From assembly GCA_026125665.1 (NCBI GenBank), contig JAHCKS010000035.1, forward strand, positions 1 through 47,632: a stretch of DNA of 47,632 bases. The letters are read 5' to 3'. The notes beneath the pieces are model-generated. The model was given only the letters and a program-made list of their open reading frames with translations, was not told where the DNA came from and ran no database searches. The stretch is from Rubrivivax sp. GTDB taxonomy: Bacteria; Pseudomonadota; Gammaproteobacteria; Burkholderiales; Burkholderiaceae_C. The number at the start of each line of letters is the position of its first letter. Within the stretch, counting starts at the first letter, position 1. Shown piece by piece: positions 1-47,632 of this stretch. A program made the position numbers and the translations under genes.

Positions 1-82
1 CAACCGGCGCGCTTCCGCCGAGCCGGGCCGGCGGCAGCCCCTTGCGCTGTCGGCGCAGCCGGCCGCCGACTGGCGCGCCGCG

Positions 83-658
83 GTGCGGGCAGCCGTCGAA
101 GCATTGCACTACGACCTCGTCGACGCCGAACGGGCGCCGCGCGGCCTGCTGCGCGTCACGATCGAGCGGCGGCCGGGGCAGGCGTACGGCGAGCCGGGCG
201 AGGCCGTCACGGTCGGCGACTGCGAGGCGGCGACGCGGCAGCTGCAGTACGCGCTCGAGGTGGACGGCGTGGACTACGCGCGCCTGGAAGTCTCGTCGCC
301 CGGGCTGGACCGGCCGCTGCGCCACGAAGCCGACTACGTGCGCTTCAGCGGCCACCCTGTCAGCCTGACGCTGAGGGAGCCGTTTGAAGGGCGCCGGCAC
401 TTCCGCGGGACCCTCGGGCCCGGCCGGCCCGCCGGCTGGCAACTGGTGCTCGACGAAGGCCGCGCGGCGCAGGTGCTCTCGTTCACGCTCGACGAGGTGC
501 GCGAGGCGCGGCTGGTGCCGGTGGTCGATTTCAAGGGCCGCGCCGCCGCCCGCGTGGGCGGCGCCACGGCGCCCGCGGCCGGCCAGGGTGGCGACGGCCG
601 CCGGAAAGACAAGGACGGCGGCGCCAGCCGCGACGACGAGAGGGGCAGCACCCGATGA
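83..658 (+). CDS. rimP: Ribosome maturation factor RimP
   Basis: RimP assists assembly of the 30S ribosomal subunit in the cytoplasm. The core is recognised from the N-terminal stretch [13 protein letters not shown], the conserved [12 protein letters not shown] segment, and position directly upstream of nusA. The frame is open to the left edge. GTG at 83 is the only ATG/GTG/TTG in frame inside the window, but it has no Shine-Dalgarno, and family-like sequence (ADWRAAV) lies just before it. The true start may therefore lie outside the window. The protein is about 191 aa against roughly 150 for E. coli RimP. The excess is a charged, low-complexity C-terminal tail rich in Gly, Arg, Lys and Asp. 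The stop overlaps nusA by ATGA, so translation is probably coupled. Confidence 0.9.
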
Positions 659-2145
659 ACCGCGAAATGCTGATGCTGGTGGATGCGATCTCGCGCGAGA
701 AGACGGTCGACCGCGACGTCGTCTTCGGCGCGGTCGAAGCCGCGCTCGCCTCGGCAACGAAGAAGCTGCACGGCGGCGAGGTCGACATCCGCGTCTCCGT
801 GGACCGCGACACGGGCGACTACGAGACCTTCCGCCGCTGGCTCGTCGTGCCGGACGAGGCCGGGCTGCAGAACCCCGACGCCGAGGAGATGCTCTCCGAT
901 GCCAGGGACCGCATTGCCGACATCGAGGAAGGCGACTTCATCGAGGAGGCCGTCGACTCGGTGCCGATCGGCCGCATCGGCGCGCAGGCGGCCAAGCAGG
1001 TGATCCTGCAGAAGATCCGCGACGCCGAACGCGAACAGCTGCTGACCGACTTCCTCTCGCGCGGCGAGAAGATCTTCGTCGGCACGGTGAAGCGCCTGGA
1101 CAAGGGCGACATCATCGTCGAGAGCGGCCGCGTCGAGGGGCGCCTGAAGCGCAGCGAGATGATCCCGAAGGAGAACCTGCGCACCGGCGACCGCGTGCGC
1201 GCGGTCATCCTCGGCGTCGACCCGACGCAGCGCGGCGCGCAGATCATGCTGTCGCGCAGCTCGCCGGAGTTCATGAAGGAGCTGTTCGCGCAGGAGGTGC
1301 CCGAGATCGAGCAGGGCCTGCTCGAGATCAAGAGCTGCGCACGCGACCCCGGCAGCCGCGCCAAGATCGCGGTCGTCAGCCACGACCGGCGCGTCGACCC
1401 CATCGGCACGTGCGTCGGCGTGCGCGGCTCGCGCGTCAACGCCGTCACCAACGAGGTCGCCGGCGAACGCGTGGACATCGTGCTGTGGAGCGACGACCCG
1501 GCGCAGTTCGTCATCGGCGCCCTCGCGCCGGCCAACGTCGCCAGCATCGTCGTCGACGAGGAACGCCATGCCATGGACGTCGTCGTCGACGAGGAGAACC
1601 TCGCCATCGCCATCGGCCGCGGCGGGCAGAACGTGCGGCTGGCGAGCGACCTCACCGGCTGGCGCATCAACATCATGACGGCCGAGGAATCGCAGGCCAA
1701 GCAGGCCACCGAGAGCGAGTCGGTGCGCAAGCTCTTCGTCGAGAAGCTCGACGTCGACGAGGAGGTCGCCGACATCCTCATCGCCGAGGGCTTCACGAGC
1801 CTCGAGGAGGTGGCCTACGTGCCGCTGCAGGAGATGCTGGAGATCGAGTCCTTCGACGAGGACACGGTGCAGGAGCTGCGCACGCGCGCCAAGGACGCGC
1901 TCCTGACGATGGAGATCGCGAAGGAAGAGAAGGTCGAAGAGGTGTCGCAGGACCTGCGCGACCTGGAGATCGACGGCCAGGCACTGGCGCCCGACCTCAT
2001 CGCCAAGCTCGCCATGGGCGGCATCCACACCCGCGACGACCTCGCCGACCTGGCCGTGGACGAGCTGACCGAGCTCACCGGCATCGACGAAGAGCGCGCC
2101 AAGGCGGTGATCATGAAGGCGCGCGAGCACTGGTTCACCGCCTGA
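655..2145 (+). CDS. nusA: Transcription termination/antitermination factor NusA
   Basis: NusA binds RNA polymerase and nascent RNA and modulates pausing, termination and antitermination. The 496-aa product matches the usual length (about 495 in E. coli). It starts [16 protein letters not shown] and has the N-terminal RNAP-binding domain. An S1 domain follows (near [20 protein letters not shown]), then two KH domains (around [23 protein letters not shown] and the [16 protein letters not shown] segment). Two acidic C-terminal repeats follow; the last ends [21 protein letters not shown]. It overlaps rimP by 4 bp and is followed after 61 bp by infB, the standard proteobacterial order. Confidence 0.98.
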
Positions 2146-2206
2146 TCGAGACCGCCCTCCGAACGCACCGAACCCAAGCGAAGCCCACCGCAGGAAACCC
2201 CGACCC

Positions 2207-5110
2207 ATGGCCGTGACCACCGTCGCCCAGCTGGCCGCACAGCTCAACCGGCAGCCGAACGCGCTGCTCGAACAGCTGCAGTCGGCCGGGGTGGGCAAGA
2301 AGTCGCCCGAGGACGCGCTGACCGAGGCCGACAAGGAGCGCCTGCTCGAGTACCTGCGCAGCGCGCATGGCACCGCGGCCGGCGCCGAGCGCAAGAAGAT
2401 CACGCTCACGCGCAAGAGCACGACCGAGATCAAGCAGGCCGACGCGAGCGGCCGCGCGCGCACGATCCAGGTGGAGGTGCGCAAGAAGCGCGTCTTCGTC
2501 AAGCGCGACGACGCACCCGCCGTCGAGGAACCGGCCGGCCCCAGCGCCGAGGAGCTCGAGCTGCAGCGGCGCGAGGAAGAAGCGCGCGCGCAGGCCGAGG
2601 CCATCCGCCGCCAGGAAGAGGAGCTGGCCGAACAGCGCCGCCAGCGCGAGGAAGCCGAGCGCGCCGCGCGCGAGGCGGCCGAGAAGGCCGCCGCCGAGGC
2701 GGCGGCGCGTGCTGCCGCCGAAGCCGAGGCAGCCAGGGCCGCCGCCCAGGCTGCGGCCGAGGCAGCGCCGACGCCCACCGCCAAGGCGGGCAAGGCCGGC
2801 AAGGCCAAGGCCGCAGCGGCCGCAGCGACCGACGGTGCAGCGCCTGCGCCGGCAACCGCCGAGCCTGCCGCCGCGCCGGCCCCCACCGAGGCGCCGAAGC
2901 CGACGCTGCGCGTCGTGAAGGCCGCCGACAAGGCCGCCGAGGAACAGGCGCGCCAGGCCGACCTCGAGCGCCGGCGCAAGGCCGCCGAAGCCGAGGCCGC
3001 AGCCATCCGCGCCATGATGGCCGCGCCGAAGAAGACGCTGGTCGCGAAGAAGCCCGAAGAGGCCAAGCCCGAAGCCGCGAAGGAAGCGATCAAGGGCACG
3101 ATCCACAAGCCCAAGACCGCGGCCGGCGCCGCCGCTCCGGCACCGAGCGCGGCCAAGCCGGGTGACCGCAAGCAGGTCAAGAGCGAGAAGCTCAGCTCGA
3201 GCTGGGCCGACGACGCCGCGAAGAAGCGCGCGGCACTGAAGACGCGCGGCGACACCAGCGCCGGCCGTGCCGGCTGGCGCGCGCCGCGCGGCAGCGCCCG
3301 CCGCCCGGGCGAGCGCGGCGATGCCGGCGGCACCTTCAGCGCGCCGTCGGAGATGCTGGTCCAGGAGGTGCACGTGCCGGAGACGATCTCCGTCGCCGAC
3401 CTCGCGCACAAGATGAGCGTCAAGGCCTCCGAGGTCATCAAGCAGCTGATGAAGCTGGGGCAGATGGTCACCATCAACCAGCAGCTCGACCAGGAGACGG
3501 CGATGATCGTCGTCGAGGAGATGGGGCACAAGGCGTTCGCCGCCAAGCTCGACGACCCCGAGGCCTTCACCGAGGAGGAGACGGCCGCGCACGATGCCGA
3601 AGCCAAGCCGCGCCCGCCGGTGGTGACCGTGATGGGTCACGTCGACCACGGCAAGACCTCGCTGCTCGACTACATCCGCCGCGCGCGCGTCGCGGCGGGC
3701 GAGGCCGGCGGCATCACGCAGCACATCGGCGCCTACCACGTCGACACGCCGCGCGGCACCATCACCTTCCTCGACACGCCGGGCCACGAGGCCTTCACCG
3801 CGATGCGGGCGCGTGGCGCGCAGGCCACCGACATCGTCATCCTCGTCGTCGCCGCCGACGACGGCGTGATGCCGCAGACGAAGGAGGCGATCCACCACGC
3901 CAAGGCGGCCGAGGTGCCCATCGTCGTGGCCATGAACAAGATCGACAAGCCGGAGGCGAACGCCGAGCGCGTGCGCAGCGAGCTCGTCGCCGAGGGCGTC
4001 GTGCCCGAGGACTTCGGCGGCGACTCGCCGTTCGTGCCGGTGTCGGCCAAGACCGGCCAGGGCGTCGACGACCTGCTCGAGCAGGTGCTGCTGCAGGCCG
4101 AGGTGCTGGAGCTGAAGGCGCCGGCCGACGCGTCGGCCCGCGGCCTCGTCATCGAGGCGCGGCTGGACAAGGGCCGCGGCCCGGTGGCCACGGTGCTCGT
4201 GCAGAGCGGCACGCTGAAGAAGGGCGACATCGTGCTCGCCGGCTCCAGCTACGGCCGCGTGCGCGCCATGCTCGACGAGGACGGCAATGCCACCGATGCT
4301 GCCGGCCCCAGCATGCCGGTGGAGATCCAGGGCCTCACCGAAGTGCCGGCCGCAGGCGACGAGTTCATGGTGCTCGGCGACGAGCGCCGTGCGCGCGAGA
4401 TCGCCACCTTCCGCCAGGGCAAGTACCGCGACGTGAAGCTCGCCAAGCAGCAGGCGGCCAAGCTCGAGAACATGTTCGAGCAGATGGGCGAGGGCGCGCA
4501 GACGCTGTCGCTCATCATCAAGGCCGACGTGCAGGGCTCGCAGGAGGCGCTTTCGCAGAGCCTGCTCAAGCTCAGCACGAGCGAGGTCAAGGTGCAGGTC
4601 GTGCATGCCGCCGTGGGCGGCATCAGCGAGAGCGACATCAACCTGGCCATTGCCAGCAAGGCCGTGGTCATCGGCTTCAACGTGCGCGCCGACGCCGGCG
4701 CGCGCAAGCTGGCCGAGAACAACGGCGTCGACATCAAGTACTACAACATCATCTACGACGCCGTCGACGAGATCCGGGCGGCGATGGGCGGCATGCTGGC
4801 GCCCGAGCAGAAGGAAGAGGTCATCGGCATGGCCGAGATCCGCAGCGTCTTCGTCGCCAGCAAGATCGGCACGGTGGCGGGCTGCATGATCACCGCCGGC
4901 GTCGCGCGGCGCGACGCGCGCTTCCGCCTGCTGCGCGACAACGTCGTCGTCTACACCGGCGAGCTGGAGTCGCTGAAGCGCTTCAAGGACGACGTGCGCG
5001 AGGTCAAGGAAGGCTTCGAGTGCGGCGTCAAGCTGAAGAACTTCAACGACATCAAGGAAGGCGACCAGCTCGAGTTCTTCGAGGTCAAGGAAGTCGCCAG
5101 AACCCTTTAG
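2207..5110 (+). CDS. infB: Translation initiation factor IF-2
   Basis: IF-2 is the GTPase that delivers initiator fMet-tRNA to the ribosome. The 967-aa protein begins with an IF2_N domain ([15 protein letters not shown]). A long, highly charged Ala/Glu/Lys/Arg-rich linker follows (roughly residues 60-370), then a second IF2_N-type domain near residues 385-450 ([20 protein letters not shown]). The G domain starts near residue 476 with G1 GHVDHGKT, G3 DTPGHEAF and G4 NKID. Domains II, III and the fMet-tRNA-binding C-terminal domain end at [12 protein letters not shown]. It is longer than E. coli IF-2 (890 aa) because of the linker. The high GC of the linker produces very long antisense open frames that are not genes. 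Confidence 0.98.
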
Positions 5111-5229
5111 CCCCCACGCTCCCTCCGGTCGCTGCCCCAGTCCCTGGCCGGAAGGGGGCTCATGCAGCGGACCGGCAGAGCCGGATCCGCGCATGTCCCT
5201 TGGCTGGGCCCCGCGTCACCGTGGGGCCC
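5109..5229. repeat. Intergenic inverted-repeat element between infB and rbfA
   Basis: The gap after infB is almost filled by nested inverted repeats. AGCCCCC at 5109-5115 pairs with GGGGGCT at 5154-5160, enclosing an inner CCGG/CCGG-type pairing. A separate stem GGGCCCCGCG (5206-5215) pairs with CGTGGGGCCC (5220-5229) across a 4-nt loop, with one G-U pair, followed by GTTTG. The first half resembles REP-like intergenic repeats I associate with Burkholderiales genomes, but only one copy is present here, so dispersal cannot be shown. The second stem could act as a partial terminator or mRNA-stability element inside the operon. Confidence 0.5.
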
Positions 5230-5254
5230 GTTTGCCTTGAGTCCACGCACCGCC

Positions 5255-5620
5255 ATGCGCCACAAGAAGCCCGCCGCGAACCGCAGCCACCGCGTGGCCG
5301 ACCAGATCCAGCGCGACGTGTCCGAGCTCGTCCGCGAGCTGAAGGACCCGCGCGTGGGCATGGTCACGATCAGCGCCGTCGAGGTCTCGCCCGACTACGC
5401 GCACGCCAAGGTGTTCTTCTCGGTGCTCGTCGGCAGCCCCGAAGAGAGCGAGCTGGCGCTGAACGAGGCCGCCGGCTGGCTGCGCAACGGCCTGTTCAAG
5501 CGGCTGGCCATCCACACCGTGCCGACGCTGCACTTCCAGTTCGACCGCACGACCGAACGCGCCGCCGACCTCTCGGCGCTGATCGCCAAGGCCAACGCCA
5601 CGAGGGCGAAGGACGAATGA
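5255..5620 (+). CDS. rbfA: 30S ribosome-binding factor RbfA
   Basis: RbfA is a KH-fold protein that binds free 30S subunits and supports maturation of the 16S rRNA 5' end and cold adaptation. The 121-aa product starts [18 protein letters not shown] and shows the family segments [17 protein letters not shown] and [15 protein letters not shown] 5255 is preferred over an upstream in-frame ATG at 5162. It gives the expected family N-terminus, and the upstream extension would lie inside the hairpin-rich gap after infB. The stop overlaps truB by ATGA. Confidence 0.95.
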
Positions 5621-6578
5621 AGGCGACGGGCGGCTGCGAGCGGGCGCCACGCCGTGCACTGCACGGCGTGCTGCTGCTCGACAAGCCTCTGGGCTGGACG
5701 AGCAACGACGCGCTGCAGAAGGCGAAGGGCCTGCTGCGCGCCGCCAAGGGTGGCCACACCGGCACGCTCGACCCGCTGGCCACCGGGCTGCTGCCCCTGT
5801 GCTTTGGTGCGGCCACGAAGTTCGCACAGGTCAACCTCGAGGCCGACAAGCGCTACACCGCGACGCTGCGATTGGGCGAGCGCACGATCACCGGCGACGG
5901 TGAAGGCGAAGTGGTCGAGCGTCGCCCCGTGACCTGCGACCGCGCCGTCATCGACGCGGCCTGCGCCCGCTTCACCGGGCGCGTCGAGCAGCTGCCGCCG
6001 ATGCACTCGGCGCTCAAGCACGAAGGCCGCGCGCTCTACGACTACGCGCGCGCCGGCGTGGAGGTGGCGCGAACGCCGCGCGTCGTGCACATCCTGCACC
6101 TGCAGGTCGTGCACTGGGAACCGCCGCTGCTGACGCTGGACGTCGCCTGCTCCAAGGGCACCTACGTGCGCGTGCTGGCCGAGGACCTCGGCGCCGCGCT
6201 CGGCTGCGGCGCCACCCTGGCGGCGCTGCGGCGCACGGCCAGCGGCCCGCTGTCGCTCGACGGTGCCGTCACGATCGACATGCTGGCCGCGTTGTCCGAG
6301 CCCGAGCGGCAGGCGCTGCTGCGGCCGGCCGACTGCCTGCTCGCCGACTGGCCCGCCGTGCAGCTGCCCGACGACGAGGCGGGACGTTTCCTCACCGGCC
6401 TCAGGCGCCGCGTCGCGCTGGCCGATGCCCCGGCCGTGCGCGTCTACGGCCCCGCCGCGCCCGACACGCCCCGCGACGCCCGTGCCTTCCTCGGCACCGC
6501 GCACATCACCGCCGGCGAGCTCATCGCCGACCGCCTGCTCAGCCCGCTCGAGGTACAGGCCGCCGCCTGCACGCCCGC

Positions 6579-6582
<4 letters not shown>
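5617..6582 (+). CDS. truB: tRNA pseudouridine(55) synthase TruB
   Basis: TruB isomerises U55 in the T-loop of tRNAs to pseudouridine and acts as a tRNA chaperone. The 321-aa product has the N-terminal [16 protein letters not shown] segment and the catalytic motif [13 protein letters not shown], with Asp as the nucleophile. It also has the conserved [17 protein letters not shown] and [18 protein letters not shown] segments. A C-terminal region (about residues 245-321) follows the catalytic domain. The start overlaps the rbfA stop and the stop overlaps typA, both by ATGA, so the gene is translationally coupled on both sides. Confidence 0.97.
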
Positions 6583-8408
<1,826 letters not shown>

Positions 8409-8441
8409 GCTCGCCGCCCCCTGCACCGGGCCGGCCGCCCC

Positions 8442-9836
8442 TCAGGGCAGCTTCTCGAGCTGCGCGCGCACCACCTTGCGCTGCGCCGGATCGGCGATGG
8501 CCGCCTCGAGCTGGTCGAAGTAGGCGGCACGGTTGGGCGCCTTGGCCGCGGAACGCTTGGCGACGACCGGGGCGATCGGCCCCAGGTGCTGCGCCAGGAT
8601 CTTCGCGCACGAGGCAATGAGCGAGTCGGAGATGATGCCCAGGCTCGTGCCCGTGAGGCCGCCGAACGCCGAAACGGTACCGCCGCCGCCACTGCCCTGG
8701 GAGGGGTGGGTGCGCATGCTGCGCGCCTCGGCGAGGAAGGCCTTGCGCGCGTCGGCGTTGGTCACCTGCTCGGCCAGGTGCTCGTACAGCGTGGGCAGGT
8801 CGTGGCAGGCGCGCGCGCTGCGGCGCACCAGCACCGCCGCCATCGGCCCGACGTGCTTGGCAAGCTTGGTCTCCACCTGCTGCAGCAGCGCCGGGTCCCA
8901 GTGTGCCGGCGGCCGCGCACTCGACGTGCGCGACGGCGAGGTCGGCACGATCTCGGTTGGCGCGTCGCTCGGCGCGAAGAGCGCCGCCGGCGAGACCCGC
9001 GGCTGCGGATGGCGGCCGAAGGCGGCCAGCAGGTCCTGCTTGAACGCCGCCGGGCTGGCGTAGCGGTTGCGCCGGTCCTTGGCCAGCGCCTTGGCCACCA
9101 CGTCGTCGAAGTTGGCCTGGCGGGCGTAGCCGGGGGTCAAGGTCGGCAGCACCGGCGGCTCGTGCACGACGCGATACAGCAGGCTTTCGGTGGAGCCGGT
9201 GAAGGGCGGCCGGCCGACGAGCAGCTGGTACAGCAGCACGCCGGTGGCGTAGATGTCCACGCGCGAATCGATCGGCTCGCCGAGGAACTGCTCGGGTGCC
9301 ATGTAGCCGGGCGTGCCGATGACGCTGCCGGCCACCGTGAGGTCGTTGTGCTCGATGCGCGCGACACCGAAGTCGGCGACCTTGACGCGCCCGTCGTGCG
9401 TGATCAGCACGTTCGCGGGCTTGATGTCGCGATGCCACACGCCGTGCGAGTGCGAGTGGTCCAGCGCGTCGAGCAGCTGCGACATGATCGACGCAACGTC
9501 GTCGTCGCTGAACACCTTGCCCTTGGCGTTGTAGCGCGACAGCGAGCTGCCCTCGATGAACTCCATCGCGATGTAGCTGAGATCGCCTTCCTCGCCGAAG
9601 TCGTACACGGCGACGATGCCCGGATGAGACAGCCGCCCGGCCGCCTGCGCCTCGACGCGGAAACGCTGCTGCGCCGACGCGCCGCTGCCGTCGGCCAGCG
9701 CCAGGTCGCGGCGGATCGTCTTCAGCGCCACGGTGCGCTGGATGCCCGGGTCGAAGCCCTTGTAGACGACGCCCATGGCGCCCTCGCCGAGCACCGAGAC
9801 GATGCGGTACTTGCCGAGTTGCTGCGGGGCGCTCAT
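8442..9836 (-). CDS. Hanks-type serine/threonine protein kinase with duplicated C-terminal module
   Basis: This is a 464-aa soluble eukaryotic-like Ser/Thr kinase. It has a glycine loop GEGAMG (residues 17-22), an AxK lysine near 39, catalytic HRDIKPAN (135-142), DFG (155-157) and APE (180-182), so it should be active. A Pro/Ser/Thr linker (about 285-315) is followed by two related helical segments, about 318-372 (AKHVGPMAAVLVRRSARA) and 404-464 (AQHLGPIAPVVAKRSAAK). A Gly-rich spacer separates them, and together they look like an internal duplication. No membrane segment or PASTA repeats were seen. The gene lies 37 bp downstream of the heme-HAMP protein on the same strand, so the two are probably co-transcribed. 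Confidence 0.93.
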   Translation of the reverse strand: MSAPQQLGKYRIVSVLGEGAMGVVYKGFDPGIQRTVALKTIRRDLALADGSGASAQQRFRVEAQAAGRLSHPGIVAVYDFGEEGDLSYIAMEFIEGSSLSRYNAKGKVFSDDDVASIMSQLLDALDHSHSHGVWHRDIKPANVLITHDGRVKVADFGVARIEHNDLTVAGSVIGTPGYMAPEQFLGEPIDSRVDIYATGVLLYQLLVGRPPFTGSTESLLYRVVHEPPVLPTLTPGYARQANFDDVVAKALAKDRRNRYASPAAFKQDLLAAFGRHPQPRVSPAALFAPSDAPTEIVPTSPSRTSSARPPAHWDPALLQQVETKLAKHVGPMAAVLVRRSARACHDLPTLYEHLAEQVTNADARKAFLAEARSMRTHPSQGSGGGGTVSAFGGLTGTSLGIISDSLIASCAKILAQHLGPIAPVVAKRSAAKAPNRAAYFDQLEAAIADPAQRKVVRAQLEKLP

Positions 9837-9873
9837 GGGTGGGGGCTACGCCGGGGGGGCGGTGGCGGATGCG

Positions 9874-10743
9874 TCAGCTTTCCAGCATCTTCATCGCCTG
9901 CACGACGCTGTTGCGCATGCGCGAGAAGGACTGCGCGAGGACGCCGATCTCGTCGTTGCCCGCCTTGAACTCGGGCGCCTCCATGTCGCCCTGGCTGACG
10001 CGGTCGGCCAGGGCCGCGAGCTTGAGCACCGGCCGCACGATGAGCAGCCAGACCATCAGGTTCAGCACGATGCCCAGCGCGACGAAGACGCCGATCTGCG
10101 CACCCATGAAGACCTTGAACGAGCGGTCGGCGCGCGCCACGGGCACCGACATCGGCACGGAAACCACCTGCGCACCGATGATCTCGTTCATCTGCCAGCC
10201 GAAGCCGTTGGCCGGGCCGTAGCGGTCGACCAGGGTCTTCGGCGCCGCCTCGACGCTGCTGTGGCACTGCAGGCACGCCGGGTTGCTGATGCGCAGCGGC
10301 CGCGCGATCCACAGGCTCTGGCCGGTGGGCGTGTCGCGCAGGCCGGTCGCTTCGCCGAGGTTGGGGTCGTTGCGGAACTGGTTGACGACGTCCACCTCCC
10401 AGCCGACGGCGCGGTCGCGCGGGTTGGTGGGGTTGAGCGTCGCCTCCTTGTAGGAGAAGTCGGGGTACTTCGAGCGCAAGGCACCCAGCACCTCGGTGGC
10501 GGAGTAGCTGGGCACCGACTGCGGCAGGAACTCGTACTTGAGCTGCGTCTGCAGCAGCTTCGTGATCTGGCCGGAGGTGTAGCCGCGCACCGCCAGCGCC
10601 TTCTCCATCAACAGGGTGGCCTGCTTGAGCACCTCGTCCTTGGCGTTCTCCTGCAGCAGGTTGCGTGTGATGACGCTGCTGACACCCAGGCCGAGCAGCA
10701 TGACGAGCAGGAAGAGCAGGTTGAACTTCACCAGCAACTTCAT
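9874..10743 (-). CDS. DUF3365-type c-heme sensor with HAMP domain
   Basis: This is a 289-aa inner-membrane protein. TM1 spans about residues 8-28. A periplasmic domain of about 180 residues carries one c-type heme motif CLQCH (157-161), as in DUF3365/Tll0287-like domains. TM2 (about 211-236) is followed by a HAMP-like linker to about 285 (NDEIGVLAQSFSRMRNSV). It has no histidine kinase, methyl-accepting or cyclase output domain; the protein ends right after HAMP. The Ser/Thr kinase gene 37 bp downstream is the obvious candidate partner. Sensing of redox state or a gas ligand is inference. ATG 10743 follows a GGAGGAAT Shine-Dalgarno-like sequence. Confidence 0.88.
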   Translation of the reverse strand: MKLLVKFNLLFLLVMLLGLGVSSVITRNLLQENAKDEVLKQATLLMEKALAVRGYTSGQITKLLQTQLKYEFLPQSVPSYSATEVLGALRSKYPDFSYKEATLNPTNPRDRAVGWEVDVVNQFRNDPNLGEATGLRDTPTGQSLWIARPLRISNPACLQCHSSVEAAPKTLVDRYGPANGFGWQMNEIIGAQVVSVPMSVPVARADRSFKVFMGAQIGVFVALGIVLNLMVWLLIVRPVLKLAALADRVSQGDMEAPEFKAGNDEIGVLAQSFSRMRNSVVQAMKMLES

Positions 10744-10864
10744 CTCGGGATTCCTCCTTCTGGCGCGCCGCGCGCGGGGCCGGGTGGATCACCAGCTCGA
10801 CCGAGGTGCAATGGTAGCGGCTCGGCCCGCTACAGTCGCGGCTGCAAGGGCTTGCCCTGAGTGC

Positions 10865-11836
10865 ATGACGATCCCCACGCCCATCCTCTCGCACCGCCGG
10901 GCGGTGCTGACGATGACGCTGGCTGCGCTGCTCTGGAGCATCGCCGGCGTCGTGACGCGCCAGCTGGACGCGGCGCGCAGCTTCGAGGTCACGTTCTGGC
11001 GCAGCGCCTTCAACGCGCTGGCGCTGGCCGTGCTGCTGTCGGCCTGGCAAGGGCCGGGCGCCGTCGCACGCACCGTCGCGCGCGGCGGGCGGGCGCTGTG
11101 GACCTCGGGTTTGTGCTGGTGCGTCATGTACACCGCGTTCATGGTCGCGCTCACGCTCACCACGGTGGCCAACGTGCTGGTGACGATGGCTCTGGCGCCG
11201 CTCGTCACGGCGCTGATGGCGCGCGCCGCCCTCGGGCACCGCCTGGCGCCGCGCACCTGGGCGGCGATCATGGCCGCGGGGGCCGGCATCGCCTGGATGT
11301 ACGGCGAGCAGGTCAGCGCCGGCGACGCGCGCCAGCTCCTGGGCACCGCGGTGGCGGTGGCCGTGCCGCTGGCCGCGGCGACGAACTGGACGCTGCTGCA
11401 GCACCTGAGCCGGCGCGCCGCGCCGCCGGGCGCCTCGCCGGCGCGGGACGGCGCCGCACCCGCCGACACCGCGCTGGCCGAGATGCTGGTCGCGGTGCTG
11501 CTGGGCGCCGTGCTGTCGGCGGTGCTGACGCTGCCGCTGGCCTGGCCGCTCGCGGCGCCGGCGCCTGACCTGGGCTGGCTGGCGCTGCTGGGCGTCGTGC
11601 AGCTGGCCATCCCGTGCCTGATGGCGGTCGTGGCGGCACGCTCGCTGAGCGCACCCGAGGTCTCGCTGCTGGCGCTGCTCGAGGTGCTGTTCGGCGTGGC
11701 CTGGGCCTGGATCGGCGCCGGCGAGGTGCCGGCACCGAGCGTGCTCGGCGGCGGCGCGCTCGTGCTGCTGGCGCTGGCCGGCAACGAGCTGCCTGCGCTG
11801 GTCCGGCGCCGCGCCGCGCCCGTTGCCGGCACCTGA
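10865..11836 (+). CDS. EamA/DMT-family transporter
   Basis: This is a 323-aa polytopic inner-membrane protein of the drug/metabolite transporter superfamily. It has about ten hydrophobic helices in two related halves. The first begins RAVLTMTLAALLWSIAGVVTRQLD, with the family-typical WSIAGV turn and the FWRSAFNALAL segment. The second half is around WLALLGVVQLAIPCLMAVVAARSL, leading to ALLEVLFGVAWAWIGAGE. Substrate cannot be predicted. An upstream in-frame ATG at 10616 lies inside the divergent heme-sensor gene; ATG 10865 gives the normal N-terminus. It is divergent from the heme-sensor gene (121-bp gap) and 46 bp upstream of the acyltransferase gene. Confidence 0.88.
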   Translation: MTIPTPILSHRRAVLTMTLAALLWSIAGVVTRQLDAARSFEVTFWRSAFNALALAVLLSAWQGPGAVARTVARGGRALWTSGLCWCVMYTAFMVALTLTTVANVLVTMALAPLVTALMARAALGHRLAPRTWAAIMAAGAGIAWMYGEQVSAGDARQLLGTAVAVAVPLAAATNWTLLQHLSRRAAPPGASPARDGAAPADTALAEMLVAVLLGAVLSAVLTLPLAWPLAAPAPDLGWLALLGVVQLAIPCLMAVVAARSLSAPEVSLLALLEVLFGVAWAWIGAGEVPAPSVLGGGALVLLALAGNELPALVRRRAAPVAGT

Positions 11837-11882
11837 GCGCAGCGCACCACACGACGAGAAGATGACCCAGGAGACCCCCGGC

Positions 11883-13805
11883 ATGAAGCAGCTGTCCGGA
11901 CTCGACGCGACCTTCCTCTACCTCGAGACGCCGCAGATGCCGATGCACGTCGGCGCGCTGCACGTGTTCGAGCTGCCGGCCGGCTTCAAGGGCCGCTTCG
12001 TCACGGCCTTGCGCAAGCACATCGCCGCCCGCCTGCCCGAGGCGCCGGTGCTGCGCCGGCGCCTGTGGTGGATGCCGCTGAACATGGCCAACCCGGCCTG
12101 GGTGGACGCCGAACCCGACCTGCGGCAGCACATCGTCGAGGTGCCGTTGCCGCCCTCGGCGCGCCACGGCGACGGCATGGCCGAGCTGCAGGCCGCCGTG
12201 AGCCGGCTGCACCCGGTGCTGCTCGAGCGCACGCGTCCGCTGTGGAAGTTCCACGTCTTCGAAGGCCTCGCACCGGGGGCCGGCGGGCAGCGGCGCGTGG
12301 CCATGTACTCGCAGCTGCACCATGCGGCCGTCGACGGCCAGGCGGCGGTGGCACTGGCCAACGCGATCCTCGACCCGTCGCCGCAGCCGCGCGCCGCGCA
12401 GGCGCCGCGGGCGGCGCTGCCGCGCACGTTCGAGCTCGGCATGAGCGAGATGCTGCGCGGCGTGCTCGGGGCACAGGCGCAGAAGGTGGCGCAGATCATC
12501 CGTGAGCTGCCGGGCACGGTGGGCACGCTCGGCGGCGCCGCCGGCCAGGCGATCGGCCAGTCGATCGGCCGCGGCCGGGTGCCGCTGCTGTCGGGCAAGG
12601 GCGCGGGCAACCTGACGCTGGCGCCGCGCACGCCGTTCAACGCCTCGGTCACCGAGGCCCGCGCCTTCGCGGCGGCGACGCTGCCGCTGCCCGAGGTGAA
12701 GGCGCTCGGCCGCGCGGCCGAGGCGACGATCAACGACATCGTGCTGTGGCTCGTCGCCACGGCGCTCAGGCGCTACCTCGCCAAGCGGCATGCGCTGCCG
12801 CGCGCTAGCCTCGTCGCCGCGGTGCCGATCTCGCTGCGCGCCAAGGGCGACACGACGGCCGACAACCAGGCTTCGATGAGCCTGGTGAACCTGGGCACCA
12901 ACATCGCCGACCCGCGCCGGCGCCTGGCGCACGTGAAGGCGGCGAGCGCGTCGATGAAGTCGACGATGGGGCCGCTGAAGGGCATCCTGCCCACCGACTT
13001 CCCGTCGCTCGGCGTGCCGTGGCTGCTGGAGGCGGCCACGGCGCTCTACGGCAAGGTGAAGGTCGCCGAGCGCATCCCGCAGGTGGCCAACGTCGTCGTC
13101 AGCAACGTGCCCGGGCCGCCGGTGCCGCTGTACCTGGCCGGCGCGCGCATGCTGACGAACTACCCGACCTCGATCGTCGTGCACGGCGTGGCGCTGAACA
13201 TCACGGTGCAGAGCTACGACCAGTCGCTCGACTTCGGCCTGATGGCCGACGCGAAGGCGGCGCCGGACGTCGCGGCGCTGGCGGCGGCGCTCGGCGTGGC
13301 GCTCGACGACCTGCGCGTGCTCGTCGGGTCGCACGATGCCGATCTGGCGGCTGCGGCGGCCGCGGCGACCCCGGGGCTCGTCGATCGCACGACGCGCCGC
13401 GTGCGCGCCGTCGTGGACGAGACGATCGGTCGCGCCGCGCGGCAGGTGGCCTCGCAGTTCACGGCCCAGGTGGCTTCCGGCGTCGCCGCGCAGATGGCCG
13501 CGGGTGTCGCAGCGCGCGCACGGCGCGGCGTGCTCGGCGGCGCGGTCGGCGCGACGGACGGCGCCCCTGGCGGGCCTGGGACGCCCCGGATCGCGATCGA
13601 GGCGCCACCCGAGGCCGAGGCAGGTTCCCGGGCGGGTGCCAGGTCAGGTTCCACGGGGGGCCCCAAGGCCACGCCCACGCCTGCGACCAAGCGGGCGCGC
13701 AAGGCGGCGGGCAAGGCCGCGAAGGTGTCCGCGCGTGTCACGCCGGCGACACGGTCTCCCAGGGCAAGCTCGCGCGGCCGCACGATCGGCACACCGAGAA
13801 AATGA
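11883..13805 (+). CDS. Wax ester synthase/diacylglycerol acyltransferase (WS/DGAT) with basic C-terminal tail
   Basis: The enzyme transfers acyl groups from acyl-CoA to long-chain alcohols or diacylglycerol, making storage wax esters or triacylglycerol. The start MKQLSGLDATFLYLETPQMPMHVG is the family N-terminus, and ATG 11883 has an AGGAG about 9 nt upstream; ATG 11862 is an in-frame alternative. The active-site motif HHAAVDG lies near residue 147, and the C-terminal NVVVSNVPGPP region is present. At 640 aa it is well above the usual 450-500 aa. From about residue 480 the excess is an Ala-rich amphipathic stretch followed by a Pro/Ala/Lys/Arg-rich, histone-H1-like tail. The tail may bind lipid inclusions or DNA (inference). 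Confidence 0.93.
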   Translation: MKQLSGLDATFLYLETPQMPMHVGALHVFELPAGFKGRFVTALRKHIAARLPEAPVLRRRLWWMPLNMANPAWVDAEPDLRQHIVEVPLPPSARHGDGMAELQAAVSRLHPVLLERTRPLWKFHVFEGLAPGAGGQRRVAMYSQLHHAAVDGQAAVALANAILDPSPQPRAAQAPRAALPRTFELGMSEMLRGVLGAQAQKVAQIIRELPGTVGTLGGAAGQAIGQSIGRGRVPLLSGKGAGNLTLAPRTPFNASVTEARAFAAATLPLPEVKALGRAAEATINDIVLWLVATALRRYLAKRHALPRASLVAAVPISLRAKGDTTADNQASMSLVNLGTNIADPRRRLAHVKAASASMKSTMGPLKGILPTDFPSLGVPWLLEAATALYGKVKVAERIPQVANVVVSNVPGPPVPLYLAGARMLTNYPTSIVVHGVALNITVQSYDQSLDFGLMADAKAAPDVAALAAALGVALDDLRVLVGSHDADLAAAAAAATPGLVDRTTRRVRAVVDETIGRAARQVASQFTAQVASGVAAQMAAGVAARARRGVLGGAVGATDGAPGGPGTPRIAIEAPPEAEAGSRAGARSGSTGGPKATPTPATKRARKAAGKAAKVSARVTPATRSPRASSRGRTIGTPRK

Positions 13806-13809
13806 CCGC

Positions 13810-14703
13810 ATGACGACCCTGCACCGGCGCCGGCGCGCGCCCCGCCCGGCCGCGAAGGCGATGCGGTCGGCGCGTGCGCTCCCGGCGGCGGGAGCGGCCC
13901 TGCCCGAAGGCCACGAGGGCGACGGCGCGCCACCGCGCCCGCCGCACGCACTGCTGATGCTGATGGAGGCGCGTGCACCGTGGGAGTACGCGGCGCTGCT
14001 CGCCGCCGCGCCCTGGCTCGCGCGCCTGCCCGCGGGCGACGGCCACCCGGTCATCGTCTACCCCGGCCTCGGCGCCTCGGACTTCAGCACGTCGGCGCTG
14101 CGCAGCTTCCTGCGCGACCGCGGCTACACGCCCTACGCGTGGAAACAGGGCTTCAACTTCGGCCCGCGCGGCGGCGTGCTCGACGGCTGCCGCGCGCAGC
14201 TGGCGCACGTGGCGGCACGCCACCGCGACCGCGTCAGCCTCGTCGGCTGGAGCCTGGGCGGCATCTACGCGCGCGAGCTGGCCAAGGAGCAGCGGCAGCA
14301 CGCACGCTGCGTCATCACGCTCGGCACGCCCTTCGCCGGCCACCCGCGTGCGACCAACGCCTGGCGCTTCTACGAGATGGTGAGCGGCCAGTCGGTGCAC
14401 GACGAGGCGCTGATGGCGCAGATCCGCGTGCCGCCCGACTGCCCGACGACCTCGATCTACAGCCGCAGCGACGGCGTCGTCGCCTGGCAGTGCAGCCTGA
14501 ACCCCGACCACCCGCACACCGAGAACGTCGAGGTGCATGCCAGCCACATCGGCATGGGCATGAACCCGCTGGCGCTGTACGTCATCGCCGACCGGCTGGC
14601 CCAGGATCCGGAGCACTGGAAGCGCTTCGACCTGCGCGGTGCCCGCCGCTGGTTCTACCGCGTCACCGGGCACGCGCCGCTGCCGGCGGCGATGGCGGTG
14701 TAG
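13810..14703 (+). CDS. Alpha/beta-fold hydrolase (lipase/esterase-like)
   Basis: This is a 297-aa alpha/beta hydrolase with nucleophile elbow GWSLGG (in VSLVGWSLGGIYARELA) and a likely oxyanion segment at VIVYPGLGASDFST. Later acid/His candidates lie around YSRSDGVVAWQ and VEVHASHIGMG. The N-terminal 40 residues are basic and Ala-rich and do not look like a cleavable signal peptide. ATG 13810 is 4 nt after the WS/DGAT stop, so the genes are very probably co-transcribed. That suggests a role in turnover of esters made by the upstream enzyme (inference). The substrate is not shown by the sequence. Confidence 0.88.
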   Translation: MTTLHRRRRAPRPAAKAMRSARALPAAGAALPEGHEGDGAPPRPPHALLMLMEARAPWEYAALLAAAPWLARLPAGDGHPVIVYPGLGASDFSTSALRSFLRDRGYTPYAWKQGFNFGPRGGVLDGCRAQLAHVAARHRDRVSLVGWSLGGIYARELAKEQRQHARCVITLGTPFAGHPRATNAWRFYEMVSGQSVHDEALMAQIRVPPDCPTTSIYSRSDGVVAWQCSLNPDHPHTENVEVHASHIGMGMNPLALYVIADRLAQDPEHWKRFDLRGARRWFYRVTGHAPLPAAMAV

Positions 14704-14717
14704 GCGAGCGCTGCCGC

Positions 14718-15665
14718 ATGCGCGTCCCGAGCAACGGCGTCGAGATCGAGCTCGACGACCAGGGGCCCGCCAGCGGCGAACCGCTGCTGCTGATCATGGG
14801 CCTGGGCATGCAGCTCACGGCCTGGCCCGAGGCCCTGGTGCGCGACCTCGTGGCGCGCGGCTTTCGCGTGCTGCGCATCGACAACCGCGACGCGGGGCTC
14901 TCCACGTCGCTCGACCACCTCGGCGTGCCCAACCTCGCCGCGGCAGCGATGCGGCACTGGCTGCGCCTGCCGGTGCCCGCACCGTACCGGCTGGCCGACA
15001 TGGCGGCCGACGCGGTGGGCGTGCTCGACGCGCTCGGCCTGGCCGCCGCGCACGTCTGCGGCGCGTCGATGGGCGGCATGGTCGCGCAGCACCTGGCGGC
15101 TGCGCATCCGCAGCGCGTGCGAAGCCTGACGCTGATGATGACGACCACCGGCGCGCGCCGCCTGCCGCAGCCCCGCTGGCAGGTGCAGCGTGCGCTGCTG
15201 CAGTCCCGGCCCGCCGGGCACGACGAGGCGGCCATCGTCGCGCACCTGATGCGCCTGTGGGCGGTGATCGGCAGCCCGGCGTACCCGCCGCCGCCCGATC
15301 GCCTGCGCGAGCGCCTCACGGCCACCGTGCGCCGCGCCTGGCGCCCGGCCGGCGTGGCGCGGCAGCTCGTGGCCATCGCGGCGGACGGCGACCGCAGCGT
15401 GCTCGTGCAGGGCCTGCGCATGCCGGTGCGCATCATCCACGGCGAGGCCGATCCGCTGGTGCCGGTGGCCGCCGGGCGCGACCTCGCGGCGCGCATCGCC
15501 GGCGCCGAGGCGGACTTCGTCCCCGGCATGGGCCACGACCTGCCCGAGAAGCTGCTGCCTCGGTTCGCCGCGGGCATCGCGGCGAACGCGGCGAGGGTGT
15601 CCAGCGGCGCGGCGGCGCCGGCTGGAGCGGCAAGCACAGGGGCAGGGGACAATCCGGCCCCGTGA
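14718..15665 (+). CDS. Alpha/beta-fold hydrolase
   Basis: This is a second hydrolase in the same operon, 315 aa. It has HGxG-like oxyanion sequence (LLIMGLGMQLTAWP), the DNRDAGLST segment typical of esterase/epoxide-hydrolase-like members, and nucleophile elbow GASMGG (HVCGASMGGMVAQHLA). It also has an acid site in HGEADPLVPV and a catalytic-His candidate in FVPGMGHDLPE. It is not a copy of the preceding hydrolase; the two share little beyond the fold motifs. The start lies 14 nt after the upstream stop, and the stop overlaps dusA by GTGA. A natural substrate cannot be assigned. Confidence 0.88.
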   Translation: MRVPSNGVEIELDDQGPASGEPLLLIMGLGMQLTAWPEALVRDLVARGFRVLRIDNRDAGLSTSLDHLGVPNLAAAAMRHWLRLPVPAPYRLADMAADAVGVLDALGLAAAHVCGASMGGMVAQHLAAAHPQRVRSLTLMMTTTGARRLPQPRWQVQRALLQSRPAGHDEAAIVAHLMRLWAVIGSPAYPPPPDRLRERLTATVRRAWRPAGVARQLVAIAADGDRSVLVQGLRMPVRIIHGEADPLVPVAAGRDLAARIAGAEADFVPGMGHDLPEKLLPRFAAGIAANAARVSSGAAAPAGAASTGAGDNPAP

Positions 15666-16843
15666 CTGCCCCGGCTGCCGATCCTCGTCTTCCCGCTGCC
15701 GCAGGCGCCGCGCCGCCGGCACTCTCGCCGTGGCGCCTCAGCGTCGCGCCGATGATGGACTGGACCGACCGCCACTGCCGCGTGCTGCACCGGCTGATCA
15801 CGCGCCGCACGCGGCTGTACACGGAGATGGTGACCACCGGCGCGCTGCTGCACGGCGACGTGCCGCGCCACCTGGACTTCGACGCCGTCGAGCATCCGCT
15901 GGCGCTGCAGCTCGGCGGCAGCGAACCCGCCGAGCTGGCGCAATGCGCGCGCCTGGCCGAGCGCTGGGGCTACGACGAGCTGAACCTGAACTGCGGCTGC
16001 CCGAGCGAGCGCGTGCAGCGTGGCAGCTTCGGTGCCTGCCTGATGGCCGAGCCGGCGCTGGTGGCCGACTGCGTGGCCGCGATGCGCGACGCGGTGGCGC
16101 TGCCGGTGACCGTGAAGCACCGCATCGGCATCGACCGCGACGAGAGCTACGGCTTCGTGCGCGACTTCGTCGGCACGGTGGCCGAACGCGGCGGCTGCGA
16201 GGTGTTCATCGTGCACGCGCGAAACGCGTGGCTGAAGGGGCTGAGCCCGAAGCAGAACCGCGAGGTGCCGCCGCTGCGGCACGAGTTCGTGGTCCGGCTG
16301 AAGGCCGACTTCCCGGCGCTGACGATCGTGCTCAACGGCGGCGTCGCGAGCGACGAGCAGATCGCCGCGCACCTGGCGCACGTGGACGGGGTGATGATCG
16401 GGCGGCACGCCTACCACGAGCCTTTCGCGATGGCCACGTGGGACAGCCGCTTCCTCGGTGCCGAGCCGGCGGCCGGGAGCAATGCGCCGCGCAGCCGGGA
16501 CGACGTCGAGGCGCGCTTCGTCGACTACGTTGCCGCGCGGCCCTGGCCACCCGGCAGCAGCTGGCTCGCCGCGACGCGCCACATGATGGGCCTGCGCAAC
16601 GGCGAGCCTGGCGCCCGGCGCTGGCGGCAGGTGTGGTCCGACGCACGGCTGCGGCACGAAGACCCCCGGCGGGTGATGCGCCGGGCGCGCGACGCGATGG
16701 CTCGATGGGACGGGCCCCGGGACCCGGCTCCGGCCGCCATCGGCACCCGTTCCCGCGCGGTCCATGCGTCGGCGGCCGCGCCGTCCGCGAGAGCGGACGC
16801 AGGATGCGCGACCCTGGCCGGCGCACACGGCGAGGTAACGTGA
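15662..16843 (+). CDS. dusA: tRNA-dihydrouridine(20/20a) synthase DusA
   Basis: DusA is an FMN-dependent reductase that makes dihydrouridine in the tRNA D-loop. It has the family features SVAPMMDWTDRHCR, YTEMVTTGALLHGD and PLALQLGGSEP, the active-site block LNCGCPSERVQRGSFGACLM, and later VKHRIGID, FIVHARNAWLKG and LNGGV. The catalytic core starts near residue 25. GTG 15662 overlaps the upstream stop by GTGA; ATG 15752 would begin inside the core and is less likely. The last 50 residues are an Ala/Arg-rich extension. DusA normally has no link to methionine salvage, so coupling to mtnA probably reflects operon packing. Confidence 0.94.
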   Translation: MTAPAADPRLPAAAGAAPPALSPWRLSVAPMMDWTDRHCRVLHRLITRRTRLYTEMVTTGALLHGDVPRHLDFDAVEHPLALQLGGSEPAELAQCARLAERWGYDELNLNCGCPSERVQRGSFGACLMAEPALVADCVAAMRDAVALPVTVKHRIGIDRDESYGFVRDFVGTVAERGGCEVFIVHARNAWLKGLSPKQNREVPPLRHEFVVRLKADFPALTIVLNGGVASDEQIAAHLAHVDGVMIGRHAYHEPFAMATWDSRFLGAEPAAGSNAPRSRDDVEARFVDYVAARPWPPGSSWLAATRHMMGLRNGEPGARRWRQVWSDARLRHEDPRRVMRRARDAMARWDGPRDPAPAAIGTRSRAVHASAAAPSARADAGCATLAGAHGEVT

Positions 16844-16848
16844 CGCGC

Positions 16849-17939
<1,091 letters not shown>

Positions 17940-17943
<4 letters not shown>

Positions 17944-18635
17944 AGGCGACACCTGGCGTGCCCTCCGAAGACCGGGGCGCTCGCGAGGCGCTCGTGGCGG
18001 CGCTCGAGCGCCTCGACGCGCTCGGCATGAACCGGGGCAGCACCGGCAACCTGAGCCAGCGCGCAGGCGACGGGATGTGGATCACGCCCACCGGCATGGG
18101 CGCCGGCGAGACCGGAGCCGACGATCTCGTCTGGCTCGGTTTCGACGGCAGCGTGCGCGGAAGCTGGAGACCTTCGTCGGAAGCGCCGTTCCACGCGGCG
18201 GTCTACGCCGCACGGCCCGACCTGCACGCCGTGGTGCACTGCCACTCGGTGCACGCGACGGCGCTGGCCTGCCTGCGGCGCGAGCTGCCCGCCTTCCACT
18301 ACATGGTGGCGGTGGCCGGCGGCGACTCGGTGCCCTGCGTGCCCTACCACCTCTTCGGCAGCGAGGCGCTGTCGCGGGCGGTGGCCGGGGCGATGCGCGA
18401 GCGCGACGCCTGCCTGCTCGCCAACCACGGGCTCGTCGCCGCTGGCGCCACGCTGGCCCGGGCGATGAAGGTGGCGCTCGAGATCGAGTCGCTCGCCGAG
18501 GTGTACCTCAAGGCGCTGGCCGTGGGCGAGCCGGCGCGGCTCGACGCGGCGCAGATGGCCGAGGTGATCGAGAGGTTCAGGCACTACGGCCAGCCGGCCA
18601 GGTCGCCAGCAGCACCCCCGCCAGCGCGAGCGTGA
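17940..18635 (+). CDS. Class II aldolase; candidate methylthioribulose-1-phosphate aldolase
   Basis: This is a 231-aa fuculose-1-phosphate-type class II aldolase. It has the N-terminal GSTGNLSQR phosphate-binding segment, the catalytic glutamate in SSEAPFH (Glu81), and zinc ligands in VVHCHS (His100, His102) and ANHGLVA (His163). All catalytic residues are present. MtnB dehydratases share this fold, so sequence class alone does not separate the two. Fusion-like coupling to mtnA (GTGA overlap, GGGGGAGG Shine-Dalgarno) and absence of mtnC/D fit the Ald2-type enzyme. That enzyme cleaves methylthioribulose-1-phosphate to DHAP and methylthioacetaldehyde. The 3' end overlaps the convergent EamA gene by 59 bp. 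Confidence 0.85.
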
Positions 18636-19518
18636 AGGCGACGGCGTGGCCCGCGGCGAACGGCTCGCCGAGCGCCACCACGCCGACCAGCGCCGCGCTC
18701 ACCGGCACCATCACCATGAAGACGCCCGACTGCGCCGCGGGCACCTGCGCGAGGCCGATCATCCACAGCCACACCGTCACCATGCTCGCCGCGAGCGCGT
18801 AGAACACGAGCAGCGCCCAGGTGCTGCCGGCGACGCCCGTGAAGTCGAAGGCGCGCGCTTCCCACAGGAAGAACGGCGTCACGAGGGCCAGGCCCCACAG
18901 GTTGATGAGCGCGCTGATTCGCCGCGGCGACACCTTGGCCGTCAGCCGCTTGCCGATGACGACGTAGCTCGCCTCGCAGACCACGGCGCCGAGCAGCAGC
19001 ACGAAACCCCACGGCGAGGGCGCCGCGGCAGCGCCTGCCGCCGCACCCGGCGAGTGCACCAGCGCCAGCAGCAGAACGCCGCCCGCTGCGCAGGCGACTG
19101 CGGCCCAGACGCGCGGCGCCACGCGTTCGCCGAGCAACCACCACGAGCCCACGGCCACCGCGGCCGGAATGCCGGCCATCACCACGCCGCCGGCCACGGC
19201 ACCACTGAGCTTCACGCCGTAGAGCATGCAGATCGAGAACAGGAAGTTGCCGAGGAAGCTCTCCCAGAAGAGCAGCCGCCGGTCGCGCGGCGCGAGCGGC
19301 GCCTCGCCCGGCGCGCGCTTCAGCCAGGGCAGCATCGCCACCGCCGCGATGGCGAAGCGCAGCCAGGCCAGCACGAACACCGGCAGCGCCGCCACCAGCA
19401 GCTTCGACAACCCGACGTAGCTGCCGACGAGCGTGGTGCTGGCGGCCAGCGCCGCCCAGGCCCACCAGGGCACGCTGCGGGCGGCCGCGGCGGCCAGGCC
19501 GGGCGGAGCGAGGCTCAC
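18577..19518 (-). CDS. EamA/DMT-family transporter
   Basis: This is a 313-aa membrane protein with about ten helices in two EamA halves, starting near WWAWAALAASTTLVGSYVGLSK. It includes the FVLAWLRFAIAAVAMLPWL segment and a second half with VVCEASYVVIGKRL and PAAQSGVFMVMVPVSAALVG. ATG 19518 overlaps the stop of the upstream aminotransferase by ATGA, making it the last gene of the polyamine-type operon. It could export or import an amine or amino-acid product; this is inference from position only. Its 3' end runs 59 bp into the convergent class II aldolase gene. Confidence 0.9.
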   Translation of the reverse strand: MSLAPPGLAAAAARSVPWWAWAALAASTTLVGSYVGLSKLLVAALPVFVLAWLRFAIAAVAMLPWLKRAPGEAPLAPRDRRLLFWESFLGNFLFSICMLYGVKLSGAVAGGVVMAGIPAAVAVGSWWLLGERVAPRVWAAVACAAGGVLLLALVHSPGAAAGAAAAPSPWGFVLLLGAVVCEASYVVIGKRLTAKVSPRRISALINLWGLALVTPFFLWEARAFDFTGVAGSTWALLVFYALAASMVTVWLWMIGLAQVPAAQSGVFMVMVPVSAALVGVVALGEPFAAGHAVAFTLALAGVLLATWPAGRSA

Positions 19519-20930
19519 CGCGCCAGCCAGCCCTCGCGCTGCGCGTCGGCGAGTGTCAGGTCGAGGCAGCGGCGCACCAGCCCGGCAAGCTCGTCGATCT
19601 CGGCGCGCGTGATGACGAGCGGCGGCGCGACGATCATGCGGTCCCCCACGGCGCGCATGACGAGCCCCTCGCGGAAGCAGTGGGCGCGGCAGGCCATGCC
19701 GATCTCCACTTCGGGCGCGAAGGGCGCCCCGGTGGCCTTGTCGCGCACCAGAAGCAAGGCGCCCATCAGGCCGCAGGTCTCGGCGTCGCCGACGAGGGGG
19801 TGCCCGGCGAGCTCGCGCCAGGCGGCGGCAAGGTAGGGGCCGACGTCGTCGCGCACGCGCTCGACCAGGCCGAGCTCGCGGATCAATCGCACGTTGGCCA
19901 GCCCCACGGCGCAGGCCACGGGGTGGCCCGAGTAGGTGTAGCCGTGCGCGAACTCGCCGCCGCGCTCGACCAGCGCGCGCGCCACGCGGTCGCCGACGAG
20001 CACGCCGCCGAGCGGCACGTAGCCGCTCGTCACGCCCTTGGCGAAGGTCATCAGGTCGGGGCGGCAGCCGTTGGTCTCGCAGCCGAACCAGTTCCCGGTT
20101 CGGCCGAAGCCGCAGATGACCTCGTCGCTGACGAGCAGCACGCCGAACTTGTCGCAGATGCGCTGCACCTCGGGCCAGTAGCTCGCCGGCGGGATGATGA
20201 CGCCACCGGCACCCTGCACCGGCTCGCCGATGAAGGCGGCCACGCGGTGCGGCCCGAGCGCGAGGATCTTCTCCTCCAGCCAGGCCGCAGCGACGAGCCC
20301 GAACTCCTCACGCGCCAGGCCCTGCGGCCGGCCATGCTCCCACCAGTACGGCTGCTCGATGTGCACGATGCCGGGGATCGGCAGGCCGCCCTGCGCGTGC
20401 ATGCCAGCCATGCCGCCGAGCGACGCGCCGGCCATCGTGCTGCCGTGGTAGGCGTTGCGGCGGCTGATGACGATGTCGCGCCCCGGCTGGCCCATGACGT
20501 CCCAGTAGCGGCGCACCATGCGCACGACGGTGTCGTTGCCTTCGCTGCCCGAGCCGCTGAAGAAGACATGCTCGAACTGCGGCGGGCTCACTTCGGCCAG
20601 CAGCTCGGCGAGCTCGATCGCCGGCGGCGTCGCGGTCTGGAAGAAGGCGTTGTAGAAGGGCAGCTCGCCGAGCTGCTTCGTCGCCGCGTCGATGAGCGCC
20701 TTCTGGCCGTAGCCGACGTTGACGCACCACAGACCGCTCATCGCGTCGAGGATGCGGTGGCCGTCGCTGTCCCACAGGTAGATGCCTTCGGCGCGGGTGA
20801 TGATGCGGGCGCCCTTGCGGGCGAGCGACCGGTGGTCGGTGAACGGATGCAGGAAGTGGCGCGAATCCGCGTGCTGCCACTCGGCGGTCGTGCGAGGCGC
20901 GGTCGGGCTGGCGGTCGTGTGGGCGGTCAT
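19515..20930 (-). CDS. spuC: Class III aminotransferase, SpuC-like (putrescine/diamine:pyruvate)
   Basis: This is a PLP-dependent class III (omega) aminotransferase of 471 aa. The N-terminal block DSRHFLHPFTDHRSLARKG and the segment ITRAEGIYLWDSDGHRILD resemble Pseudomonas SpuC, which transaminates putrescine and related diamines with pyruvate. The PLP features are SGSEGNDTVVRMVR, LVSDEVICGFGRTG (Asp) and TFAKGVTSGYVPLGG (Schiff-base Lys). ATG 20930 follows a GGAG 8 nt upstream, just after the glutamine-synthetase-like stop, and the stop overlaps the EamA start. The product would be 4-aminobutyraldehyde if putrescine is the substrate. Other omega-amines are possible. Confidence 0.88.
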   Translation of the reverse strand: MTAHTTASPTAPRTTAEWQHADSRHFLHPFTDHRSLARKGARIITRAEGIYLWDSDGHRILDAMSGLWCVNVGYGQKALIDAATKQLGELPFYNAFFQTATPPAIELAELLAEVSPPQFEHVFFSGSGSEGNDTVVRMVRRYWDVMGQPGRDIVISRRNAYHGSTMAGASLGGMAGMHAQGGLPIPGIVHIEQPYWWEHGRPQGLAREEFGLVAAAWLEEKILALGPHRVAAFIGEPVQGAGGVIIPPASYWPEVQRICDKFGVLLVSDEVICGFGRTGNWFGCETNGCRPDLMTFAKGVTSGYVPLGGVLVGDRVARALVERGGEFAHGYTYSGHPVACAVGLANVRLIRELGLVERVRDDVGPYLAAAWRELAGHPLVGDAETCGLMGALLLVRDKATGAPFAPEVEIGMACRAHCFREGLVMRAVGDRMIVAPPLVITRAEIDELAGLVRRCLDLTLADAQREGWLAR

Positions 20931-20941
20931 GCGGCCGCTCC

Positions 20942-22309
20942 TCAGACGTGCAGCAGCAGGTGCTCGCGTTCCCACGGCGAGATCACCTTCATGAACTCGG
21001 CGTACTCGATCTCCTTGATCTCCGAGTACACGGTGACGAACTCCGGGCCCAGCACCTCGGCCAGCGCACCCTCCGCGCGCACCGCCTGCAGCGCCTCGCC
21101 CAGGCTGCGCGGCAGCTGGTAGTCGCCGAGGTAGGCGTCGCCCTTGCACTCGGGCGTCGGCTCGATGCGGTTGACGAGGCCCAGCCAGCCGCAGGCGAGC
21201 GTCGCCGCCAGTGCGACATAGGGGTTGGCATCGGCGCCGATGACGCGGTTCTCGATGCGCCGCGCCGCCGGTGGCGCCACGGGGCTGCGGATGCCCACGG
21301 TGCGGTTGTCGGTGCCCCACTGGATGTTGATCGGGGCCGCGGTGAAACGGGCCAGGCGCCGATAGCTGTTGACGTAGGGCGCGAAGAAGGCCATCGCCGC
21401 CGGCACGTACTTCTGCAGCCCGCCGATGAACCAGTAGAACTCGCGGCTCGCGCTGCCGTCCTCGTTGCTGAAGAGGTTGCGGCCGCTCTGCCGGTCGACG
21501 ACGCTGTGGTGCACATGCATCGCGCTGCCCGGCTCGCCGGCGATCGGCTTGGCCATGAAGGTGGCGAACATGTCGTGGCGCAGCGCCGCCTCGCGCACCG
21601 TGCGCTTGAAGAGGAACACCTCGTCCGCCAGCCCCAGCGGGTGCGCGTGGAAGAAGTTGATCTCCATCTGACCGGCGCCGATCTCGTGGATCAGCGTGTC
21701 GACGTTGAGCTCCATCTTCTCGCAGTAGTCGTAGACGTCCTCGAACAGCGGGTCGAACTCGTTCACCGCGTCGATCGAGTAGGCCTGCCGGCTCGTCTCG
21801 CTGCGGCCGCTGCGGCCGATGGGCGGCTTCAGCGGCACGTCGGGGTCGGTGTTGCGCGCCACGAGGTAGAACTCGAGCTCGGGCGCGACCACCGGGTCCC
21901 AGCCCTTGCCTTCGTACAGCTCGCACACGCGCCGCAGCACCGAGCGCGGGGCATACGGGATGAGCCGGCCGTCGCGGTCGTAGCAGTCGTGGATGACCTG
22001 CGCCGTGGGGTCGGTGGCCCAGGGCACGATGCGCACCGTGCTCGGGTCGGGGCGCAGGTGCATGTCGTGGTCGGTGGGGCTGATGACGTCGTAGTACGGC
22101 CCCTCGTCGGGGAACTCGCCGGTGACGCCCATCGCCACGACGACCTCGGGCAGGCGCATGCCGCGGTCCTCGGTGAACTTCTCGCGCGGCAGGATCTTGC
22201 CGCGCGCCACGCCGGTGAGGTCGGGCACGAGGCACTCGATCTCGGTGACGCGGCGCTCGTTGAGCCACTGCGCGAGCTCGCTGAAGGTGAAACGGGACTT
22301 GGAGTTCAT
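20942..22309 (-). CDS. puuA: Glutamine-synthetase-family gamma-glutamylpolyamine synthetase (PuuA/SpuB-like)
   Basis: This is a 455-aa member of the glutamine synthetase fold that probably ligates glutamate to a polyamine or other amine using ATP. The N-terminal LAQWLNERRVTEIECLVPDLTGVARGKI is typical of PuuA/SpuB rather than of GlnA. The catalytic region has MEINFFHAHPLGLAD, then the metal/ATP segment SAMHVHHSVVDRQSG and RIENRVIGADANPYVALAAT. No GlnA-type adenylylation-site block was recognised. ATG 22309 is taken rather than the in-frame ATG at 22381 because it gives the family N-terminus and has AAGGG upstream. It lies 11 bp upstream of the SpuC-like gene. The amine substrate is inferred from context. 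Confidence 0.85.
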   Translation of the reverse strand: MNSKSRFTFSELAQWLNERRVTEIECLVPDLTGVARGKILPREKFTEDRGMRLPEVVVAMGVTGEFPDEGPYYDVISPTDHDMHLRPDPSTVRIVPWATDPTAQVIHDCYDRDGRLIPYAPRSVLRRVCELYEGKGWDPVVAPELEFYLVARNTDPDVPLKPPIGRSGRSETSRQAYSIDAVNEFDPLFEDVYDYCEKMELNVDTLIHEIGAGQMEINFFHAHPLGLADEVFLFKRTVREAALRHDMFATFMAKPIAGEPGSAMHVHHSVVDRQSGRNLFSNEDGSASREFYWFIGGLQKYVPAAMAFFAPYVNSYRRLARFTAAPINIQWGTDNRTVGIRSPVAPPAARRIENRVIGADANPYVALAATLACGWLGLVNRIEPTPECKGDAYLGDYQLPRSLGEALQAVRAEGALAEVLGPEFVTVYSEIKEIEYAEFMKVISPWEREHLLLHV

Positions 22310-22467
22310 GGGCCGGCCCTTGCCTGGCGGATGCTTGGATGAGTGGCGGCGCCGATCGGGCCGCCTGCCGCGCCACGCCACGGTGGCATCGGCTCGATGC
22401 TCGGAGGTCGGCGCCGCGAGTGGCAGGCTTCGCGCGGCCCGCGCCGGGCATGCCCGGCGAACGGGCG

Positions 22468-22617
22468 CTAGGCGCCGACGATCGCTGGCTCGGGGGCGAG
22501 CGGCGGATGCGGCAGCGGTTCGCGCGGCCGGCCCGCCGCGAGCGCGGCGCGCCGCGCGACCGGCCCTGCAGCCACGGGTGCAGGCAGGAAGGAGGCCCGG
22601 GTCGTCGGCATCGTCAT
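22468..22617 (-). CDS. Possible small ORF in the aminotransferase-puuA gap
   Basis: The 418-bp gap between the omega-aminotransferase and the glutamine-synthetase-like gene holds one plausible small frame of 49 aa starting MTMPTTRASFLPAPVAAG. It is Ala/Pro/Arg-rich, without recognisable domains. Its upstream sequence has a -10-like TATGCT and a GAGG only 2 nt from the ATG, which is poor spacing. It could be a leader peptide or chance, since Pro/Ala/Arg-rich open frames are common at this GC. I see nothing else gene-like in 22310-22727. Confidence 0.25.
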   Translation of the reverse strand: MTMPTTRASFLPAPVAAGPVARRAALAAGRPREPLPHPPLAPEPAIVGA

Positions 22618-22727
22618 CGCCTCGGCGCCAGCATAACGCGCCCGGCGCGCCGCGGCATCCCGGGGATCGGGCAGGGCCGCTGCGGCGTTCTGCACCGGGC
22701 GTGGCGCGTGCGGGCGCGCTGCGGCGC

Positions 22728-24086
22728 TCAGGCGGCGCGCCGGATCGCCCCGCGCAGCGTTTCGACGATCTGGTCGATGTGGTTCTTCTCGACGATGAGC
22801 GGCGGCGAAAGCGCCACGATGTCGCCGGTGGTGCGCACCAGCAGCCCCTTGTCCCAGCAGTCGAGGAAGATGTCGAAGGCGCGCTTCGTCGGCTGCCCGG
22901 CGATGGGCGCGAGCTCGATGCCGCCGACGAGGCCGACGTTGCGGATGTCGATGACGTTCGGCTCGCCCTTCAGCGAGTGGACGGCGTCGGCGAAGGTGCC
23001 CTCCAGTTCCCTGGCGCGGCTCAGCAGCCCCTCGTCGGCATAGGTCTCGAGCGTGGCGATGCCGGCCGCGCACGCCAGCGGATGCGCCGAGTACGTGTAG
23101 CCGTGGAAGAACTCGATCAGGTGCTCGGGCCCGTTCATGAACGTATCGTGGATCGCCTGCTTCGCGAGCACGGCGCCCATCGGCACGGTGCCGCTGGTCA
23201 GCCCCTTGGCGCAGGTGATGAGGTCCGGCGTGACGCCGAAGGTCTGCGCCGCGAACGGGCTGCCGGTGCGGCCGAAGCCGGTGATGACCTCGTCGAAGAT
23301 GAGCAGGATGCCGTGCCTGTCGCAGATCTCGCGCAGGCGCTGCAGGTAGCCCTGCGGCGGCACCAGCACGCCGGTCGAGCCGGCCACCGGCTCGACGATG
23401 ACGGCGGCGATCGTGCTCGCGTCGTGCAGCGCGACGAGGCGCTCGAGGTCGTCGGCGAGCTCGGCGCCGAGTGCCGGCTGGCCGCGGCTGAAGGCGTTGC
23501 GCGCCGGGTCGTGCGTGTGGCGGAGGTGATCGACGCCGGCCAGCAGCGTGCCGAAGTGCTTGCGGTTGGCGACGATGCCGCCCACCGAGATGCCGCCGAA
23601 GTTGACGCCGTGGTAGCCGCGCTCGCGGCCGATGAGGCGCGTGCGCGCGCCCTCGCCGCGCACGCGGTGGTAGGCGATGGCCATCTTCAGCGCCGTCTCC
23701 ACCGACTCGCTGCCGCTGTTGGTGAAGAAGACGCGGTTGAGCCCCGCGGGCGCGATGGCAGCCACGCGCTCGGCGAGCTCGAAGGCCAGCGGGTGCCCCA
23801 TCTGGAAGGGCGGCGCGAAGTCCATCTCCGCGGCCTGCGCCTGGATCGCCTTGACGATGCGCGGCCGGTTGTGGCCGGCGTTGACGCACCACAGGCCCGC
23901 CACCCCGTCGAGGACCTTGCGGCCCTTGACGTCCCAGTAGTGCATGCCCTCGGCCTTGGCCAGCAGGCGGGGGGCCTTCTTGAACTGGCGGTTGGCCGTG
24001 AACGGCATCCAGTGAGCGTCCATCTTGAACGAGCTGCCGGCGGCCTCGGCGGCTTGCATCAGGGCGGGGTCGATGGCCTTGTTCAT
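22728..24086 (-). CDS. Class III omega-amino acid:pyruvate aminotransferase
   Basis: This is a 452-aa PLP-dependent class III aminotransferase closest in character to beta-alanine/omega-amino-acid:pyruvate transaminases. Diagnostic segments are DAHWMPFTANRQFKKAPRLL, DGVAGLWCVNAGHNRPRI, TNSGSESVETALKMA, RGYHGVNFGGISVGG, LLIFDEVITGFGRTG and CAKGLTSGTVPMGAV (PLP Lys). It is clearly different from the SpuC-like paralogue downstream. ATG 24086 with GGAG 6 nt upstream is chosen over the ATG at 24194, which would overlap the divergent promoter region. It is first in its operon and divergent from an Lrp-family regulator. Confidence 0.9.
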   Translation of the reverse strand: MNKAIDPALMQAAEAAGSSFKMDAHWMPFTANRQFKKAPRLLAKAEGMHYWDVKGRKVLDGVAGLWCVNAGHNRPRIVKAIQAQAAEMDFAPPFQMGHPLAFELAERVAAIAPAGLNRVFFTNSGSESVETALKMAIAYHRVRGEGARTRLIGRERGYHGVNFGGISVGGIVANRKHFGTLLAGVDHLRHTHDPARNAFSRGQPALGAELADDLERLVALHDASTIAAVIVEPVAGSTGVLVPPQGYLQRLREICDRHGILLIFDEVITGFGRTGSPFAAQTFGVTPDLITCAKGLTSGTVPMGAVLAKQAIHDTFMNGPEHLIEFFHGYTYSAHPLACAAGIATLETYADEGLLSRARELEGTFADAVHSLKGEPNVIDIRNVGLVGGIELAPIAGQPTKRAFDIFLDCWDKGLLVRTTGDIVALSPPLIVEKNHIDQIVETLRGAIRRAA

Positions 24087-24250
24087 GGCAACTCCGGTGG
24101 CGCGGGCGAAGGCCGCGCTCTGCGGCACGAGTCTAGAGACAGCGGCACGCAATGTGCACGCCATGCGACACCGTAGACACCCCGGTTGACACAATCCAAT
24201 GCCACGAACGATCGTCCGGGCGCAATCTGGTGCAAACGACGGGGGATGCG
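24087..24250. promoter_or_regulatory. Divergent promoter region between aminotransferase operon and lrp-type gene
   Basis: This 164-bp region separates two divergent genes and must hold both promoters. A TTGACA (24186-24191) on the plus strand could be a -35 for the regulator, but no good -10 follows at 16-18 bp. Short partial dyads such as GCAATGTGCAC and GCGCAATCTGGTGC are present, without a clear Lrp-type operator. Regulation of the operon by the divergent regulator is inference. Confidence 0.35.
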
Positions 24251-24715
24251 ATGCAACTGGATTCGATCGACCGAGCGATCCTGGAGACGCTGCAGCGCCA
24301 GGGCCGCATCTCCAACCAGGACCTCGCGCAGCATGTGCACCTGTCGCCTTCGGCCTGCCTGAGGCGCGTGAAGGCCCTGGAGGAAGGGGGCGTCATTGCC
24401 GGCTACGTGGCGCTGCTCGACGCCAAGGCGGTCGGGCAATCGGGCACGAGCTTCACCATCATCAACCTCGACAGCACGCAGCCGGCGCGGCTGGAAACCT
24501 TCGAACAGGCGGTGCGCGACGAGCCGCAGATCCTCGACTGCTTCTACGTCGCCGGTGGCAACGACTACCTCGTGCGCTTCACGTACAAGGACGCCGAGGA
24601 CCTGGAGCGCTTCCACGCCGAGGTGCTGCCGCGGCTGCCCGGCGTGATGCGCAGCAACTCGATGCTGGTGCTGCGCACCGTCAAACGCACGACGGCGCTG
24701 CCCTTGCCGCGCTGA
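24251..24715 (+). CDS. Lrp/AsnC-family transcriptional regulator
   Basis: This is a 154-aa regulator. It has an N-terminal winged HTH (LDSIDRAILETLQRQGRISNQDLAQHVHLSPSACLRRVKALEEGGVI) and a C-terminal RAM/AsnC ligand domain from about residue 70 (ILDCFYVAGGNDYLVRFTYKD). This length is normal for the family. A GGGGG run about 5 nt upstream of ATG 24251 serves as Shine-Dalgarno. It is divergent from the omega-aminotransferase/puuA/spuC operon, so it is the likely local regulator, probably responding to an amino acid or amine. The ligand is unknown. Confidence 0.93.
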   Translation: MQLDSIDRAILETLQRQGRISNQDLAQHVHLSPSACLRRVKALEEGGVIAGYVALLDAKAVGQSGTSFTIINLDSTQPARLETFEQAVRDEPQILDCFYVAGGNDYLVRFTYKDAEDLERFHAEVLPRLPGVMRSNSMLVLRTVKRTTALPLPR

Positions 24716-24757
24716 TCCTCGTTGGCGGCAGCCGTCCTGCGGGCGACAGGCCCGGGT

Positions 24758-25270
24758 TCACCCGGCACCGGCTTGCCGCCGCGCGAGCGGGTAGATCATC
24801 GACTCCTCCAGCGCGATGTGCTCGCGATACAGCTGCACGAAGACGGGCAGCGCCTGCCTCAGCGTGCCGAGGTCGTACCAGTTGTAGCCGTTGGCGATGG
24901 CCTCGATCTGCGTCGACAGCTCGATCCAGTCCTCCTCGAGCCAGCCGTGGTCCTGCTGCAGCCGCCGCACGTGCTGCACCACGGCCGGGTCGCCGGCGGC
25001 AAGCAGCCCGGGGAAGACCGTGCGCTCCTCGTCGGAGTGGTGCTGCCGCGCCGGGCCGTTGAAGAAGTGCTGGATGTGGCGTGCGCTGGCGCGCGCCTGC
25101 TCGTCCGGGCCGTTGTCGCCCACATGCTCGAGCAGCCGCTCGAAGTCGTGCAGCACCTCGAGCACTTCGCGGTGCGCGCGGTCCAGTCGGTCGAACTGCG
25201 GCAGCGCCGGGGCCGGTGGACGTTCCGGGCGCGCCGTGCGCGTGGCGGGCTTGGCGGGTGCGGCACTCAT
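24758..25270 (-). CDS. Hemerythrin-domain (HHE) protein
   Basis: This is a 170-aa protein with an Ala/Pro-rich N-terminal 40 residues and a four-helix hemerythrin-like domain. Probable di-iron ligands lie in RAHREVLEVLHDFERLLEH, RQHHSDEERTVFP, QDHGWLEEDW and YREHIALEESMIYPLA, so all four helices contribute. Bacterial proteins of this class bind O2 or NO or act in iron and oxidative-stress handling; the role here is not shown. ATG 25270 (MSAAPAKP) is chosen; the frame stays open upstream to 25396 but that extension is low-complexity. The 3' end is 42 bp from the convergent lrp-type gene. Confidence 0.9.
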   Translation of the reverse strand: MSAAPAKPATRTARPERPPAPALPQFDRLDRAHREVLEVLHDFERLLEHVGDNGPDEQARASARHIQHFFNGPARQHHSDEERTVFPGLLAAGDPAVVQHVRRLQQDHGWLEEDWIELSTQIEAIANGYNWYDLGTLRQALPVFVQLYREHIALEESMIYPLARRQAGAG

Positions 25271-25506
25271 GGGCAGGGTCCTTGCGCGTTCGCTGACGTT
25301 TCGTTCACGTCCGGGGAAGTGTTCAGCGGCGGGGGGGCCGCGGGCTTGCGCCGGATCAAGGGCAGCCGCCGGCGCAGGCCCGGGCCCGGGCCGCACAATG
25401 GCCCGGGCGTGACGGGGCGATCACCCTGGCCGTCCCCTGCCGTCGTCATGCCTGCCCTGCCGATGCCCGCTGCCGCCACCCCAGCGCCTTCCCGGTCCGC
25501 CCGCCG

Positions 25507-26223
25507 ATGAAGCCCGTGCTCGTGCTGCAGCACCTGAGCGGCGACGGTCCGGCCTACCTTGCAACCTGGCTGGCCGGTCGCGGCGTGCCGCTCGACGTGC
25601 GCAACGCCGAGCGGGGCGATCCCTACCCCCGGTCGCTTGCCGGTCACCGCGCTCTGGCGATCCTCGGTGGAGAGATGAGCGCCAACGATCCCTTGCCCAC
25701 GCTGCGCCAGGCCGAGGCCCTGTTCCTGGAGGCGCTGCGCGAAGGTGTCCCGACCCTCGGGCACTGTCTGGGCGGGCAGCTGATGGCGCGCGCGCTGGGG
25801 GCGCCGATCAGTGACTCGCCGCTGCCGGAAGTCGGGTTCCAGCCGCTCATGCCGAAACCCGGTGCCGAAGCCCTGGCCTGGTTCGGTACGGCGAGCGAGT
25901 TGCCGGTGTTCCACTGGCACTACGAGGCCTTCGCGCTGCCGGCCGGCGCGCATTGGCTCGCCGAGAGCGAGGCCTGCCCATACCAGGCGTTCTCGATCGG
26001 CCCACATCTGGCGATGCAGTTCCACATCGAGCTCGACGCCGGGAAGCTCGAGCGCTGGTCGCGCGACGAAGGCGCGCGCTATGTGGAGGCGCGGCAGCGC
26101 CATCCCGCCACCGTGCACAGCGGCGAACGCATGCGCAGCGACGCCGGCGCGCTGCTGGCCGCTCACCAAGCCCTGGCCGACCGCATCTACAGCCGCTGGC
26201 TCGCCGCCGCACGCGGGGCCTGA
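25507..26223 (+). CDS. Class I glutamine amidotransferase domain protein (GuaA-like GATase)
   Basis: This is a 238-aa stand-alone class I glutamine amidotransferase. The nucleophile elbow is GHCLGGQ with Cys87, the conserved histidine is in MQFHIEL, and the family segment FHWHYEAFALP is present. It belongs with the GMP-synthase-type stand-alone GATases rather than with PuuD-type gamma-Glu-GABA hydrolases, despite the nearby polyamine genes. No synthetase partner is adjacent. No clear Shine-Dalgarno precedes ATG 25507. The 236 bp upstream, between this gene and hemerythrin, show no other gene. Confidence 0.88.
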   Translation: MKPVLVLQHLSGDGPAYLATWLAGRGVPLDVRNAERGDPYPRSLAGHRALAILGGEMSANDPLPTLRQAEALFLEALREGVPTLGHCLGGQLMARALGAPISDSPLPEVGFQPLMPKPGAEALAWFGTASELPVFHWHYEAFALPAGAHWLAESEACPYQAFSIGPHLAMQFHIELDAGKLERWSRDEGARYVEARQRHPATVHSGERMRSDAGALLAAHQALADRIYSRWLAAARGA

Positions 26224-26405
26224 GCACAGCTGCCTCTGCACCGGTGCGCCACAGCGCGTCCGGTCCTATCGCATCGCAGCATCGTCATTCCGCATGGCGA
26301 GATCGAGTGCGTTGCGAAGCAGCAAAAGTGCACCATATGGGAGAAAGTGATTCCGTATTGCGGGATACGATCCTAAGTGATTGATAAATATGAAATGTTT
26401 CTCCA

Positions 26406-26443
26406 GTCTTATATAAGACATGGTCGTCTTGGCGGGCTATGCT
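26406..26443 (+). promoter_or_regulatory. Candidate aceA promoter with 14-bp palindromic operator
   Basis: The sequence GTCTTATATAAGAC at 26406-26419 is a perfect 14-bp palindrome in an otherwise unusually AT-rich stretch (about 26330-26420). A -10-like TATGCT lies at 26438-26443. Seventeen bases upstream of it is AAGACA (26415-26420), matching 4 of 6 -35 positions. The palindrome therefore covers the -35, as expected for a repressor site. The aceA start codon is 55 bp downstream of the -10. The cognate regulator is not identified in the window. Confidence 0.55.
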
Positions 26444-26498
26444 GGTGCCGGATCTTGCCGCCTCTCACCGACCCACAACCCGCCACACAGGAGTCCCC

Positions 26499-27797
<1,299 letters not shown>

Positions 27798-27852
27798 GGC
27801 CGTTGCCGCTCCCCCGGCTCCGCGGCAACGGCGCGGGCCGGGGCGGCGCAGC

Positions 27853-28788
27853 TCAGCTGCTCGCGCCGGCCTCGCGCTGGCGCCAACGCAGCAGCAGCGC
27901 AAAGCAGCCGGCGGAGAAGAGCAGCCCGCCCACGAAGAGCGGCGAAGCCAGGTCCGCCAGCGCGGCGCCGAAGTCGCGCAGGGCCATCGCCGGCAGGGCC
28001 TGCATCGCCTGCACCACCGCGGCCGCTTCGTCGCCATCTTGGAAGCTGAGCCCGGCCTTGCTGGCACCCGCCAGCGCCAGGCCGGCGTGCCGCAGCAGGT
28101 CGCCGGCGGTCGAGAGCAGCCAGCGCTGCCCGAAGCTCAGCTCGTCGAGCAGGCCCTGCAGGCCGATGCCGGCGACGAGGATGACCCAGCCCCAGCGCCG
28201 GAACCACGCGTACATCAGCGTCAGCAGCAGCACGAGCGGCAGCACCCATAGCACCGCCAGCGGCAGGCCGGCCAGGAAGCGCAGCGTCATCGTCGCCGTG
28301 GCCGGCAGCAGGACGGTCCACGGCACCTCGGCCAGCGCCGCCAGGCCGGCGATGCGCCCGACGAGCAGCGCGCCCAGGGCCTGCCCGCCCAACCAGCCGA
28401 CCAGCATGGCCGCCGCCGGCACGACGACCATGTGCACGACGAGCGGCACGCCGAGCGCGGCCGAGTGCGGCACCGGCAGCGAGAGCCAGAACTGCACCGA
28501 GCGGTCGCCGTGGTCGCGGCGCGCCAGCACGGCGACGGTGAAGAGCCCGGCGATGGCGGCGATGGCGAGCAGCAGCGCCATGCCGGCGGCGGCGGGCACC
28601 GCCGCCAGCATCAGCGCCAGCTGCCCGGGTGGCGTGGCATCGGCACCGTCGAACTCGATGCGCCCGACGCTGACGAAGAGGAAGGCCAGCCCGAGCGGGA
28701 CGATGGCCATCAGGGCCCAGGCGAAGCGGTGCTGCAGCCACTCGCGCTGCACGAGCGTGGCGACGGTGCGGGTCATCGTTTGCGACAT
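27853..28788 (-). CDS. ABC-2 type transporter permease
   Basis: This is a 311-aa integral membrane protein with about six to seven hydrophobic helices. They include WALMAIVPLGLAFLFVSV, AAVPAAAGMALLLAIAAIAG and LVVHMVVVPAAAMLVGWLGG. The organisation is of ABC-2/YtrC-like permeases. ATG 28788 follows a GGAGG about 9 nt upstream. It is the third gene of a gntR-ATPase-permease operon, 34 bp after the ATPase stop. The substrate is unknown; such modules are linked to envelope stress or antibiotic resistance, or are of undefined export function. Confidence 0.85.
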   Translation of the reverse strand: MSQTMTRTVATLVQREWLQHRFAWALMAIVPLGLAFLFVSVGRIEFDGADATPPGQLALMLAAVPAAAGMALLLAIAAIAGLFTVAVLARRDHGDRSVQFWLSLPVPHSAALGVPLVVHMVVVPAAAMLVGWLGGQALGALLVGRIAGLAALAEVPWTVLLPATATMTLRFLAGLPLAVLWVLPLVLLLTLMYAWFRRWGWVILVAGIGLQGLLDELSFGQRWLLSTAGDLLRHAGLALAGASKAGLSFQDGDEAAAVVQAMQALPAMALRDFGAALADLASPLFVGGLLFSAGCFALLLRWRQREAGASS

Positions 28789-28822
28789 CGGGAGCAGCCT
28801 CCGGCGCGTTCTCGTGGCAGGT

Positions 28823-29788
28823 TCAGAACTGCGTGCGGTCGAGCTCGGGCCGCCGCGTCAGCGCCACGAACAGGTCCACGAGGCTCGGCCGCACGCGCTG
28901 GCCGAGCGACATCACGGCCGGCGGCGGTGTTCCGTCGAAGAGCGCGGCGCTGCCGGTGGGCCCGAGCCGGTAGCGCAGCAACGGGTGCGCCGCGGCCACC
29001 TGGTCGGCCACCGCCGGGGCGTGCGCCAGCGCGACGAAGCGGTCCTCGAGGTCGGCCAGGCTCGTCGACAGCACGAGGCGGCCTTCGTTGAGCATCAGCA
29101 CGTCGGACAGCAAGGCCTCGACCTCCTCGACCTGGTGCGTCGAGACGACGACGCTGCGCTCGCCGTCGCACCACTCGTCGATGAGCATCTCGTAGAAGGC
29201 CTTGCGCGACAGCACGTCCAGGCCGAGGGTCGGCTCGTCGAGGATCATCAGGCGCGCGTCGATCGCCGCCACGAGCGCCAGGTGTGCCTGCACGACCATG
29301 CCCTTGGACAGCGCTTTCACCTTGTCGCCCGGCTTCACGCTCGTGCGCGCCAGCAGCGCGCGCGCCCGCTCGGCCGAGAAGCGCGGGTGCAGGCCGCTCA
29401 TCATCGTCACGAGCTCGTCCACGCGTGCCCAGCGCGGCAGGATGGCCACGTCGGGGATGTAGCAGACGTCCTGCAGCAGCGCGACGCGCTCGCGTACCGG
29501 CTGGCGGCCGAGCACCGCGAGCTCGCCGCCGCCCTGCAGCAGGCCGACCATCGCCTTCATCAGCGTTGTCTTGCCGGCGCCGTTGTGGCCCAGCAGGCCG
29601 ACGACGCGGCCCTTGGGGATCGTGAAGCTGATGTCGTCCAGCGCCCGCTTGGCGCCGTAGCTGACCGACAGCGAGCGCGCCTGCACCAGGGCAGGGGCGT
29701 CTGCCGGCGCGGCAGGGGCCGCCTTGGCGGGTGGCGTGCCGGCAGCCGGGGCGGTGGCCGGCGCGTCGGTCGTCGCGGGGCTGTTCAT
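28823..29788 (-). CDS. ABC transporter ATP-binding protein
   Basis: This is a 321-aa ABC ATPase with Walker A GHNGAGKTT (about residues 68-76), a degenerate signature LSKGMVVQAHLAL, Walker B RLMILDEPTLGLD and a switch histidine in VVVSTHQVEE. The signature is not the canonical LSGGQ, as is common in ABC-2/YtrB-type ATPases. The N-terminal 30 residues are an Ala/Pro-rich extension. The start overlaps the gntR-type stop by ATGA, and the permease gene follows after 34 bp. Confidence 0.93.
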   Translation of the reverse strand: MNSPATTDAPATAPAAGTPPAKAAPAAPADAPALVQARSLSVSYGAKRALDDISFTIPKGRVVGLLGHNGAGKTTLMKAMVGLLQGGGELAVLGRQPVRERVALLQDVCYIPDVAILPRWARVDELVTMMSGLHPRFSAERARALLARTSVKPGDKVKALSKGMVVQAHLALVAAIDARLMILDEPTLGLDVLSRKAFYEMLIDEWCDGERSVVVSTHQVEEVEALLSDVLMLNEGRLVLSTSLADLEDRFVALAHAPAVADQVAAAHPLLRYRLGPTGSAALFDGTPPPAVMSLGQRVRPSLVDLFVALTRRPELDRTQF

Positions 29789-30141
29789 TGCGCCGTCTCC
29801 TCCCAATGCAGTTCTTCCGGGCCGATGCCCAGCCGACGCAGCCGCGCGCGCAGGCGAGGCCACTCCTGTTCGAGGAAGCGCTGCCGCTCGGCCGTCTGCA
29901 ACCGCGCCCGCGCGCCCGGGTTGACGAAGAGGCCGAGGCCGCGCCGGTTCTCCAGCAGGGCGTTGTCCGACAGCGTCTGCAGCGCGCGCGTGACGGTGAG
30001 CGGGTTCAGCAGGTACTGCGCGGCGAGCGTGCGCACCGAGGGCATGGCCTGGCCCTCGGGTGGTTCTCCGTCCAGAAGCCGCGCCGCCAGCAGGTCGGCC
30101 AGCTGCTGGTAGATCGGCCCTTGCGAGTCCCAGGTTGGCAT
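29785..30141 (-). CDS. GntR-family (YtrA-type) transcriptional regulator
   Basis: This is a 118-aa short GntR regulator. A winged HTH starts at GPIYQQLADLLAARLLDGEPPEGQAMPSVRTLAAQYLLNPLTVTRAL, followed by only about 50 residues. The short tail typifies the YtrA subfamily, whose genes usually sit in front of the ABC transporter they repress. ATG 30141 (MPTWDSQ) is used; the frame stays open upstream but the start fits the family. It overlaps the ATPase start by 4 bp, so autoregulation of the three-gene operon is likely. Confidence 0.92.
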   Translation of the reverse strand: MPTWDSQGPIYQQLADLLAARLLDGEPPEGQAMPSVRTLAAQYLLNPLTVTRALQTLSDNALLENRRGLGLFVNPGARARLQTAERQRFLEQEWPRLRARLRRLGIGPEELHWEETAQ

Positions 30142-30283
30142 GGCGGTGCGCCGGGTGTGTTGGTGACGTAGCACACCATAGCGGCCCGGCCCGCCGTGCC
30201 CAAGCCGGGCGCGACGGACTGCAGCCGGGCCCGACAGGCTGCAACGGCCGCGCACCCGGCGCGCACCCCGCGCCGGCCCCTTG

Positions 30284-30753
30284 TCAACCGAGGACGGCCA
30301 GCGACCAGGCGGCGAGCGCGAAACCCCCGCCGACGACGAGCAGCACGAGGACGGCGCTCAACGTCAGCGAGCCCCGCAGCGCCAGCGCCGCGGCGTAGCA
30401 GATGCAGCTCGCGGCGAGGCCAGGCGCCGTTCCGCGCCACCGGGCAGGCGAGCCACGAACTCTTGGCGATGGGAGAGCACGGTGGCCTCGCCCGGCGGCT
30501 CGAGCGTCGTGCACCCGGCGGCATGGCCCGTGACCTCGTCGGATAGCACGAGCACGATCCAGCCGACGCCGGCACCGAGCAGCAGCCCCGTGACGCCGAA
30601 CAGCACCATGGCCGTGCCGAGGCCCACCTCGAACGAGGCGGCGACGCGGCCGACGATCGCACCCACCAGCCCCCAGGGCAGCAGGCTCGCGAACATCGTC
30701 GCGATGGCGCAGGCGTAGAGGGTCTCCGAGTCCGCCGTGTTGACGAAGGACAT
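30284..30753 (-). pseudogene. Frameshifted four-helix membrane protein
   Basis: ATG 30753 opens a membrane protein starting MSFVNTADSETLYACAIAT with two helices (ASLLPWGLVGAIVGRVAA and AMVLFGVTGLLLGAGVGWIVLVL). In that frame the sequence then turns Arg/Pro-rich and stops at 30364. A different frame continues with two further helices (CICYAAALALRG and LSAVLVLLVVGGGFALAAWSLAVL) to a stop at 30284. Joined near 30410-30430 the two give about 155 aa with four membrane helices. A single indel is the simplest explanation, either a real mutation or a sequencing error. The family was not recognised. Confidence 0.6.
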
Positions 30754-30842
30754 GGCCGTCGCCTTTCATCCTGCGCCGGCGAGGCCGGGCAAGCGGGACC
30801 TGCGCCGCGGGCGGGCCGCCCGGGGCCCGGCCCCCGGAGCTC

Positions 30843-31991
30843 TCAGAGGCTCTCCTCGAGCATCCGCCGGTAGTCCTCGCGGCTGGCCAGGCGCGGGTTC
30901 GTCTTGTGGCAGTGGTCGGCCAGTGCGCCATCGATGACGCGCTCGAAGAGCTCGCGCGTCACGCCCATCGCCGAAAGCCCCGACGGCAGACCGAGGCGCT
31001 GGTTCATCGCTCGCAGCGCCTCGGCGAGCTCGGTGCCCGCGGCGTCGCAGCCGGCCAGCCCGATGGCGCGTGCCATGCGCTGCAGCCGCTCGCCCTCGCG
31101 CACGGTGTCGGCACCGGCGTTGAAGCGCACCACCGCCGGCAGGAACACCGCGTTCAGCGTGCCGTGGTGCAGGCGCGGGTTCACGCCACCCAGGCTGTGG
31201 CTGAGCGAATGCACGCAGCCCAGGCCCTTCTGGAACGCCATCGCGCCCTGCATGCTGGCGCTCATCATGTGCCAGCGCGCCTGCAGGTCGTCACCGTGGC
31301 GCGTGGCGCGTTCGATGTGCGCCCAGCCGCGGGCCAGCCCGTCGAGCGCGATGCCGTCGGCCGGCGGGTTGACGGCCGGCGCCATGAACGTCTCCATGCA
31401 GTGCGCGATGGCGTCCATGCCGGTGGCCGCGGTCAGCAGCGGCGGCAGGCCGAGCGTCAGCTCGGGGTCCAGCAGCGCCGCCTTCGGCACGATGTGCCAG
31501 CTGTGGAAACCGAGCTTGCGCCCGTCGTCGACGATGACGATGGCGCCGCGCGCCACCTCGCTGCCGGTGCCGGCCGTGGTGGGCACGGCGATGATCGGCA
31601 GCACGCGCTCGGTGATCTTCGCGCTGCCGCCTTCGATGGTGGCGTAGGTCGCGAGCGGCCCGTCGTGCGTGGCGGCGATCGCCGCGCCCTTGGCCAGGTC
31701 GATGCTCGAACCGCCGCCCACCGCGACGAGGCCGTCGCAGCGCTCGCGCTTGAGCACCTCGACGGCGGCACGCACGGCCGCCTCGGTGGGGTTGGAAGGC
31801 GTGCCGTCGAAGACGGCATGCGGCACCTCGCCGAGCGCGGCCTCGGCCTGCGCCAGCACGCCGGCGGCGCGCACGCCGGCGTCGGTGACGACGAGCGGGC
31901 GGCGCATGCCGACGCGTTCGCACTCGGCGGGCAGCAGGCGGCGCACGCCGGGGTCGATGTCGATCTGGGTGATGTAGAGGATGCGGGCCAT
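30843..31991 (-). CDS. Iron-containing (group III) alcohol dehydrogenase
   Basis: This is a 382-aa NAD(P)-dependent iron-type alcohol dehydrogenase. The N-terminal dinucleotide domain has VAVGGGSSIDLAKG and PIIAVPTTAGTGSE. The metal domain has MDAIAHCMETF, CVHSLSHSLGG and LHHGTLNAVFLP with the conserved histidines, and a late DHCHKTNPR. ATG 31991 (MARILYITQID) gives the family N-terminus; the frame is open much further upstream but that part is shadow. It is divergent from the thioesterase-GNAT gene (84 bp). Substrate specificity is not predictable from sequence alone. Confidence 0.92.
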   Translation of the reverse strand: MARILYITQIDIDPGVRRLLPAECERVGMRRPLVVTDAGVRAAGVLAQAEAALGEVPHAVFDGTPSNPTEAAVRAAVEVLKRERCDGLVAVGGGSSIDLAKGAAIAATHDGPLATYATIEGGSAKITERVLPIIAVPTTAGTGSEVARGAIVIVDDGRKLGFHSWHIVPKAALLDPELTLGLPPLLTAATGMDAIAHCMETFMAPAVNPPADGIALDGLARGWAHIERATRHGDDLQARWHMMSASMQGAMAFQKGLGCVHSLSHSLGGVNPRLHHGTLNAVFLPAVVRFNAGADTVREGERLQRMARAIGLAGCDAAGTELAEALRAMNQRLGLPSGLSAMGVTRELFERVIDGALADHCHKTNPRLASREDYRRMLEESL

Positions 31992-32075
31992 GGCGCCAGT
32001 ATGCTCCGGGCCGCTGCACCGCCACCGGGCGCCAGCCCGGCACCGCCACCTGCCGACCGGCCCCCCGGATGCGAC

Positions 32076-32969
32076 ATGACCACCACCGCCGCCCCGCCCA
32101 CCCACGCCGACTTCCGCTTCCTCGAGCGCCTGCGCGTGCGCTGGGCCGAGGTGGACATGCAGAGGATCGTCTTCAACGGCCACTACCTGATGTACTTCGA
32201 CACCGCGGTGGCCGGCTACTGGCGCGCGCTGGCGATGCCGTACCACGAGACGATGGAAGCGCTGGCCGGCGACCTCTTCGTGCGCAAGGCCACCGTGGAG
32301 TACGAGGGCTCGGCGCGCTACGACGACCTGTGCGAGGTCGGCGTGCGCTGTGCGCGCATCGGCCGCTCGTCGATGGCGTTCGCCGTGGCGCTCTTCCGCG
32401 ACGAGACGCGGCTGGTGAGTGGCGAGCTGGTCTACGTGTTCGCCGACCCGGCGACGCAGACGAGCCGGCCGGTGCCCGACGCGCTGCGCGCGGTGCTCGA
32501 GGGGTTCGAGGCGGGGCAGCCGATGGTCGAGCAGCGCCGCGGCACCTGGGCCGAGCTCGGCCGCGACGCGGCGGCGCTTCGCCGCGAGGTGTTCGAGGTG
32601 GAGCTCGGCGTGCATTCCGCGGCCGGCGGGGAGGGCGCCGCCGCCGATGCGCACGACGAGCAGGCGCTGCATGTCGTCGCCTACAACCGCTTCGGCAAGG
32701 CCGTGGGCACGGCACGGTTGCTCGGCGAGGGGGCAGGCCGGGCGCGCATCGGCCGCGTCGCCGTGATCGCGCCGCTGCGTGGAGCGGGCATCGGCGCCGG
32801 GCTCGTGCGCACGCTGGCCGACGCGGCCCGTGCGCGCGGCGAGCGGGAGGTGGTGCTCTCTGCACAGACCGGCGCGCAGCGCTTCTACGAGCGGCTCGGC
32901 TTCGCGCCCCGCGGCGAGCGCTTCGAGGAAGCGGGGCGCATGCACCAGGAGATGGTGCGCGTCCTGTAG
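32076..32969 (+). CDS. YbgC-type acyl-CoA thioesterase fused to GNAT acetyltransferase
   Basis: This is a 297-aa two-domain protein. Residues about 15-145 form a hotdog 4HBT/YbgC-like domain (RVRWAEVDMQRIVFNGHYLMYFD, with Asp at the usual catalytic position). Residues about 150-297 form a GNAT domain with acetyl-CoA loop RGAGIGAG, the VAVIAPLRG strand, and an ElaA-like FYERLGFAPRGERFEEAG ending. The two are in one uninterrupted frame with a short linker near residue 150-155. ATG 32076 is chosen because it gives the thioesterase N-terminus. What the acetyltransferase part modifies is unknown. Confidence 0.9.
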   Translation: MTTTAAPPTHADFRFLERLRVRWAEVDMQRIVFNGHYLMYFDTAVAGYWRALAMPYHETMEALAGDLFVRKATVEYEGSARYDDLCEVGVRCARIGRSSMAFAVALFRDETRLVSGELVYVFADPATQTSRPVPDALRAVLEGFEAGQPMVEQRRGTWAELGRDAAALRREVFEVELGVHSAAGGEGAAADAHDEQALHVVAYNRFGKAVGTARLLGEGAGRARIGRVAVIAPLRGAGIGAGLVRTLADAARARGEREVVLSAQTGAQRFYERLGFAPRGERFEEAGRMHQEMVRVL

Positions 32970-33020
32970 CGCAGGCGCGCGGCCCGGCCAGGCCCCGCGC
33001 GACGGCGGCGCCCGAACCGA

Positions 33021-33305
33021 TCAGCCGGGCAGGCGGACGAAGGCCTCCACCTTGCGCGGCCCCCGCAGCCAGCGCGCCAGCCGCTCGTCGCCTTCGCGGG
33101 CGATGCGGTCCTCCAGCGCCGGCGTGAGCACCGCGCCGGCGTAGGTTTCCATCAGCGTCGCGGTCGGCGCGCCTTCGTCGTCGCGCCGGAACAGGGCGAC
33201 CTGCAGCCCTGGATGCGCGCCGTTCAGCGCCGCCTGGAAGTCGCGCGCCGCCCGCAGCGCGGCTTCCGGCTCGGCGGTGCGCCAGTAGACGAAGAGCTCG
33301 CGCAT
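33021..33305 (-). CDS. DUF4936 family protein
   Basis: This is a 94-aa small cytoplasmic protein starting MRELFVYWRTAEPEAALRA. It has the betaproteobacterial DUF4936 pattern: an alternating strand/helix dimeric alpha-beta barrel-like fold, with ATLMETYAG in the middle. It lies 95 bp downstream of ygfZ on the same strand, a neighbourhood I know from Burkholderiales. Function unknown; the size and strand pattern would fit a stress-type dimeric barrel. Confidence 0.8.
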   Translation of the reverse strand: MRELFVYWRTAEPEAALRAARDFQAALNGAHPGLQVALFRRDDEGAPTATLMETYAGAVLTPALEDRIAREGDERLARWLRGPRKVEAFVRLPG

Positions 33306-33400
33306 GCGTGTCGTGTCGTCGTCGTGCGTGGCAGTCGGGCACCGTCGTCGGCCCGACGCCCGCCCCCGAGCAGCCCGCCGGGCCGGGCGTCAGGCCGTCG

Positions 33401-34372
33401 TCAGGCCGCGAGGCTCGGCAACTCGTAGGGCAGGGGGTCGAGTGTCAGCGTCGGGCCGTCCGCACTGCCCAGGTGCAGCGTGCCCCCTTCGCTGGCGGCG
33501 ATCTTCAGCTCCACCAGCCCCGCATGCCAGCCGGCGTGGTCGCCGCCCAGCACCACCATGCCGGCCGGCTGACCGGGGTCGGCGTCGTGGAAGACCTCCT
33601 GGCCCGGGGCCATCGCGGCCGCGCCATGCACGACGAAGGCGCGCCGCTTCAGCGTGCCGCGGTACTGGCTGCGCGCCACGACTTCCTGGCCCGGATAGCA
33701 CCCCTTCTGGAAGCTCACGCCACCGACGAGCTCGAGGTTCACCATCTGCGGCACGAACCGTTCGACGGTGGCCGCGACGATGCGGGCGGTGCCGCTCTTC
33801 GCTTCCAGCCAGCGCCACGCCGCGTCCGTCAGTGCCGGCAGGCCGCCCGGCAACGGTGCGCCGGCAAGCAGCACACGCGGCACCGGCTGGCCGCCGACCG
33901 CCGCATCGGGCAGGCGCACGGCGCAGCCACCGCCCACCGGCACCACGGCCCACGCACCGCGGGGCATGGCCGCGCCGAGGCCGGCCAGGGCTGCGTCACC
34001 GGCCAGGCCGTGCAACGGCACCTCCGGCGTCGCGTCGCTCAGCCTGCACTTCGCGCGCAGCACGAACATCGACAGGCGCTTCAGCGTCGGCGCCAGCAGG
34101 TCGGCACTGCAGGCGAGCAGGAAGTCGCCGCCCGGCTCGCGCCACACGACGAAGCTCGCGAGCAGCCGGCCCTTGGCCGAACAGTAGCCCGCCAGGCGGG
34201 CGGTGCCGCTGCCGAGCTCGAGCATGTCGTTGGTGAGTTGGCCCTGCAGGAACGTGGCGGCGTCCTCGCCGCTGGCGCGGATGACGCCCCAGTCACGCAG
34301 CGCCAGTGCGCCGCTCGGCACAGGGGCGACCTGCATCGGCGAGTGAACGAGTTCGGACAGGGGTTCGGACAT
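33401..34372 (-). CDS. ygfZ: Folate-binding Fe-S cluster assembly/repair protein YgfZ
   Basis: YgfZ is a folate-dependent protein that supports assembly or repair of 4Fe-4S enzymes such as MiaB. The 323-aa product carries the diagnostic motif KGCYPGQEVVARSQYRG with the functional Cys. It also has the aminomethyltransferase-like N-terminus (FLQGQLTNDMLEL, YCSAKGRLLASF). ATG 34372 ([10 protein letters not shown]) fits the family. Its start overlaps the mltG start region on the other strand, leaving almost no intergenic space. A GATAAT on the minus strand just upstream may be its -10. Confidence 0.95.
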   Translation of the reverse strand: MSEPLSELVHSPMQVAPVPSGALALRDWGVIRASGEDAATFLQGQLTNDMLELGSGTARLAGYCSAKGRLLASFVVWREPGGDFLLACSADLLAPTLKRLSMFVLRAKCRLSDATPEVPLHGLAGDAALAGLGAAMPRGAWAVVPVGGGCAVRLPDAAVGGQPVPRVLLAGAPLPGGLPALTDAAWRWLEAKSGTARIVAATVERFVPQMVNLELVGGVSFQKGCYPGQEVVARSQYRGTLKRRAFVVHGAAAMAPGQEVFHDADPGQPAGMVVLGGDHAGWHAGLVELKIAASEGGTLHLGSADGPTLTLDPLPYELPSLAA

Positions 34373-35423
34373 GCCGACGATTATCATTTCCACCATGGCA
34401 GCAGGGTCCAAGGGGTCTCGCCGATGGCTGGCCCTGGGCGGGGCCTTGGCAGCGTGTGCCCTGCTTCTCGCTGCAGGGGCGGCGGTGTTGGCATGGCGAT
34501 GGCTCGACGAGCCAATGTCGCTGCGCACGCCGCGTGCGAGCGTCACCGTCGACGCCGGCGCCTCCGCACGAACGATCGCGCAGCGCTGGGTCGACGCCGG
34601 CGTCGACACGAACCCGCGTCTGCTCTACGAGTGGTTCCGCTGGTCGGGCCGGGCACGCGCCATCCGCGCCGGCACCTACGAGGTGAGCGGCCCGGTGACG
34701 CCGCGCCGGCTGCTGGCGCTGATGCTCGCCGGCGAGGTGGTGCTCGAGCGCGTTCGCTTCATCGAAGGCTGGACCTTCCGCCAGCTGCGCGCCGAGCTCG
34801 CGCGCGCGCCGCACCTGAAACCCGACTCGCGCGACCTGAGCGACGCCGACCTGATGGCGGCCATCGGCGCGCCGGGCCAGCATCCGGAAGGGCGCTTCTT
34901 CCCGGACACCTATGCCTATGGCCGCGGCGTCAGCGACTTCGTCGTGCTCAGGCGCGCACACGCCGCGCTGCACGAGCACCTGGCCGCGGCCTGGGCCGAA
35001 CGCGCTGCCGAGACGCCGCTTCGCAGCGCCGACGAGGCTTTGGTGCTGGCCTCGATCATCGAGAAGGAGACGGGCATCGAGGCCGACCGCCCGCTCATCG
35101 GCGGCGTGTTCGCGAATCGCCTGCGCAAGGGCATGCTGCTGCAGACCGACCCGACGGTGATCTACGGGCTCGGCGAGGCCTTCGACGGCAACCTGCGCAA
35201 GCGCGACCTGCTGCGCGACACACCGTACAACACGTACACGCGTGCCGGCCTGCCGCCGACGCCGATCGCGCTGCCGGGGCTGGCCTCGCTGCGCGCCGCC
35301 GTACGGCCGCAGGCGACGAAGGCGCTGTACTTCGTGGCCCGCGGTGACGGCAGCAGCGTCTTCAGCGAAACGCTGGCCGAGCACAACGCGGCCGTGAACC
35401 GCTATCAGAAGGGCGGGCGTTGA
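34371..35423 (+). CDS. mltG: Endolytic murein transglycosylase MltG
   Basis: MltG is an inner-membrane lytic transglycosylase that cuts nascent peptidoglycan and terminates glycan strands. It has one membrane segment ([27 protein letters not shown]), then a LysM-like region. The catalytic YceG domain has the active-site glutamate in [10 protein letters not shown], and also [23 protein letters not shown] and [17 protein letters not shown] 34371 has AGGGG 7 nt upstream. ATG 34395 (MAAGSKGS), without Shine-Dalgarno, is an alternative. The length is about 350 aa. It heads the mltG-tmk-holB-pilZ-tatD cluster. Confidence 0.95.
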
Positions 35424-35445
35424 ACGCGCCCCGCCGGAGCCCAGC

Positions 35446-36060
35446 GTGACCGGGCGCTTTGTCACCTTCGAAGGCATCGACGGTGCGGGCAAGAGCTCGC
35501 ACATCGAGGCGCTCGCGCAGTGGCTGCGCGCGCGCGGGCACGAGGTGCTCGTGACGCGGGAGCCCGGCGGCACGCCGCTGGCGGAGCGGCTTCGCGAGGT
35601 GGTGCTCGGCGAGCCCATGGACACGCTGACGGAGCTGCTGCTCGTCTTCGCGGCGCGGCGCGACCACCTGGCCGGGCAGATCCTGCCGGCGCTGTCGCGC
35701 GGCGCCACGGTGCTGTGCGACCGCTTCACCGACGCCACCTTTGCCTACCAGGGCGCCGGGCGGGGCTTCGACACCTCGCGCATCGAAGTGCTGGAGCAGT
35801 GGGTGCAGGAAGGTCGGCAGCCCGACCTCACGTTGTGGTTCGACCTGCCGGCCCCGGTGGCCGCGGCGCGGCGCGGCGCGGCGCGTGCGCCCGATCGCTT
35901 CGAGAGCGAGGACGAGGCCTTCTTCGCCCGCGTGCACGAGGGCTACGAGGCGCGGGCCCGCAGCCACCCGGGCCGCTTCGTGCGCATCGACGCCGCCGGC
36001 GCACCGGACGTGGTGTGGCAGCAGGTGGTGTCGGCGGCCGCGGCGCGGCGGTGGTGGTAG
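35446..36060 (+). CDS. tmk: dTMP kinase
   Basis: Thymidylate kinase phosphorylates dTMP to dTDP in the DNA precursor pathway. The 204-aa product has the P-loop [11 protein letters not shown], the substrate motif [27 protein letters not shown] (the DR motif) and a lid region around [13 protein letters not shown]. The start is GTG 35446 with GGAG 8 nt upstream. It lies 22 bp after mltG and 25 bp before holB. Confidence 0.97.
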
Positions 36061-36085
36061 GCACGAGGGCCGGGGCGTGCAATCG

Positions 36086-37189
36086 ATGCCGGCCGAGCTG
36101 ATCGACGCCGACGGCAGGCTGCCGCTGCCCTGGCTTGCGGCGCCGCTCGTGCGGGCGCTGGGCGCGGCGCGTGGCCATGCGCTGCTGCTGTGCGCAGCAC
36201 CGGGCCTCGGCGCACGCGCGCTGGCCCTTGGCCTGGCGCAGTCGCGCCTGTGCGAAGCGCCGGGTGCCGAGGGTGTCGCCTGCGGCCGCTGCGCCGGTTG
36301 CCGGCTCGTGCAGGCGCGTGCGCACCCCGACCTGCTGGTGCTTCTGCCCGAGAACGAGCGGCGCGAGACGGGCTGGCTGCTCGCCGACGACAAGCCGGAG
36401 GGCGACGATGCCCGGCGCAAGCCGAGCCGGCAGATCCGCATCGACGACGTGCGCGGCGGGCTCGATTGGATCCACAAGACCGCCGCGCGGGGCCGCGGCA
36501 AGATGGTCGTGCTGCACCCGGCCGAGGCGCTGAACCCGCACGCCGCCAGCGCGCTGTTGAAGACGCTGGAAGAGCCGCCGGCCGGCACGCGCCTCGTCAT
36601 CACCTGCAGCGACCCGATGCACCTGCTGCCCACCGTGCGAAGCCGCTGCCAGCAGCTGGTCGTGCCGCCGCCCGAGGCCGCCGTGGCCGAGGCGTGGCTG
36701 GCCGGGCAGGGCATCGCCGACGCCGGCGTGCTGCTCGCCGCCTGTGACGGCAGGCCGCTCGACGTGCTCGACTGGCGGCAGCGCGGCATCGACGCGGCAC
36801 GCTGGGCCGCCCTGCCGAGTCAGCTCGTGGCCGGGCGGCCGGGGGTGCTGGCCGGCGCGTCGGTGCCGCAGGCGGTGGAGCTGCTGCTGAAGGTGTGCCA
36901 CGACGCGCTGGCCGTGGCTGCGGGTGGTGGTGGCCGCTACTTCGCCGCCATGCAGATGCCGGGTGGGCTGTCTCTCCCCGCACTCGCGGCATGGCGCGAC
37001 GAGCTGCTGCGCCTGGCGCGGACCGCCGAGCATCCCTGGAGCGAGGCGCTGGCCGTCGACGCCCTGGTGGCCGGCGCATGCCGGGCCCTGGGCGGTGGGG
37101 CCGACGAGCGCGGCAGCGCGGCGCGCGAACCCGGCGGGCCACACGCCAGGGACGGCCGCGCGCCGACTTCGCCGCGCCGAGCCAGCTGA
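36086..37189 (+). CDS. holB: DNA polymerase III subunit delta prime
   Basis: Delta prime is part of the clamp loader. The 367-aa product has a degenerate P-loop (CAAPGLGARALALGLAQ), as expected for delta prime, and the zinc cysteines in VACGRCAGCRLVQ. It also has the sequence ALNPHAASALLKTLEEPPAGT and the sensor-1/SRC-like TVRSRCQQL. ATG 36086 is used; GTG 36077 is in frame 9 nt earlier. The C-terminal 30 residues are low-complexity. It sits in the usual position between tmk and pilZ. Confidence 0.95.
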   Translation: MPAELIDADGRLPLPWLAAPLVRALGAARGHALLLCAAPGLGARALALGLAQSRLCEAPGAEGVACGRCAGCRLVQARAHPDLLVLLPENERRETGWLLADDKPEGDDARRKPSRQIRIDDVRGGLDWIHKTAARGRGKMVVLHPAEALNPHAASALLKTLEEPPAGTRLVITCSDPMHLLPTVRSRCQQLVVPPPEAAVAEAWLAGQGIADAGVLLAACDGRPLDVLDWRQRGIDAARWAALPSQLVAGRPGVLAGASVPQAVELLLKVCHDALAVAAGGGGRYFAAMQMPGGLSLPALAAWRDELLRLARTAEHPWSEALAVDALVAGACRALGGGADERGSAAREPGGPHARDGRAPTSPRRAS

Positions 37190-37241
37190 GCGCGCATCGA
37201 TCGGCCGCCCGCGGCCGGTCCCGTTGGCTACACTGCGCTTC

Positions 37242-37643
37242 ATGAACGATCGCTTGACGACGCGTTCGGCCGGACTGGCACCGGCCACGGTGCCGGGCGC
37301 CGCCGCCCGGCCCAGCGTGATCCAGCTGGTGTTCCGCGAGAAGGGCGCCCTCTACGCGGCCTACATTCCGCTACTGGCCGACGGCGGGCTGTTCGTGCCG
37401 ACCACCCGCGACTACCGCCTCGGCGAGGACATCTACCTGCTGCTCTCGCTGCCGGACGACCCGCAGCGCTTCCCCGTGGCCGGCAAGGTGGCCTGGATCA
37501 CGCCGGCCAATGCCTCGGGCGGTCGTACGCAGGGTGTGGGCGTGCGCTTCCCGAACGACGAGAAGACCCGCCAGCTCAAGGTGAAGATCGAGGAGATCCT
37601 CGGCACGACGCTGCAATCGGCCAAGCCGACGCAGACGATCTAG
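37242..37643 (+). CDS. pilZ: PilZ-domain protein of type IV pilus type
   Basis: This is a 133-aa PilZ-domain protein. The beta-barrel region runs from VIQLVFREKGALYAAYIPLLADGGLFVPT to GVGVRFPNDEKTRQLKVKIE. The c-di-GMP-binding RxxxR and (D/N)xSxxG motifs are not seen in their usual places, as in the type IV pilus PilZ proteins that act by protein contact (with PilB and FimX in other bacteria). The holB-pilZ-tatD context is the standard one. ATG 37242 follows a TACACT-like -10 region, so an extra promoter is possible. Confidence 0.9.
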   Translation: MNDRLTTRSAGLAPATVPGAAARPSVIQLVFREKGALYAAYIPLLADGGLFVPTTRDYRLGEDIYLLLSLPDDPQRFPVAGKVAWITPANASGGRTQGVGVRFPNDEKTRQLKVKIEEILGTTLQSAKPTQTI

Positions 37644-37648
37644 CCCAC

Positions 37649-37668
37649 GGCGCACGTTGCCGTGCGCC
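37649..37668. other. Perfect hairpin in pilZ-tatD gap
   Basis: GGCGCACG (37649-37656) pairs perfectly with CGTGCGCC (37661-37668) across a TTGC loop, 6 nt after the pilZ stop. No U-run follows, so it is a weak candidate for an intrinsic terminator. It may instead protect the upstream mRNA end. Confidence 0.5.
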
Positions 37669-37737
37669 GCCGGCCCGGCCGCCCGCGGGGCGGCCCGCGG
37701 ACCCGTCCTGGGGCACCTGGATTCCCGACCGCTCGCG

Positions 37738-38553
37738 ATGTTCGTCGATTCGCACTGCCACCTGAGCTTCCCCGAGCTGCTGCCGCGCGTGGACGAGATC
37801 CTCGCGGCGATGGCGGCGGCCCGCGTCGAGCGGGCCTTGTGCATCTGCACGACGCTGGAAGAGTTCGAGACCGTGCATGCGCTCGCCGCTCGCGACGATC
37901 GGCTCTATGCAACCGCGGGCGTGCATCCCGACAGCGAAGGCGTGCGCGAGCCCGACGTGGCTGCGCTGGTGGCACTGGCCCGGCGCCCCCGCGTCGTCGG
38001 CATCGGCGAGACGGGGCTCGACTACTACCGCCTGAACGGACGCAGCGTCGCCGACATGGAGTGGCAGCGCGAGCGCTTCCGAGTGCACATCGAGGCGGCG
38101 CGGCAGACCGCGCTGCCGCTCGTCGTGCACACGCGCAGCGCCAGCGACGACACCGTGCGGCTGCTGCGCGAGGCCGGCGGGGCGCGCGGCGAGCTGCGCG
38201 GCGTGTTCCACTGCTTCACCGAGACGCGCGAGGTGGCGCGCGCCGCGCTCGACATGGGCTTTCACGTCTCGTTCTCGGGCATCCTCAGCTTCCGCAACGC
38301 CGAGGCGCTGCGCGAGGTGGCGCGCATGGTGCCGCTGGAGCGCTGCCTGATCGAGACCGACAGCCCCTACCTCGCGCCGGTGCCGCACCGCGGCAAGCCG
38401 AACACACCGGCCTGGGTGCCGTATGTCGCCCAGGCCCTCGCCGCTGTGAAAGGCGTGCCCGTGGAGGAGATCGCCGAGGCGACCCGCCGGAACTTCGAGG
38501 GCCTGTTCGGTCTGCCCCCCGTGGCGGCCGAGTCGTCGAGGAGGGCGGCGTGA
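37738..38553 (+). CDS. tatD: TatD-family metal-dependent hydrolase
   Basis: TatD proteins are TIM-barrel metal-dependent DNases/hydrolases. The 271-aa product has N-terminal metal motif DSHCHL and the segments AGVHPDSE, GIGETGLDYYR and PLVVHTRSAS. It also has GVFHCFTE and LIETDSPYLAP with the final metal Asp, and C-terminal GKPNTPAWVPYVAQALA. ATG 37738 fits the family; an in-frame ATG at 37657 lies in the pilZ-tatD gap. The stop overlaps the following ankyrin gene by GTGA. Confidence 0.95.
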   Translation: MFVDSHCHLSFPELLPRVDEILAAMAAARVERALCICTTLEEFETVHALAARDDRLYATAGVHPDSEGVREPDVAALVALARRPRVVGIGETGLDYYRLNGRSVADMEWQRERFRVHIEAARQTALPLVVHTRSASDDTVRLLREAGGARGELRGVFHCFTETREVARAALDMGFHVSFSGILSFRNAEALREVARMVPLERCLIETDSPYLAPVPHRGKPNTPAWVPYVAQALAAVKGVPVEEIAEATRRNFEGLFGLPPVAAESSRRAA

Positions 38554-39287
38554 AGCCGTGCCGGCTTCCTCCCCACTCATACAGCGGCCCGGGCGCCCGA
38601 GGCGGCCCGAAGTGGCCTCGGGCCGAAGGTGCCCGGCATCACGACGGGTCGCGCCGCGCGGCCCTGCGTGCCGGTGTCGCGGGGGCGCTCGCCCTGGCTG
38701 CCGTGCGCGCGTCGGCCGGCGTGGAAGAGGACTTCTTCCGCGCCGTCGATCTGGACCGGCCCGGGCTGATGGCGCGTGCGCTCGAAGCCGGCTTCGACCC
38801 CAACACGCCCGATGCGCGCGGCCAGCCGGCCCTCGTGCTCGCGATGCGCGAGGGCAGCTTCGAGGTGGCGGAACTGCTGCTCTCACTGCCGAACGTGGAC
38901 GTCGACCGACCGAACCGCTCCGGCGAGACGGCCTTGATGATGGCCGCGCTGCGGGGTCACCTCGAGTGGATCGGCCGCCTGCTGGCACGAGGCGCGACGG
39001 TGAACCGCAGCGGCTGGTCGCCGCTGCACTACGCGGCCAGCGGGCCTGAACCGAGGGCCATCGTGCTGCTTCTCGAGCGCGGCGCGGCTCTTGATGCGGT
39101 GTCGAGCAACGGCACGACCCCGCTGATGATGGCTGCCGGGTATGGCGCGATCGACGGCGCCGATCTGCTGATCGGCCGCGGCGCCGATGCACGCCGGCGC
39201 AACGCGGCCGGCCTCAGTGCCGCCGATTTCGCCCGCCGCGCAGGCCGCGATGCCTTGGCGCTTCGCCTCGAGAGCGCCGTGCGCTGA
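38550..39287 (+). CDS. Exported ankyrin-repeat protein with Tat-like signal
   Basis: This is a 245-aa protein with a long N-region, then GSRRAALRAGVAGALALAAVRASAG, which reads as a twin-arginine-type signal (about residues 32-58). About five ankyrin repeats follow. Examples are DARGQPALVLAMREGSFEVAE, NRSGETALMMAALRGHLEWI, SGWSPLHYAASGPEPRA and SNGTTPLMMAAGYGAIDGAD. GTG 38550 overlaps the tatD stop and has GGAGG 5-6 nt upstream, supporting coupled translation. A later start closer to the RR is possible. Such proteins are often periplasmic protein-binding modules; the partner is unknown. Confidence 0.88.
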   Translation: MKPCRLPPHSYSGPGARGGPKWPRAEGARHHDGSRRAALRAGVAGALALAAVRASAGVEEDFFRAVDLDRPGLMARALEAGFDPNTPDARGQPALVLAMREGSFEVAELLLSLPNVDVDRPNRSGETALMMAALRGHLEWIGRLLARGATVNRSGWSPLHYAASGPEPRAIVLLLERGAALDAVSSNGTTPLMMAAGYGAIDGADLLIGRGADARRRNAAGLSAADFARRAGRDALALRLESAVR

Positions 39288-39325
39288 GTCACGCTGGGGT
39301 GCCGGCCGTTCGTGTGGTAAGTCAT

Positions 39326-39351
39326 CCAGGGGGTGTTTTCCCTGGTTTTCT
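39326..39351 (+). terminator. Candidate terminator after ankyrin gene
   Basis: CCAGGG (39326-39331) pairs with CCCTGG (39340-39345) across an 8-nt loop GGTGTTTT, followed directly by TTTTCT. The stem is short (6 bp) but GC-rich and has a U-run, 38 bp after the ankyrin stop. Confidence 0.5.
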
Positions 39352-39426
39352 CGTAGTCGCCCGAAAGGCCTTTGCGTAGAGTCGATCGGCACTCAGAGGT
39401 CGATCCCACCCTTCCGGAGATTCGCG

Positions 39427-39642
39427 ATGGCGCACACCACTCCCGAGCACAACCCGTTCATGCTGCTGGTGCACCCCGAAGCGGTGTTCGCGGCCATGGA
39501 GAAGTCCGAGCGCCTGGGGCGCCTGAACCGGCACCTGTGCCGGCCGCTCGATCGCCCGATGGGCGCACAGGCGACTCTGCTCGCGGCCTCCGAGGATGAA
39601 GCCGAGGACGAGACGACCGAGGAGGTCGTGCAGGCTCAGTAG
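39427..39642 (+). CDS. Small hypothetical protein (71 aa)
   Basis: ATG 39427 with GGAG 7 nt upstream opens a 71-aa frame starting MAHTTPEHNPFMLLVHPEAVFAAMEKSERLGRLNRHLCRPLD. It ends in an acidic Glu/Asp/Thr tail. The first 45 residues have balanced, non-biased composition, unlike shadow frames here, and the Shine-Dalgarno is good, so I take it as real. No domain or membrane segment was recognised. A candidate terminator follows at 39722. Confidence 0.7.
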   Translation: MAHTTPEHNPFMLLVHPEAVFAAMEKSERLGRLNRHLCRPLDRPMGAQATLLAASEDEAEDETTEEVVQAQ

Positions 39643-39664
39643 ATCCTCGGAATTTGCTTTCGCT

Positions 39665-40099
39665 TCAGCTGTTTGGGACGGGTTTCTCAAGTTGATGCTT
39701 AGAAGTTGAAGGCGCTACCGGGGCCGCCATTGCGCGGCCTCTCTGTGTGATCGATATAGATGCACAATGTATATGCCGGTCGGTCCCCGAAGTGGGATGT
39801 TGCGCCACCGGCGCCCCGGCTGAGGGATTCGGCACGGGGTCGGGGCAGAAGCTGCTGCAGGTGAGGTTGCCCGAGTAGTCGGCGAAGCCGGGGAGGGCGA
39901 GCTGGCGGCCGTGGGCCATCAGCCGTTTGCCGATCTCGACGGCGACGGCCTCGGCGAAGTCCGGGCGGTTGATCTCGGCGTCTTCTGGTGCGGCGGCGCG
40001 GTAGGCGTCCTCGTCGCGGCAGGCCTTGTAGTAGGCTGCCAGGGCGTGCCGCAGGAGGTCATCGGCGGCGAGCCATCGGTAGGTGCTTTCGTGCTTCAT
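39665..40099 (-). CDS. Hypothetical protein reading out of the Xer-flanked element
   Basis: ATG 40099 opens a 144-aa frame beginning MKHESTYRWLAADDLLRHAL. Its first 90 residues (to about YSGNLTCSSFC) look like a genuine cytoplasmic protein with helical segments such as PDFAEAVAVEIGKRLMAHGRQ. The rest is Pro/Ser-rich and runs through the left dif-like site into flanking DNA. The 3' part may therefore have been created by integration. No family recognised. Confidence 0.5.
   Translation of the reverse strand: MKHESTYRWLAADDLLRHALAAYYKACRDEDAYRAAAPEDAEINRPDFAEAVAVEIGKRLMAHGRQLALPGFADYSGNLTCSSFCPDPVPNPSAGAPVAQHPTSGTDRHIHCASISITQRGRAMAAPVAPSTSKHQLEKPVPNS
39722..39749 (+). terminator. Candidate terminator after the 71-aa gene
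   Basis: GGCCGC (39722-39727) pairs with GCGGCC (39734-39739) around loop CATTGC, followed by TCTCTGTGT. The U-content of the tail is modest. It lies about 80 bp after the small gene and just before the left dif-like site. Confidence 0.4.
39757..39784 (+). other. Left dif-like site (candidate attL)
   Basis: The central hexamer TGTATA (39768-39773) is identical to that of dif. The 11-bp left (XerC-type) arm is TAGATGCACAA, ending in the conserved CA.AA pattern. The right arm TGCCGGTCGGT is poor against the XerD consensus TTATGTTAAAT (4 of 11). Eleven bases (ACAATGTATAT, 39764-39774) are identical to the right site. The pattern, good XerC half plus centre with a non-canonical XerD half, is what an attachment site left by a Xer-using element would look like. 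Confidence 0.5.
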
Positions 40100-40349
40100 C
40101 GGCGGGTCTTCCTTGGCAGGGGGGTGGCGGTGCAAGCTGAAGCGATTGCGGTGAAGGCGGCGCTGCCTGGGGGTCCAGCGGCGGCCGGGTGTTCCCGGTA
40201 GCGGACGGGGGTCAAGGGTTCGGCTGTCCGTCGCTCCGACCTGGCGGGCGCCGCGGCCGACTGTTCGGGCAATGGCGCGGCGTGGGGCACGACGTTGCAG
40301 CGGACGGCCGGGCCCTTGACGCCCGGTAGCGTCCTGACGCTGCTAGGCG

Positions 40350-40384
40350 ATGGGCTGGAAGCCGCATTTGGGCTTCCAGCCCAT
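40350..40384. repeat. Perfect 14-bp inverted repeat (hairpin)
   Basis: ATGGGCTGGAAGCC (40350-40363) is followed by a 7-nt loop and the exact reverse complement GGCTTCCAGCCCAT (40371-40384). There is no U-run on either side. It lies in the 624-bp stretch 40100-40723, where I see no convincing gene. Inside a possible filamentous-phage-like relic it could be a packaging signal or rolling-circle/complementary-strand origin hairpin; alternatively it is a bidirectional terminator. Confidence 0.7.
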
Positions 40385-40723
40385 GGCCGGCCTTGGCGTT
40401 GGTTGACCTGCCCGCCACCGTGCGGCTCGATGCGCGCGGCGGGCGGGTCGTCCAAACGGTGAACGAAGCCACGAGGAGCCGGCGGCCGAGGCGCGGGCCG
40501 AGCTCGCGAGGACCGGGGCTCGGCCGCCGGGTCCGGCGTTGCCGGTACCACCGCGACGGCTGCGCCCAGCGAGCGCGCGAGCTGGGCGAAGGCGTCGCAT
40601 CTTGCGTCCGTAGGCGGGGGCTCGCAGGGGTGGGCTTGTCTCACTACCAACAACGCCGAAACCGGCACCACGGTGACGCCACTATGATGCCACTCTGACA
40701 CGATACTTTCGGCGGGTGCGCTC

Positions 40724-41092
40724 ATGGCCACGACACTCCGACTTCCCGACCCGTTGAAGGCTGAGGCGCAGGAGTACGCGCAACGGCTGGGCCTATCGCT
40801 GAACGGCCTCCTGGCTGTGGCGCTGCGGGACTACCTGGATGCTCGAGCCCGGCCGGCGCGCTTCGAGAGCACGAAGAACCGGGAAGCGGCGGCGCAGGAG
40901 GTGGCGGCTGCGAGAGATCCGGCCAAAGCAGCGGATCAGGCTCGATTGCAGGCCAGTCATGAGCAGGTGCAGGCCTGGAAGCGGCCGCCAGTTGGTGGCC
41001 CGCGGATGCCGGTGTCCCTGCGGAAGTGGTCAGCAGTGGCGGCGCTGCCATGGAGCGGCACCGCTGGCGCCGGATGCCCGGTTTGCGCCTGA
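40724..41092 (+). CDS. Ribbon-helix-helix DNA-binding protein
   Basis: This is a 122-aa frame beginning MATTLRLPDPLKAEAQEYAQ, then RLGLSLNGLLAVALRDYLDAR, a clear ribbon-helix-helix (CopG/Arc-like) fold of about 45 residues. It is followed by a helical Ala/Glu/Arg-rich segment to about residue 90. The last 30 residues overlap the convergent HTH gene by 136 bp and look non-native, so the 3' end may be altered. It is probably a small transcriptional repressor or plasmid/phage copy-control protein. No toxin partner is adjacent. Confidence 0.65.
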   Translation: MATTLRLPDPLKAEAQEYAQRLGLSLNGLLAVALRDYLDARARPARFESTKNREAAAQEVAAARDPAKAADQARLQASHEQVQAWKRPPVGGPRMPVSLRKWSAVAALPWSGTAGAGCPVCA

Positions 41093-41418
41093 AGGAGACG
41101 AGTAGCCAGCACAGCGTTGTCGCGCCGCAGCTGCTCGCGTTCCTCGCTGAGGGCGCGGGCCAGCTGCACCGCTAACACGGCGTCGTTGGTCGCCTGAGCG
41201 TCGATCTCGGAGCGGCCCCACCGCGTCAGCCAGAACAGGGCCAGGCAGGCGATGCGGGGGCCACCGCCGGCCGCGCCCCAGCGGTAGACGGTGGAGCGGC
41301 CCACCCCGAGGGTGCGGGCGATGCGGTGCGCGGGCGGGCGGCCGAGGTCGTGCAGGATGGCGTCCCATACCGGGAGCACGCGCGGCGCGCGATCGATGGT
41401 GAACAGCTGCGGCACCAC
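40957..41418 (-). CDS. Phage-type helix-turn-helix protein (DUF3653-like)
   Basis: This frame encodes about 153 aa from GTG 41418, with further in-frame GTGs at 41415 and 41379. The core VWDAILHDLGRPPAHRIARTLGVGRSTVYRWGAAG is an HTH, followed by ACLALFWLTRWGRSEIDAQATNDAVLAVQLARAL and a coiled-coil-like SEEREQLRRDNAVLATRLLQ. This resembles small regulatory proteins of filamentous phages and related elements in Burkholderiales and Xanthomonads (from memory, not searched). GTG 41418 lies inside the element, 31 bp from the right dif-like site; the ATG at 41577 lies outside it and is less likely. Confidence 0.6.
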   Translation of the reverse strand: MVPQLFTIDRAPRVLPVWDAILHDLGRPPAHRIARTLGVGRSTVYRWGAAGGGPRIACLALFWLTRWGRSEIDAQATNDAVLAVQLARALSEEREQLRRDNAVLATRLLQAQTGHPAPAVPLHGSAATADHFRRDTGIRGPPTGGRFQACTCS

Positions 41419-41448
41419 CGGCTCAGCCCCCCCGCGTCCCACTCTTGG

Positions 41449-41476
41449 ACTGCCGACAATGTATATTATGTCAATT
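41449..41476 (+). other. Right dif-like site (chromosome dif or attR)
   Basis: The central hexamer TGTATA (41460-41465) is identical to E. coli dif. The right arm TTATGTCAATT matches the XerD arm TTATGTTAAAT at 9 of 11 positions, and the left arm ACTGCCGACAA matches GGTGCGCATAA at 6 of 11. That is 21 of 28 in total. The site stands out as an AT-rich island in very GC-rich DNA. It could be the functional chromosome dif itself or the right junction of an element inserted there. Confidence 0.7.
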
Positions 41477-41849
41477 TTCAGACTGCAACACCTTCGTCGG
41501 TGCGCGAACGCGTTGGCCCTCCTCGAACAGGTCAGCGCCGTGCCATGAGGCCGACCCTGCCGTATGCGGCGGGGCATCTTGGTGGGTCACCCGAGCGCGC
41601 CGCGTTGGTCGAGGCGGCGCTCGCGCCGGCGGGGGGCACGACTATCAGCAACTGTTTTCGCGGATCGTCAACATGCATCGCGGGCTCCTTCCCTTCTTCA
41701 GGGGTGTCCACGAAAGCGGATCGACTCCAACTCAAGGTCCACCGCCACATCGCGATCGCGTCGCGGCGCGTGGACAGGCGCCCCGCGGCCGCGCGGTGCT
41801 GGCTGACACTGACGAGGCGCTCGACCGAGTGACCGCTGCGCAACCACGC
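41477..41849. other. Gene-poor stretch next to the dif-like site
   Basis: In these 373 bp I see several short overlapping open frames on both strands but none with a recognisable domain, good start signal or convincing composition. It may be decayed coding sequence. Confidence 0.4.
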
Positions 41850-43598
41850 CTACTCGCAGGGCTGCACCCGAAGCGACCGAGGACAAGACCGCTCGGGTGG
41901 GCGCTCCGTCAGCCTACTGGCCCGCGCCACGCCCTGGTACGTGGTGAAGTAAAGCGTGGACCCGTGGAACGCAAGCCTTCGCGGCTTGGAGATCACGCCC
42001 GGCAGCGGGCCGGCGATGAAGCCCTCACGGCCCGCGATGCCGATCACGGTGGATACCACGCCCGCCGGTGTGATCTTGCGGATGGTGTGATTGCCGGAGT
42101 CGGCTACGTATACGTTGCCCTCGCTGTCGACGGCTAGGTCCCAGGGCCCATTGAATCTGGCCTGCCCCCGGGTGCCATCCTCGCTGCCGGCCTCGCCTGG
42201 GCTGCCGGCCAGCGTGCTCACCCGGCCGTCCGGCATGATCTTGCGCACGGTGTGGTGGCCGGTGTCGGCCACGTACACGTTCCCCGCAGCGTCCGCAGCG
42301 AGGCCTCGCGGATGGTCGAAGCGCGCCAGCGCCGCCGGCCCGTCGGTGTTCGGTCCCGCCGAGGCCGTGCCGGCGAGCGTCGTGACCACCGCGGCCGGCG
42401 TGATCTTGCGCACCGCGCTGAACGAGTCGGTGACGTACAGGTTGTCCGCGGAATCAATGGCCAAGCCGTTAGGGCCTGTGAACCGAGCTTCGGCGCCGAC
42501 GCCGTCTGCGTCGCCTTGACGCTGGTCGGAACCAGCGAAGGTCGTGACGGCGCCGCTCGGGTCGATGCGGCGGATAACGTGGCGCTGGTTGTCGGCCACG
42601 AACACATTGCCCGCCCGGTCGACGACCAAGTCGCCGGGCCAGAGGGCTTGGCCGGTCGTTCCAAGGAGCGGCACCGCGGTGATGCGTTTGCCGTCGATGC
42701 GACAGAGCGTGGCGGGCTGCACCGCGCCGGTGACGTAGAGCGCCCCCGCCGCGTCGTTTGCCACCGCCCACGGGGTGCAGTCCGTCGATGCCGAGATGAG
42801 CGGCTGGACACCGTCGCTTGCGGCCGTCCCGACGAAAGGCTCCACCGCCCCACCGGGCCGGATGCGATAGATCACGTCACCGCGGCCAAGCTCGCGCAGG
42901 CTGTTGCCGGCGGTGGCGTACAGCGTTCCCTTGCTGTCGATCGCCAAGTCAATGACCCCGCCCACGCGGGCATAAGTGCTGACCACGCCGTGCGGCGTGA
43001 TCTTGCGCACCGCATCGTTATAGTGATCCGGCACGTAGATGTTGCCCTCACGGTCAACGGCCAAGCGCCGCGAGGGGCAGAACCAGATGGTTCGCGTCGG
43101 ACTGACCTCCACTTGGCAGAAGTGGAACATCGCCGACGGGGCCGGCCCGTCGGCGTAACCTTGGCTGCTTCCGGCGAACACGCTGACGGTGCCGGCCGGA
43201 TCGATGCGCAGGACGCGATTGCCGTGTACCTGGAGCTCGTACCTGTTGCCGGCGCCATCGCTCCCCCAATCGAGCAGCGTCGGCGTGCGATCGACAGTGC
43301 TGACGTCGGCGTCCGGCGTGATCATGCGGATGCCTTGGCCGGCATCGCCCACGTAGAGGTTGGCGTCGGTGCCAATGGCAATCCAGGCCAGGAGGTTGAA
43401 GCGCGCGACAGCAGCAGGACCGTCCACGTTACCGCCCCCGGCTACGTTGCCGATGAGTAGCGCCAGCGGCGGCCCGTCCAACCCCCCTGGCGGCACCTCC
43501 TGGTCCACCGGCATCGGCGATCCGCCGCCGCACGCGCACAGCAACCACACTACACCCAGCGCCGCCAGCCAACATCTCCTCGCTCGGGGCCTTTGCAT
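41850..43598 (-). CDS. NHL-repeat lipoprotein
   Basis: This is a 582-aa predicted lipoprotein. ATG 43598 has GAGGAG 5 nt upstream and gives MQRPRARRCWLAALGVVWLLCACGGGSP, a signal peptide with lipobox Cys. The frame is open further upstream (to 43811) without signal features. About eight NHL-type beta-propeller repeats follow, with units such as LAVDREGNIYVPD...NDAVRKITPHGVVST and LAADAAGNVYVADTGHHTVRKIMPDGRVSTLAGS. These are probably propeller blades exposed at the outer membrane or periplasm for ligand or protein binding. The gene is intact although its neighbours on the right are pseudogenes. Confidence 0.9.
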   Translation of the reverse strand: MQRPRARRCWLAALGVVWLLCACGGGSPMPVDQEVPPGGLDGPPLALLIGNVAGGGNVDGPAAVARFNLLAWIAIGTDANLYVGDAGQGIRMITPDADVSTVDRTPTLLDWGSDGAGNRYELQVHGNRVLRIDPAGTVSVFAGSSQGYADGPAPSAMFHFCQVEVSPTRTIWFCPSRRLAVDREGNIYVPDHYNDAVRKITPHGVVSTYARVGGVIDLAIDSKGTLYATAGNSLRELGRGDVIYRIRPGGAVEPFVGTAASDGVQPLISASTDCTPWAVANDAAGALYVTGAVQPATLCRIDGKRITAVPLLGTTGQALWPGDLVVDRAGNVFVADNQRHVIRRIDPSGAVTTFAGSDQRQGDADGVGAEARFTGPNGLAIDSADNLYVTDSFSAVRKITPAAVVTTLAGTASAGPNTDGPAALARFDHPRGLAADAAGNVYVADTGHHTVRKIMPDGRVSTLAGSPGEAGSEDGTRGQARFNGPWDLAVDSEGNVYVADSGNHTIRKITPAGVVSTVIGIAGREGFIAGPLPGVISKPRRLAFHGSTLYFTTYQGVARASRLTERPPERSCPRSLRVQPCE

Positions 43599-43736
43599 CC
43601 TGCTCCTCACGTGCACGCGCTTCTTCTCGCCAGTTGCATTCTTCGCGTCTGGCTCCGCGCCGGGGTTGCGCGTCGTCAAGGTGAGCAGTTGCTCGGCCAT
43701 GAACCGACCAGTTCCCCGGGTTTCCCGCTCTCCCAG

Positions 43737-44012
43737 GCCGCCAGGATCGACATGCTGGACGTGGGCTGCAAGGGCTCGACGCCGGCGCTGCAGGATCTGA
43801 TCGGTGGCCACGTGCCGCTGACGTTCGACGGCATGGCCGCCTCGGTGCCGCTGATCCAGGGTGGCAAGATGGAAGCTTACGCGGTGAGCACGCCGCGCTG
43901 GCCGGTGCTGGCCGCCGCCGTGCCGACCTGGGCTACCCGCAGCTCGCGGCGGTGGCCTGGATGGGCCTTTGGGCCAAGCCAGAGACCTACGCGCCAGTAG
44001 GTGTCATCACGA
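43737..44012 (+). pseudogene. Bug/TctC-type tripartite tricarboxylate receptor fragment
   Basis: One frame reads QAARIDMLDVGCKGSTPALQ, then DLIGGHVPLTFDGMAASVPLIQGGKMEAYAVST, the mid-to-C-terminal part of a Bug-family (TctC) solute receptor. Near 43915 the reading frame shifts. The adjacent frame continues LGYPQLAAVAWMGLWAKPETYAPVG to about 44010. There is no N-terminus or signal peptide and the C-terminus is lost. It is a broken fragment of a roughly 320-aa periplasmic carboxylate-binding protein. It abuts the DUF1329 remnant on the opposite strand. Confidence 0.8.
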
Positions 44013-44262
44013 GCCTTGGCCGGGTTCCAGAACGGGTATGCCCGCGTGCCAACGCCGTTGGTGGCCAGCGTCGCGCGCCCGCTCGCTCCACCCTCAGGTT
44101 GCAGTACTTGGCCTCGTAGGCCTGGCCGTCGAAGCGCACGAGGTGGTTCCACATCGCCTCGTAGCCGGTCTTCGCAACGGGAACATGCGCGCCTTCGATC
44201 GAGCGCCCGTTGTTCAACGTCTTGGCGAAGTCGCGAAGGCCCGCCATGCCGTTGGCCTGGCA
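43985..44262 (-). pseudogene. DUF1329 (outer-membrane-associated) protein remnant
   Basis: One frame gives FAKTLNNGRSIEGAHVPVAK then TGYEAMWNHLVRFDGQAYEAKY. A shifted frame continues RATLATNGVGTRAYPFWNPAKARDDTYWR. This is the mid part of a DUF1329 protein, a family commonly encoded next to DUF1302 proteins. Both ends are missing and at least one frameshift is present (near 44095). Confidence 0.65.
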
Positions 44263-44694
44263 CGGCGCGAAGCCCACCGCGTTGAACACGTTGGCGCAGC
44301 TTCTCACCTTCGACCAGCGGGCCGCGATGATCTCGGCAAACCAGTTCGCCGCGCCGCGAACACTGGCGCGCGAACGACCGAGCCGAGCGCGTTGACGAGC
44401 ACGTGCCACGTGTCGCAGCGCGAGCCGTTCGTCTCGCCCTGCACCGGGATGCCGGGCGCGACGCCGAGCACCTGGCTGTTCAGCGGCGCTTTCTCGCGCC
44501 GCGAGATTTCCGCGCGCGGATGCTGACGCCACCGACGTTCTTCGCGAAGCTCAGGCCGTAGAGCTAGATCAGGCACACGGTGTTGTCGAGGCGGACCACG
44601 ACATCGGGAATGCCCGTCGGGAACTCGAATGCGTGGCTGGTGCCCGCCGCGGCCATGCCGGCGAGCGCGGCTGCAATGGTGCTGCGCCGGCATG
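44263..44694 (-). pseudogene. DUF1302 protein remnant
   Basis: At 44694 an ATG is followed one base out of frame by RRSTIAAALAGMAAAGTSHAFEFPTG and IPDVVVRLDNTV, the signal peptide and N-terminus of a DUF1302 protein. An in-frame stop follows (44564). Another frame then gives LYGLSFAKNVGGVSI and SQVLGVAPGIPVQGETNGSRCDTWHVLVNALG, and a further frame gives WSKVRSCANVFNAVGFAPCQ. The gene is thus internally deleted and multiply frameshifted. The DUF1302-then-DUF1329 order matches the usual intact gene pair. Confidence 0.7.
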
Positions 44695-44750
44695 ACGTAG
44701 TCGGCTCCGGCGTTGGGGCCGCCGGCACGGCAGGCGCCAGACGCGGGGAT

Positions 44751-47632
44751 TCAGGCCGGATGGGCTTCCGCAGCGAGCGCGGCCTCGAGGTCGCCCTCGG
44801 CCAGCGCCGCCTTCGCCTTCGCGAACAAGGCAGCGTCCTGCACCAGCCGCATGAACGGCTTGGCTGAACCCGGCGGGCCGACGATGAGGCCGCCGGCCAG
44901 TCCGCCATTGCGCACCACGAAGCGCCACCAGGCTTCGCCGCCCGCGGCTTGCAGGACCTCGTCACCGGCCGCCGGCTCGACGACGCCGAAGCTGCGCACG
45001 TCGATGCCGTCGCACTTGAGCTGCACGATCTGGCGGCTGGGCGGCATGACCCCCGTTTCGCCGAAGATGCTTTCCACGACGACGGCAGCCTGTGCGGCGC
45101 CGATCGGCCACAGCCCTCGCGCCGACCCCGCCAGCTCGGCACAGTCACCGGCCGCGAGGATGTTCGCGTCGCTCGTGCGCATCTGCGCGTCGACGAGGAT
45201 GCCGCCCTTGCCCACTGTCAGGCCCGCCGTCTCGGCCAGGTGCACGTTGGGCTGGATGCCGAGGCACGCGACGAAGAGGTCGGCGCGCACGCGCGGGCCG
45301 TGCGCCAGCCAGGCGGCGGCGATCTCCGGCGTGCCGTCGTAGCGCGTGACCTGCACGCCGGTGACCACCTGCACGCCGATGCTCTCCAGGTAGTTCGCCA
45401 GCACCTCGGCGCCGCGCGCGTCCAGCTGCGCGTTCATCAGCCGGTCGGCGCGGTGCAGCAGCGCCACGCGCAGGTCGAGCTTGTGCAGCGCGTCGGCGGC
45501 TTCGACCCCGAGCACGCCCCCGCCCACCACCACGGCGCGCCGGGCGCGCGTCGCACGCACGTACTCGCGGATCGATTCGGCGTCCTCGGCCGTGCGCAGC
45601 ACGAAGGCGTTGGGGTGCTCCATGAACGCCGCGTCGGGCAGGCTGGCGCGCGCGCCCGTCGTCAACACGAGCCGGTCATAGGGCAGCCACTCGCCACCGG
45701 TCAGGCCCAGCCGGCGCTGCTCGCGGTCGATGCGCACGGCCACGCGCCCGTGCAGCACCTGGATGCCGTTGGACTGCGCCCAGTCCTCGGGCACGAGATG
45801 CAGCGCGTCCATGCCCTCGGGGTCGTAGACGAGGCGCCCGATGCCCATGCGGTTGTAGAAGCGGTGCGGCTCGTTCGCGACGAGCGTGACGTGCAGCCGC
45901 GGGCTGCCGCGCCGCAGGCCCTCGGCGACGCTCATGCCGGCGACGCCGTTGCCGACGATGACGACGCGCTGGATGCCCACCGCCTGCGCCCGGTCGTGCC
46001 GCGCCGCGGCCGCGATCGTGGCCGGGTCGGCGCGCGGCTTGGCCGATCGCGCGTCGCGGTCGATCGTCACCGGCCCGCTCACCACGCACATGCAGGCCAG
46101 GCGCACGGTGCCGTCCAGCCCCATTCGGCGCAGCGTCGCGCGCTCGTCGGCGGCCATCGGCGAGAGGTGCTCGGCACCTTCGCAGACGGCCACCGCGTCG
46201 GCCCCGCACACCCCGGCGCGGCAGCCGTAGTTGACCTTCAGGCCGGCCTTCTCGATGGCTTCGAGCAGCGTGCCGTCGCTGGCTGCCTGGAAGGTGATGC
46301 CGGTCTCGCGGTCGGTGACCTCGGCTGCGTCGCTGGCCGCCAGCCGGTCCTTCAGGCTGCGGCCGCCGCCGAAGCGCGACTTGCCGTCGCTCGCCTCGGC
46401 CACCGGGCGGGCCGCGGCCTGCGCCTTCGCCGCCTTGGCGGCCGCCGACGCGCGCAAGTAGCGCCGCTCGGACCGCAGCCCCGCGGCCGTCAGGCCGACG
46501 GCCAGCGCCAGCCCGATGCCCTGTGCCATGCCGGACAGCCATGCCGGTGCCGGCAGCCCCAGCAGGGCCGCCGCGCTGGCGACGATCACCGGCCCGGCGA
46601 AGAAGTAGAAGATCGTGATCGCGGCGGCACCGAAGGCCAGCGAGACGCGGTACGGATTGCCCGGGGCGAAAGCCACCGCGAGCCCGTAGACACCGGCGGA
46701 GCCCGCGGCGGCCGCGAGCAACAGCCCGAAGCCTGCCGCCGTGCCCTGCACCCCCAGCGGGGCGGCCAGGAAGTAGCCGAGCAGCAGCCCCGGCAGCAGG
46801 CCCATGAAGAGGCGCCGCTGCGCGGCGTAGCGCGCGTCGTCGTCGTAGACGTCGCTGAAGACGGCGGCGCGCGGGTTGAAGTCGTAGCAGTTCTTCTGGC
46901 AGCCCAGGCAGGGCTCGCAATAGCCGTTGCGCACCAGCACCAGCGGCGCCTGCCCGTAGGTGCGCTGGATCGGCCCGAGCGGACAGAAGGTGCCGCACCA
47001 TCCGCTGCGGCCCTTGTACAGCCAGCCGCCGACGAAGGCCGCCACGAGCAGCACGAGCACCAGCACACCGACCGAGGGCCCGTGCTGGTTGAGCCACGGC
47101 TGGCGCAGCGCCACCGCGCCGATGAAGAGGGCCAGCGCCACCGTGAACGCGGCGTCCCTCGCCGCCGGCGGCAGGTCGGCGCCGCGGCTGCGGTTGACCG
47201 CCCGCGGCAGCTGGTTCAGCGCCGCCATCGGGCACACCTGCCGCCACAGGCCCGGCGCGATGACGAGCAGCGCCGGCACGACCGGGATCACGAGCCCCCA
47301 GAAGAGCAGCAGCCCGAGCTCGGGCAGCACGAGCAGCGTCGCGGCCAAGCCCAGCGCCGCCACGAGCGATGCCGCCCTCAGCGTCACCCAGAGCCACCCC
47401 GGACCCTGCGGCGACAGCTGCGTGTAGTTGCGGAAGTGCTGCGCCGCGGCCTCGGCCAGCCGGGCTTCGTGCGCTTCGCGGGCCGCCTGGCGGGCTGCCT
47501 CACGAGCGGGGTCGCGCGGTGCATCGCGGGAGCCACCGCGAGGGGCGTCGCGGAGCACCGTGTCGCCCCGCCCGCCGCGGACGATCGTGCCGCCGCCGGC
47601 GCTTTCGGCCCGGGCACCCGGCGCTGGCGTGC
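44751..47632 (-). CDS. Multidomain membrane Fe-S / 2Fe-2S ferredoxin / FAD-NAD(P)H oxidoreductase (5' partial)
   Basis: From GTG 47558 the product is 935 aa, but the frame stays open to the right edge, so the N-terminus is probably outside. Numbering from 47558, paired membrane helices lie at about 54-104, then a CPMAALNQLPR motif, helices at about 136-153 and 163-181, and WCGTFCPLGP (187-196). CEPCLGCQKNC (214-224) is a 4Fe-4S site of NosR/NapH type. More helices follow to about 365, then a plant-type 2Fe-2S domain (about 425-515). A pyridine nucleotide-disulfide reductase module completes it, with FAD site VVIVGNGVAGMS, NAD site VVVGGGVLGVEAADAL and ILAAGDCAEL. It probably passes electrons from NAD(P)H to membrane centres or the reverse; the partner is unknown. 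Confidence 0.88.
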   Translation of the reverse strand, partial: TPAPGARAESAGGGTIVRGGRGDTVLRDAPRGGSRDAPRDPAREAARQAAREAHEARLAEAAAQHFRNYTQLSPQGPGWLWVTLRAASLVAALGLAATLLVLPELGLLLFWGLVIPVVPALLVIAPGLWRQVCPMAALNQLPRAVNRSRGADLPPAARDAAFTVALALFIGAVALRQPWLNQHGPSVGVLVLVLLVAAFVGGWLYKGRSGWCGTFCPLGPIQRTYGQAPLVLVRNGYCEPCLGCQKNCYDFNPRAAVFSDVYDDDARYAAQRRLFMGLLPGLLLGYFLAAPLGVQGTAAGFGLLLAAAAGSAGVYGLAVAFAPGNPYRVSLAFGAAAITIFYFFAGPVIVASAAALLGLPAPAWLSGMAQGIGLALAVGLTAAGLRSERRYLRASAAAKAAKAQAAARPVAEASDGKSRFGGGRSLKDRLAASDAAEVTDRETGITFQAASDGTLLEAIEKAGLKVNYGCRAGVCGADAVAVCEGAEHLSPMAADERATLRRMGLDGTVRLACMCVVSGPVTIDRDARSAKPRADPATIAAAARHDRAQAVGIQRVVIVGNGVAGMSVAEGLRRGSPRLHVTLVANEPHRFYNRMGIGRLVYDPEGMDALHLVPEDWAQSNGIQVLHGRVAVRIDREQRRLGLTGGEWLPYDRLVLTTGARASLPDAAFMEHPNAFVLRTAEDAESIREYVRATRARRAVVVGGGVLGVEAADALHKLDLRVALLHRADRLMNAQLDARGAEVLANYLESIGVQVVTGVQVTRYDGTPEIAAAWLAHGPRVRADLFVACLGIQPNVHLAETAGLTVGKGGILVDAQMRTSDANILAAGDCAELAGSARGLWPIGAAQAAVVVESIFGETGVMPPSRQIVQLKCDGIDVRSFGVVEPAAGDEVLQAAGGEAWWRFVVRNGGLAGGLIVGPPGSAKPFMRLVQDAALFAKAKAALAEGDLEAALAAEAHPA

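Follow-up and report, generated by a model that had tools for sequence, protein, structure and literature searches.

Two dif-like XerCD sites enclose 1.7 kb of DNA in a Rubrivivax contig, which raises the question of what kind of element lies there and how it came to occupy dif. The DNA analyzed, referred to here as the window, is the whole stretch of 47,632 nucleotides from position 1 to 47,632 (forward strand) of contig JAHCKS010000035.1 of Rubrivivax sp. (GCA_026125665.1). An earlier note on this DNA had read the segment as a Xer-exploiting element at dif, and the results presented below support that reading in the main. The explanation we favor, with a probability of roughly two in three, is that the segment is an IMEX (integrative mobile element exploiting Xer) inserted in dif by XerC, namely a rep-less satellite (a "natural phagemid") of a filamentous phage, mobilized by the Rep of a helper. 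The features discussed are listed in Table 1.

Table 1. Features of the element, its junctions, and the neighboring host gene in the window.
Feature	Position	Strand	Remarks
Host small gene	39427..39642	+	72 codons including stop; usual left neighbor of dif in the genus; outside the element
ORF A	39665..40099	-	Leaves the element across the left site into host DNA
Left hybrid site (attL)	39757..39784	+	XerC arm TAGATGCACAA, center TGTATA, XerD arm TGCCGGTCGGT
Perfect hairpin	40350..40384	.	14-bp arms
Putative rolling-circle origin, filamentous-phage type	40635..40654	+	CTTGTCTCACTACCAACAAC, 20 bp, 5' of the RHH gene
Ribbon-helix-helix (RHH) protein gene	40724..41092	+	Weak PHROG matches; domains seen in relatives
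HTH DNA-binding protein gene	40957..41418	-	GTG start 42 bp from the dif center
Right site (resident dif)	41449..41476	+	XerC arm ACTGCCGACAA, center TGTATA, XerD arm TTATGTCAATT

That two dif-like sites flank the 1.7-kb segment was confirmed. The sites are 1692 bp apart and share the 11-mer ACAATGTATAT as well as the TGTATA center, all as previously claimed. Within the window, this 11-mer occurs with at most 1 mismatch in two places, which are the two dif-like sites, and its largest count in 100 shuffles of the window was 0. The right site is identical at 21 of 28 positions to the dif sequence of E. coli; 9 of the 11 positions of its XerD arm, an arm of the type usual for the genus, are among them. 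The XerD arm of the left site, previously described as degenerate, is indeed unlike any dif. In a genome-wide search, the right site was the only dif-like site (≤3 mismatches) found in its own genome, the assembly of which is 88.6% complete and consists of 268 contigs; a stricter pattern gave 0 matches, and a relaxed one recovered the right site. Sites with at most 2 mismatches were detected in 44 of 61 genomes, and twice in two of these. A left-type half-site accompanies dif in 6 other genomes, and is present in G096, where no right dif was found.

The 1.7 kb is absent from the sister genome G012, which has kept a single dif, as the insertion reading had anticipated. The dif of G012 is located 122 bp past the stop codon of the homologous upstream gene, and the left half-site of the window 127 bp past the stop codon of that same gene. 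The host small gene gave a tblastn match in 18 of 20 fetched relatives and none in 2; its stop lies 11-230 bp from dif in 10 relatives and 578-881 bp from it in 6, while in the remaining matches it was 3669 bp away (1) or on the opposite strand (1). A homologous element with the same layout of left half-site and right dif is present on contig JAHBZT010000002.1 of another Rubrivivax sp. genome (G078), and sister pairs with one empty and one occupied site are formed by G012 and G000, and by G024 and G062.

The earlier note had also claimed that the outer arms of the two sites would together rebuild the host dif. The position of the left site agrees with this, but the sequences of the XerC arms are ambiguous as to which arm is that of the host. 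The XerC arm of G012, compared without gaps, shares 4 of 11 positions with the left arm of the window and 7 of 11 with the right arm, and the left arm aligns to it with gaps only; the arm of G024 shares 10 of 11 positions with the left arm of G062 and all 11 with its right arm. By position, the left XerC arm is that of the host; the right XerC arm would be that of the element, to which the XerD arm of the left site was also assigned. The case for insertion at dif is carried by position, arm sequence aside. The 3.3 kb to the right of the window dif is likewise absent from G012. An NHL-repeat protein encoded to the right of dif was considered as an account of this side and rejected; its relatives are partial and scattered.

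The suggestion that this region lies at the replication terminus was borne out by one of two measures. Among 20 relatives, 4 of which were left out for short flanks, the polarity of KOPS (consensus GGGNAGGG) switches at dif, placing dif at the terminus, whereas GC skew over 20-kb stretches of the relatives was higher on the left than on the right in just 9 of 16. The genome itself encodes XerD, with a match over the cut-off, and a second Xer-type gene. Together, the single dif, the half-site at the sister's dif position, and the flip in KOPS polarity argue for a 1692-bp element in dif with XerC-type ends.

The HTH regulatory gene reported between the sites was borne out. It is located on the XerC side of dif and directed away from it, is under constraint (11, 13, and 35 differences from G078 at the three codon positions), and is well supported as a gene. 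Its product gave matches to HTH_23/HTH_7 (resolvase HTH) under the Pfam cut-offs and sub-threshold matches to PHROG excisionases and regulators; no phage record was matched, and no relative was found among the viral contigs. Scanning 11 members of the family against Pfam returned generic HTH and other weak matches (the best 25 of 41 families), and the predicted structure was of low confidence (mean pLDDT 62.7, pTM 0.32). XafT, a Xer activation factor, was considered as a possible identity of the HTH protein, and a search of open-access PMC for it returned nothing relevant among the first 10 of 48 matches. Six of 10 other HTH matches within the genus adjoin a dif-like site and 1, in G096, lies in an element with a half-site only, while further HTH loci stand beside a dif-like site in 23 of 29 cases and away from one in 6. 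Relatives away from dif also occur in G103, G024, G026, and two further contigs of G703, and on three small plasmids from Comamonas and Polaromonas that carry a rep gene. No dif-like sites were found on these three plasmids, and the 20-bp motif is absent from them (best 7-9 mismatches of 21).

For the RHH gene, the earlier assignment holds in relatives, where RHH/HicB-type and SEC-C domains are encoded in one frame, with SEC-C near or over the cut-off, but the copy in the window matches weakly (PHROG "partition protein ATPase" at 4.7e-05, followed by an Arc-like repressor at 0.0012) and its frame is broken. A SEC-C motif over the cut-off at about 41013-41054 is in a frame other than that of the RHH gene, suggesting that this copy is frameshifted or misassembled. 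ORF A has relatives in G078, G062, and G096, and is weak as a gene, since codon-position bias is absent. The hairpin noted between the sites is real (DNA-folding z-score of -5.15 for 40340-40395) and not conserved; it is a candidate packaging signal or terminator. Among the 15 scanned ORFs (≥77 aa) in or reaching into the element, neither a recombinase domain or integrase was found, nor a match to the rep, coat, or Zot/pI-type ATPase genes that would mark a filamentous phage. No match to the rep family PF23343 was found in the own genome either.

Comparable elements of 1.2-1.7 kb were found in 9 genomes from 5 genera. Both ends were present in 7 of the 9, 1186-1692 bp apart; no half-site was found in G703. 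What recurs in this size class across the 5 genera is an HTH gene adjoining dif and an RHH gene preceded by an origin motif; the elements of G536, G677, and G703 have the RHH-origin unit in the opposite orientation to the others. The elements of G095 and G096 gave no RHH match, and ORF A is present in 4 of the 9. Carriers are scattered over the host tree of the window's genus, requiring at least 4 changes, although 153 of 500 sets of shuffled carrier labels need as few; a single carrier clade was rejected (p-AU 4.15e-06).

Of 81 genomes of the genus, 5 have the CTTGTCTCACTACCAACAAC motif; these are the very 5 that carry the element, and in each the motif lies inside it. A reversed control gave 0 matches. 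Its strict form was found in 0 viral contigs. A relaxed form was present in 9 IMG/VR contigs, in 7 of which it is situated at the start of a match to rep (query family PF23343), and all 7 contained a match to a Zot-type ATPase. In genomes other than the own, it likewise coincided with the beginning of a rep match at 6 of 8 places (query genome G642 included). In the viral contigs, the rep match begins 0-54 bp ahead of the motif, so that the motif could be coding sequence there. In G642, an inovirus with the motif, rep, a single-stranded DNA-binding protein, and a Zot-family ATPase lies between a half-site and dif, and an HTH relative adjoins dif; neither G642 nor the relaxed-motif IMG/VR contigs gave an RHH match. 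Two contigs considered as motif-bearing inoviruses (L137 and L139, without a rep or Zot match) and two genome places (L146 and L147, without a rep match) were judged coincidence.

A second motif takes the same place in the elements of G536, G677, and G703, which belong to three other genera. Its longer form was found in 0 viral contigs and its relaxed form in 5. In one of these, inovirus contig L154, it stands 5' of a PF23343 rep; L155-L158 (31-34% G+C, no rep or Zot match) were judged coincidence. G703 carries an inovirus-like region with the second motif and rep in the same genome as its element, and is the only genome in which a helper-like inovirus region of the matching motif type was found. 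PF23343 rep was over the cut-off in 1 of the 9 element genomes (G703), under it in G536, and found in 0 of the five same-genus carriers. Judging by their placement, both types of motif may be phage origins.

Insertion at dif, hybrid junctions, an empty dif in relatives, and the lack of an integrase match are features of an IMEX, and the lack of structural genes along with motifs common with inoviruses is what would be expected of a satellite. The good XerC arm, compatible center, and seemingly unusable XerD side, a pattern repeated in the other elements, would place it with VGJphi-type integration. We infer that the element is mobile. In its circular form, the attachment site would be ACTGCCGACAA-TGTATA-TGCCGGTCGGT, and since this would offer a good XerC arm, a dif center, and a useless XerD arm, insertion would involve strand exchange by host XerC, as for VGJphi. 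The left site would be beyond the action of XerD and FtsK, so that the element would remain inserted, with the right site continuing to act as dif. A co-infecting filamentous phage may supply Rep in trans to nick the element's origin, giving single strands that would be coated and exported by the phage. The probable role of the HTH protein, whose gene lies at the attachment site, is control of integration or of helper expression. A phage-like replication start without a replication gene suggests that the element is probably a stripped-down phage hitchhiker. We only tentatively propose, at odds somewhat short of even, the fuller picture that these natural phagemids are perhaps the smallest Xer-integrating satellites, that each retains one of two exchangeable phage origins, matched to the Rep type of its local helper, and that insertion at dif sets both HTH expression and helper control.

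The same features could be left by a filamentous prophage that was integrated at dif by XerC and then lost its rep, coat, and export genes, with the HTH end, origin, and junctions remaining. Such decay would account for the HTH relatives by dif next to inovirus genes in G642 and G066, the origin motif common to inoviruses, the frameshift in the RHH copy of the window, and the missing PF23343 rep in five same-genus carriers. Yet the elements fall in one size class with one HTH/RHH/origin plan across 5 genera (inverted for RHH and origin in three), the HTH gene is constrained, the origin type has been swapped at one place, and the carriers are scattered on the genus tree. The RHH-SEC-C gene, moreover, seems to be a property of the short form, given the absence of RHH matches from G642 and the IMG/VR contigs. 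We therefore consider decay an unlikely origin of the element.

It is still more doubtful that the element is an IMEX moving by another route, such as transformation of a short circle or plasmids, with the motif a binding site for another protein. The HTH relatives on the three rep-bearing plasmids described above, together with the lack of a PF23343 rep in any of the five carriers within the genus, are in line with this, but these plasmids have neither dif-like sites nor the motif, and the position of the motif at the rep start in 7 of 9 IMG/VR contigs, all 7 Zot-positive, points to phages. Finally, the left site might be an accidental AT-rich stretch and the 1.7 kb ordinary chromosome, given that its XerD arm is unlike any dif and its XerC arm resembles the sister's with gaps only. 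The shuffles (0 in 100), the location of the left site at the sister's dif position relative to the upstream gene, and the homologous element on JAHBZT010000002.1 lead us to take chance as refuted; the layout is also repeated in 6 other genomes.

If the satellite reading is true, very small satellites without a rep gene accompany the filamentous phages of Burkholderiales, and the origin of each reveals its helper, making helper-satellite pairs predictable from sequence. It would also mean that, in this bacterial family, elements coding for HTH proteins land at dif repeatedly, and would provide a simple system for studying how Xer elements persist without harm to dimer resolution. A search of open-access PMC for satellites of filamentous phages or inoviruses at dif returned, among the matches listed, no title or abstract describing these elements.

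Among known systems, the RS1 satellite of Vibrio cholerae has its own rep, and Legionella LME-1 and the gonococcal GGI are larger than the window element. TLCphi of V. cholerae is described, in excerpts of PMC4246890, as having its own replication module without morphogenesis and structural genes, and as beginning integration with XerD. The window element is like RS1 and TLCphi in its relation to dif-integrating filamentous phages and unlike them in having no match to a replication initiator; its arms fit XerC, unlike the XerD-first TLCphi. Like the window element, LME-1 and GGI are integrated in dif; they have an intact dif at one end and, at the other, a changed site that impedes excision (excerpts of PMC9765430). 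They are other elements, for which these excerpts mention no filamentous-phage origin. In XacF1 of Xanthomonas, a 7.3-kb filamentous phage, the attachment site lies inside ORF12, a regulator gene that stabilizes integration (excerpts of PMC5666396); the window element differs at 1.7 kb, and resembles XacF1/Cf by location, with the start of its HTH gene next to dif and with ORF A crossing the left site. VGJphi is a 7.5-kb filamentous phage with a single dif-like attachment site and XerC-led integration of double-stranded DNA at dif (excerpts of PMC4246890). Unlike VGJphi, the window element is 1.7 kb long and has no rep or coat match, but its predicted attachment site would be of the same kind, the XerC arm being good and the XerD arm degenerate.

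Both dif-like sites that the earlier note had placed around a 1.7-kb segment were confirmed at their positions in the window. The 1692 bp between them probably constitute an integrative mobile element exploiting host XerC/XerD (IMEX) in dif, a rep-less satellite of filamentous phages; we put this reading, in which mobility is deduced from sequence, at roughly two in three. The 11-mer common to both sites occurs, at one mismatch or fewer, only at window positions 39764 and 41456, and the largest count over 100 shuffles was 0. In the own assembly (88.6% complete, 268 contigs), a search for dif-like sites with up to 3 mismatches likewise returned the right site as the sole one. A dif-like site of the right-site form was present at no more than 2 mismatches in 44 of 61 genomes, twice in 2 of them. 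The own genome encodes a XerD scoring above the curated cut-off, along with a second Xer-type recombinase below cut-off (237 bits) that is perhaps XerC.

Features of the element and its borders in the window
Feature	Position	Strand	Observation
Small gene	39427-39642	+	Host gene outside the element
Left half-site	39757-39784
First motif	40635-40654		CTTGTCTCANTACCAACAAC, putative rolling-circle origin
RHH gene	40724-41092	+	Same ORF ends in SEC-C motif in G078 and G062
HTH gene	40957-41418	-	Differences at codon positions 1/2/3 versus G078: 11/13/35
Upstream of HTH gene	41418-41476		dif on HTH strand reads TTGACATAATATACAT
Right site (full dif)	41449-41476

The suggestion that the window lies at the replication terminus gains support from the polarity of GGGNAGGG, which we take to be the KOPS consensus and which flips at dif. 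Left of dif, the window carries 8 copies on the plus strand and 2 on the minus strand, and right of dif it carries 0; totals (+/-) in 16 relatives were 52/9 on the left and 4/37 on the right, which supports dif as the convergence point of replication. KOPS and GC skew were counted in 16 of the 20 fetched relatives, four being dropped for short flanks. GC skew on the left exceeded that on the right in 9 of the 16 and does not settle the terminus.

The dif regions of these 20 relatives were compared with the window. The order tatD, ankyrin-type ORF, small gene, and dif is widely conserved among them; the small gene was found in 18 (upstream of dif in 17, on the other strand in 1), with no match in 2. 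Its stop lies 11-230 bp from dif in 10 relatives, 578-881 bp in 6, and 3669 bp in 1, the longer spacings (7/20 relatives) being those of loci L036, L041, L043, L044, L047, and L050 (0.58-0.88 kb) and L039 (3.7 kb). This distance is 122 bp in G012, which a three-protein tree places closest to the own genome (723 columns, 81% identity); by the same measure, the window's left half-site lies at 127 bp and its right site about 1.8 kb off. The left site thus occupies the expected position of dif, separated by 1.7 kb from the full dif, and G012 is a sister genome without that segment, as the earlier note had envisaged. The accompanying claim, that the sites are hybrids with arms swapped across the centre, is supported by position; the XerC arm sequences by themselves are ambiguous. 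Ungapped, the XerC arm of G012 matches the window's left arm at 4/11 positions and its right arm at 7/11; a gapped alignment of the left flank (ATTGATA--GATG-ACAATGTATAT versus ATCGATATAGATGCACAATGTATAT) is a weak match, with E 2.6. The XerC arm of G024 matches the left arm of G062, another carrier, at 10/11 and its right arm at 11/11. In G012, the homologue of the gene at window 44800-47473 starts about 107 bp past dif, so that G012 likewise lacks the window's 3.3-kb stretch between 41477 and about 44750. This stretch to the right of dif encodes an NHL-repeat protein and a DUF1329-like fragment, and a search of it for a second dif-like site found none.

Through the HTH protein, a homologue of the element was identified at dif in JAHBZT010000002.1 (Rubrivivax sp. 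isolate ACE_PRO12, taken as G078), laid out as small gene, left half-site, element, and full dif, with a spacing of 1589 bp. Of the 11 matches that a profile search found in 81 same-genus genomes, 7 (window included) adjoin a dif-like site; the match in G096 lies within an element with a left half-site and without a right dif, and those in G103, G024, and G026 are not beside a dif-like site. Five of the eight dif or half-site cases have the short form: the window, G078, G062 (1521 bp), G095 (1186 bp), and G096. The remaining three are a 6.96-kb element in G065, an inovirus-like region in G066, and one of no assigned type in G067. In the wider family, the HTH protein was matched in 36 of 399 genomes, at 46 places. 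A dif-like site (at most 3 mismatches of 14 fixed positions) was present at 23 and absent at 6 of 29 non-own loci (one per genome), and among the 28 loci measured its centre lay 46-219 bp before the HTH start codon in the 22 that have such a site. Short elements were also found in other genera, in G536 (1467 bp), G578 (1422 bp), G677 (1397 bp), and G703, where a half-site was sought and none found; two further HTH places in G703 had no dif-like site nearby. This brings the short elements to 9 genomes in 5 genera, with both ends in 7/9, an RHH match in 7/9, and ORF A in 4/9.

Family HTH genes lie just beside dif, on the XerC or XerD side, in many Burkholderiales genera (L090-L118, L119-L130), and on both sides of it in G536, G642, and G511. 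A fragment of a second HTH gene lies just outside the left half-site of the G578 locus (L120, 6833-6976), as if two elements had been inserted in tandem and the outer one had decayed. The 6.96-kb element of G065 (L078, G065:C25, 54-7014) is phage-like, with an endolysin, a GDSL-type hydrolase, and an HTH gene at dif. One of its ends is a full dif, the other a half-site whose XerD arm is intact and whose XerC arm is degenerate; judged from these ends, its integration type is the mirror image, and it may be a small tailless phage.

A host tree was built from three neighbouring proteins of 25 genomes; it requires no fewer than 4 changes to account for the five same-genus carriers, and forcing them into one clade was rejected (p-AU 4.15e-06). 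The sisters of the own genome and of G062 (G012 and G024, respectively) have dif without the element. Shuffled labels required about as many changes (mean 4.7; 153/500 as low as observed), suggesting that the element is scattered rather than passed down as a block, with losses a possible contributor.

Pfam and PHROG searches covered fifteen ORFs of at least 77 aa that lie within the element or extend into it, and none of the 15 matched an integrase, rep, or coat protein. The codon-position differences are a clear sign that the HTH gene is under protein-level constraint. Its product gave only sub-threshold HTH matches, one of them to HTH_7 (resolvase type), a weak PHROG excisionase/regulator match, and a poor structure prediction. 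The HTH start lies 42 bp from the dif centre in the window and 46-48 bp in G536, G578, G677, and G703. On this strand, dif forms a promoter-like, AT-rich stretch, the surrounding DNA being about 70% G+C; insertion at dif may provide the regulator with its promoter. In the window, the SEC-C motif sits in a different frame from the RHH ORF, which indicates that this copy is broken or misassembled. ORF A is without codon-position bias, and the hairpin is not conserved.

With 2 mismatches allowed, the first motif has a single copy in each of 5 of the 81 same-genus genomes. These are precisely the short-element carriers, and each copy falls within the element; the reversed control gave 0 in this set. 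Among 399 genomes of the order, the own genome alone matched at up to 1 mismatch. A relaxed form matched 9 IMG/VR contigs exactly, in 7 of them 0-54 bp past the point where a match to the rep of G642 begins, so that the motif may be coding there; all 7 have a Zot-type ATPase match. The rep of G642 belongs to REP_ORF2-G2P (PF23343) and to PHROG 2969 (replication initiation). With no more than 1 mismatch, the relaxed motif was found at 9 places in 8 of 399 family genomes (reversed control, 2), and 6 of the 8 non-own places, G642 included, are at a rep match. An inovirus containing an ssDNA-binding protein, the motif, rep, a TspB-like protein, and a Zot-family ATPase is enclosed on L131 of G642 by a half-site (11192) and dif (17344), with HTH relatives on either side of that dif.

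Upstream of the RHH gene, the first motif is found in the short elements of the own genome, G078, G062, and G578 (4 mismatches in the last), and a different one, CTAAATTTATTNCTAGGACA or nearly so, in G536, G677, and G703. The latter three have the RHH gene and motif co-oriented with the HTH gene; the orientation is opposite in the other four. Five IMG/VR contigs contained the second motif, four of them AT-rich and judged coincidences. The fifth, L154 (6030 bp), has a PF23343/PHROG-3419 rep about 100-120 bp downstream of the motif, along with Zot-type ATPase matches. Another contig of G703 has an inovirus-like region with a Zot-type ATPase match and, by eye, coat-like and attachment-type ORFs. 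This region contains the second motif, departing from it at 3 of 28 fixed positions (in 135/141 three-kb stretches, the best values were 11-15), and, 0.3 kb beyond, an ORF with a PF23343 match over cut-off, so that element and inovirus-like region with the same motif type coexist in one genome. Among the 9 element genomes searched, no PF23343 rep over cut-off was found besides that of G703. Both second-motif inovirus-like stretches contain, by eye, a serine-recombinase-like ORF (L154, 3658-4263; L159, 9195-9851), and these possible helpers may therefore not integrate via Xer.

For an element that has an inovirus-type origin and lacks rep, the simplest life cycle would be replication by a helper's Rep and packaging in the helper's coat, as a natural phagemid. 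More tentatively, at close to even odds, such phagemids may be the smallest Xer-integrating satellites (1.2-1.7 kb), with exchangeable origins that match the local helper Rep and with insertion setting HTH expression and helper control. Our confidence in both proposals is tempered by the ambiguous XerC arms and the inversion of the RHH-origin unit in some elements. Gene content and orientation vary among the elements, and HTH relatives are present, too, on small plasmids that carry a rep and lack dif, both of which argue against a satellite. The window's copy could instead stem from a decayed filamentous prophage, an origin we consider less likely.

Phages and satellites that integrate by Xer at dif are already known. 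What appears new about the satellite reading is a short, rep-less family of Xer elements with exchangeable phage-type origins, of which no description was found among the open-access matches listed. By the sequence of its site arms, the element fits the VGJphi class of IMEX, for which strand exchange by XerC and reversible integration are described (PMC4246890). With the XerD arm damaged on one side, excision would be a rare event, and LME-1 and GGI have been discussed in these terms (PMC9765430). The HTH protein may find its model in ORF12 of XacF1, a regulator at the attachment site that stabilises integration (PMC5666396).
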